35,457 bases of DNA from an uncultured bacterium (GTDB lineage: Bacteria; Bacteroidota; Bacteroidia; Bacteroidales; CAIWKO01): positions 1 through 35,457 of the forward strand of contig CAIOYH010000165.1 of the NCBI GenBank assembly GCA_903862465.1. Direction: 5' to 3'. Numbering within the stretch: the stretch's first letter is position 1; every line of letters begins with the position of its first letter. A model generated the notes under the pieces. The model was given only the letters and a program-made list of their open reading frames with translations, was not told the DNA's origin and did not search any database. Positions 1-35,457 of the stretch are shown piece after piece. Made by a program: the position numbers and the translations under genes.

Positions 1-324
1 ATTCCATCAATTCCATTTGCTCCGGCGGGCCCTATAGCCCCTTGAATACCTTGTGGACCGGCAGGACCCGTTAATCCTATTGGACCTTGTGGACCTACTG
101 CGCCATCTATTCCATCAATTCCATTTGCTCCTGCGGGCCCTATAGCCCCTTGAATACCTTGTGGACCGGCAGGACCCGTTAATCCTATTGGACCTTGTGG
201 ACCTACTGCGCCATCTATTCCATCAATTCCATTTGCTCCTGCGGGACCTACTGCCCCTTGAATGCCTTGCGGACCAGCAGGACCCGTTAATCCTATAGGA
301 CCTTGCGGACCTGTCAATCCTATT
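1..324. repeat. 108-bp tandem repeat inside the collagen-like gene
   Basis: Units begin at 1, 109 and 217 with ATTCCATCAATTCCATTTGC. Units 1 and 2 differ at one position only (base 24 of the unit, G against T), so 107 of 108 bases match. The third unit diverges progressively. In protein the unit is 12 Gly-X-Y triplets (36 residues), so gain or loss of a unit keeps the frame. The array continues past the left edge. Confidence 0.9.
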
Positions 325-935
325 GGGCCTGTTGGTCCCTGCGGACCAATCAATCCTATCGGACCTTGCGCGCCTGTTAATCCTAAAGGACCTTGTGGTC
401 CCGTTAATCCTATTGGGCCTGTTGGTCCCTGCGGACCAGTCAATCCTATCGGACCTTGTGCACCTGTTAATCCTATTGGACCTTGCGGACCTATAGAACC
501 ATCTATACCATCTATTCCATTTGCTCCAGCAGGTCCTATTGGTCCTTGTGGGCCTATAGCACCATTTATTCCATTAATTCCGTTAGCACCGGCAGGTCCT
601 TGTGGTCCAACAGGACCAGCAGGACCAATTGGTCCAACCGTTCCACCAACATCGCAAAGAGAAATCCATGTTAATGTACTTATCTCATAGAAAAACACAC
701 ATTTTAAGTCGGTATCATATACCAACAAACCATTAGCCGGATTTATTATGGCTAAACGTTGGGCAGTTTTAAGCCGAGGAATTAATACTCCTTTATCATT
801 TGCATCAACATCGAGTGCTGCAGAGGGATTCGGGTTTGCCCCTGTAGCATTGATCCCAACGTTGTTCTGAGCAAAATTGCTTTTACAAAGCAAAACAAGT
901 AAGAATACTATTAATATAAATTTATTTCCCTTCAT
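1..935 (-). CDS. Collagen-like Gly-X-Y repeat surface protein (C-terminus beyond window)
   Basis: The gene reads right to left from an ATG at 935 and leaves the window with no stop, so at least 311 residues are present. An N-terminal signal peptide ([22 protein letters not shown], shortened: hydrophobic core residues 6-16, ending SNFAQ) is followed by a segment of about 75 residues containing [16 protein letters not shown] and NGLLVYDT. From memory, such heads precede collagen-like or fibre-like regions in many Bacteroidota proteins. From about residue 98 onward the sequence is Gly-X-Y triplets ([16 protein letters not shown] and similar), the collagen triple-helix pattern. It starts 12 bases after the stop of the T9SS type B gene and has no promoter motif of its own in that gap, so co-transcription is likely. 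The distal part consists of 108-bp (36-residue) near-identical repeats. It is probably an exported fibrous surface protein; whether it ends in a sorting domain cannot be seen. The plus-strand frame across the repeats is an antisense shadow. Confidence 0.85.
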
Positions 936-947
936 CTAAAATTGTCA

Positions 948-2249
948 TTATTGAATTAAAGTAACGATTCCATTATACTTATGTTGCATCCCATTACCAT
1001 CTTTTAAAAACATAATCCACGTATAAACACCTTGTGGGCAGATTTTTCCAGAGTTTCCAAAAGAACCATTCCAAGGTTTGTTAATATCATCTAAAACGTA
1101 AATTAATTGTCCCCAGCGATTATAAATATACATTGTAAAATTTAATTTGTCAAGATTATAGCCTATTGGAGCAAAAGTCTCGTTATGTCCATCAACATTG
1201 GGTGTAAATGCATTTGGGAAGAAAATTTCCCAATCAATAACTTCTCCAACCAAACACCAAGGTGCATAGAAATCACTTGGAGCCACATTATCTATCTTAA
1301 AAACTTTTTCAGTCGGATAGGAAGTCCCAACAGGTTTTAAATCGCCCCATGTTTGTTGTAGGGTGTTATACCGAATAGCTTTCATATCAACCTCATGCAA
1401 TCCATTGTTGCAGGATGGATTTAAATCTTGTTGCAAATAGTGTAATTGAATATTAACTTCAGGTTTTGTATTATAAATAGGATCAATATTCCAAAACCGA
1501 TCAGCCACAAACTCATAACCTCTATCCAATTTAATTACATCAGGAGGAACAGGATTGTTTTGACATCCAGTTGGATATGTTGCGAATCGAATAGAACCAG
1601 TTGGAGGAGCAGCCGAAGTTTTTGTTTCAACCGTTACAGCAAGATCGTCAGAATTTGAATTGCCACTCCCAAATGGTACTGTATATGAATTTAAGTTTGA
1701 TCCAATTTGCCAATCAACTTCGCCCAAACCTTCATATGTATTTGTTTCGCCGAAAATATAAGCGCTTATATGGTTTATTCCTATAGGATTTGGATTCAAA
1801 ATTTTGATTCGGTGGGTATTCAAGTCTAAGACAGCATTAACAAAAAGTGTATCATTTACCTTGCAGCCGGTAACATTTAAAGTCTTTTTCGAATTCTTTA
1901 TAATCAGGTTTTCAAATAAAGTAGGATGTGTTCCTTCGATGTACTGATTTAATAGACCATCCATTATAACATTTCCAACAAGACCTGCTCCAACAGAAAC
2001 TAAGACTTCGTTGTTTGCAACATTTACCCAATTTCGCCTTACAATAATATTTCCATCTAGATTTACAGTTCCATCAGTAACCCCGTCGTTTTTATTAATA
2101 TAGTTTCCCCCTATAACTACATTAGCTCCTTCACTAACTATTATCTTGCCACCATTGTTTACAACATTCTGCCCATTAGCACAATGCAAGGTGAATAGAA
2201 TAATAGAGAGACACAGGACAAATATTTTATCAAATAAATACATTTTCAT
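948..2249 (-). CDS. Secreted protein with T9SS type B (gliding-motility-associated) C-terminal domain
   Basis: This is a 433-residue protein with a signal peptide (hydrophobic residues about 8-24, ending HCANGQ). Residues 28-150 are rich in Asn, Gly and Val with repeated strand-like patterns (VVNNGGKIIVSEGANVVIGG), suggesting a beta-helix or beta-sandwich surface domain. The last 85 residues or so match the type B sorting domain known from gliding-motility-associated proteins: FFPNAFTPNVDGHNETF, then YNRWGQLIY, WNG and CPQGVYTW. Such domains direct passage through the type IX secretion system across the outer membrane. A second in-frame ATG lies two codons downstream (2243); either start retains the signal peptide. 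It is the first gene of a unit with the collagen-like gene. A promoter-like sequence lies 25 bases upstream. The biological role is unknown; adhesion or matrix is an inference from the architecture. Confidence 0.88.
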   Translation of the reverse strand: MKMYLFDKIFVLCLSIILFTLHCANGQNVVNNGGKIIVSEGANVVIGGNYINKNDGVTDGTVNLDGNIIVRRNWVNVANNEVLVSVGAGLVGNVIMDGLLNQYIEGTHPTLFENLIIKNSKKTLNVTGCKVNDTLFVNAVLDLNTHRIKILNPNPIGINHISAYIFGETNTYEGLGEVDWQIGSNLNSYTVPFGSGNSNSDDLAVTVETKTSAAPPTGSIRFATYPTGCQNNPVPPDVIKLDRGYEFVADRFWNIDPIYNTKPEVNIQLHYLQQDLNPSCNNGLHEVDMKAIRYNTLQQTWGDLKPVGTSYPTEKVFKIDNVAPSDFYAPWCLVGEVIDWEIFFPNAFTPNVDGHNETFAPIGYNLDKLNFTMYIYNRWGQLIYVLDDINKPWNGSFGNSGKICPQGVYTWIMFLKDGNGMQHKYNGIVTLIQ

Positions 2250-2274
2250 TTTAATTATTTATAAAAGGACGACA

Positions 2275-2307
2275 CAAAATTACAAAAAAATACGAGTTGA
2301 TAGCAAA
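2275..2307 (-). promoter_or_regulatory. Bacteroidota-type promoter for the type B protein/collagen-like unit
   Basis: On the minus strand TTTG (2304-2307) is followed after 21 bases by TAATTTTG (2275-2282), matching the Bacteroidota consensus TTTG, about 19-22 bases, TAnnTTTG. The start codon is 25 bases downstream. The upstream box lies directly beside the rpe stop codon. Confidence 0.6.
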
Positions 2308-2308
2308 G

Positions 2309-2965
2309 TTAATTAAAATTTTCTCTAAAATTATTAACAGATGCAATAATATCCGAATTTTTAAAAATGGCATTTCCTGCTACAATTATATCCGCACCCG
2401 CTTCTAAAATAGCATAAATATTGTCATTATCTATGCCTCCATCAACTTCTATAAGCGCATTTGAACACTTAGATGTAATAAGTTCTTTAGTTTTTTGAAT
2501 TCGAAGCAATGAATTTTGTATGAATTTCTGACCACCAAAACCAGGATTAACAGACATCACTAAAATCATATCGGAATCGGAAACTATTTCATCTAACAAA
2601 CTTATTGATGTGTGCGGATTTACAGCAACACCCGCCTTTACACCGAAATCTTTAATAAGATTTATGGTGCGATTTAAATGTAAACACGACTCAATATGTA
2701 CACTAATATAGCTTGGTTTGTAGGAAGCAAAACGCTCTATAAATTTGTCAGGATCAACAATCATTAGGTGAATATCAAGTGGTTTTTTTGCATATTTTAC
2801 TAAAGAGTCAATGATGGTAAATCCAAAGGAAATATTGGGGACGAAAACGCCATCCATGACATCAACATGAATAAAATCTGCTTTACTTTCATTAAGTAAT
2901 TCTATTTGTTCTTTTAATCTGCCAAAATCGGCAGAGAGTATTGATGGAGAAATAAAATGAGCCAT
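2309..2965 (-). CDS. rpe: Ribulose-phosphate 3-epimerase
   Basis: This 218-residue cytoplasmic enzyme interconverts D-ribulose 5-phosphate and D-xylulose 5-phosphate in the pentose phosphate pathway. All family signatures are present in order: SILSADFGRL near the start, HVDVMDGVFVPNISFG (metal- and proton-transfer residues His and Asp), HLMIVDP, VMSVNPGFGGQKF, EVDGGID and AGADIIVAGNAIF in the phosphate-binding end of the TIM barrel. Length is typical. It is the last gene of the rpsO-pnp-sigma-rpe cluster, 39 bases after the sigma-factor gene. A TATCTTTG motif upstream may give it its own promoter. From memory, sigma factor next to rpe is a recurring arrangement in Bacteroidota. Confidence 0.97.
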   Translation of the reverse strand: MAHFISPSILSADFGRLKEQIELLNESKADFIHVDVMDGVFVPNISFGFTIIDSLVKYAKKPLDIHLMIVDPDKFIERFASYKPSYISVHIESCLHLNRTINLIKDFGVKAGVAVNPHTSISLLDEIVSDSDMILVMSVNPGFGGQKFIQNSLLRIQKTKELITSKCSNALIEVDGGIDNDNIYAILEAGADIIVAGNAIFKNSDIIASVNNFRENFN

Positions 2966-2984
2966 GTTGAATCTATAATTTTTA

Positions 2985-2992
2985 CAAAGATA
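2985..2992 (-). promoter_or_regulatory. Possible -7 box for rpe
   Basis: TATCTTTG on the minus strand fits TAnnTTTG and lies 19 bases before the rpe ATG. No good TTG box is found 19-22 bases upstream, so this may be a weak internal promoter or chance. Confidence 0.35.
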
Positions 2993-3004
2993 GTAAAGCT
3001 TTTT

Positions 3005-3868
3005 TTATCCTAGATAATATTTTAGGTTTTTAGTTCTAGAGGATTGTTTTAATCGACGAATAGATCTGTCTTTTATTTGTCGAACACGTTCACGTGTTAA
3101 ATCAAATTTAGATGCGATTTCGTCGAGTGTGCATATGGGTTTGCCACTTAATCCATAAAAGAATCTGATAATTTCCGCTTCACGGACTGGCAAAGTAGTA
3201 ATGACTCTTTCAATATCAAAACGTAGAGAATCTAAAAGTAATCCTGTTTCAGGATCATCGTTTTGTTCACTAATGAGCATATCATACATTGTAATTTCTT
3301 CATCAGGAATAATAGGAGCATCCATAGAAACATGTTTTCCTGAATTCTTTAAGGAATCATTTACTTCTGTAATAGAAACATGCAGTATGTTCGCAATTTC
3401 ATCAGGATTAGGGTCTCGCTGATGTATTTGCTCAAAAGTATTATATGCCTTATTAATACGATTAAGTGTGCCGATTTTGTTCAATGGCAACCGCACAATG
3501 CGAGCTTGTTCAGCTATCGCTTGCAATATAGATTGCCGAATCCACCAAACAGCATAGGAAATAAATTTAAATCCTTTAGTTTCGTCAAATCTTTGAGCAG
3601 CTTTAATCAAACCCATATTTCCTTCATTAATTAAATCGGGTAAGCTCAAACCTTGGTTCTGGTATTGTTTTGCAACAGAAACCACGAAACGCAAATTTGC
3701 CTTTGTCAATTTGTCTAAGGCTGCTTGGTCTCCTTGACGTATGCGTTGTGCTAAAATTACTTCTTCGTCAGGACTGATAAGATTTACTTTACCAATTTCC
3801 TGAAGATACTTGTCTAACGATTCTGTTTCTCGGTTCGTTACTTGCTTGGCAATCTTTAGCTGTCTCAT
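3005..3868 (-). CDS. rpoD: Primary RNA polymerase sigma factor (sigma-70/RpoD family)
   Basis: This 287-residue protein directs RNA polymerase to housekeeping promoters. Order of regions: region 1.2 (residues 1-45, with [20 protein letters not shown]), region 2 (about 52-125, including [36 protein letters not shown] and the -10 recognition helix [17 protein letters not shown]), region 3 (about 127-205) and region 4 (about 222-280, with [19 protein letters not shown] forming the helix-turn-helix). It lacks the long acidic region 1.1 of E. coli RpoD, as is usual for Bacteroidota. I chose the ATG at 3868 (MRQLKI). The open frame extends to 3919, but that extension overlaps the terminator hairpin of pnp and would add a non-conserved 17-residue tail. 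The promoters noted in this window have the TAnnTTTG form recognised by this type of sigma factor. Confidence 0.96.
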
Positions 3869-3886
3869 AACTATTATTTCTTTAAA

Positions 3887-3924
3887 ATAAAAAAGTGCCT
3901 TACGGGAATAATAAGACACTTTTT
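3887..3924 (-). terminator. Rho-independent terminator after pnp
   Basis: In minus-strand reading, AAAAAGTGTCTTA and TAAGGCACTTTTTT pair as a stem of about 13 bp (one G-U pair) around a 9-base loop, followed by a T-rich tract. It starts 35 bases after the pnp stop and ends about 20 bases before the sigma-factor ATG, so it may partly separate the two genes. Confidence 0.8.
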
Positions 3925-3958
3925 ACCTAAAAAAGGTTGCTTTGAGATAAAACTAAAT

Positions 3959-6082
3959 TTAACTTTGAGTAGGTTTGGGTAAAAGAACTCTACGAGATAA
4001 TTTTAATTTTCCGGTTTTTTTATCAACTTCAATAAGCTTAACTTGAACTTCATCGCCGATTTTAAATACTTTTTCAACATCATCGGTTCTTACCCAATCA
4101 ATTTCAGAGATGTGCAGTAAGCCGTCTTTGCCCGGTAGAATTTCGATAAAAGCACCAAAAGGTTGAATGTTGCGCACTTTACCTGTATATACTTCTCCAA
4201 CTTCAGGAACGGCAACTATCTTTTTAATCCAATTTAAAGCTTTATCAATAGATTCTTTATTACTTGAAGAAATATCAATAATACCAAATTCGCCTTGTTC
4301 TTCAATTATAATGGTTGACCCTGTTGAGTTTTGGATTTCTTGAATGATTTTTCCACCAGGTCCGATAACAGCTCCAATAAATTCTTTAGGAATTGTTATC
4401 TTCACAATTCTTGGAACATGAGGTTTGTAATCTTCTCTAGGTGTAGAAATAGTTTTTTCTATTTCATTTAATATATGTAAACGACCAAGACGAGCTTGAT
4501 TTAAAGCTTCGGATAAAATTTCATACGAAAGACCATCAACTTTTATATCCATTTGGCATGCCGTAATTCCATCTCTCGTACCGGTCACTTTAAAATCCAT
4601 ATCACCTAAATGATCTTCATCGCCTAAAATGTCAGATAAAATAGCGTATTTGCCACCTTTATCGGTAATCAATCCCATAGCAATTCCAGAAACAGGTTTT
4701 TTCAATTTAACGCCGGCATCCATAAGGGCAAGGGTTCCTGCACATACTGTTGCCATAGATGATGAACCGTTAGATTCAAGAATATCAGAAACAATACGAA
4801 CGGTGTAAGGATTTTCTTCTCCCCAAGGAATCATGTTCTTTAAAGACCTATGAGCCAAATTTCCATGTCCTACTTCTCTACGACCTGTGCCGCGCATCAT
4901 TTTTGCTTCACCCGTTGAAAAAGGAGGGAAATTATAATGTAGTAAAAACTTGTTCTTTCCTTCGAAGATAACACCATCAATAATTTGAGTGTCCATTTTG
5001 GTTCCGAGGGTAACTGTGGTAAGCGATTGTGTTTCTCCACGAGTAAAAATAGCAGAACCGTGAGCTGAAGGCAAATAATTAACTTCACTCCAAATAGGTC
5101 TGATTTCATCCAATTTACGTCCATCTAAACGGATTCTGTCATTTACAATCACTTTTCGTATGGCTTCTTTTTCAACCTGAAAGAAATAACGATTAATCAT
5201 CGATTTTTTTTCTGCACGTTCTTCTTCGGGCAATGTGTTGATGAAGTCTTCTTTGATTTTATCAAGAGCATTCATGCGTTCATGTTTTGCAGAAGCAGCA
5301 CATGCAATATCATATATTTTTTGGTAAGCAAATTCTCTAAGATTTTCTTTTACGGTATCATCATTCACTTCGTGACAATAAGTACGTTTGATTTTTGATT
5401 TTTCAACCATATCAGCCAATTCGAGTTGTGCACGGCATTGGATGCGGATAGTTTCATGAGCAAACTTTAAGGCTTCAGCTAAATCATTTTCTGAAACTTC
5501 TTTCAGTTCGCCTTCCACCATCATAATATTGTCCATTGAAGCAGCAACGATAATATCAATATCAGAACTTTGGATGTCAGTTGTACTTGGATTTACGACA
5601 AATTTTCCATCAATTCTGCCTACTCTTACTTCGGAAATAGGTCCATTGAAAGGAATATCTGAAACAGTTAATGCGGCCGAAGCAGCTAATCCTGCTAATG
5701 CGTCAGGCATACATTCTTTGTCGCCCGAAATTAATGTCACTAAAACTTGAGTTTCGGCATGATAATCATCCGGAAATAGTGGACGCAAAGCGCGGTCAAT
5801 TAATCGAGAGATTAAAATTTCATACTCTGATGCTCTTGCTTCACGTTTAAAAAAACCGCCCGGGAAACGACCTAAGGCTGCATATTTTTCTTGATAATCT
5901 ACTGATAATGGCATGAAGTCAACGTTTTCTCCTGCCTCTTTTCGGGATACTACGGTTGCTAAAAGCATAGTATCGCCCATTTTTACTACTACAGAACCAT
6001 CTGCTTGTTTGGCGAGTTTTCCTGTTTCAATTTCAATTATTCTTCCATCGCCAATGTCGAATGATTTTTTAATACCTTCCAT
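3959..6082 (-). CDS. pnp: Polyribonucleotide nucleotidyltransferase (PNPase)
   Basis: This 707-residue 3'-5' phosphorolytic exoribonuclease acts in mRNA decay in the cytoplasm. It has two RNase PH-like domains: the first in residues about 10-230 ([40 protein letters not shown]), the second about 320-550 ([46 protein letters not shown], and [20 protein letters not shown] with the catalytic acidic residues). A KH domain follows ([19 protein letters not shown] loop) and an S1 domain closes the protein ([28 protein letters not shown]). Length is typical. It lies 99 bases downstream of rpsO, the order seen in many bacteria. A hairpin terminator lies between rpsO and pnp and another follows pnp, so read-through or RNA processing probably sets its level. 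Confidence 0.98.
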
Positions 6083-6133
6083 AATGTTCTTTTTATTTTT
6101 TTTATATACCTCTTTATTAATTCGATTTTAAAT

Positions 6134-6156
6134 AAAAAAAGGCAATTCGCATTGCC
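6134..6156 (-). terminator. Rho-independent terminator/attenuator between rpsO and pnp
   Basis: In minus-strand reading GGCAAT-GCGA-ATTGCC forms a perfect 6-bp stem closed by a GNRA-type tetraloop and is followed by seven T residues. It lies 26 bases after the rpsO stop. Partial termination here would uncouple rpsO from pnp. Confidence 0.8.
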
Positions 6157-6181
6157 TCCTTTATAGTATTTTCGAGAAAAA

Positions 6182-6451
6182 TTACTTTCTAAGATTGAGT
6201 TTCTTAATAATATTTCTGTAACGTTCGATGTCTCGTTCTTTCAAATAATCGAGCAAACGTCTTCTTTTACCAACTAATCTTACTAAAGATCTGCGGGTAA
6301 AACTGTCTTTCTTATTTGCCTTCAAATGACCTGTTAGATGCTGAATTCTAAAGGTAAATAAGGAGATTTGTCCTTCTGAGGAACCTGTATCAAATTCGGA
6401 TTTTCCGTACTCTTTGAAAATGTCTTTTTTTACTTCACTGGTTAAATACAT
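6182..6451 (-). CDS. rpsO: 30S ribosomal protein S15
   Basis: This 89-residue small-subunit protein binds 16S rRNA early in assembly of the 30S platform. The family pattern is complete: MYLTSEVKKDIFKEYG, DTGSSEGQISLFTFRI, LTGHLKANKKDSFTRRSL and LVGKRRRLLDYLKERDIERY. Length matches the family exactly. First gene of the rpsO-pnp pair, with a TAnnTTTG promoter motif 27 bases before the ATG. In E. coli S15 represses its own translation; nothing in this leader shows whether that holds here. Confidence 0.98.
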   Translation of the reverse strand: MYLTSEVKKDIFKEYGKSEFDTGSSEGQISLFTFRIQHLTGHLKANKKDSFTRRSLVRLVGKRRRLLDYLKERDIERYRNIIKKLNLRK

Positions 6452-6477
6452 AATTACATCTTTGTTAAAATGGAGTG

Positions 6478-6485
6478 CAAAAGTA
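6478..6485 (-). promoter_or_regulatory. Promoter -7 box for rpsO
   Basis: TACTTTTG on the minus strand fits TAnnTTTG and is 26 bases before the ATG. The -33 region is AT-rich without a clear TTTG at the expected spacing. Confidence 0.5.
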
Positions 6486-6515
6486 CTAATAATTTTTAAT
6501 ATTCCGCATTTTTAT

Positions 6516-6534
6516 AAAAAAAAAGTTTTTTTTT
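6516..6534. repeat. A9-G-T9 palindrome between the lipoprotein gene and rpsO
   Basis: Nine A, one G and nine T form a perfect inverted repeat 4 bases after the lipoprotein stop. It could act as a weak terminator for the lipoprotein gene or as an AT-rich upstream element for the rpsO promoter. It lacks the GC-rich stem of a classical terminator. Confidence 0.4.
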
Positions 6535-6538
6535 GTTC

Positions 6539-7555
6539 TTACTTGAACCCTAATAGGGACGTATATTCTCCATTGATAAGCTTGGTGACAGAATAGGACG
6601 ATAATCTATAGGAGTATTTTTTTGTGTATCGGCAGGAGAAAATTCCGATACCATTTGTTACATTCGTATATGAAGGACGTTCCTGAATTATAGATCCGGA
6701 GGCTGAATTCAAATCAATATAAATACTCAAATCATCGCCACCGGCAGAAATCATGAAGTCAACATTGCCGATAATTCTATCTACAGCGGGGTTCACTGCA
6801 ATTTTTGATTGTATGGTTCTGAAAAAGCTTTCCCCATTATAACTTGCTATGAGTTCTTCACCGCCCTCAGATGTGGAAGCTTTTACGGAATTCAAATTCC
6901 AATCTATATATTTATCTGCCGTTGTGTCAAGTGTAGCTTTATCCACTTCTCTATAATGAAAGCGAAATAGCGGTTCAAATATTTTAGAGTTTTTGCTCGA
7001 TATCCATTTTGCTTCTCCCGTGGTGTTATAGACTCCATTTGGTGATACAAATCCTATTTGTGGGTTAAGAGGGTTATAAGTAGGATCTTTAACGGTAAAA
7101 TCATACACCATGGCTGTGGTTGCATTAGTTTTTACCCCTGTGTTATTATTTGTAATATTTATTTTATAGGTATTCTTTGAATTGAGAAGCGGCACAGGTT
7201 TAAACATATATATTTCCTGATTGGGGGAATAAAAGATGCCACTATCTTTATTGGAAACATACGTTTTTTGAAGGACAAAAGTTCTAGAAAGGATTCCATT
7301 GGAGTTTCGTTCTTCAACAGTAACGCTTATATCATCGCCCCACGAACTTAATGACGGGTCTTGCGCCATGTCGTAAGCGCTGCTTTCGCCTAAAAAGGCT
7401 TTTGTTATCTTGACATATTGCGTGGAATCTGCCTGATTGAGCAAGCCATACACCACGGCGATGTCTTTGGCAGGAGCATTGATGTCAAACTTGGTGGTAC
7501 AGCCCACGCATGCTAAAAGGCTTATTAAAATGGTAGAAAAAAGAAACGATTTCAT
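6539..7555 (-). CDS. Predicted lipoprotein of unknown function
   Basis: This 338-residue protein has an N-terminal export signal and a lipobox (ISLLACVGC). Cys16, in LLAC, is the best lipidation site; Cys19 is the alternative. The rest is Asn-, Ser- and Thr-rich with beta-strand-like alternation and no recognised catalytic motif. Features such as YVKITKAFL near the start and TNGIGIFSCRYTKK near the end recall families of Bacteroidota outer-membrane lipoproteins (for example DUF4249-like proteins encoded near TonB-dependent receptors), but no receptor gene is adjacent and I give this only as a weak resemblance. It is a single-gene unit: rpsO lies downstream with its own promoter, and panB is divergent upstream. 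A good Bacteroidota promoter precedes it. Confidence 0.75.
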   Translation of the reverse strand: MKSFLFSTILISLLACVGCTTKFDINAPAKDIAVVYGLLNQADSTQYVKITKAFLGESSAYDMAQDPSLSSWGDDISVTVEERNSNGILSRTFVLQKTYVSNKDSGIFYSPNQEIYMFKPVPLLNSKNTYKINITNNNTGVKTNATTAMVYDFTVKDPTYNPLNPQIGFVSPNGVYNTTGEAKWISSKNSKIFEPLFRFHYREVDKATLDTTADKYIDWNLNSVKASTSEGGEELIASYNGESFFRTIQSKIAVNPAVDRIIGNVDFMISAGGDDLSIYIDLNSASGSIIQERPSYTNVTNGIGIFSCRYTKKYSYRLSSYSVTKLINGEYTSLLGFK

Positions 7556-7574
7556 TATATTATTTTAGATGCCA

Positions 7575-7608
7575 CAAAAGTATGAAATATATTTTACATC
7601 CATACAAA
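7575..7608 (-). promoter_or_regulatory. Bacteroidota-type promoter for the lipoprotein gene
   Basis: On the minus strand TTTG (7605-7608), 22 bases, then TACTTTTG (7575-7582), 19 bases before the ATG. Both boxes fit the phylum consensus. Confidence 0.6.
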
Positions 7609-7673
7609 AATTCATTCAATTAAAAATTCTTCAAAAAAAAACTAAAAATGTCATGATTTATTGTTTGATTTGA

Positions 7674-7681
7674 TACCTTTG
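7674..7681 (+). promoter_or_regulatory. Promoter -7 box for panB-rluA
   Basis: TACCTTTG fits TAnnTTTG and lies 19 bases before the panB ATG, implying a leader of about a dozen bases. No TTG is present at the usual upstream spacing, so the -33 box is weak. Confidence 0.5.
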
Positions 7682-7700
7682 CGCAAAAAATTATAATGTC

Positions 7701-8519
7701 ATGATTTCTGAACCTGGAAAAATATCGAAAATTACTACGCATGTGTTGCATGAAATGAAACATCGCGGTAGAAAAATTGCCATGCTAACGGCTTATGATT
7801 ACTCCTTTGCAAAGATTTTGGATGCTGCCGAAATTGACGTGATTTTGGTAGGCGATTCTGCTTCCAACGTGATGGCGGGGCATACTTCTACCTTGCCGAT
7901 TACGCTCAATCAGATGATTTATCATGCCACTTCGGTGATGCGGGGCGTTAGTCGCGCTTTGGTGGTGGTGGATATGCCTTTCGGCACGTATCAAGGCAAT
8001 TCGAAGAATGCTTTGTTTTCTGCCATTCGTATTATGAAAGAATCAGGTGCGGACGCCATTAAAATGGAAGGTGGACGGGAGATACTCGAGTCGGTTGACC
8101 GTATTTTATCCGCAGGAATTCCTGTGATGGGACATTTGGGGCTTACGCCGCAATCTATCCATAAGTTTGGAACCTACGTGGTGAGAGCTACTGAAGAAAA
8201 AGAAGCCCTGAAATTGGTTGAAGATGCACGTTTGTTAGATGAAGCGGGCTGTTTCGGCATCGTGTTGGAAAAAATTCCTGCTAAGTTAGCCACAGAAGTC
8301 ACCAAGGAAGTGAAAGCAATCACTATTGGCATCGGTGCCGGTGGTGGAACGGACGGACAGGTATTGGTGTTGCACGATATGTTGGGGATTAATACCGACT
8401 TTTCGCCTCGCTTTTTGCGTCGTTATCACAATCTTCATGAAGAAGTGAGCAAAGCCGTAATTTCATACATACATGATGTGAAGGCGAATGATTTTCCGAA
8501 TGAAAAAGAGCAATACTAA
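7701..8519 (+). CDS. panB: 3-methyl-2-oxobutanoate hydroxymethyltransferase
   Basis: This 272-residue cytoplasmic enzyme transfers a hydroxymethyl group from 5,10-methylenetetrahydrofolate to 2-oxoisovalerate, giving ketopantoate, the first committed step to pantothenate and coenzyme A. Family motifs: [12 protein letters not shown] near residue 30, [15 protein letters not shown] with the metal-binding Asp, [30 protein letters not shown] with the catalytic Glu, and [18 protein letters not shown]. An upstream ATG at 7696 is out of frame and meets a stop at once, so 7701 is the start. The rluA-type gene starts 2 bases after its stop, indicating an operon. Confidence 0.97.
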
Positions 8520-8521
8520 GG

Positions 8522-9211
8522 ATGGGCTTCGATATTCCAAAGCAAATATTGTTTGAAGACAATCATCTTATTGTCATAAATAAATTGCCCGGACAATTGG
8601 TTCAACCCGACACTACGGGCGATGATTCTTTGGAAGAACAGATAAAACTATACATTAAATATAGGTATAACAAACCCGGCGATGCGTTTTTGGGCGTGGC
8701 TCATCGTATTGATAGACCTGTGAGCGGCGCCGTAGTGTTTGCCAAAACGAGCAAGGCATTGGTGCGTCTGAATGAAATGTTGAAACAACACCAACTCAAG
8801 AAAACCTATTGGGCTATTGTAAAAAACCAACCCCCGCAACAGTCAGCTTTGTTGTCGCAGTATATTTTGCGCAACTCCAAACAAAACAAAAGTCAAGTGT
8901 ATAACATGCCTGTCAAGGATGCTTTGTTGGCAGAGCTCACCTATAAACTCATTGGCAGCAGCGAACGCTATTATTTGTTGGAGATTGATTTGATGACGGG
9001 ACGCCACCACCAAATCCGCGCCCAATTGGCTTCCATCAACTGCCCGATTCAGGGCGATATTAAATACGGTTCGCAACGCAGCAACCCCGATGGCTCCATC
9101 TGTTTGCATGCACGCACCCTTGAGTTTACCCACCCCGTAAGCCAACAAGCTATGCTGATTGAAGCTCCTGTGCCGGAAAATAATTTGTGGAAGTTATTTG
9201 CGAGTACTTAA
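8522..9211 (+). CDS. RluA-family RNA pseudouridine synthase
   Basis: This 229-residue enzyme isomerises specific uridines to pseudouridine in rRNA or tRNA. Family motifs are ILFEDNHLIVINKLPG near the start and AHRIDRPVSGAVVFAK at residues 60-75, where Asp64 is the catalytic aspartate (HRID in place of the commoner HRLD). MTGRHHQIRAQLA and CLHARTLEFTHP occur further on. There is no N-terminal S4 domain, so it is a short, stand-alone type. The target uridine cannot be read from sequence. It is the second gene of the panB operon and is followed 46 bases later by a strong terminator. The 3' half is GC-richer than the neighbouring minus-strand housekeeping genes. Confidence 0.93.
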   Translation: MGFDIPKQILFEDNHLIVINKLPGQLVQPDTTGDDSLEEQIKLYIKYRYNKPGDAFLGVAHRIDRPVSGAVVFAKTSKALVRLNEMLKQHQLKKTYWAIVKNQPPQQSALLSQYILRNSKQNKSQVYNMPVKDALLAELTYKLIGSSERYYLLEIDLMTGRHHQIRAQLASINCPIQGDIKYGSQRSNPDGSICLHARTLEFTHPVSQQAMLIEAPVPENNLWKLFAST

Positions 9212-9241
9212 AGTGCCTAAAGTACTTCAAGTGCCTAAAGT
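9211..9241. repeat. 18-bp direct repeat immediately after the rluA-type stop codon
   Basis: AAGTGCCTAAAGT occurs at 9211-9223 and again at 9229-9241. The first copy overlaps the last base of the stop codon. Like several other repeats in this window, it begins exactly at a gene's 3' end. Confidence 0.7.
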
Positions 9242-9256
9242 TATTAGATAAAAAGT

Positions 9257-9293
9257 AAAAAGGCTTACCCCTAAACCGAGGCAAGCCTTTTTT
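9257..9293 (+). terminator. Strong terminator after panB-rluA
   Basis: AAAAAGGCTT (9257-9266) and AAGCCTTTTT (9283-9292) form a perfect 10-bp stem around a 16-base loop with a trailing T tract. It is symmetric enough to work on both strands. The same AAGGCTT/AAGCC core recurs in the terminators at 19857 and 34503. Confidence 0.85.
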
Positions 9294-9352
9294 GCAATAA
9301 GTGTGAAGGTGAAAACTTAGCATATTCGGCAAAACAGGTGCTTGGGTTTGCC

Positions 9353-9555
9353 AACTCGGAGCTCGGACTTACCAACTCGGGGCTCGGACTTACCAACTCG
9401 GGGCTCGGACTTACCAACTCGGGGCTCGGACTTGTCAACTCGGGGCTCGGACTTGTCAACTCGGGGCTCGGACTTGTCAACTCGGAGCTCGGACTTGTCA
9501 ACTCGGAGCTCGGAGTTATCAACTCGGAGCTCGGAGTTATCAACTCGGAGCTTGT
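9353..9555. repeat. 21-bp tandem repeat array (10 units)
   Basis: Units start every 21 bases from 9353 to 9542 with AACTCGG. The consensus is AACTCGG(G/A)GCTCGGACTT followed by ACC, GTC or ATC; the last copy is partial. Variants are ordered: ACC units first, GTC in the middle, ATC at the end, suggesting stepwise local duplication. Because 21 is a multiple of three and the unit has no stop codon in several frames, open frames appear on both strands (for example plus 9338-9598 and minus 9271-9570). I regard these as by-products and not as genes: no signal peptide, no recognisable family and no convincing start. Confidence 0.9.
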
Positions 9556-9741
9556 GTTTGTGAAACCCAAGAGGGTGTTTTTGAAAAAAAGCCTGTAAAC
9601 GTAAAAAATTAGCGCTATTTTTTGTTTCTAAAGATAGGGCTGAAGCTTCTAAAAACAGGACTTTATCTGCATAAGCTACACCAATGCAATTTGATTTTGT
9701 CTTGCAAATATGTATTCTATAGCCCTCTTACATAGAACCCT

Positions 9742-12700
9742 TTATTTCGATTTATCAGGATAAGGAGGCACAGGAGGCGGTTTGGTGTCTATCTTCTTTA
9801 AATCTTCCAAAATCAACTCAATCGCTTTGTTCAATTGCTCATCTTCGCCTGCATATTCTTTGGCGGGGTCGTTCACCACCACCACGTCGGGGTCAACGCC
9901 ATGCCCTTCGATAATCCATTTTTTGCCTTCGGCATCATAATGTGCAAATTCGGGTTTGTTCAGGAAGCCGCCATCCATCAAAGGCAATGAACCTCTGATG
10001 CCTACCACGCCGCCCCAAGTGCGTTGCCCAACGAGCTTGCCAATTTTCAACTCACGGAATTGATAGGGAAACAAATCGCCATCGGAAGCCGAATATTGGT
10101 CAATCAAACATATCTTCGGACCATATTGTTGCTCGATGCCCGCAGTGGATGGGCTTGCATTGCGCGACACTTTCATATAAACCAATTCGCGATTCAAACG
10201 TTCGATAATCATAGGAGAAACATTGCCGCCGCCATTGCCGCGGTCATCAATGATGAGGGCGCTTTTGCTCAATTGCGGATAAAAATGTTTCACAAACTCG
10301 TTTAATCCATCCGCGCCCATGTTGGGAATGTGGATGTAGCCCACCTTGCCGTTGGTGGCGTCGTTCACTTTTTTGATGTTGTTCTGAACCCAATTATAAT
10401 AGTACAAACCCGATTCATCGTCAACAGGAACAACGATAATTTTGTGTGCGCCTTCGGCAGATGCGCTGCTGTTCACAGTGAGTTCCACTTGTTTGTCGGC
10501 GGTGTTAATCAACAGCTCGTTGATGTTGGCGGTGGTGAGCACCGATTTGCCATTCACAGCAATAATAAAATCGCCTTCTTTCACATCCACGCCCACCTCA
10601 GTCAAAGGAGAACGGGTGCTTTCGCCCCAATTTTCGCCCTGCATAATCTTGCCAATTTTATAATATCCTGAAGCATCTTTGGTGATAGTAGCCCCCAACA
10701 AACCCATTTTGATGCGTGCGGGCTGAGGTTTGTCGCCGCCACCCGTATAAGCATGACCGACGCTCAATTCGCCAATCATTTCACCAATAATATAGGTTAA
10801 ATCGGCACGGTGATTGACATAAGCCAACAGCGGTTCATATTTCTTATAGATGGCGGTCCAATTCACCCCGTGCATAGCCGGATCGTAAAAGAAATCGCGC
10901 ATCTGTCGCCACGATTCGGTGAAAATTTGTCGCCATTCCTCTTTCAAATTTACCCATACTTTCATATTGGATAAATCCACATAATCTTTCACTTCTATCT
11001 TGGCTTTCGGGAGGTCAATAACGGCATATTTTCCGTCGGCGAGCAACATTTTCTTTCTATCGGCAGAAATAACGTAATTGCCATAAGCGCCGAGATTCGT
11101 TTCTTTTTTATCTTTCAAATCATAAAGCATCAAAGCAGTTTTAGGTTCCTCAGCCGTGGTGCGGCAATAAAAAACACTGTTGCCGGCAGAACTGATATTC
11201 CAATAAGAACCTGCACCGATGGGAAAAGCAACAATCCGATTCATGATGCCATCCAAGTCAACCACCACATCCACCGTTTTCGTATCCGGTTCTTTGGTCT
11301 CTGCAGGCAAATTCACCTCATCGTCCACAGGTTTGAACGGAGATGGAGTGGCTTTTGCCAAGGTGATTAGATACACTTTGGTCATGTTGGTGTAGGCATG
11401 ATTCCATTCGGTCCAACTATACGTCGGATTGAAATCGCGATTGGACGTGATGAACAAATATTTTCCATCAGCACTAAAGGTCGGATTGCTCGAACTGTAC
11501 CATCCATCCGTAACAGGATATTTTTTTGCGGCAGCCACATCATACAAATATATCTTGGTTTCGGCAGTCTTGTCGGGGCGGGCAAAGGCTATCCATTTGC
11601 TGTCCGGCGACCAACTGAAATCAGAGAACTCCCAATCGGGCGAATCGTCCACAAGGGTCACTTGTTTACTTTCGATGTCAACATATTGCAAGCGCAGTTT
11701 TTTATCTGCCCACAAAAGTTTCTTACTATCGGGCGACCATTGCGGCTGATATTTATAGGTATCACTTTTTGAAGTGAGTTTTATGGCTTTTGACGAACCA
11801 TCTTGGGCAACGATATACACTTCATCCTCGCCTGTAGAATCTGAGATAAAGGCGATGAGCTTTCCATCGGGCGACCATGTAACGCTGCGTTCGTGAACGC
11901 CGGATGTTTGCGTCAGGTTGCGGGTGATGCCTGTCTTAGCAGGAACGGTGTAAATATCGCCGCGCCCACTAAAAACTATACGTTTGCCATCGGAAGCCAC
12001 ATCAAAAGAGGTGATGTTTTTTGAAGCATCTTTCATTTCGCTGCGCCCGGTGTTCAAATCGTCGGCAATTTGGATGCTCACCTTTTGCGACTTTTGCGAT
12101 TTCAAATCATAATAATAGATGTAACCTCCATTTTCATAAACAATACTACTATCGCCCAAGGAAGGGAACTTGATGTCGAACTCGGTGAAGTCGGTAAGCT
12201 TTTTCGTTTCTTTAGTGGTGAGATTATAACCGAAAAGATTCATGGTGCGGTCGCGGTCGGATAAAAAATAAAGGGTGCTACCGTTCCACATGGGAAAAAT
12301 ATCTTGGGCGATATTGTCGGTGATTTGTTGCGTTTGCTTGGTTGCGAAATCATAAATCCAAATGTCGTCAGCCATGCCACCTTTATAATATTTCCAGGTG
12401 CGGAATTCGCGAAACACTTTGTTGTAGGCAAGCTGCGTTTTGTCGGCAGAATAGCTGCAAAATCCGCCACAGGGCAGGGGCAGTTCTTCTATCATGCCGC
12501 CATCAATAGAAACGCTAAAGAGCTGTCCTTTGAAAGCATTGAACGATTTCATGCGCGAGCGAAAGATAATGGTTTGATTGTCTTTCCATGTCATCACGAT
12601 ATTGTTGGGACCCATACGGTCAGAAAGGTCGTCACGGTCGAGGGTGGGGGTGAAGGTCAAACGTTTCGGAACACCACCATTGGCAGGAATCACATACACT

Positions 12701-12966
12701 TCGGTGTTGCCGTCATATTGCCCCGTGAAGGCGATGTTTTTCCCATCGGGAGAGAATTTGGCGAACATTTCGTAGCCAACATCGGTGGTGAGTTTGCGGG
12801 CAATGCCTCCTTTTTTGTCCACAGTATAAAGATCGCCGGCATAGGAAAAGACGATTTTATTGCCTGAGATGGTTGGGAAACGGAGCAAACGGCTTTCGCT
12901 TTGAGCAGAGATCCGTATTGAGAAAAGAAGTAATAGACTTAAAAGAACTAAAAGTTTTGTTTTCAT
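9742..12966 (-). CDS. Exported tricorn-type protease (S41 family)
   Basis: This 1074-residue peptidase is close in length to archaeal Tricorn (about 1070). A signal peptide (residues 1-21, ending RISAQ) predicts export to the periplasm or beyond, unlike cytoplasmic archaeal Tricorn. Residues about 25-330 and 330-640 hold TolB/WD40-like propeller repeats (FSPDGKNIAFTG, WSPDGKLIAFISD, WSPDSKKLLWAD, WSPDSKWIAFARP, FSADGKYLFITS). A core-like segment (about 690-755), a PDZ domain (about 760-850) and the S41 catalytic domain (about 870-1045) follow. Catalytic residues by comparison with Tricorn are His738 (VGHAY), Ser961 (YSASDGD, oxyanion Asp962) and Glu1020 (IIEGHG). The Ser that precedes the His in Tricorn is Gly here. 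The tail is Pro-rich. It likely degrades peptides in the envelope. The gene is monocistronic. Confidence 0.93.
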   Translation of the reverse strand: MKTKLLVLLSLLLLFSIRISAQSESRLLRFPTISGNKIVFSYAGDLYTVDKKGGIARKLTTDVGYEMFAKFSPDGKNIAFTGQYDGNTEVYVIPANGGVPKRLTFTPTLDRDDLSDRMGPNNIVMTWKDNQTIIFRSRMKSFNAFKGQLFSVSIDGGMIEELPLPCGGFCSYSADKTQLAYNKVFREFRTWKYYKGGMADDIWIYDFATKQTQQITDNIAQDIFPMWNGSTLYFLSDRDRTMNLFGYNLTTKETKKLTDFTEFDIKFPSLGDSSIVYENGGYIYYYDLKSQKSQKVSIQIADDLNTGRSEMKDASKNITSFDVASDGKRIVFSGRGDIYTVPAKTGITRNLTQTSGVHERSVTWSPDGKLIAFISDSTGEDEVYIVAQDGSSKAIKLTSKSDTYKYQPQWSPDSKKLLWADKKLRLQYVDIESKQVTLVDDSPDWEFSDFSWSPDSKWIAFARPDKTAETKIYLYDVAAAKKYPVTDGWYSSSNPTFSADGKYLFITSNRDFNPTYSWTEWNHAYTNMTKVYLITLAKATPSPFKPVDDEVNLPAETKEPDTKTVDVVVDLDGIMNRIVAFPIGAGSYWNISSAGNSVFYCRTTAEEPKTALMLYDLKDKKETNLGAYGNYVISADRKKMLLADGKYAVIDLPKAKIEVKDYVDLSNMKVWVNLKEEWRQIFTESWRQMRDFFYDPAMHGVNWTAIYKKYEPLLAYVNHRADLTYIIGEMIGELSVGHAYTGGGDKPQPARIKMGLLGATITKDASGYYKIGKIMQGENWGESTRSPLTEVGVDVKEGDFIIAVNGKSVLTTANINELLINTADKQVELTVNSSASAEGAHKIIVVPVDDESGLYYYNWVQNNIKKVNDATNGKVGYIHIPNMGADGLNEFVKHFYPQLSKSALIIDDRGNGGGNVSPMIIERLNRELVYMKVSRNASPSTAGIEQQYGPKICLIDQYSASDGDLFPYQFRELKIGKLVGQRTWGGVVGIRGSLPLMDGGFLNKPEFAHYDAEGKKWIIEGHGVDPDVVVVNDPAKEYAGEDEQLNKAIELILEDLKKIDTKPPPVPPYPDKSK

Positions 12967-12988
12967 AATGGCGTTATTAAATGAGGAA

Positions 12989-12996
12989 CAAAATTA
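12989..12996 (-). promoter_or_regulatory. Promoter -7 box for the tricorn gene
   Basis: TAATTTTG on the minus strand, 22 bases before the ATG. No clear -33 TTG is seen at the usual spacing. Confidence 0.45.
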
Positions 12997-13173
12997 CGAA
13001 TAATACTAATAGCACACCCTATTTATCAAAAGAAAATTATTATTGACAAGAATTGGGAGAGAAATGGAAGATACAAAAAGCGCAATCAACAGTAGTAAAA
13101 TGCTGATAATACAATTGAAATTAAGAAAGGGGGATAGGTTTTATGGGATGGAGGAGAAGGAAGCGGAATAGTT

Positions 13174-13902
13174 TTATCCTTCGAAGGTGAACGAAAGTTG
13201 GAATATTTTTGAGTTGAGACGTTTCACACTGTTGGTGTAGTCAGTATTCTCAGGGAAAAGTAGGTTTTTTAGTCCGTAAGACATCTTGAGTTCGATGCCG
13301 AATTTGAAATAGGTGAGGAAGAAATCCACTCCGGTGCCCACGTCAATGGTATAGTCGTTTTTGCGAAGTTTGATGGGGGCTTCGCCATCTTTGCTTTTTT
13401 TGTTGGCTTGGGATGCCATATCTATGCTATATTTGAATCCGCCGATGATATAAGCACGGAAATTTCCCAAACGCCTAGATTGATATTTAACATAAAGGGG
13501 AAAGTGCATAAAGGTGGATTCAACCTTTTTCGCTTGCATGATATCAACAGAATCTTTGTAACGAAATGTATATTCAACAGTTCGGCTGCCGAAGGAAAGC
13601 GTAGGGACAAAGCGAAGACTAAGATATTTGGTAAGTTTGAGACTCGAAACGATGCCGATATCAAAACCAAAATCGGGCTTGGTGGTGATGGATTTCAGCG
13701 AGTCGAATTGTGATAAATCCTCAACCGTACGCAATGCGAAGTTCATTTGGTTAGCACCTAAAAGGAAGCCAAAATGATACATGCGTCGGTCAAATTTAGG
13801 CAAATTCTCTTGCTTCCCCTCATGGCTTTGAGCAAAGGAAAGGGTGGTTATTAATGAGAAGATTAAAATGAAAGAGAGAATTAATTTGTGTGCAGTTTTC
13901 AA
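13174..13902 (-). CDS. porT: Type IX secretion system protein PorT
   Basis: This outer-membrane beta-barrel protein is required for the T9SS that exports CTD-bearing proteins and supports gliding in many Bacteroidota. After a signal peptide (hydrophobic stretch LILSFILIFSLITTLSFAQS) come alternating aromatic/hydrophobic strands typical of a small barrel (YHFGFLLGANQMNFAL, LRFVPTLSFGSRTVEY, FPLYVKYQSRR, YTIDVGTGVDFFL) and a final strand ending in LSFTFEG. Its place directly after ubiE supports the call, since ubiE-porT is, from memory, a conserved pair in this phylum. No ATG precedes the signal peptide: the frame is open only to 13944 and all its upstream candidates are TTG or similar. I chose the TTG at 13902 because it gives a compact signal peptide (KTAHKLIL...). 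The first in-frame ATG would remove the signal. The start is therefore uncertain, the identity less so. Confidence 0.82.
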   Translation of the reverse strand: MKTAHKLILSFILIFSLITTLSFAQSHEGKQENLPKFDRRMYHFGFLLGANQMNFALRTVEDLSQFDSLKSITTKPDFGFDIGIVSSLKLTKYLSLRFVPTLSFGSRTVEYTFRYKDSVDIMQAKKVESTFMHFPLYVKYQSRRLGNFRAYIIGGFKYSIDMASQANKKSKDGEAPIKLRKNDYTIDVGTGVDFFLTYFKFGIELKMSYGLKNLLFPENTDYTNSVKRLNSKIFQLSFTFEG

Positions 13903-13968
13903 CGTTGGCAATTTTTTCGACTTAGTTATAACGACGTATAACAAAGTTTAGTGCAAAAGCATGATTTT

Positions 13969-14679
13969 TTATTTCTGACCGACATAAATGGTCGCGATTC
14001 CCCCCGTAAGTCTTCTTTGATAGGTGTTGGTGCATCCGCATTTTTTCATAATATCAAGAAAGGCTTGGTCGTGGGGAAATTCGATGACGCTGTCGCGCAG
14101 ATAGGAATATGCTAGTTTGTTACGCGAGATGATACGCCCAAACAAGGGTAACATCACTTTGAAATAGAACATATAAAAAGGTTTCATCACGCCGCGGGGT
14201 TTCGAAAACTCAAGGATGAAGATGCGCTTGCCGGGTCTGATAACACGGAGCATTTCGCTGATGCCGCCTTCGAGGTTCTCGAAATTGCGAACGCCAAAAG
14301 CTACCATAGCAGCATCGAAAGTATTATCAGGGAAAGTGATTTTCTCAGCAGGCACATGGATGAGTTCGATACGCGGGTGCAGATTCAGATGTTTGATTTT
14401 TTGCTCGCCAACCTCGAGCATCTTTTTAGAGATATCTATGCCACTGATATGAGCGTTTTCGATATAGCGAGCAGCATAAATGGCAAGGTCGGCAGTGCCG
14501 GTGGCAACATCAAGGATACGGGATGGGTGTTCATTGCGGACGAGTTTGATAAGTTTCTTGCGCCAAATTTTATCTATGCCAAAGGAAAGAAAATGATTCA
14601 GAAAATCGTATTTGGGAGATATTTCGTCGAACAACTTGCTGACATCTTCGTTTTTCTTTTGCTCTAATAGGTTTTCCAT
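13969..14679 (-). CDS. ubiE: Demethylmenaquinone methyltransferase
   Basis: This 236-residue SAM-dependent methyltransferase (UbiE/MenG family) adds the C-methyl group to demethylmenaquinone, the last step of menaquinone synthesis. Motifs: FDEISPKYDFLNHFLSFGID near residue 17 (family signature), the SAM-binding LDVATGTADLAIYAA, GIDISKKMLEVG, AFGVRNFENLEGGISEM and RVIRPGKRIFILEFSKP. Menaquinone is the usual respiratory quinone of Bacteroidota, so the menaquinone role is more likely than ubiquinone. It lies 24 bases downstream of the kinase gene and 24 or more upstream of porT. The minus-strand sequence before the ATG is CCTCCT, the opposite of a Shine-Dalgarno sequence, fitting the phylum's low reliance on that signal. 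Confidence 0.95.
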   Translation of the reverse strand: MENLLEQKKNEDVSKLFDEISPKYDFLNHFLSFGIDKIWRKKLIKLVRNEHPSRILDVATGTADLAIYAARYIENAHISGIDISKKMLEVGEQKIKHLNLHPRIELIHVPAEKITFPDNTFDAAMVAFGVRNFENLEGGISEMLRVIRPGKRIFILEFSKPRGVMKPFYMFYFKVMLPLFGRIISRNKLAYSYLRDSVIEFPHDQAFLDIMKKCGCTNTYQRRLTGGIATIYVGQK

Positions 14680-14703
14680 GAGGAGGTTTTAGTAGGTGAA
14701 GTA

Positions 14704-15720
14704 TTATTTAGCGTTGATGAGCTCGTTCATCAGGCGGTTTTTGTCAATAGGAATAACCCCAACAGTTTCGCATACCAATCCCCCACCGATATTAGAAATA
14801 TAGGCAATATCGTGAGCACTCAGTTTCAGCGCCAAACATAAAGCAGCAATGGAGATGACGGTGTCGCCTGCCCCCGACACATCAGCAATGTTTCGAATTT
14901 GAGCGGGTATGATTTCGGTGGTGAGCGTATTGTTTGTTTCTTGTTTAGAAACAAATACGCCATGTTCCGACATGGTGAGCAGCATCATGGCGATGTTGCG
15001 TTGTTTTTGAAAAGGCTTGCAGATTTTGGTCAGGCTCTTAATGTCTTTAGAAACGTATTCGATTTCTAGTCCTTCGCAAAGTTCTTTGAAGTTGGGTTTG
15101 AAGAGGGTGATGTTTTTATAATGTTTGAAATTTTTCTTTTTCGGATCAACAACCAAGGGGATGTTTTCGGCATTGGCTAAATCTATGGTCCAAGTAATGA
15201 GTTTCTCGTTGATGACACCTTTGTCATAATCTTCGAAGATAATAACGTTTGGTTTTTCGGTGCTGATAAGCTTTTTGATGCGTTTCATAAACACTTCGGT
15301 TTCGTTATCATACAAAGCATGTCCGTGTTCTTCATCCACGCGCAGCATTTGATAGTTATTGCCGATGATGCGGAATTTGGTGGTGGTGATACGTTTTGAA
15401 CTTCGGAGAATGCCGACAGAGGAAATGCCATTATCGGCTAATAGCTCAATGAACTCTTCGCCTTTGAGGTCGTCGCCCACCACTGAACATAGGATGGGGG
15501 TGGCACCTAAGGATTGCAAGTTGAGCGCTACATTGGCAGCCCCGCCGAGACGATTTTCGCGTCTATCAACCAACACTATGGGCACAGGTGCTTCGGGAGA
15601 AATGCGGTCAACGCGTCCATAGATATAAGAATCTATCATCACATCACCTATCACCATCACTTTGAGTTTGGTGAAGTCAGTGAATAGCTTTTCAATAGTA
15701 TTTTTATCCATATTTGTCAT
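14704..15720 (-). CDS. Heptose-7-phosphate kinase domain protein (RfaE/HldE domain-1 type, PfkB family)
   Basis: This 338-residue sugar kinase has the N-terminal domain architecture of RfaE/HldE, which phosphorylates D-glycero-beta-D-manno-heptose 7-phosphate on the way to ADP-heptose for lipopolysaccharide core. Motifs: VMVIGDVMIDSYIYGRVDRISPEAPVP (in part, around residues 19-46), RLGGAANVALNLQSLGA (substrate-binding GGAANVA), VVGDD, VVDPKKKNF and the PfkB active-site signature VSGAGDTVI near the C-terminus, with Asp as base. The nucleotidyltransferase domain found in bifunctional HldE is absent, so adenylylation would need a separate protein. The ATG at 15720 overlaps the upstream stop as TAATG, suggesting coupled translation; a second ATG lies at 15711. 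Third position in the ubiE-porT unit. Confidence 0.9.
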   Translation of the reverse strand: MTNMDKNTIEKLFTDFTKLKVMVIGDVMIDSYIYGRVDRISPEAPVPIVLVDRRENRLGGAANVALNLQSLGATPILCSVVGDDLKGEEFIELLADNGISSVGILRSSKRITTTKFRIIGNNYQMLRVDEEHGHALYDNETEVFMKRIKKLISTEKPNVIIFEDYDKGVINEKLITWTIDLANAENIPLVVDPKKKNFKHYKNITLFKPNFKELCEGLEIEYVSKDIKSLTKICKPFQKQRNIAMMLLTMSEHGVFVSKQETNNTLTTEIIPAQIRNIADVSGAGDTVISIAALCLALKLSAHDIAYISNIGGGLVCETVGVIPIDKNRLMNELINAK

Positions 15721-16373
15721 TAGTCACTAATTTTTAAATGCGCATGGTTGGCTCTCAGAAAATCGGTTTCGTCGGGGAAGACAAATTTCATGGTGAAAGA
15801 GGTGTTGCCCTCTTGGTTCACTTGTATTTTGCTTCGCCCTAGTTCTTCGTCATCCGAAGAATAAAGAATCAGCACCATATCGCCCTTGCATTTGGTGGTG
15901 AAGTGCATCAAGAGGGAAATGGTCTTCTTGTTTTTCATAGACTTGGCATAAGTGTCTATCTTTTCTAGGGTAATGCCATAATCGCTCAACAGCACGTCGG
16001 GTGTGATTTTTATGAACACCAAACTCTTGTCCGCATCCTGAATGAAGCCTGACACTTGCTCTTCGGTAGGCGGTTCAGCTATTTCAGCAGGAGTTTCAGG
16101 CTGTGCTTGATAGCTTTCGTTGCTCTGAGAACCATCATCTTGCGGACCATCATACTGAAAATGTGTTTCAGTTTTGGCACGATCAATGCTATTCTTTACA
16201 AAATATATGAATACGAATATTCCGAAAAGAAAAGAAACGACTGTGATGATGATACCCGGCAGCCATTGCCCGGGTTTCTTCAAAATAAGCCCAAGAATGA
16301 ATAATATCATCCCGAAACTGATGAGTGCCAATGCTAAGATGGACACAAGGATTATGGGAAATATGGATGTCAT
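15720..16373 (-). CDS. Membrane-anchored protein of unknown function
   Basis: This 217-residue protein has two N-terminal membrane segments (about 4-28, containing ILVSILALALISFGMILFIL, and about 38-60, GIIITVVSFLFGIFVFIYFV). A Gln/Glu/Pro-rich linker (about 65-105) and a soluble domain of about 110 residues follow, without Cys pairs or catalytic motifs that I recognise. The soluble part ends in KISD. It heads the unit with the heptose kinase, ubiE and porT and overlaps the next gene by one base. A good promoter precedes it. Function is unknown; the neighbours suggest an envelope role but do not prove it. Confidence 0.85.
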   Translation of the reverse strand: MTSIFPIILVSILALALISFGMILFILGLILKKPGQWLPGIIITVVSFLFGIFVFIYFVKNSIDRAKTETHFQYDGPQDDGSQSNESYQAQPETPAEIAEPPTEEQVSGFIQDADKSLVFIKITPDVLLSDYGITLEKIDTYAKSMKNKKTISLLMHFTTKCKGDMVLILYSSDDEELGRSKIQVNQEGNTSFTMKFVFPDETDFLRANHAHLKISD

Positions 16374-16408
16374 TTTATGAAGATTTATACATTAGTCCAT
16401 TAAAAAGT

Positions 16409-16441
16409 CAAAATTACACAAAAATCTTGTGACATAAGCAA
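16409..16441 (-). promoter_or_regulatory. Bacteroidota-type promoter for the membrane protein-heptose kinase-ubiE-porT unit
   Basis: On the minus strand TTG (16439-16441), 22 bases, then TAATTTTG (16409-16416), about 35 bases before the first ATG. No comparable two-box promoter was seen inside the unit. Confidence 0.6.
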
Positions 16442-16476
16442 GGAATCTGAAAATATTTGCAAATTTGGTTAAACCT

Positions 16477-16592
16477 CTACGAATTACGAATTGACGAATT
16501 ACGAATCATCGCTACAGGTTTGAAGTTCATTTTTGCTTATTCTATTTATGGTGTTTTGTGGCATTAGTAATTCGTATATTCGTAATTCGTAG
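16477..16592. repeat. Inverted repeat of ACGAATTACGAAT units
   Basis: The left arm, starting CTACGAATTACGAATT at 16477, has two ACGAATTACGAAT copies. The right arm (about 16562-16592) is its imperfect reverse complement. About 54 bases lie between the arms. Related units occur at about 19380-19410 and in degraded form at 34603-34628. It could fold into a stem of about 30 bp. Confidence 0.8.
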
Positions 16593-16594
16593 TG

Positions 16595-16622
16595 TCAAGC
16601 CTTGGAATTTGGAGCTTGGTTC
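16595..16622 (-). repeat. GCTCCAAATTCC dispersed repeat, copy at the aspartate aminotransferase 3' end
   Basis: In minus-strand reading, CCAAGCTCCAAATTCCAAGG then CTTG begins 5 bases after the aminotransferase stop codon. The same string follows the PAS gene stop at 19326, and inverted copies follow lysS at 30073. Confidence 0.8.
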
Positions 16623-16623
16623 T

Positions 16624-17826
16624 TTACTTCAGTTTTTCTAAGCCTTGTTTTATCCGTTTGATGGCTTCTATGATTTGTTCTTTCGAAGTGGCATAAGAAA
16701 AGCGCATGCAATCGTTATCGCCGAAGGCAGTGCCGGGGACTAGTGCCACAAATATAGTGTTCAACAGATACATGCTCAACTCCTCAGCATTGGTGATAGT
16801 GGTGGTTCCATCGCTTTTTCCAAAGTAATATTTCACATCCATAAAGACATAAAATGCGCCATCGGGAACATTGGTGATGATGCCCGGGATGTCTTTCAAT
16901 AAATCTAAAACCAAATCGCGACGAAGTTTGAACGCATTCAACATACATTCGAATTCGGGAGAGTCTTTCGGATCCATAAGCATGGCGGATAGGGCTGCCT
17001 TTTGAGCAATGGAACATGCACCTGAAGTTACTTGCCCTTGAAGTTTGTCGCAGGCTTTGGCAATGGGTTTGGGTGCGGCAATGTAGCCGATGCGCCAACC
17101 TGTCATGGCATAGCCTTTGGACACGCCGTTGACCACGATGACTCTATCTTTCAAATAATCAAAACTTGCGATGCTTTGATGTTTGCCCGAGAAGTTGATG
17201 TATTCATATATCTCATCAGAAATAATAAAGAGATTTTTGTGGCGATCAAAGATTTCGGCGAAAGCCTGCAATTCATCTTTCGTATAAACACTGCCGCTAG
17301 GGTTGCAGGGGCTGCTGAAGATAAACACCTTGCTTTTGGGCGTGATAGCAGCTTCGAGTTGAGCAGGTGTGATCTTGAAATTGGTGGCGATGGTGGTTGG
17401 GATAAAAACAGCATTGCCTTCTGCCAATTTCACGATTTCCTTGTAAGAAACCCAATACGGAGCAGGCACTATCACTTCGTCGCCCGGGTTCACCAATGCC
17501 ATCATCACATTAGCGATGGAATGTTTTGCACCTGTTGAAACCACGATTTGATCAGGTGTGTAGTCCAAATCGTTGTCGCGTTTCAGTTTGGCGCATATCG
17601 CTTTGCGCAGTTCGGGATAACCCGGTACGGGGGCATAATGCGTGAAGTTGTTGTCTATAGCATCCTTGGCGGCAACTTTGATGAAGTCGGGCGTGTTGAA
17701 ATCGGGTTCGCCGATGCTGAGGTTGATAACGTTGTGCCCTTCGGCAGTAAGCTCACGGCTCTTTTGAGTCATGGCAATGGTTTCTGATTCTGATAGGTTG
17801 TTTATCCTATTTGATATATAATTCAT
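16624..17826 (-). CDS. Pyridoxal-phosphate aminotransferase, aspartate aminotransferase type
   Basis: This 400-residue fold-type I class I/II aminotransferase probably interconverts aspartate and 2-oxoglutarate with oxaloacetate and glutamate; related enzymes also take other amino acids. Motifs: NLSIGEPDFNTP near residue 35, HYAPVPGYPELRKAI, SSPCNPSGSVY with the cofactor-binding Asn, IISDEIYEYINF with the Asp that contacts the pyridine nitrogen, and VVNGVSKGYAMTGWRIGY, in which Lys237 forms the Schiff base. The C-terminal MRFSYA holds the Arg that binds the substrate carboxylate. Length is typical. It is a single-gene unit with its own promoter. Its stop codon is followed at once by the dispersed repeat element. 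Confidence 0.93.
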   Translation of the reverse strand: MNYISNRINNLSESETIAMTQKSRELTAEGHNVINLSIGEPDFNTPDFIKVAAKDAIDNNFTHYAPVPGYPELRKAICAKLKRDNDLDYTPDQIVVSTGAKHSIANVMMALVNPGDEVIVPAPYWVSYKEIVKLAEGNAVFIPTTIATNFKITPAQLEAAITPKSKVFIFSSPCNPSGSVYTKDELQAFAEIFDRHKNLFIISDEIYEYINFSGKHQSIASFDYLKDRVIVVNGVSKGYAMTGWRIGYIAAPKPIAKACDKLQGQVTSGACSIAQKAALSAMLMDPKDSPEFECMLNAFKLRRDLVLDLLKDIPGIITNVPDGAFYVFMDVKYYFGKSDGTTTITNAEELSMYLLNTIFVALVPGTAFGDNDCMRFSYATSKEQIIEAIKRIKQGLEKLK

Positions 17827-17857
17827 GATAGATTGATGTTGATAAATAAATTTTCGG

Positions 17858-17890
17858 CAAACCTACATAATTTTTTAGAAATAATGACAA
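17858..17890 (-). promoter_or_regulatory. Bacteroidota-type promoter for the aminotransferase gene
   Basis: On the minus strand TTG (17888-17890), 22 bases, then TAGGTTTG (17858-17865), 32 bases before the ATG. Confidence 0.55.
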
Positions 17891-17949
17891 TTGAAGTAAA
17901 ATATTTTATTTATTTATCACATAAAGGTATTTCGTAATGATAATTCGAT

Positions 17950-17957
17950 TAAATTTG
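17950..17957 (+). promoter_or_regulatory. Possible -7 box for the PAS-domain gene
   Basis: TAAATTTG fits TAnnTTTG and lies 76 bases before the ATG. No convincing TTG at the usual upstream spacing. Confidence 0.35.
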
Positions 17958-18033
17958 CTGTCGAATTGAGTTCGATGTTTTTGAAGGCATTGAGCCACAT
18001 AATTGAATGGTTTTACAAATGTCTTTATAGAAT

Positions 18034-19323
18034 ATGGATAAGAATACTAATGACATATTGCGTGAAAGTAATGCTCGCCTTAATTTGGCAATGAATGCCG
18101 CTCACATGGCTTGGTGGGAAATGGACATAAGCACAGGCAATGTGGTATTTGATAAACACAAGACCGAAATGCTGGGCTATGATGCTGCTGAGTTTACGCA
18201 TTTCAAAGATTTTATGGCTTTGGTGCATCTCGAAGACGTGTCAAAAGCGATGCAGGCTATGCATAATCATATTGATGGTTCAATGGATAAATATGAAGTA
18301 GAGTATCGTATTCGAACTAACGTAGGTGACTATAAATGGTTTCATGATATTGGTTCGATAACCCAACGGGATGATGAAGGCAAGCCGTTGAAGGTGGCAG
18401 GTTTGGTCATAGACATTAGCGAGCGCAAGCAAATGGAATTGGAATTTAATGCAAACAACGAACGTTTTCAATCGGTTGCCGACCACGTTTCCGCTTTTAT
18501 CGCGTATGTGAATGTTGATACGTTGAAGTATGAGTTTGTGAACAAAATGTTTGTGGATAGTTTTGGGATGCCTCGCGAAAAGATTATTGGTAGTCATGTT
18601 CGGGATGTTATTGGAGAGGATAATTATAAGTATGCTATAAAGTATATAGAGATGGTTCGCTCAGGCAAGAAAGCTTCCTACGAAAACACTTTCATGGTAG
18701 CTTCGGGCAGACGATGGATAGATGTAAACTATTCGCCGGTGTTTGATAGCAATGGAAAGGTTACATCCATTGTTGTGATGAGTTATGATGTGACCGAGCG
18801 CAAACAGCGAGAAGCACAATTGCGAAATCTACAAAAAGCCATAGAAGAATCGCACGACATAGTGTTTATAACCGATACCGAAGGTATCATCACCTTCATC
18901 AACTCAAGCTTTACGGCGATTTACGGTTTCACTGCACAAGAAGTGGTTGGCAAAGTAACTCCACGCATTCTCAATAGTGGTAAATCTACAAAAGAAATGC
19001 ACACCACATATTGGAATGCAATGCTGAAAGGGCTAGAACTTCGTCACGAATATCAAAATAAGTGCAAGGACGGCAGCTTGATTGATATTGAAGGCTCAGC
19101 TAGCGCCATCTATGATGAACAGAAAAACATCATCGGATTTTTAGCCATACAGCGCGACATCACCCAACACAAACGCGAAGAGCAAGAACTCATCAAAACC
19201 AACAGACGCCTAGAACAACTCAACAGTTTCTTTGTTGATAGAGAAAACAGGATGATAGAGCTGAAACAGGAGATAAATGAATTATGTGTGAGGCTAGGGG
19301 AGGAGAAGCCTTATATGTGGTGA
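18034..19323 (+). CDS. Three-PAS-domain protein without an output domain
   Basis: This 429-residue, apparently cytoplasmic protein has no signal peptide or membrane helix. Three PAS domains are visible: the first about 10-132 (AWWEMDISTGNVVFD, YRIRTNVGDYKWFHD, VAGLVIDISERKQME; PAS_3-like), the second about 140-260 (VSAFIAYVNVDTLKYEFVN, VVMSYDVTERKQRE) and the third about 263-382 (DIVFITDTEGIITFINSSF, IYGFTAQEVVGKVTPRIL, IQRDITQHKREE). A final coiled coil of about 45 residues contains RENRMIELKQEINELCVRLGEE and then stops. This coiled coil usually links PAS modules to another module, yet here no histidine kinase, GGDEF, cyclase or DNA-binding domain follows and no such gene is adjacent. It probably senses a small ligand or redox state and acts by dimerising with a partner encoded elsewhere. 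The ligand cannot be inferred. Confidence 0.9.
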   Translation: MDKNTNDILRESNARLNLAMNAAHMAWWEMDISTGNVVFDKHKTEMLGYDAAEFTHFKDFMALVHLEDVSKAMQAMHNHIDGSMDKYEVEYRIRTNVGDYKWFHDIGSITQRDDEGKPLKVAGLVIDISERKQMELEFNANNERFQSVADHVSAFIAYVNVDTLKYEFVNKMFVDSFGMPREKIIGSHVRDVIGEDNYKYAIKYIEMVRSGKKASYENTFMVASGRRWIDVNYSPVFDSNGKVTSIVVMSYDVTERKQREAQLRNLQKAIEESHDIVFITDTEGIITFINSSFTAIYGFTAQEVVGKVTPRILNSGKSTKEMHTTYWNAMLKGLELRHEYQNKCKDGSLIDIEGSASAIYDEQKNIIGFLAIQRDITQHKREEQELIKTNRRLEQLNSFFVDRENRMIELKQEINELCVRLGEEKPYMW

Positions 19324-19325
19324 AA

Positions 19326-19410
19326 CAAGCTCCAAATTCCAAGCTCCAAAAACCAAATACCAAGGCTTGCCACAACGAATATTACCCTACGAATTACGAA
19401 TGTTCGAATT
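19326..19410 (+). repeat. Composite repeat element at the PAS gene 3' end
   Basis: Two bases after the stop codon comes CAAGCTCCAAATTCCAAGC, then a CCAAATACCAAGGCTTG segment, then CTACGAATTACGAAT and a second CGAATTACGAAT. The order and orientation relative to the upstream stop codon are the same as at the aminotransferase 3' end (16622 down to 16477). Confidence 0.8.
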
Positions 19411-19444
19411 ACGAATGACCCTTGCCATGTGGCGGGGTATGCAT

Positions 19445-19742
19445 AGCAGTCTGCTATATTATATCCGCCGAAGGGCGGGGTAGGTTTAGCAGTCTGCTAT
19501 ATGATATCCGCCGAAGGGCGGGGTAGGCTTAGCAGTTTGCTATATGGTATCCGCCGAAGGGCGGGGTAGGTTTAGCAGTCTGCTATATGGCATCCGCCGA
19601 AGGGCGGGGTAGGCTTAGCAGTCTGCTATATGGTATCCGCCGAAGGGCGGGGTAGGCTTAGCAGTCTGCTATATGATATCCGCCGAAGGGCGGGGTAGGC
19701 TTAGCAGTCTGCTATATGATATCCGCCGAAGGGCGGGGTAGG
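19445..19742. repeat. 43-bp tandem array with two palindromes per unit (7 units)
   Basis: Units start at 19445, 19488, 19531, 19574, 19617, 19660 and 19703. Each has AGCAGTCTGCT, which with flanking bases makes the 13-bp palindrome TAGCAGTCTGCTA, then TATNNNATCC, then CCGCCGAAGGGCGG (a 5-bp stem with loop GAAG), then GGTAGG(C/T)TT. Differences between units are few and concentrate in the three bases between the two palindromes and at base 41. A degenerate half unit (GGCGGGGTATGCAT) precedes the array. There are no unique spacers, so it is not CRISPR. It sits between convergent transcription units. Confidence 0.92.
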
Positions 19743-19856
19743 CAATCGAGTGTCGGTTACTATATCAGCCAAATGTCAGGAAAGGCAAAGTAGTCTCCAA
19801 GTATATGCTTTGCACTAGCGAATATTGTCATACGTGGGTTAGAGTGTTGGAATGTT

Positions 19857-19895
19857 CAAAAAAAAGGCTTACCGCAATTGGAAGTAAGCCCTTTT
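19857..19895 (-). terminator. Terminator after the RND efflux operon (symmetric)
   Basis: GGCTTAC (19865-19871) and GTAAGCC (19883-19889) form a 7-bp stem around an 11-base loop. In minus-strand reading, eight T residues follow (19864 down to 19857). In plus-strand reading five T residues follow, so it may also stop plus-strand transcripts. It begins about 25 bases after the permease stop. Confidence 0.8.
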
Positions 19896-19919
19896 TGTTT
19901 ATAGGTTGAGTTGGTATGC

Positions 19920-22900
19920 TTATGCTCTTTGTGCTCGCAGGCTGCGTCTGTATTGTCGGTTGGAGGAGCGACGTTTCATGCGGACTTTCATGCGATAGGC
20001 GATGAGGTACATGGCAGGGACAAAGAGTAGCGTGAGGAAGGTGGCGAAGCTAAGCCCGAAGATGATGGTCCAGGAAAGGGAGCCCCAGAACATGACGTTG
20101 TCGCCGCCGAAGTGGATGTGGGGGTTGAGTTCGGTGAAGAGGGTGATGAAGTTGATGTTCATGCCTATGGCGAGCGGTACTAAGCCAAGGATGGTGGCAG
20201 TGGCGGTTAGGACGACGGGGGTGATACGTGTTTTTCCGGCTTCAACGATGGCTTCGCGGGTTTTCATTCCTTTGGCTTTGAGTACGTCGGTGAATTCGAC
20301 AATGAGTATTCCGTTGCGGACGACGATGCCTCCAAGAGCTACTACACCTAAACCGGTCATGATGACGGATATGTCCATGTGGAACATGACGATGCCGAGC
20401 AGCACTCCGATGATGGAGAAGATGACTTCGCTCAGGATGATGATGGATTTGGACAGGGAGTTGAATTGTGTGATGAGGATGAAGAATATGAGTCCAAGGG
20501 CGATGATCATGGCTGTTGATAGGAAGTTCATGGAGTCTTTTTGTTCGACGTCTTCACCGGTTAGCACAATTTCTACGCCGCTGGGTTTTTGGAATGTGGC
20601 GGCTTCTTTACGGATGCGGGATACGATTTCGTTGGTGTTGAATCCGGGCAAGACTTCGGAGGATACGGTGATGACGCGTTTGAAGTTTTTGCGGTTGATG
20701 CCGCCGTAGGTGTTGCTATATTTCATTCTAGCGACAGAGGATAGGGGGATTTGTCGGACTTGTCCGTTAGCCATGTCGCGATAGGTGATTTTCATGTCCA
20801 TTATTTGGTTGATGTTTTTGCGTTGTAGGTCGGCGTAGCGGAGCATGATGGGGAATTCGTCTTCGTTTTCTTTGAATTTGGAGACTTCTTTTCCGAAGAT
20901 GGCGTTGCGGAGTTCCATGCCGATTTGTCCTGTGGATAGTCCTTCGTGGTTGGCGCGGATGCGGTCAACGTCAACGAGTATTTCGGGTTTGTTTTCGACG
21001 AAGTCGGATTTGAGTTCGTCTATGCCCGGAATCTGCAATGAGTCGAGATATTTTTTGAATCCGTTGGCGGCTATCATAAGGGGAGCTATGTCTTCACCAC
21101 TGATTTCGATGTTGACGGGTTTGCCGGTGGGCGGTCCCATTTTGTTTTTCTGTACGGAGATTTGTGCGCCGGGGATGTTTTTGACAGCGTCGCGTATCTT
21201 CTTCATGTAGGGATTTGTTTTTTCACCTTTACGGAATTTATATTCAACGAAATTGATGGCGATTTTGCCTTTGTGGCTCATGGCTGATCGGTCGAAGAAG
21301 GTTCCTTCGCCTGCACCTGCTGCCACATTGGTGATGATAGATTCGACGATGGGGTTGTTTTTGCCGATGGTAGCCTCAATTTTGCCTTCAACTACTTTGG
21401 TGACCGAGTCGGTGATATGTTGGTCGGTCCCAACAGGCAAAGCCACGAAAATATTGATGGTGTTGGGGTCATTGTCAGGAAAAAACACTACTGCGGGTTT
21501 GCTGATGCTGACGATGACCATCGTTAGGAAAAACAATCCGACGATGCCACCTAAGAATGCCCACGGTCTGTTGCGAACTAGGACGACGCGCAAGGATTTT
21601 TCGTACATACGCATGATACGGGGCCAGAACTTTTCTTGGAACATGGTGATGAGATGACGCAAAACGAAATCGTAGAACAATATCATCAGATAGCAAAATA
21701 CCATGAAGTTGCCTATGCCTACCCATCCAATTAAATAGGAAACGAGTGCCATTCCACCAAAGATAATTAACCATTTGATGAGTTTGCGGGCTTCTACTTT
21801 AGTTCCTTTTTCTTCTACATCAAATTCATGTTTCATAAAAGACACGGCAAAGACAGGGTTGATGACGTAAGCCACAAAGAGGGAAGCGAAGAGGGTTATG
21901 ATTAAGGTGACGGGCATATAGTACATGAACTTGCCGACGATGCCGGGCCAAAATGCCAAGGGGAAGAAGGGTGCCAGGGTGGTGAGGGTTCCGGAGAGGA
22001 TGGGGGCAAATACTTCCCCGGCAGCGGATTTGGCTGCTTTGACAATGTCGGGCTCCCCTCGATGGATGCGGTGTGTGTTTTCGATGACCACAATGGCATC
22101 GTCAACTACAATTCCCAACGCAAAAATAAATCCAAACATGACAATCATATTCATGGAAAATCCTAAACCCGGCATAATCATATAGGCTATAAACATGGAT
22201 AAAGGAACGGATAAGCCAACGAAGAAGGCATTGGTGAAGCCCATGAAAAACATTAAAACGAGAATGACGAGAATGAATCCGATGATGATGGTGTTGTTGA
22301 GTTCTTCAAGGGTGTTTTTGGTGAAGCGGGATTGGTCGCCCGTTACGGTAACTTTTAAATCGTTGGGATAGGTATTTTCTTTTAAATCCTGTGTGATTTC
22401 TTTAATTTGATCAGCAGCTTCAATCAGATTTTGCCCGCTGCGTTTAATTACATTTAAGGTGATTACATTCTCTCCATTTAAACGTGAGAAGCTTTCTTGT
22501 TCTTTGAAACCATCCACGAGTTGGGCTACATCTTTGAGATATACCATCGCGCCTGTGGTTGATTTGAGGACAATGTTGTCTAAGTCGCGGGCGCTTTTGA
22601 ATTCGCCGCTGACGCGTATGGTGCGTTTCATGCCGTAGGAAGAAATATCACCTGCAGAAACGGTTCTGTTTTCGGAGGCGACGGCACGTTCTACATCGGA
22701 CATGGCAACACCTGCAGCTTGCATCTTATACATATCCACGTTTATTTGGATTTCGCGTTCGAGGGCTCCAGCGATATCCACCCGGGTGATTTCTTTGAGG
22801 GATTCGATACGGTCTTGAGCGACCTCAGCATATTTACGGAGTTTCTCTAAGTCATAATTGCCGGAAATCTGAAGATACATGATGGGGATTTCGGAGAAAT

Positions 22901-23327
22901 CTATTTCCATTACGTCGGGGTCTTTGGGCAAATCGTTTGGCAATTGGGCTTTGGCTTTGTCAATAGCATCCTTTACCTTTTGTTTGGCATCGCCTACTGA
23001 CACATTGGTGTTGAATTCAACGACGATGCTGCAAAAGTCTTGAACGGAATTGCTGGATACTGTCTTTACGCCTGAAATGGATTTGAGTTGTTTTTCAATA
23101 GGACGTGTGATGAGGTTCTCGATATCCACAGGGGATGTTCCGGGATATACCGTTGTGACCAACACCGTGGGGACAATGATTTCGGGGAATTGCTCTTTTG
23201 GGATAGATATATAACTCTTGATTCCGAGTATCGTTATGAGCACAACCAAAACATAAATACTCGTTTTGTTATCAATAGCCCAACTGGTCGCAAAGAATTC
23301 TTTGATTTTATCTTTAGCTTTTTTCAT
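19920..23327 (-). CDS. RND efflux permease (AcrB/HAE1-like inner-membrane pump)
   Basis: This 1135-residue proton-driven inner-membrane pump forms the core of a tripartite export complex. It has TM1 (about 23-40), a first periplasmic loop (about 42-335, starting SIPKEQFPEIIVPTVLVTTVYPGTSPVDIE, shown in part), TM2-TM6 with the family signature GIVVDDAIVVIENTHR carrying the proton-relay Asp pair, a second large loop and TM8-TM12 (FNSLSKSIIILSEV, GGIVVRNGILIVEFTD). The second-repeat counterpart has VVRNGILIVE. Two extra hydrophobic segments (LIKWLIIFGGMALVSYLIGW and FMVFCYLMILFYDFVL) lie between TM6 and TM7. The C-terminus is Arg-rich (RMKRRSSNRQYRRSLRA). It is the last gene of the tetR-tolC-adaptor-pump operon. 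The 3' half is clearly GC-richer than the 5' part. Drug or lipid export is more likely than metal export, but the substrate is unknown. Confidence 0.95.
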   Translation of the reverse strand: MKKAKDKIKEFFATSWAIDNKTSIYVLVVLITILGIKSYISIPKEQFPEIIVPTVLVTTVYPGTSPVDIENLITRPIEKQLKSISGVKTVSSNSVQDFCSIVVEFNTNVSVGDAKQKVKDAIDKAKAQLPNDLPKDPDVMEIDFSEIPIMYLQISGNYDLEKLRKYAEVAQDRIESLKEITRVDIAGALEREIQINVDMYKMQAAGVAMSDVERAVASENRTVSAGDISSYGMKRTIRVSGEFKSARDLDNIVLKSTTGAMVYLKDVAQLVDGFKEQESFSRLNGENVITLNVIKRSGQNLIEAADQIKEITQDLKENTYPNDLKVTVTGDQSRFTKNTLEELNNTIIIGFILVILVLMFFMGFTNAFFVGLSVPLSMFIAYMIMPGLGFSMNMIVMFGFIFALGIVVDDAIVVIENTHRIHRGEPDIVKAAKSAAGEVFAPILSGTLTTLAPFFPLAFWPGIVGKFMYYMPVTLIITLFASLFVAYVINPVFAVSFMKHEFDVEEKGTKVEARKLIKWLIIFGGMALVSYLIGWVGIGNFMVFCYLMILFYDFVLRHLITMFQEKFWPRIMRMYEKSLRVVLVRNRPWAFLGGIVGLFFLTMVIVSISKPAVVFFPDNDPNTINIFVALPVGTDQHITDSVTKVVEGKIEATIGKNNPIVESIITNVAAGAGEGTFFDRSAMSHKGKIAINFVEYKFRKGEKTNPYMKKIRDAVKNIPGAQISVQKNKMGPPTGKPVNIEISGEDIAPLMIAANGFKKYLDSLQIPGIDELKSDFVENKPEILVDVDRIRANHEGLSTGQIGMELRNAIFGKEVSKFKENEDEFPIMLRYADLQRKNINQIMDMKITYRDMANGQVRQIPLSSVARMKYSNTYGGINRKNFKRVITVSSEVLPGFNTNEIVSRIRKEAATFQKPSGVEIVLTGEDVEQKDSMNFLSTAMIIALGLIFFILITQFNSLSKSIIILSEVIFSIIGVLLGIVMFHMDISVIMTGLGVVALGGIVVRNGILIVEFTDVLKAKGMKTREAIVEAGKTRITPVVLTATATILGLVPLAIGMNINFITLFTELNPHIHFGGDNVMFWGSLSWTIIFGLSFATFLTLLFVPAMYLIAYRMKVRMKRRSSNRQYRRSLRAQRA

Positions 23328-23353
23328 TATTTCATGTTTTTAAGATAAGGGAA

Positions 23354-24463
23354 TCAGAAGTTAATCAAATCATTTTGATTCAAATCCTGATAGCCTGTAG
23401 TGATTATTTTATCGCCTGCCTTCAATCCGGTGAGCACTTCAATCAAACCGTTATAGTTCATACCTAAGGTTATGACTTGCTTTTTAGCGACCTTTTTTCC
23501 ATTCTCTTCAACCGCAATATAAACAAAAGATTCATTCATTGATTTTTGGACAATATTGGCAGGCACCGTAAAGGCATTGGCTGCTTTGTAGTCGTTAATC
23601 TTGAGCACGGCTATCATATTGGCACGCACCTCTTGTTTCATGTTGCCTAGTTTGGCTTCTATGGAAAATGTACGGTTTAGGGCACTGATAAATCTGCTGG
23701 TGAAGTTCAGACGGGTGGCAATTTCTTCATTGAAATCGGGGAAATAGACCAAAACACTATCGTTGGATTTAATTTTTGGGGAGTAGGCTTCTGCCACATC
23801 AGCCATCACTTTTATTTTGGAGAAGTTCACCACGCGGAAAGTTGGTACGCCTGGAGCAACAGATTGTCCTACCTTGAGCGATATTTCTTCCACGGTGCCG
23901 TTGATGGGGGAGGTTATGCGCGACATGGCAATTTGGTCTTTCAAGGTCTTGATTTTGTTTTCAAGGCTTTCTTTATTGTTTTTAGCTGTTAGAAACTGAA
24001 CTTCGGAGCCAATTTTTTGATCCCAAAGATTCTTTTGACGATTGTAGATGTCGGTGATAAATACCGATTGATTTTCTAAATCGGCAAGAGAGGCGTACAA
24101 CACCTGAGCATCTAAAATGGCTAACAAATCGCCCTTGGATACCTTCTGACCTACTTCTACATTGACGCTGAGAACCACACCTGCTGAACGGGCACTGACA
24201 GCAACATTTTCGTCGCCATCCACTTTGCCTTGCACTTCGATATAATGTTTGAACACACCGGGCTGCACATCGCTGACGGCTACGTTTACTATTTTTTTAT
24301 TTCCACCTGTTTCTGAAGCAAGTTCTTTTTCGAGAGTTTTAATTTGCTCGGCAATTTTGTCGTGTTCTTTAACCAATTTGTCGAGTTCGGCTTTCTTATC
24401 CAATTTGCCTGTGCATGCTGTGAAAGCAGTTAAAATGCTTAGTATTACTAGTATTTTTTTCAT
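23354..24463 (-). CDS. RND efflux periplasmic adaptor (membrane fusion protein)
   Basis: This 369-residue adaptor bridges the inner-membrane pump and the TolC-type outer-membrane channel. The N-terminal signal has a probable lipid-attachment Cys (LTAFTACTG, Cys17), which would tether it to the membrane. A short coiled coil (about 24-50) comes first, then a lipoyl-like half motif (GVVLSVNVEVGQKVSKGDLLAILD), an alpha-hairpin (about 125-170), the second lipoyl half (ITSPINGTVEEISLKVGQSVAPG), a beta-barrel and a membrane-proximal domain (GLIEVLTGLKAGDKIITTGYQDL). It lies 33 bases downstream of the tolC-type gene and 26 upstream of the permease gene, so all are probably one transcript. Confidence 0.95.
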   Translation of the reverse strand: MKKILVILSILTAFTACTGKLDKKAELDKLVKEHDKIAEQIKTLEKELASETGGNKKIVNVAVSDVQPGVFKHYIEVQGKVDGDENVAVSARSAGVVLSVNVEVGQKVSKGDLLAILDAQVLYASLADLENQSVFITDIYNRQKNLWDQKIGSEVQFLTAKNNKESLENKIKTLKDQIAMSRITSPINGTVEEISLKVGQSVAPGVPTFRVVNFSKIKVMADVAEAYSPKIKSNDSVLVYFPDFNEEIATRLNFTSRFISALNRTFSIEAKLGNMKQEVRANMIAVLKINDYKAANAFTVPANIVQKSMNESFVYIAVEENGKKVAKKQVITLGMNYNGLIEVLTGLKAGDKIITTGYQDLNQNDLINF

Positions 24464-24496
24464 TTTAGTTTCTATTTATTACGTTTTTTTATTGAA

Positions 24497-25846
24497 TTAT
24501 AATGTGTTTAATGCTTTGCTTAAATTTGTATAGTTGTTTAATAGTTGCATCATGGTGTTGATATAGTTGCCTTCTTGAGTCAGCATTTGGAGGTATGCTT
24601 GGTTGAGATCCATGGAGGAAGAAAGTCCTTCGCGATATTTTACTAGGGTTTTTCTATAAATTTTGCCTGAAAGTTCGAGGTTCATTTTGTCGGTATAGAA
24701 TTGATCGGTGTACATTTTTAAAGCGAGTTTTGAATTCTGAACATCAATTTGCAAACCATCTTCCACTTGTTTGGTAGTTATTTTTTGTTTCTCCAACATA
24801 AATTTGTCTGATTGTATTTTATAATGCCGAATGCCGGAACTCCAAATAGGGACGGAAAGATTTACACCAACAAGGGTGGTGTTATACCATTTGCCGTTAT
24901 CAAAGAAGTTAAACTTGTTTCTTTGGGCATTCGAAGAGGTCGAGAATATAAGATTCATTGAGGGATAGTAACGAGAATAATCCACTTTCACCTCTTGCTG
25001 TTTCAGCATTTCGGCGGTTTTTACAAGTTTGTAATCGAAATGCATGTTGACATCAAATTTCTTATCAATGAGGTTTGCTGCAACAGCTTGGTCAATGATG
25101 GAGGATAACTTATCCGACAAAATGATAGAGTCGTTGATGTTGATGCCCATTTGAAATTTCAACAAATCGGTAACCAACAGGATGTTTTGCTCGGTCATTT
25201 CTCTTTTGCTTTTCAAATTAGAGACATTTAGCGTCAATTGCTCAATATCGGTTTCATCCATAAAACCATTGGTTTGTATCTTTTTATTTTGTTCGAGAAT
25301 CTCATTCATATTAATATAGGTAGAATCTAATATACGCAGATTCTCTCTAGCAATGAGCACCAAAATGTAAGCTTGAGCAACGGTGGTTTTGGTTTCGATA
25401 ATAGATTTGTCCATGCTTAGTTTGCTCATGTCAACCATCATAGCGGCGGCTTTTAGTCCAACCACGAAAGTGCCATCGAAAATCAATTGGCTTGCATTGC
25501 CTCCTACAGTCATAGTATTGTATTTGCCAAAAACCAAGGCTAAATCAGGACCATTCGGGACGAAAAAATTGGGAATGATTTGGGTGGGCAATGATAAAAA
25601 GTTTTGATAACCCACGGAAGCATTGACTTGAGGCAATCCAATAGAAATAAAACCTCTTCGCTGTGCTATAGTTGATTTAACATCCAAGGCTGCTCCGCGA
25701 TTTTTGTAACTATTATTTACAGAATAATCAATGGCTTGTTTTAGTGTGAAGTTTTGTATTCCATTTGGCTTTTGGGCAAACGCAAAGGTCGTAGCAAAAA
25801 GCGTGAGGAATACACAAATTCGGATTTTAAAAGTGTTCGTTTTCAT
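24497..25846 (-). CDS. TolC-family outer-membrane efflux channel
   Basis: This 449-residue protein should trimerise into an outer-membrane beta-barrel with a long alpha-helical periplasmic tunnel. It has a signal peptide (residues 1-24, ending FAFAQ) and two internally similar halves, each with long helices and short strand regions. FTLKQAIDYSVNNSYKNR marks the first helix, GVNLSVPIWSSGIRHYKIQ the second-half barrel strand, and MDLNQAYLQMLTQEGNYINTMMQLLNNY (in part) the last helix, all typical of the family. It starts 3 bases after the tetR stop and precedes the adaptor gene. In most such operons the channel gene is present once with its own pump, as here. Confidence 0.94.
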   Translation of the reverse strand: MKTNTFKIRICVFLTLFATTFAFAQKPNGIQNFTLKQAIDYSVNNSYKNRGAALDVKSTIAQRRGFISIGLPQVNASVGYQNFLSLPTQIIPNFFVPNGPDLALVFGKYNTMTVGGNASQLIFDGTFVVGLKAAAMMVDMSKLSMDKSIIETKTTVAQAYILVLIARENLRILDSTYINMNEILEQNKKIQTNGFMDETDIEQLTLNVSNLKSKREMTEQNILLVTDLLKFQMGININDSIILSDKLSSIIDQAVAANLIDKKFDVNMHFDYKLVKTAEMLKQQEVKVDYSRYYPSMNLIFSTSSNAQRNKFNFFDNGKWYNTTLVGVNLSVPIWSSGIRHYKIQSDKFMLEKQKITTKQVEDGLQIDVQNSKLALKMYTDQFYTDKMNLELSGKIYRKTLVKYREGLSSSMDLNQAYLQMLTQEGNYINTMMQLLNNYTNLSKALNTL

Positions 25847-25849
25847 GTA

Positions 25850-26461
25850 TTATTTATTTAAAAAGATTTGTTTTTCAAAGTATTCTATACCTTTTTTACT
25901 CGCGATGCCGCGAATATGATAGGTAAACATCTCGGTAAAAAGTTCGGTGGAAGTGTAGTCTCTATCTTTTAAGAAGTCGGCATCTAAGGAGGCTTCCACG
26001 CGGCTAACATAAATTTGGGCAATGAGTTCCGGTTTCAGTTCTGCGCGATACAATCCTTCTTTCATGCCGCGTATCACATTATCTTTTACACTGTTGAACA
26101 TATAAATGCGTTTGTAATCGAACAAGGATTTGAAGATGATGGGATAATATTTCTGCAAATCATAATGAACTCCTTGGTTGAAGTCGGTGAGAAAGGTGGT
26201 GATAATCTTACTTATATTTAATAGATGGTCAATGGCATTCTGTCCATCATCTTTTTCGCCCTCAAATACAACACGAATCTTATGCATGTGGAACTCTATA
26301 AAGCATTTCACCAAATCATTCTTATCTTTAAAGAACTCGTAGAGTGTCTTCTTTGAAATACCCAATTCACGGGCAACGTCATCCATGGTGACGCTCTTGA
26401 TTCCGTATTTTAAATACAGTTCTGAGACCTGTTTTAGAATTGATTTTACTTTTTCTTCCAT
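25850..26461 (-). CDS. TetR/AcrR-family transcriptional regulator of the efflux operon
   Basis: This 203-residue protein has an N-terminal helix-turn-helix (residues about 8-52, with SVTMDDVARELGISKKTLYEFFKDKNDLV in part) and an all-helical ligand/dimer domain (about 60-200). As the first gene of an operon with tolC-, adaptor- and RND-type genes it most likely represses that operon and is relieved by a pump substrate. I chose the ATG at 26461 (MEEKVKSILKQV). The open frame also allows a GTG at 26476, but that lies inside a TACCTTTG -7 box. The box ends only 4 bases before the ATG, implying a leaderless or nearly leaderless mRNA. No operator palindrome was evident in the 115 bases upstream. 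Confidence 0.93.
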   Translation of the reverse strand: MEEKVKSILKQVSELYLKYGIKSVTMDDVARELGISKKTLYEFFKDKNDLVKCFIEFHMHKIRVVFEGEKDDGQNAIDHLLNISKIITTFLTDFNQGVHYDLQKYYPIIFKSLFDYKRIYMFNSVKDNVIRGMKEGLYRAELKPELIAQIYVSRVEASLDADFLKDRDYTSTELFTEMFTYHIRGIASKKGIEYFEKQIFLNK

Positions 26462-26465
26462 GCTG

Positions 26466-26473
26466 CAAAGGTA
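26466..26473 (-). promoter_or_regulatory. Promoter -7 box for the efflux operon, touching the start codon
   Basis: TACCTTTG on the minus strand, with only 4 bases between it and the tetR ATG. In Bacteroidota, transcription starts a few bases after this box, which places the 5' end at about the start codon. No clear -33 TTG is present. Confidence 0.5.
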
Positions 26474-26591
26474 CACAAAAAATAAACTTCGGAAACATTT
26501 TTATTAAAAAAAGTTTTCAAAGTTTTTTAGTCAACGGTATTTCAAGAGGTTGTTTTATTAAAAATAAATAAAATTGCAGCATTTCGAAGCA

Positions 26592-27290
26592 TTATTTATA
26601 TCTAGAAAGGAAATCTATATCAAAAATTGATGCCATTTTCGCCCGTAAAATATCTTTTACTTCAAAAATGTTGATTTCTTTCTTCAATTCTTTAGCGAGA
26701 GAGGTGACAGATTTTTCGGTAAATCCGCAAGGGTTTATATGCGAGAAGAAAGACAAATCGGTATTAACGTTTAAGGCAAAGCCATGCATGGTTACATAGC
26801 GGCTCGAACGTATGCCCATGGCGCAGATTTTTCGCGCCTTGGACGTTTGAGCATCTAACCAAACGCCTGTAGCACCTTCCAAACGTTCTGCTTGTATGCC
26901 GTAATGCGCAAGCGTTTCTATGATGACTTCTTCCAATTGATGTACATATTTTTTTATACCCAAATGAAAAAGCTCCAAGTCAAGGATGGGATAGCCCACT
27001 ATTTGTCCGGGACCATGATAGGTGATGTCGCCACCGCGATTGATGCGCAAGAATTGTGCATGTTTCTCTGCTAATTGTGCCTGATTTATCAAGAGATTTT
27101 CCATAGAACCACTTTTGCCAAGGGTGAAAACATGCGGATGTTCGAAAAACAATAGCTGATTCTGCGGAATTTCTCCCGTATATTCCCCCGTAGTTTTATA
27201 TCGTATCAAATTGGTGAAGAGTTCTTCTTGGAGTTGCCATGCTAGATTATAGTCCATTAAGCCTAAATCTCTATAGTAAACTTGCGTCAT
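26592..27290 (-). CDS. lipB: Lipoyl(octanoyl) transferase
   Basis: This 232-residue cytoplasmic enzyme moves octanoate from acyl carrier protein to lipoyl-dependent enzymes such as pyruvate dehydrogenase, before LipA inserts sulfur. Motifs: LLFFEHPHVFTLGKSG (residues 46-61), RGGDITYHGPGQIVGYP (85-101), KICAMGIRSSRYVTMHGFALNV (in part; Lys154 of the active site) and FSHINPCGF with catalytic Cys188. Length and motif spacing fit the family. It is transcribed divergently from the thioredoxin-like T9SS gene, with a 78-base gap between the start codons. No lipA is in the window. Confidence 0.96.
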   Translation of the reverse strand: MTQVYYRDLGLMDYNLAWQLQEELFTNLIRYKTTGEYTGEIPQNQLLFFEHPHVFTLGKSGSMENLLINQAQLAEKHAQFLRINRGGDITYHGPGQIVGYPILDLELFHLGIKKYVHQLEEVIIETLAHYGIQAERLEGATGVWLDAQTSKARKICAMGIRSSRYVTMHGFALNVNTDLSFFSHINPCGFTEKSVTSLAKELKKEINIFEVKDILRAKMASIFDIDFLSRYK

Positions 27291-27311
27291 AGGTGTTAAA
27301 AAAAATATTTA

Positions 27312-27344
27312 TTGTACCAAGTAAACGAAAAATGTATAATTTTG
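27312..27344 (+). promoter_or_regulatory. Bacteroidota-type promoter for the thioredoxin-like T9SS gene
   Basis: TTG (27312-27314), 22 bases, then TAATTTTG (27337-27344), 24 bases before the ATG at 27369. An open frame runs back to 27312 but starts inside the promoter. Confidence 0.6.
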
Positions 27345-27368
27345 TTGAAACAAATTAAAACTAAATTT

Positions 27369-28214
27369 ATGAAGAGAACATTATTACTTTTATTAGCAAT
27401 GTTTTTCATTGCAAGTGTATCAGCTCAGGATGCAAAAAAATGTTTACCTGATGGGAATCAAAATCACAATTCAGCGAAGTTTGAAGTGCTTTCTACCATG
27501 CCGAATTTCTCATTGACGTTTACGGATGGCACAAAAGTTTATCTGTATCAAACGTTAAGTACCAACAAATCGGTTTTGTTAGATTTCTTTTTCGTTGGAT
27601 GCAGCTATTGTCAGCAGTATGCTCCTATCATTGACCAAGCTTATACCACGCATGGTTCGGGCACAGGCAACACAAAGTTTTGGGGAATTTCTTATATTGA
27701 TGCCAATGCTGCCATCAATACCTACAAAACTACCTATGGAGTTACGAATCCATGTGCCGGTACTGCCGGAAATGGAGATTCTGTAACAACGATGTGCCAA
27801 GGTTTATTTACATGGTCGGGTTGGCCCACCTATTCTATTGTTTGCCCTGACAAAACTGTTCATTGGGATGTGAATTATCCTCCTACGGCTACAGGTTTTG
27901 ATGCTATTTTCACCGGTTGCGGTTCGTCGAGCAGCGTGCAAGATAACGAAAATGCTACCCGCATTTCGTATATGTTTCCTGTTCCGGCGCAAAACAAAAT
28001 TACCATTGATTTCTATGCCGATGTAAATTCAAGCATCAAATTAGAAGTATATGACATTTTAGGCAATGTGTTGTTCACCCAAAATTCGGAAGTGACCAAC
28101 AATTATTACAAACAAGACATTGATTTGTCAGCCTTTTCGGATGGAACCTACATCGTGAAATTGTTTCAAAACGATAAACTTCAAGACACACAAAAGTTTG
28201 TTGTTATAAAATAA
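27369..28214 (+). CDS. Secreted thioredoxin-fold protein with T9SS type A sorting domain
   Basis: This 281-residue protein starts at the ATG at 27369, which gives a clean signal peptide (MKRTLLLLLAMFFIASVSAQ). Residues about 38-190 form a redoxin/TlpA-like domain: PNFSLTFTDGTKVYLYQTL, LLDFFFVGCSYCQQYAPII with the CxxC pair Cys78/Cys81, FWGISYID and a cis-Pro-like GWPTYSIV. The last 75 residues or so match the type A sorting domain (FPVPAQNKITIDF, LEVYDILGNVL, LSAFSDGTYIVKLF, QKFVVIK), which directs it through the T9SS to the surface or medium. Four further Cys residues (C25, one in NPCAG, one in TMCQG, one in VCPDK) may form disulfides. It may be a thiol-disulfide protein for exported substrates, but the partner is unknown. 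It has its own promoter and terminator. Confidence 0.9.
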   Translation: MKRTLLLLLAMFFIASVSAQDAKKCLPDGNQNHNSAKFEVLSTMPNFSLTFTDGTKVYLYQTLSTNKSVLLDFFFVGCSYCQQYAPIIDQAYTTHGSGTGNTKFWGISYIDANAAINTYKTTYGVTNPCAGTAGNGDSVTTMCQGLFTWSGWPTYSIVCPDKTVHWDVNYPPTATGFDAIFTGCGSSSSVQDNENATRISYMFPVPAQNKITIDFYADVNSSIKLEVYDILGNVLFTQNSEVTNNYYKQDIDLSAFSDGTYIVKLFQNDKLQDTQKFVVIK

Positions 28215-28239
28215 AACTCTTCTATCCTCATCTCGAAAG

Positions 28240-28271
28240 ACCTGTCTTTGCATTAAAAGACAGGTTTTTTT
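28240..28271 (+). terminator. Rho-independent terminator after the thioredoxin-like T9SS gene
   Basis: ACCTGTCTTT (28240-28249) and AAAGACAGGT (28256-28265) form a perfect 10-bp stem with a 6-base loop, followed by seven T residues. It starts 25 bases after the stop. Confidence 0.92.
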
Positions 28272-28303
28272 ATGATATTCCATCTCATTATAGCCAAAAA
28301 TAG

Positions 28304-28311
28304 TAATTTTG
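28304..28311 (+). promoter_or_regulatory. Promoter -7 box for lysS
   Basis: TAATTTTG fits TAnnTTTG and is 15 bases before the ATG at 28327. It overlaps the TTG-initiated extension of the open frame (28309), which supports the downstream start. Confidence 0.5.
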
Positions 28312-28326
28312 CAGAAAAATTTTATC

Positions 28327-30048
28327 ATGAATATCGAACTTAGCGAACAAGAACAAATCCGTCGTCAGTCGTTGGACGAACTTTATAAACTCGGAATCAA
28401 TCCCTATCCCGCCGAATTGTTTGAGGTGAATGTCACTTCCAAAGAAATCCTTGAGAATTTTCCCGCCGACACTAGCTTGTATCAAAATGTCACCATAGCC
28501 GGGCGCATCATGAGCCGCAGGATTATGGGCGCCGCTTCGTTTATCGAGCTGCAAGACATGACAGGCAGGGTGCAACTGTATTTTAAACGCGACGACATTT
28601 GCCCCGAGGAAGATAAGACTTTATACAACACCGTTTTCAAACGTTTGCTCGACATTGGCGACATCATTGGCGTGAGTGGTTTTGTGTTTGTGACCCAAAT
28701 GGGCGAAACCACCATCCATGTGCGCGAGTTTAAACTCTTGAGCAAATCATTGCGCCCGTTGCCCATCGTGAAAGAGAAAGATGCCGTGGTGTATGATGCT
28801 TTCACCGATGCCGAACAGCGCTATCGCCAACGCTATGTGGATTTGATTGTGAATCCCGAGGTGAAACAAACTTTCATCAAACGCGCTGCTATCATGACTT
28901 CCATGCGGCAGTTTCTGAATCTGAAAGGCTATTTGGAAGTGGAGACCCCTGTGTTGCAGCCTTTGTATGGCGGTGCGGCAGCGCGTCCGTTCAAAACGCA
29001 TCACAATGCGCTCAACACGGCGCTCTATCTGCGTATCGCCAACGAACTATATCTGAAACGCCTGATAGTGGGCGGCTACGAAGGTGTTTTTGAGTTTGCC
29101 AAAGATTTCCGCAACGAAGGCATGGATCGTTTTCATAACCCCGAATTCACCCAGATGGAACTCTATGTGGCGTATAAAGATTATGAATGGATGATGAATT
29201 TGGTGGAAGAAATGGTGGAAAATGTTGCCATCAACACCACCGGAAGCACCCAGATTCAGGTGGGCGAAAACATCATTGATTTCAAACGCCCTTGGAAACG
29301 TTTCACCATGTATGAAGCCATTGCGCATTACACCGGCATAGACATTTCCGCTATGGACGAAGCGCAACTGACCGCCACAGCCACCCAGTTGGGCGTTGCG
29401 GTGGATGCCAGCATGGGCAAAGGCAAACTGATAGATGAGATTTTTGGCGAAACCTGCGAGCAGCAACTCATTCAACCCACCTTCATCACGGATTATCCCG
29501 TGGAGATGTCGCCTCTGGCGAAGAAACATCGCACCAAAGAAGGTTTGGTGGAACGTTTTGAAGCCATCGTCAACGGAAAAGAACTTTGCAATGCCTTTTC
29601 GGAGCTGAACGACCCTATTGACCAACGCCAACGTTTCGAAGCCCAACTGGAACTCGGCAAACGCGGCGACGAAGAATCAATGGTGTTGGACGAAGATTTC
29701 CTACGCGCCCTAGAGTTCGGCATGCCGCCAACAGCAGGTTTGGGCATCGGCATCGACCGCCTGACGATGATAATGACCAACTCGCACTCCATTCAAGATG
29801 TGTTGTTTTTCCCGCAGATGAAACCCGAACTCACTGCCGTGGTGAGTGCGGTGGACGATTTTGTGGCACGCGGCATCCCCGCCGAATATGCCCCCCTGAT
29901 TATGAAATCGGGATTCACCACCATCGAAGCCCTCAAAAACGCCACGCCCAGCAAACTCTTTAACGACATCTGCGGCTTGCGCAAAAAGCTGAAACTCGAC
30001 ATCAAAGCACCTACCATAGATGAGGTGACGGCTTGGGTGAAGGGATAA
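28327..30048 (+). CDS. lysS: Lysyl-tRNA synthetase, class II
   Basis: This 573-residue enzyme charges tRNA-Lys. The N-terminal OB fold (about 55-160) includes [21 protein letters not shown]. The class II core has motif 1 ([17 protein letters not shown]), motif 2 ([29 protein letters not shown], in part, with the ATP-contacting Arg) and motif 3 ([15 protein letters not shown]). [17 protein letters not shown] and [22 protein letters not shown] are the lysine-pocket segments. About 70 residues follow motif 3 beyond the usual bacterial end, with an alpha-helical, HhH-like look ([36 protein letters not shown]). From memory such extensions are common in Bacteroidota LysS. I start at 28327 ([10 protein letters not shown]). 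The gene is clearly GC-richer than its flanks. A dispersed repeat follows the stop codon. Confidence 0.97.
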
Positions 30049-30055
30049 GGGCTTT

Positions 30056-30110
30056 GAAGCTTGGGTCTTCATCCTTGGAATTTGGAGCTTGGTATTTGGA
30101 GCTTGGGTCT
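30056..30110. repeat. GCTCCAAATTCC dispersed repeat, inverted copies after lysS
   Basis: Beginning 8 bases after the lysS stop is GAAGCTTGGGTCTTC, then CCTTGGAATTTGGAGCTTGG at 30073 and a second TATTTGGAGCTTGGGTCT ending in a T-rich tract. This is the reverse complement of the element found after the aminotransferase and PAS genes. Confidence 0.75.
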
Positions 30111-30139
30111 TTTTTCTTTTGGGCGCCCCCCTGCGGGTC

Positions 30140-30198
30140 GGGCTTTTCGCTACAAGTCCTCGCGCCTGAATAACGGCGCTGTGGGCTTTTCGCTACAA
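30140..30198 (+). repeat. GC-rich direct repeat GGGCTTTTCGCTACAA (two copies)
   Basis: The 16-base string lies at 30140-30155 and 30183-30198, 43 bases apart, inside a GC-rich island (about 30120-30225) that contrasts with the AT-rich, C-biased surroundings. Confidence 0.8.
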
Positions 30199-30933
30199 TC
30201 CCTGGCGCGCGTGCCAACCGGCTATCTTCAGGACTTTTAATCAAACTTCTATCATCACATGCTATCATCAATTTCAACCGTAATCAAAAAAAACCTTCTT
30301 AAATTTTCAAACCTTACTACAAACGAAACAACCCCAATCCCACCAACCTTCTGACCTTCTTTTGAACCTTAGTAGAAAAGCTAAACAAACACAGAAACCA
30401 ACCTTAATACTTTATTTCTATCAACGTTCTTTTGATACAACTTAATAAGGCCAGAAGGTCAATACCCCTGCCCATCCCTCCATGCTATTAAGGTTAAAAA
30501 CTGAAGAAGGTTTTTCCGCCATTTCTTTCATAACACACTTATTTAATCTCTTAATCCAATATTTTTCATTTTTAATTATTTATTATTCATTCCCAAAAAC
30601 CTCCGTGCATCTCCCTATGCTCTGTGAATCTCCGTGTAACAACTCCCATACACTGAGCTACGCAGATAAAAAAAAGATTCACCAAGCAAAAAAAACACTC
30701 CAACTGTTCAATTATATCCCGCCCTATTATAGCCCCTTTTTAACTTGTCCCGCACACAGACCTGTCCCGTACACAAAGTGTCGGGAGTGTCGGGAGGGGT
30801 TGGGGTTTCTTCCCTTCCTAGATTTCCCAACAAAAAAATCCAACCAAAACCCCCTTTTTACACAAAAACCTACCGTTAACTGATGTAAACCTACCGATAA
30901 CTTTTTTTTTCACCTTATCTCACTAAAATGTAT

Positions 30934-30941
30934 TACCTTTA
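30934..30941 (+). promoter_or_regulatory. Possible -7 box for the first tandem T9SS cargo gene
   Basis: TACCTTTA differs from TAnnTTTG at the last base and lies 40 bases before the ATG at 30982. A T-rich run at 30901-30911 lies upstream, with no clear TTG. Confidence 0.35.
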
Positions 30942-30981
30942 CACTCTCAAATCAATAATACATTTATTAAATACAAGTGGT

Positions 30982-33132
30982 ATGAAAAGATTCTTATTTT
31001 TTTTAAGTATAATGATGTTGGTTAACATCATGCTTTTTGCTCAACAGGACACTTTACTTACATTCCAATTCAAAGTAGCCAACGATAGTTCTCAAACTTT
31101 CGGGAACACGTTTAACATTGATAACATTATCTCACGAGAGCCTTCTTACAATCAATTATTCACTTATCCTGTTGGATTAGGAGGTGCAGGTGATTATCAT
31201 CTTTCTTCAAACAATTGGGTAAATGGAGCCGACTCTGCAAAAGGCTATTATATTTCCTTTTCTACCATTGGTTATGGGAATATTTACATTTCTAGTCGTA
31301 TGAAATCATCAAACACAGGTCCAAGGTATTTTAAATTCCAATATAAAGTTGGTGCAACAGGAATATGGGCTGATGTTTTTGCGGATACTATAAAAGTGTC
31401 CTATATAAGTTGGGCTACAGGAGGTGTATATTACAAAGTATTGCCTGCCGACTGCAATAATAAACCTTTAGTATTTTTAAGATGGGTTATGATTTCAAAC
31501 CTAAGTGCGACCGATGGCACAATTGATATAGCGGGTACATGTGGTATAGACAACATTTTTATTACATCAAAATTCCTTGAAGGAAGCGCCCTACTTGATA
31601 TCAACCGAATAAAAGCAAGAATAAATACTGGAGGAATAAATTTTATTGATACAACTTACTCAGATCCATCCTTCGAATATCCTATAGACAGCGGTACACA
31701 TACAATATTTTGCTCTGCCTTATGGATAGGAGCAAAACAAAATGGCGAACTACATTTGGCTGGTGAAAGATACCATCAATATGGTCGTGATTATTATCCC
31801 GGACCTGTCATGGACTCTGTCCTTGCAGAAAGCGAAATGATTAACTGGAACAAAGTATGGAAAATAAATAAATCAGATATTGATTACCATATTGCTAATT
31901 GGAGCAATACGGGTTATGTCATGCCTACTTCCATCAGCCAATGGCCCGTCGAGTCCAATCCCGCCATCGGAGCCAATTATTGGATGGCTCCTTTTGTAGA
32001 TGTTGATGGGGATAATTCCTATAATCCCGCAAATGGTGACTACCCTGATATCAGAGGCGACCAAGCTCTCTACTATATTTTCAACGATTCGGTTTATCCG
32101 CATTCAGAAACAAAGGGCAAGCGTTTAGGTGTCGAAGTTCATGCCATGGCGTATGCCTATAACACCGACCCGCTACTTGAAAAAACTGTCTTTATGAACT
32201 ATCTTATCTATAATCGTTCAAACCGAGTTTATGATTCATTATATATTACGATGTTTACTGATACAGATATTGGCTATCCCAAAGATGATTATGTTGGATG
32301 CGACACAGCATTACAAACCTATTTTGGATATAATGGTGATAACTTTGACGAAACAGCAGAAGGAGCAAAAGGATACGGCAACAATCCACCTTGTCAGGCA
32401 ATAACATTTTTAAACCAAACCATGAGTAATTTCAAATCATTTAATAATACACCAGGAGGTCTTGAAGCAATAACAGACCCACAAATTGCATCGGAATATT
32501 ACAATGTAATGCATAATATTTTTTGTATTGATACCGCTCAAAACTACTGGGGATGGCAGCCACCCGATACCACCTATTGCACATCATTCCTTTATTCCGG
32601 TTATCCTAGCGATTCCACCGCTTTTAGTGAAACAGGGTTAGCAAACGTTCCATACGATAGAAGAGGAATGGGAACTACAGGTCCTTATACCCTATCGCTA
32701 GGTCAATATATCTCTTTAGATATAGCTTATATAACAGTTGATAGCGGGGCTGCCAAAAGCGGTGGCTTTCCTAATATCGACAACATGTTTCAGGTAGTGC
32801 CCTTGATTCGCGATTATTTCAACTCCCACCATCCCCAAGATGGTCACGACTTAGCTCTTGGCATTGATGAACAACAAAAAAACAACCCAGCCTCAACGCC
32901 ACAATTCTCAGTATATCCCAACCCCACCACCGACAAACTAACCTTCACCACCAACCTAACCAACACAACACTTACCCTAGACATCCTCGACATCAACGGT
33001 CGCCTCCTACAAACCTCCCTTTGCAACGGCTCCAGAAAAGTATTAGACGTCTCTAACTATAAAAAAGGAGTTTATATAATAAAGGTAAGATCTGCCGAAC
33101 AAAGCAGCTTTGTTAAGTTCATTAAATTGTAA
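30982..33132 (+). CDS. Large secreted protein with T9SS type A sorting domain
   Basis: This 716-residue protein starts at the ATG at 30982, which gives a standard signal peptide (MKRFLFFLSIMMLVNIMLFA then QQ); the open frame begins 18 codons earlier without one. The N-terminal 200 residues look like a beta-sandwich (GYYISFSTIGYGNIYISSRM, FKFQYKVGATGIW, CGIDNIFITSKFLEGS). The central part contains MAPFVDVDGDNSYNPANGDYP, an Asp-rich loop of the kind that binds calcium in Bacteroidota surface proteins. The C-terminal 75 residues are a type A sorting domain (FSVYPNPTTDKLTF, LDILDINGRLLQ, LDVSNYKKGVYIIKV, SSFVKFIKL), predicting T9SS export and surface anchoring or release. No enzymatic motif was recognised. 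The bases encoding the start of the sorting domain (about 32880-33030) are unusually C-rich compared with the rest of the gene. The next gene follows after 6 bases. Confidence 0.9.
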   Translation: MKRFLFFLSIMMLVNIMLFAQQDTLLTFQFKVANDSSQTFGNTFNIDNIISREPSYNQLFTYPVGLGGAGDYHLSSNNWVNGADSAKGYYISFSTIGYGNIYISSRMKSSNTGPRYFKFQYKVGATGIWADVFADTIKVSYISWATGGVYYKVLPADCNNKPLVFLRWVMISNLSATDGTIDIAGTCGIDNIFITSKFLEGSALLDINRIKARINTGGINFIDTTYSDPSFEYPIDSGTHTIFCSALWIGAKQNGELHLAGERYHQYGRDYYPGPVMDSVLAESEMINWNKVWKINKSDIDYHIANWSNTGYVMPTSISQWPVESNPAIGANYWMAPFVDVDGDNSYNPANGDYPDIRGDQALYYIFNDSVYPHSETKGKRLGVEVHAMAYAYNTDPLLEKTVFMNYLIYNRSNRVYDSLYITMFTDTDIGYPKDDYVGCDTALQTYFGYNGDNFDETAEGAKGYGNNPPCQAITFLNQTMSNFKSFNNTPGGLEAITDPQIASEYYNVMHNIFCIDTAQNYWGWQPPDTTYCTSFLYSGYPSDSTAFSETGLANVPYDRRGMGTTGPYTLSLGQYISLDIAYITVDSGAAKSGGFPNIDNMFQVVPLIRDYFNSHHPQDGHDLALGIDEQQKNNPASTPQFSVYPNPTTDKLTFTTNLTNTTLTLDILDINGRLLQTSLCNGSRKVLDVSNYKKGVYIIKVRSAEQSSFVKFIKL

Positions 33133-33138
33133 TAAGCT

Positions 33139-34365
33139 ATGAAAAGATTCGTACTTTTCTTATTCATAATTTATTTCTGCAATATAGCTTTTTCGCAAAT
33201 TAATCTATGCAGGATGGCAATACCACTTTGTTTAAATAATGATTCCATTTCTTTTCCGGCAGCCGTAAATACTATTGAAGCTTCAGCAGGACCTAACTAC
33301 GGATGCTTATATGATATGCACAACCCTATATGGTTCTTTTTCCAAGCTAGTAAATCAGGAGCTATTTCTTTATCTATCCATGGTGGAACAGCTGATATTG
33401 ACTTTATATGTTGGGGACCTTTCATTGAACCTTTCACTCCATGTTCCTCTCAAATAAGTGATACTAGTCTTATAATTGATTGTAGCTATAGCAATTCGTT
33501 CAATGAATTATGCCTAATTCCTAATGCTGACAGTGGCGCATTCTATATTCTATTAATTACAAACTACAGCAATATTGCTACTAATGTGACTATTGCTCAA
33601 ACTAACAGTAGCGATTCCACAGGGGCTATTCATTGTGATACTTCAAATATCTACTATGGTAGTTTAAATGTATGTGCAAAAGACACTGTTTACCTTCAAT
33701 CTGTAATTAATGACCCAACTGCACAATACACTTGGGTTTTTGCCAATGGGGATTCTTCTTTTGTTCAAAACCCTATTATTCCTAATATTGATTCAACCTA
33801 TTACGGACAAATGATAAACAAAGTTATTACTGCAACTGATACCATTTATATAGGAGGCATTATTGCTGTCAAGCCTTTACCTAAAGTAAAATTCAAATGG
33901 GTAACAAATTGGTGGGGATGTTTCGCATTTACAAATCAGAGTATTAATTACGATAGTTTGGTATGGGATTTTGGCGATGACTCTATTAGCCTTTCAGAAA
34001 ACCCACTACATTGTTATGAACAAAATGGAATTTATATTGTTACACTAAATGCTTATCTTAACGGTTGTAAAAATATCAAACAAGATACCTTAGAAGTCGC
34101 AGTCGGTATTTCTAATAACTTAATAAATAATTTTACCATTAAACCTAATCCTGCTTCTGATTATATAGACATAGAAGTAAGTATTTTCGATAATCATCAA
34201 AAACTTGAAATAGATTTAATGGATATTAGCGGACGAATATTATTAAGCCAAATGATACTTAATAAGAAAACAACTTTAAATGTATCCAACTTAAAAAAAG
34301 GAATATACATCCTCAAAATACATTCCTCCCAACAAACCAACTTTGTCAAATTTGTAAAAATGTAA
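33139..34365 (+). CDS. Secreted protein with PKD-like domain and T9SS type A sorting domain
   Basis: This 408-residue protein has a signal peptide (MKRFVLFLFIIYFCNIAFSQ). Residues about 20-175 hold a Cys-containing beta domain (GPNYGCLYDMHNPIWFFFQ, ADIDFICWGPF) that, from memory, recurs in large gliding and adhesion proteins of the phylum. Residues about 250-330 form a PKD-like Ig fold (KFKWVTNWWGCFAFTNQS, YDSLVWDFGDDS, LHCYEQNGIYIVTLNAY). The end is a type A sorting domain (IKPNPASDYIDIEV, IDLMDISGRILLSQ, LNVSNLKKGIYILKI, QTNFVKFVKM). It starts 6 bases after the preceding cargo gene and its sorting domain resembles that one (SSFVKFIKL against TNFVKFVKM), so the pair is probably co-transcribed and co-exported. 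A role in adhesion is inferred only from the domains. Confidence 0.9.
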   Translation: MKRFVLFLFIIYFCNIAFSQINLCRMAIPLCLNNDSISFPAAVNTIEASAGPNYGCLYDMHNPIWFFFQASKSGAISLSIHGGTADIDFICWGPFIEPFTPCSSQISDTSLIIDCSYSNSFNELCLIPNADSGAFYILLITNYSNIATNVTIAQTNSSDSTGAIHCDTSNIYYGSLNVCAKDTVYLQSVINDPTAQYTWVFANGDSSFVQNPIIPNIDSTYYGQMINKVITATDTIYIGGIIAVKPLPKVKFKWVTNWWGCFAFTNQSINYDSLVWDFGDDSISLSENPLHCYEQNGIYIVTLNAYLNGCKNIKQDTLEVAVGISNNLINNFTIKPNPASDYIDIEVSIFDNHQKLEIDLMDISGRILLSQMILNKKTTLNVSNLKKGIYILKIHSSQQTNFVKFVKM

Positions 34366-34381
34366 TCACCATTTCCCCGTT

Positions 34382-34431
34382 CGGCTAAGGCTATGCCTTA
34401 GTCGTTCATATCTTTTTAGGCTCCGCCTAAA
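34382..34431 (+). terminator. Two hairpins after the tandem T9SS cargo genes
   Basis: CGGCTAAGGC-TAT-GCCTTAGTCG (34382-34404; 9 Watson-Crick pairs and a G-T) is followed 10 bases later by TTTAGGC-TCC-GCCTAAA (34415-34431). A short T run (34413-34417) follows the first hairpin. They lie 17 bases after the stop and may terminate the cargo unit. They could equally be members of an intergenic repeat family. Confidence 0.5.
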
Positions 34432-34496
34432 TCATATTTAATCATATTTATCAGCGTTATCAGCGTTCAAATTGACATGGAATATTTCCCAATCAA

Positions 34497-34529
34497 ACAA
34501 AAAAGGCTCGAACTCCCCGTCCAAGCCTT
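34497..34529 (-). terminator. Terminator for the unknown helical protein gene
   Basis: In minus-strand reading AAGGCT (34529-34524) pairs with AGCCTT (34508-34503) across a 15-base loop and is followed by a T-rich tract (TTTT then GTTTG). It lies about 135 bases after the stop, on the far side of repeat modules. Confidence 0.6.
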
Positions 34530-34664
34530 CCCTATTATAGCCCCTTTTCAAGGGGTTTGGGGTTTTTCATTTTTCATTCCCTCCCCGAACTCACAAAAGC
34601 GTCATTAGTAATTCGTCCATTCGTAACCTGTCCCGTACACATAGTGTCGGGGTTCGTAGTGGCT

Positions 34665-35366
34665 TTACGAAACAGGCGGCACATCCGGTGCCCCACCCCC
34701 CCCTGTATGCCTTATCCGAGCCATAATCTTCGTCAAAACATAATCATCATACTTCGCCTGACTAACCCCCTTATAAATCCGCTTTCCAACATCCAAAATA
34801 TCATCATTCAAAGCATCCAACTCAGCATAAACCTTATCATTCGCCTCCACCAACAAATTTCTTGCCTCTTTATTCACCTCCTGTTGCGCATTCTGTTCAT
34901 CTATCGCAGCCTTCAAATCAATCAAAGCCGTAATAGTCGTTTGCTTCAAACCTTCATTCAACAAAACAGTCTTATTATTCTCAATATTCTCATTCACAAC
35001 TGCCAAATCTCCACTCAAAGCCTCCAAATCTCCCTCTTTCAAACACTCTCTAACCTCATGTATCCCAAAACTCTTCACCTGAACATCCAACAATTCTCCA
35101 GCATGTTTCACATAACCTTCCAAAAAACGCATTGGTTCCCTTAACGAATCCGCTTGCTTATACAAATCCTCCGTAAACTTCTTATTCTGCCCGGTCTTCA
35201 CCTCCACCTTAGGCAAATTTCTCACCTCCGTTATCTTAGCCTTATGTGCTAAAAAATAATCTTCATCAAATCTGTCCGAATAGTTAGTAAAATCCGGTAA
35301 ATCACGCGTTCCATTCGCGTTTAAAATATCGCCCACCAAAGGCTTATCTTCTTTTCTTTCTGTCAT
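34665..35366 (-). CDS. Helical/coiled-coil protein of unknown function
   Basis: This 233-residue, Glu-, Asp- and Lys-rich protein has no signal peptide and no membrane segment, so it is probably cytoplasmic. From about residue 60 to 215 it is predicted by eye to be almost all alpha-helix with heptad-like hydrophobic spacing (LKEGDLEALSGDLAVVNENI, ALIDLKAAIDEQNAQQEVNK, VYAELDALNDDILDVGKRIY). There are no Cys residues or catalytic motifs. The C-terminus is flexible (HTGGGGAPDVPPVS). I do not recognise the family. Its sense strand is unusually rich in G over C (for example, the plus strand 34801-34860 has about 20 C and 3 G). A promoter with both boxes lies upstream. The plus-strand frame 34557-35144 is an antisense shadow. 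Confidence 0.8.
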   Translation of the reverse strand: MTERKEDKPLVGDILNANGTRDLPDFTNYSDRFDEDYFLAHKAKITEVRNLPKVEVKTGQNKKFTEDLYKQADSLREPMRFLEGYVKHAGELLDVQVKSFGIHEVRECLKEGDLEALSGDLAVVNENIENNKTVLLNEGLKQTTITALIDLKAAIDEQNAQQEVNKEARNLLVEANDKVYAELDALNDDILDVGKRIYKGVSQAKYDDYVLTKIMARIRHTGGGGAPDVPPVS

Positions 35367-35406
35367 AACTAATTTTGTTTTTTGATTAATAAATATAAGT
35401 AAGCCA

Positions 35407-35438
35407 CAAAATTATTTATTTTTTGCATACCCACCAAA
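35407..35438 (-). promoter_or_regulatory. Bacteroidota-type promoter for the helical protein gene
   Basis: On the minus strand TTTG (35435-35438), 20 bases, then TAATTTTG (35407-35414), 40 bases before the ATG. This is among the best matches to the phylum consensus in the window. Confidence 0.65.
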
Positions 35439-35457
35439 ACATTTCTTATAAAAATGC

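Follow-up and report, generated by a model that had tools for sequence, protein, structure and literature searches.

A palindromic 43-bp tandem array in an uncultured Bacteroidota genome and its link to a gene family that carries arrays of constant period upstream

An intergenic array of 43-bp units, each holding two different palindromes, lies in a 35,457-nucleotide stretch of DNA (the window, here the whole of contig C165 of genome G000, 4.2 Mb in 230 contigs), raising the question of what such an array is for and whether it belongs with any gene. Judged from neighbouring genes, which carry secretion-tail domains in the sister species, we infer that the host is a member of the Bacteroidota. 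Tandem Repeats Finder (TRF) reported at 19431-19743 a period of 43 with 7.3 copies, 95% matches, no indels and a score of 556, and this, together with register alignment, bore out the strict period, the seven copies and the two palindromes per unit claimed in a preliminary description of the sequence. More specifically, palindrome 1 (TAGCAGTCTGCTA) is exact in six of the seven units, unit 3 reading TAGCAGTTTGCTA, and CCGCC-GAAG-GGCGG is present in all seven, so that the palindromes are nearly invariant as had been described, except that an extra unit after the array carries other palindromes. Variation is confined to the 8-bp spacer (TATTATAT, TATGATAT, TATGGTAT, TATGGCAT) and one T/C site near the unit end, again as the preliminary reading of the units had it. 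The layout of 13, 8, 14 and 8 bp places the palindrome centres 21.5 bp apart, a distance found also in a second array of the same genome (C52; L126). Coding use of the window array was excluded by the 43-bp period and the TAG in each unit, and a CRISPR array was rejected because the units are contiguous and without variable spacers; there is also no conserved partner gene.

Table 1. Coordinates of the array, its remnants and its neighbours in the window
Feature	Position	Strand	Remarks
Seven in-register 43-bp units	19444..19744	+	Palindrome 1 (13), 8-bp spacer, palindrome 2 (14), 8-bp spacer
Palindrome 1, unit 1 (TAGCAGTCTGCTA)	19444..19456	+	Later copies start at 19487, 19530 (C to T variant), 19573, 19616, 19659, 19702
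Palindrome 2, unit 1 (CCGCCGAAGGGCGG)	19465..19478	+	Later copies start at 19508, 19551, 19594, 19637, 19680, 19723
Partial unit before the array (GGCGGGGTATGCA)	19431..19443	+	Right arm of palindrome 2 and spacer GGTATGCA
Single unit, second sequence type (ATCGAGTGTCGGT TACTATAT CAGCCAAATGTCAG GAAAGGCA)	19745..19787	+	Same 43-bp register, other palindromes
Decayed start of a third type (AAGTAGTCTCCAA...)	19788..19808 (start approximate)	+	Like units at G003 C472 and C17; by eye
Left neighbour, multi-PAS sensor protein	18034..19323	+	Syntenic with the sister-species array C432
Right neighbour, AcrB/RND transporter	19920..23327	-	Convergent; absent from the sister-species site

Remnants border the array at both ends, and the single unit of the second type is of the kind that fills arrays at C403 and C254 of G003, a genome of the same genus. 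Apart from the C52 array, the rest of the genome holds neither window palindrome, no family protein (see below) was found encoded in the window, and the leader present at other arrays is absent from this copy. The window array is best called a gene-less solo, or orphan, copy, linked to the gene family only through the C52 array. Other repeats were noticed in the same DNA. Short dispersed repeats of the CCAAGCTCCAAATTCCAA or ACGAATTACGAAT type lie at 19327-19417, 16477-16592 and 30074-30106, and also adjoin arrays in G003 and C52; at the contig edge, 1-690 holds nested repeats whose periods (27, 63, 90, 108) are all multiples of nine and which read on the minus strand as a collagen-like Gly-X-Y protein; and a dispersed 18-bp repeat, AGTACTTAAAGTGCCTAA, at 9203-9241 is common to the two sister species (L061, L063).

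The case of an array unique to its site and absent from relatives, considered in the preliminary description, is not what we found. A search for the unit in its own and related genomes recovered the array at C52:15596-15889, 91% identical to the window array over 286 bp and situated 5' of a gene for a protein of ~316 aa, as well as further 43-bp arrays in G003 with other palindromes, an identical layout and the same 43-bp register throughout. All seven C52 units read CCGCCGAACGGCGG in place of CCGCCGAAGGGCGG, and the palindrome pairs of G003 include TAGCAGTCTGCTA with CTGGCAACTGCCAA, ACCGAGTGTCGGT with CTGCCAAATGTCAA, AACTAGTGTAGGT, AAGTAGTCTATGA with CCCGCATTTGCGGG, and AAGGAGTCTCCGA with TGCCAACTTTGGCA. 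A covariance model of the unit, run over 393 genomes of the order, detected the sequence family in G000 and G003 only, and exact and loose unit patterns found no arrays in 84,980 genomes plus viral contigs, where ten single matches in unrelated phyla look like chance. The sequence family of the unit is thus narrow; its architecture is not.

The architecture follows a gene family. The protein next to the C52 array (316 aa) is one among many paralogues, and all of the paralogues in the genus with enough upstream DNA, apart from one remote relative, have a 42- or 43-bp array whose end lies 100-220 bp upstream of the start. A family profile (A2) searched over 393 genomes of the order reached 17 genomes in 13 genera, and in this discovery set an array was present in 41 of 48 members, the best lag in a scan of 25-70 being 42 (25 times), 43 (15 times) or 41 (once). 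A second profile (A3) over 395 genomes of the class added 25 further genomes, mostly multi-copy; among these held-out members from other orders, 54 of 60 had an array, and the only lags that came out of a scan of 15-100 were 41, 42, 43, 82 and 84. Pooled over about 40 genomes of the class, all draft assemblies, an upstream array accompanied 91 of the 105 members with at least 400 bp of upstream DNA, compared with 7 of 95 downstream, in a member set that includes a few near-identical orthologues. All gene-linked periods fall at 41-43 bp or at roughly double that (82, 84, 85), with a median copy number of 6.5, a median distance to the start codon of 124 bp and the array's 3' end typically 50-240 bp upstream of it. 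The 127 control open reading frames yielded few other arrays (18, 21, 49 bp); the sole additional 41-bp array (L076) led to a gene that proved to be a previously unrecognised member of the family (E 2.7e-16). A sample across the phylum held no additional full-length member outside the class, and no conserved neighbour gene was found except common secretion-tail proteins. Three members (L177, L197, L273) have no visible upstream array, one of them being short of upstream DNA, and show a 41-43-bp array downstream instead, which possibly belongs to a neighbouring member. The array-gene module is well supported, whereas what it does is a matter of inference. Invisible from the sequence alone, this link is the main fact that the preliminary interpretation, partly supported otherwise, did not contain.

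The ~320-aa protein gives few leads of its own. Its helical domain is covered by no Pfam, NCBIfam, PHROGs or PADLOC model, CarboxypepD_reg was matched at the C-terminus of six members, and PDB sequences, plasmid records and phages gave no reliable match. An AlphaFold2 model of A3 (mean pLDDT 92.7, pTM 0.65) consists of helices to about residue 210, followed by a beta sandwich. Foldseek/VIA found no PDB match to it at E <= 0.001, with the helical part barely covered; the highest-ranking hits, all weak, paired the C-terminus with jelly-roll/cupin folds (PirA, Z 9.7; CENP-C/Mif2-type cupins, Z ~8) and the N-terminus with long helices (LemA, Z 9.5), and they say nothing on function. No recognisable DNA-binding fold was found in the family protein, and the pI of the helical domain (median 6.9) is not consistently basic. 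The C-terminal domain varies between members, being exchangeable or absent: members of ~235 aa (L262-L275; G575, G748) consist of the helical domain alone, and because most of them retain the upstream array, the C-terminal domain is dispensable for the array link.

To characterise the arrays as a class, we examined 92 of them against dinucleotide shuffles. The best stem averaged 5.63 bp, compared with 4.09 in shuffles; two stems per unit were present in 50 arrays, compared with 32; and palindrome centres 21-22 bp apart were found in 23 arrays, where 1.1 were expected. In about half of the arrays, only a single palindrome is clear. Arrays with a period of 21 bp, exactly half of 42, were seen as well: one in the window (9352-9552; CAACTCGGAGCTCGGACTTAT, 9.6 copies), between the convergent genes 8522-9211 (+) and 9742-12966 (-), and two lying ~180-190 bp 5' of other uncharacterised genes, namely a 216-aa gene (L064, G000 C41:11491-11753, with palindrome ATGATATCAT in most units) and a 319-aa gene with a helical part and a carboxypeptidase-regulatory-like end (L160, G001 C37). 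The latter two may represent the same principle with one palindrome in place of two.

The palindromes change in a coordinated manner. Across 29 units, 98.6% of the cells of palindrome 1 hold standard pairs, and in four of its five pairs both members have changed, with a covariation score of 0.510, compared with 0.155 when shuffled and at most 0.192 when slid. Similarly, in an unrelated lineage (L221, L222, L224, L226, L280) the arms change together through CG, UA and GC states, with a score of 0.400 compared with 0.109 shuffled and at most 0.145 slid. Within arrays, complementary double changes are only mildly enriched (36 against 44). The selection on both elements that had been suggested earlier is consistent with the co-varying arms, but a mutational mechanism can also keep palindromes; the very recent amplification suggested alongside it holds within an array, where units are near-identical. 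Unit sequence turns over quickly: unit identity is 83% at >90% protein identity and falls to the shuffled level by 40-50% protein identity, and even paralogues that are 80-92% identical can have strongly different units. Across this turnover the period stays at 41-43 bp and the palindromes are kept, while the cross-genus spacer motifs AAACTT, TGCCAT and TACCAT are hardly above shuffles.

Co-varying helices would also be expected if one strand of the array were transcribed into structured RNAs, working either in trans or, ahead of the gene, as an extended 5' leader. Units do form stabler folds than shuffled sequences (mean z -1.9 and -1.7), and several wobble variants in the sister-species family read G-T on the array strand. 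However, single stem changes over the 92 arrays comprise 150 G-T and 161 A-C (p 0.57), with no G-T excess on either strand, the folding z-scores are alike on the two strands, and a search of Rfam gave no match. Because there is no G-T excess and folding is equal, nothing marks either strand as functional RNA, and stem changes without a G-U bias argue for a double-stranded DNA element over RNA; nor does RNA need a fixed 42-bp period or a 21-bp spacing. We therefore regard the RNA reading, which the preliminary description had listed among the possible roles, as improbable.

A comparison of array sites bears on two further explanations. Two orthologous pairs were available between the sister species. 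C52 and G003 C234 are 83% identical over 1,488 bp and share the 316-aa gene (89-90% identical), and palindrome 2 differs in every unit; the window array and G003 C432 are 82% identical over 657 bp, with the identity stopping at 19443, the array edge, and both palindromes differ. In both pairs synteny is retained on one side only. A common leader and trailer were seen at C403, C144, C234, C152, C254, C483 and other sites, and unit types are combined into mosaics; because several of the sites that share leader and trailer are non-orthologous, array copies have spread. The one-sided synteny and the chimaeric arrays that combine two unit types would suit a recombination or exchange platform on which adjacent cassettes are swapped or rearranged. 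The synteny evidence comes from only two pairs in draft assemblies, though, breakpoints at repeats may be a consequence and not the function, and array sequences at different loci are too different for frequent recombination, so that we consider this explanation quite improbable. The position between convergent operons mentioned earlier proved incidental: of the first eight arrays to be examined in the sister-species pair, four have that setting and the rest lie between tandem or divergent genes.

The main rival to a functional platform is a minisatellite like BrickBuilt, neutral or mobile, that is, a non-autonomous element of leader, units and trailer that expands by slippage, keeps its palindromes through quasi-palindrome correction and has no function. 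Consistently with it, leader and trailer are common to non-orthologous loci, unit types form modular mosaics, arrays are intergenic only and units inside an array are near-identical. BrickBuilt itself, a MITE minisatellite of Porphyromonas gingivalis whose leader is reported to have outward promoter activity, is likewise a Bacteroidota element that is always intergenic, with spacerless tandem units between a common leader and tail (PMC4596501). It differs in having a 23-nt unit of a single sequence in one species without an attached protein family (PMC4596501), whereas the gene-linked arrays have units of 41-43 bp, often two palindromes, free sequence and a tie to a gene family. A minisatellite leaves unexplained both why ~90% of the members of one family have an array 5' and not 3' of the gene and why the 41-43-bp period persists while the sequence is lost. 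It is, on our reading, unlikely.

Among other intergenic palindromes, REP/BIME elements served by a RAYT (Y1 transposase) were considered. GTAGG lies directly 5' of palindrome 1 in type-A units, the alternation of palindromes is BIME-like, Y1_Tnp proteins are encoded in all four genomes of the genus, and trailers lead into a REP-like hairpin that is present around a G003 RAYT too. That RAYT gene (L078, G003 C283) lies amid CTCCGCC(N)GGCGGAG hairpins, which also close the trailers of several 43-bp arrays, and GGGCTAAAGCCC repeats. However, no 43-bp unit stands beside any Y1_Tnp gene, GTAG is absent from the other unit types, the unit palindromes are not one sequence family, and the arrays are tied to a different protein and have a strict 42-bp period with unconserved sequence; the explanation is accordingly highly improbable.

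Other known systems share single features with the modules. Plasmid iterons are direct repeats upstream of a rep gene, spaced at ~20-22 bp on one DNA face and bound by a winged-helix Rep protein; the arrays resemble them in their tandem sites ~20-22 bp apart, 5' of a gene and on one face, but are chromosomal and multi-copy with alternating palindromes, and the family matches no Rep model (winged-helix initiator) and nothing among plasmid records. Pneumococcal BOX elements, a single sequence family, consist of a modular leader, a variable number of ~45-bp central units and a trailer, a similar plan, but lack a linked gene family and alternating palindromes every 21 bp. The RptR operator likewise places direct repeats that hold a palindrome upstream of the gene for the dimer that binds them, but comprises three 9-bp repeats of a conserved TAGCTA read by a characterised repressor (PMC12255303). 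No description of the array-gene module was found in the open-access literature searched.

Of the roles proposed in the preliminary description, a multi-site protein-binding array with sites on the same DNA face is the option most supported, given the periods of 41-43 bp (or about twice that) and palindrome centres that cluster at 21-22 bp. We tentatively favour, with slightly less than even confidence, the reading that the array serves a dimeric protein as a DNA platform of many helically phased sites and has a private gene as its partner, and that the window array is an orphan copy. The module would have two parts: (i) a ~320-aa protein whose N-terminal domain is made of long helices and whose C-terminal beta domain varies; and (ii) a tandem array, private to that protein, of 41-43-bp units, often with two palindromes ~21 bp apart, probably acting as double-stranded DNA. 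Since 21 and 42 bp correspond to two and four turns of B-DNA, successive palindromes would lie on one side of the DNA, where adjacent dimers could assemble cooperatively into a nucleoprotein complex that would control the neighbouring promoter or organise that DNA. Candidate binders are the protein encoded by the family itself and a shared architectural protein. Solo arrays would be dispersed copies that may have kept the binding activity or may be relics. Several points count against the platform: the divergence of units among paralogues is difficult to reconcile with a product that reads specific sequences, periods of 41 and 43 bp lose phase over many units, and template-switch repair can keep palindromes without selection. 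The lack of a recognisable DNA-binding fold, the pI of the helical domain, the many arrays with one clear palindrome and the mild enrichment of complementary double changes count against it as well.

The quick divergence among close paralogues argues that geometry is what is recognised or that some other protein binds. With palindromes every 21 bp and units of 42 bp, sequences could diversify quickly under a fixed architecture. It is possible, and we say so with marked reserve, that the modules form a new chromosomal class of Bacteroidota array-protein systems, in which private arrays are read by geometry and not by sequence and solo arrays serve as extra sites.

We know of no counterpart to a multi-copy protein family with arrays of constant spacing and free sequence. 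The gene-linked array of constant period points to a system of control or assembly at the DNA level. If the arrays are phased DNA platforms, they would offer a natural series for studying the recognition of DNA geometry; if they work otherwise, the rule that nearly every copy of the gene has its own 42-bp palindrome array still needs explaining. In either case, array plus gene is a simple handle with which such loci may be found and tested in cultivable Bacteroidota.
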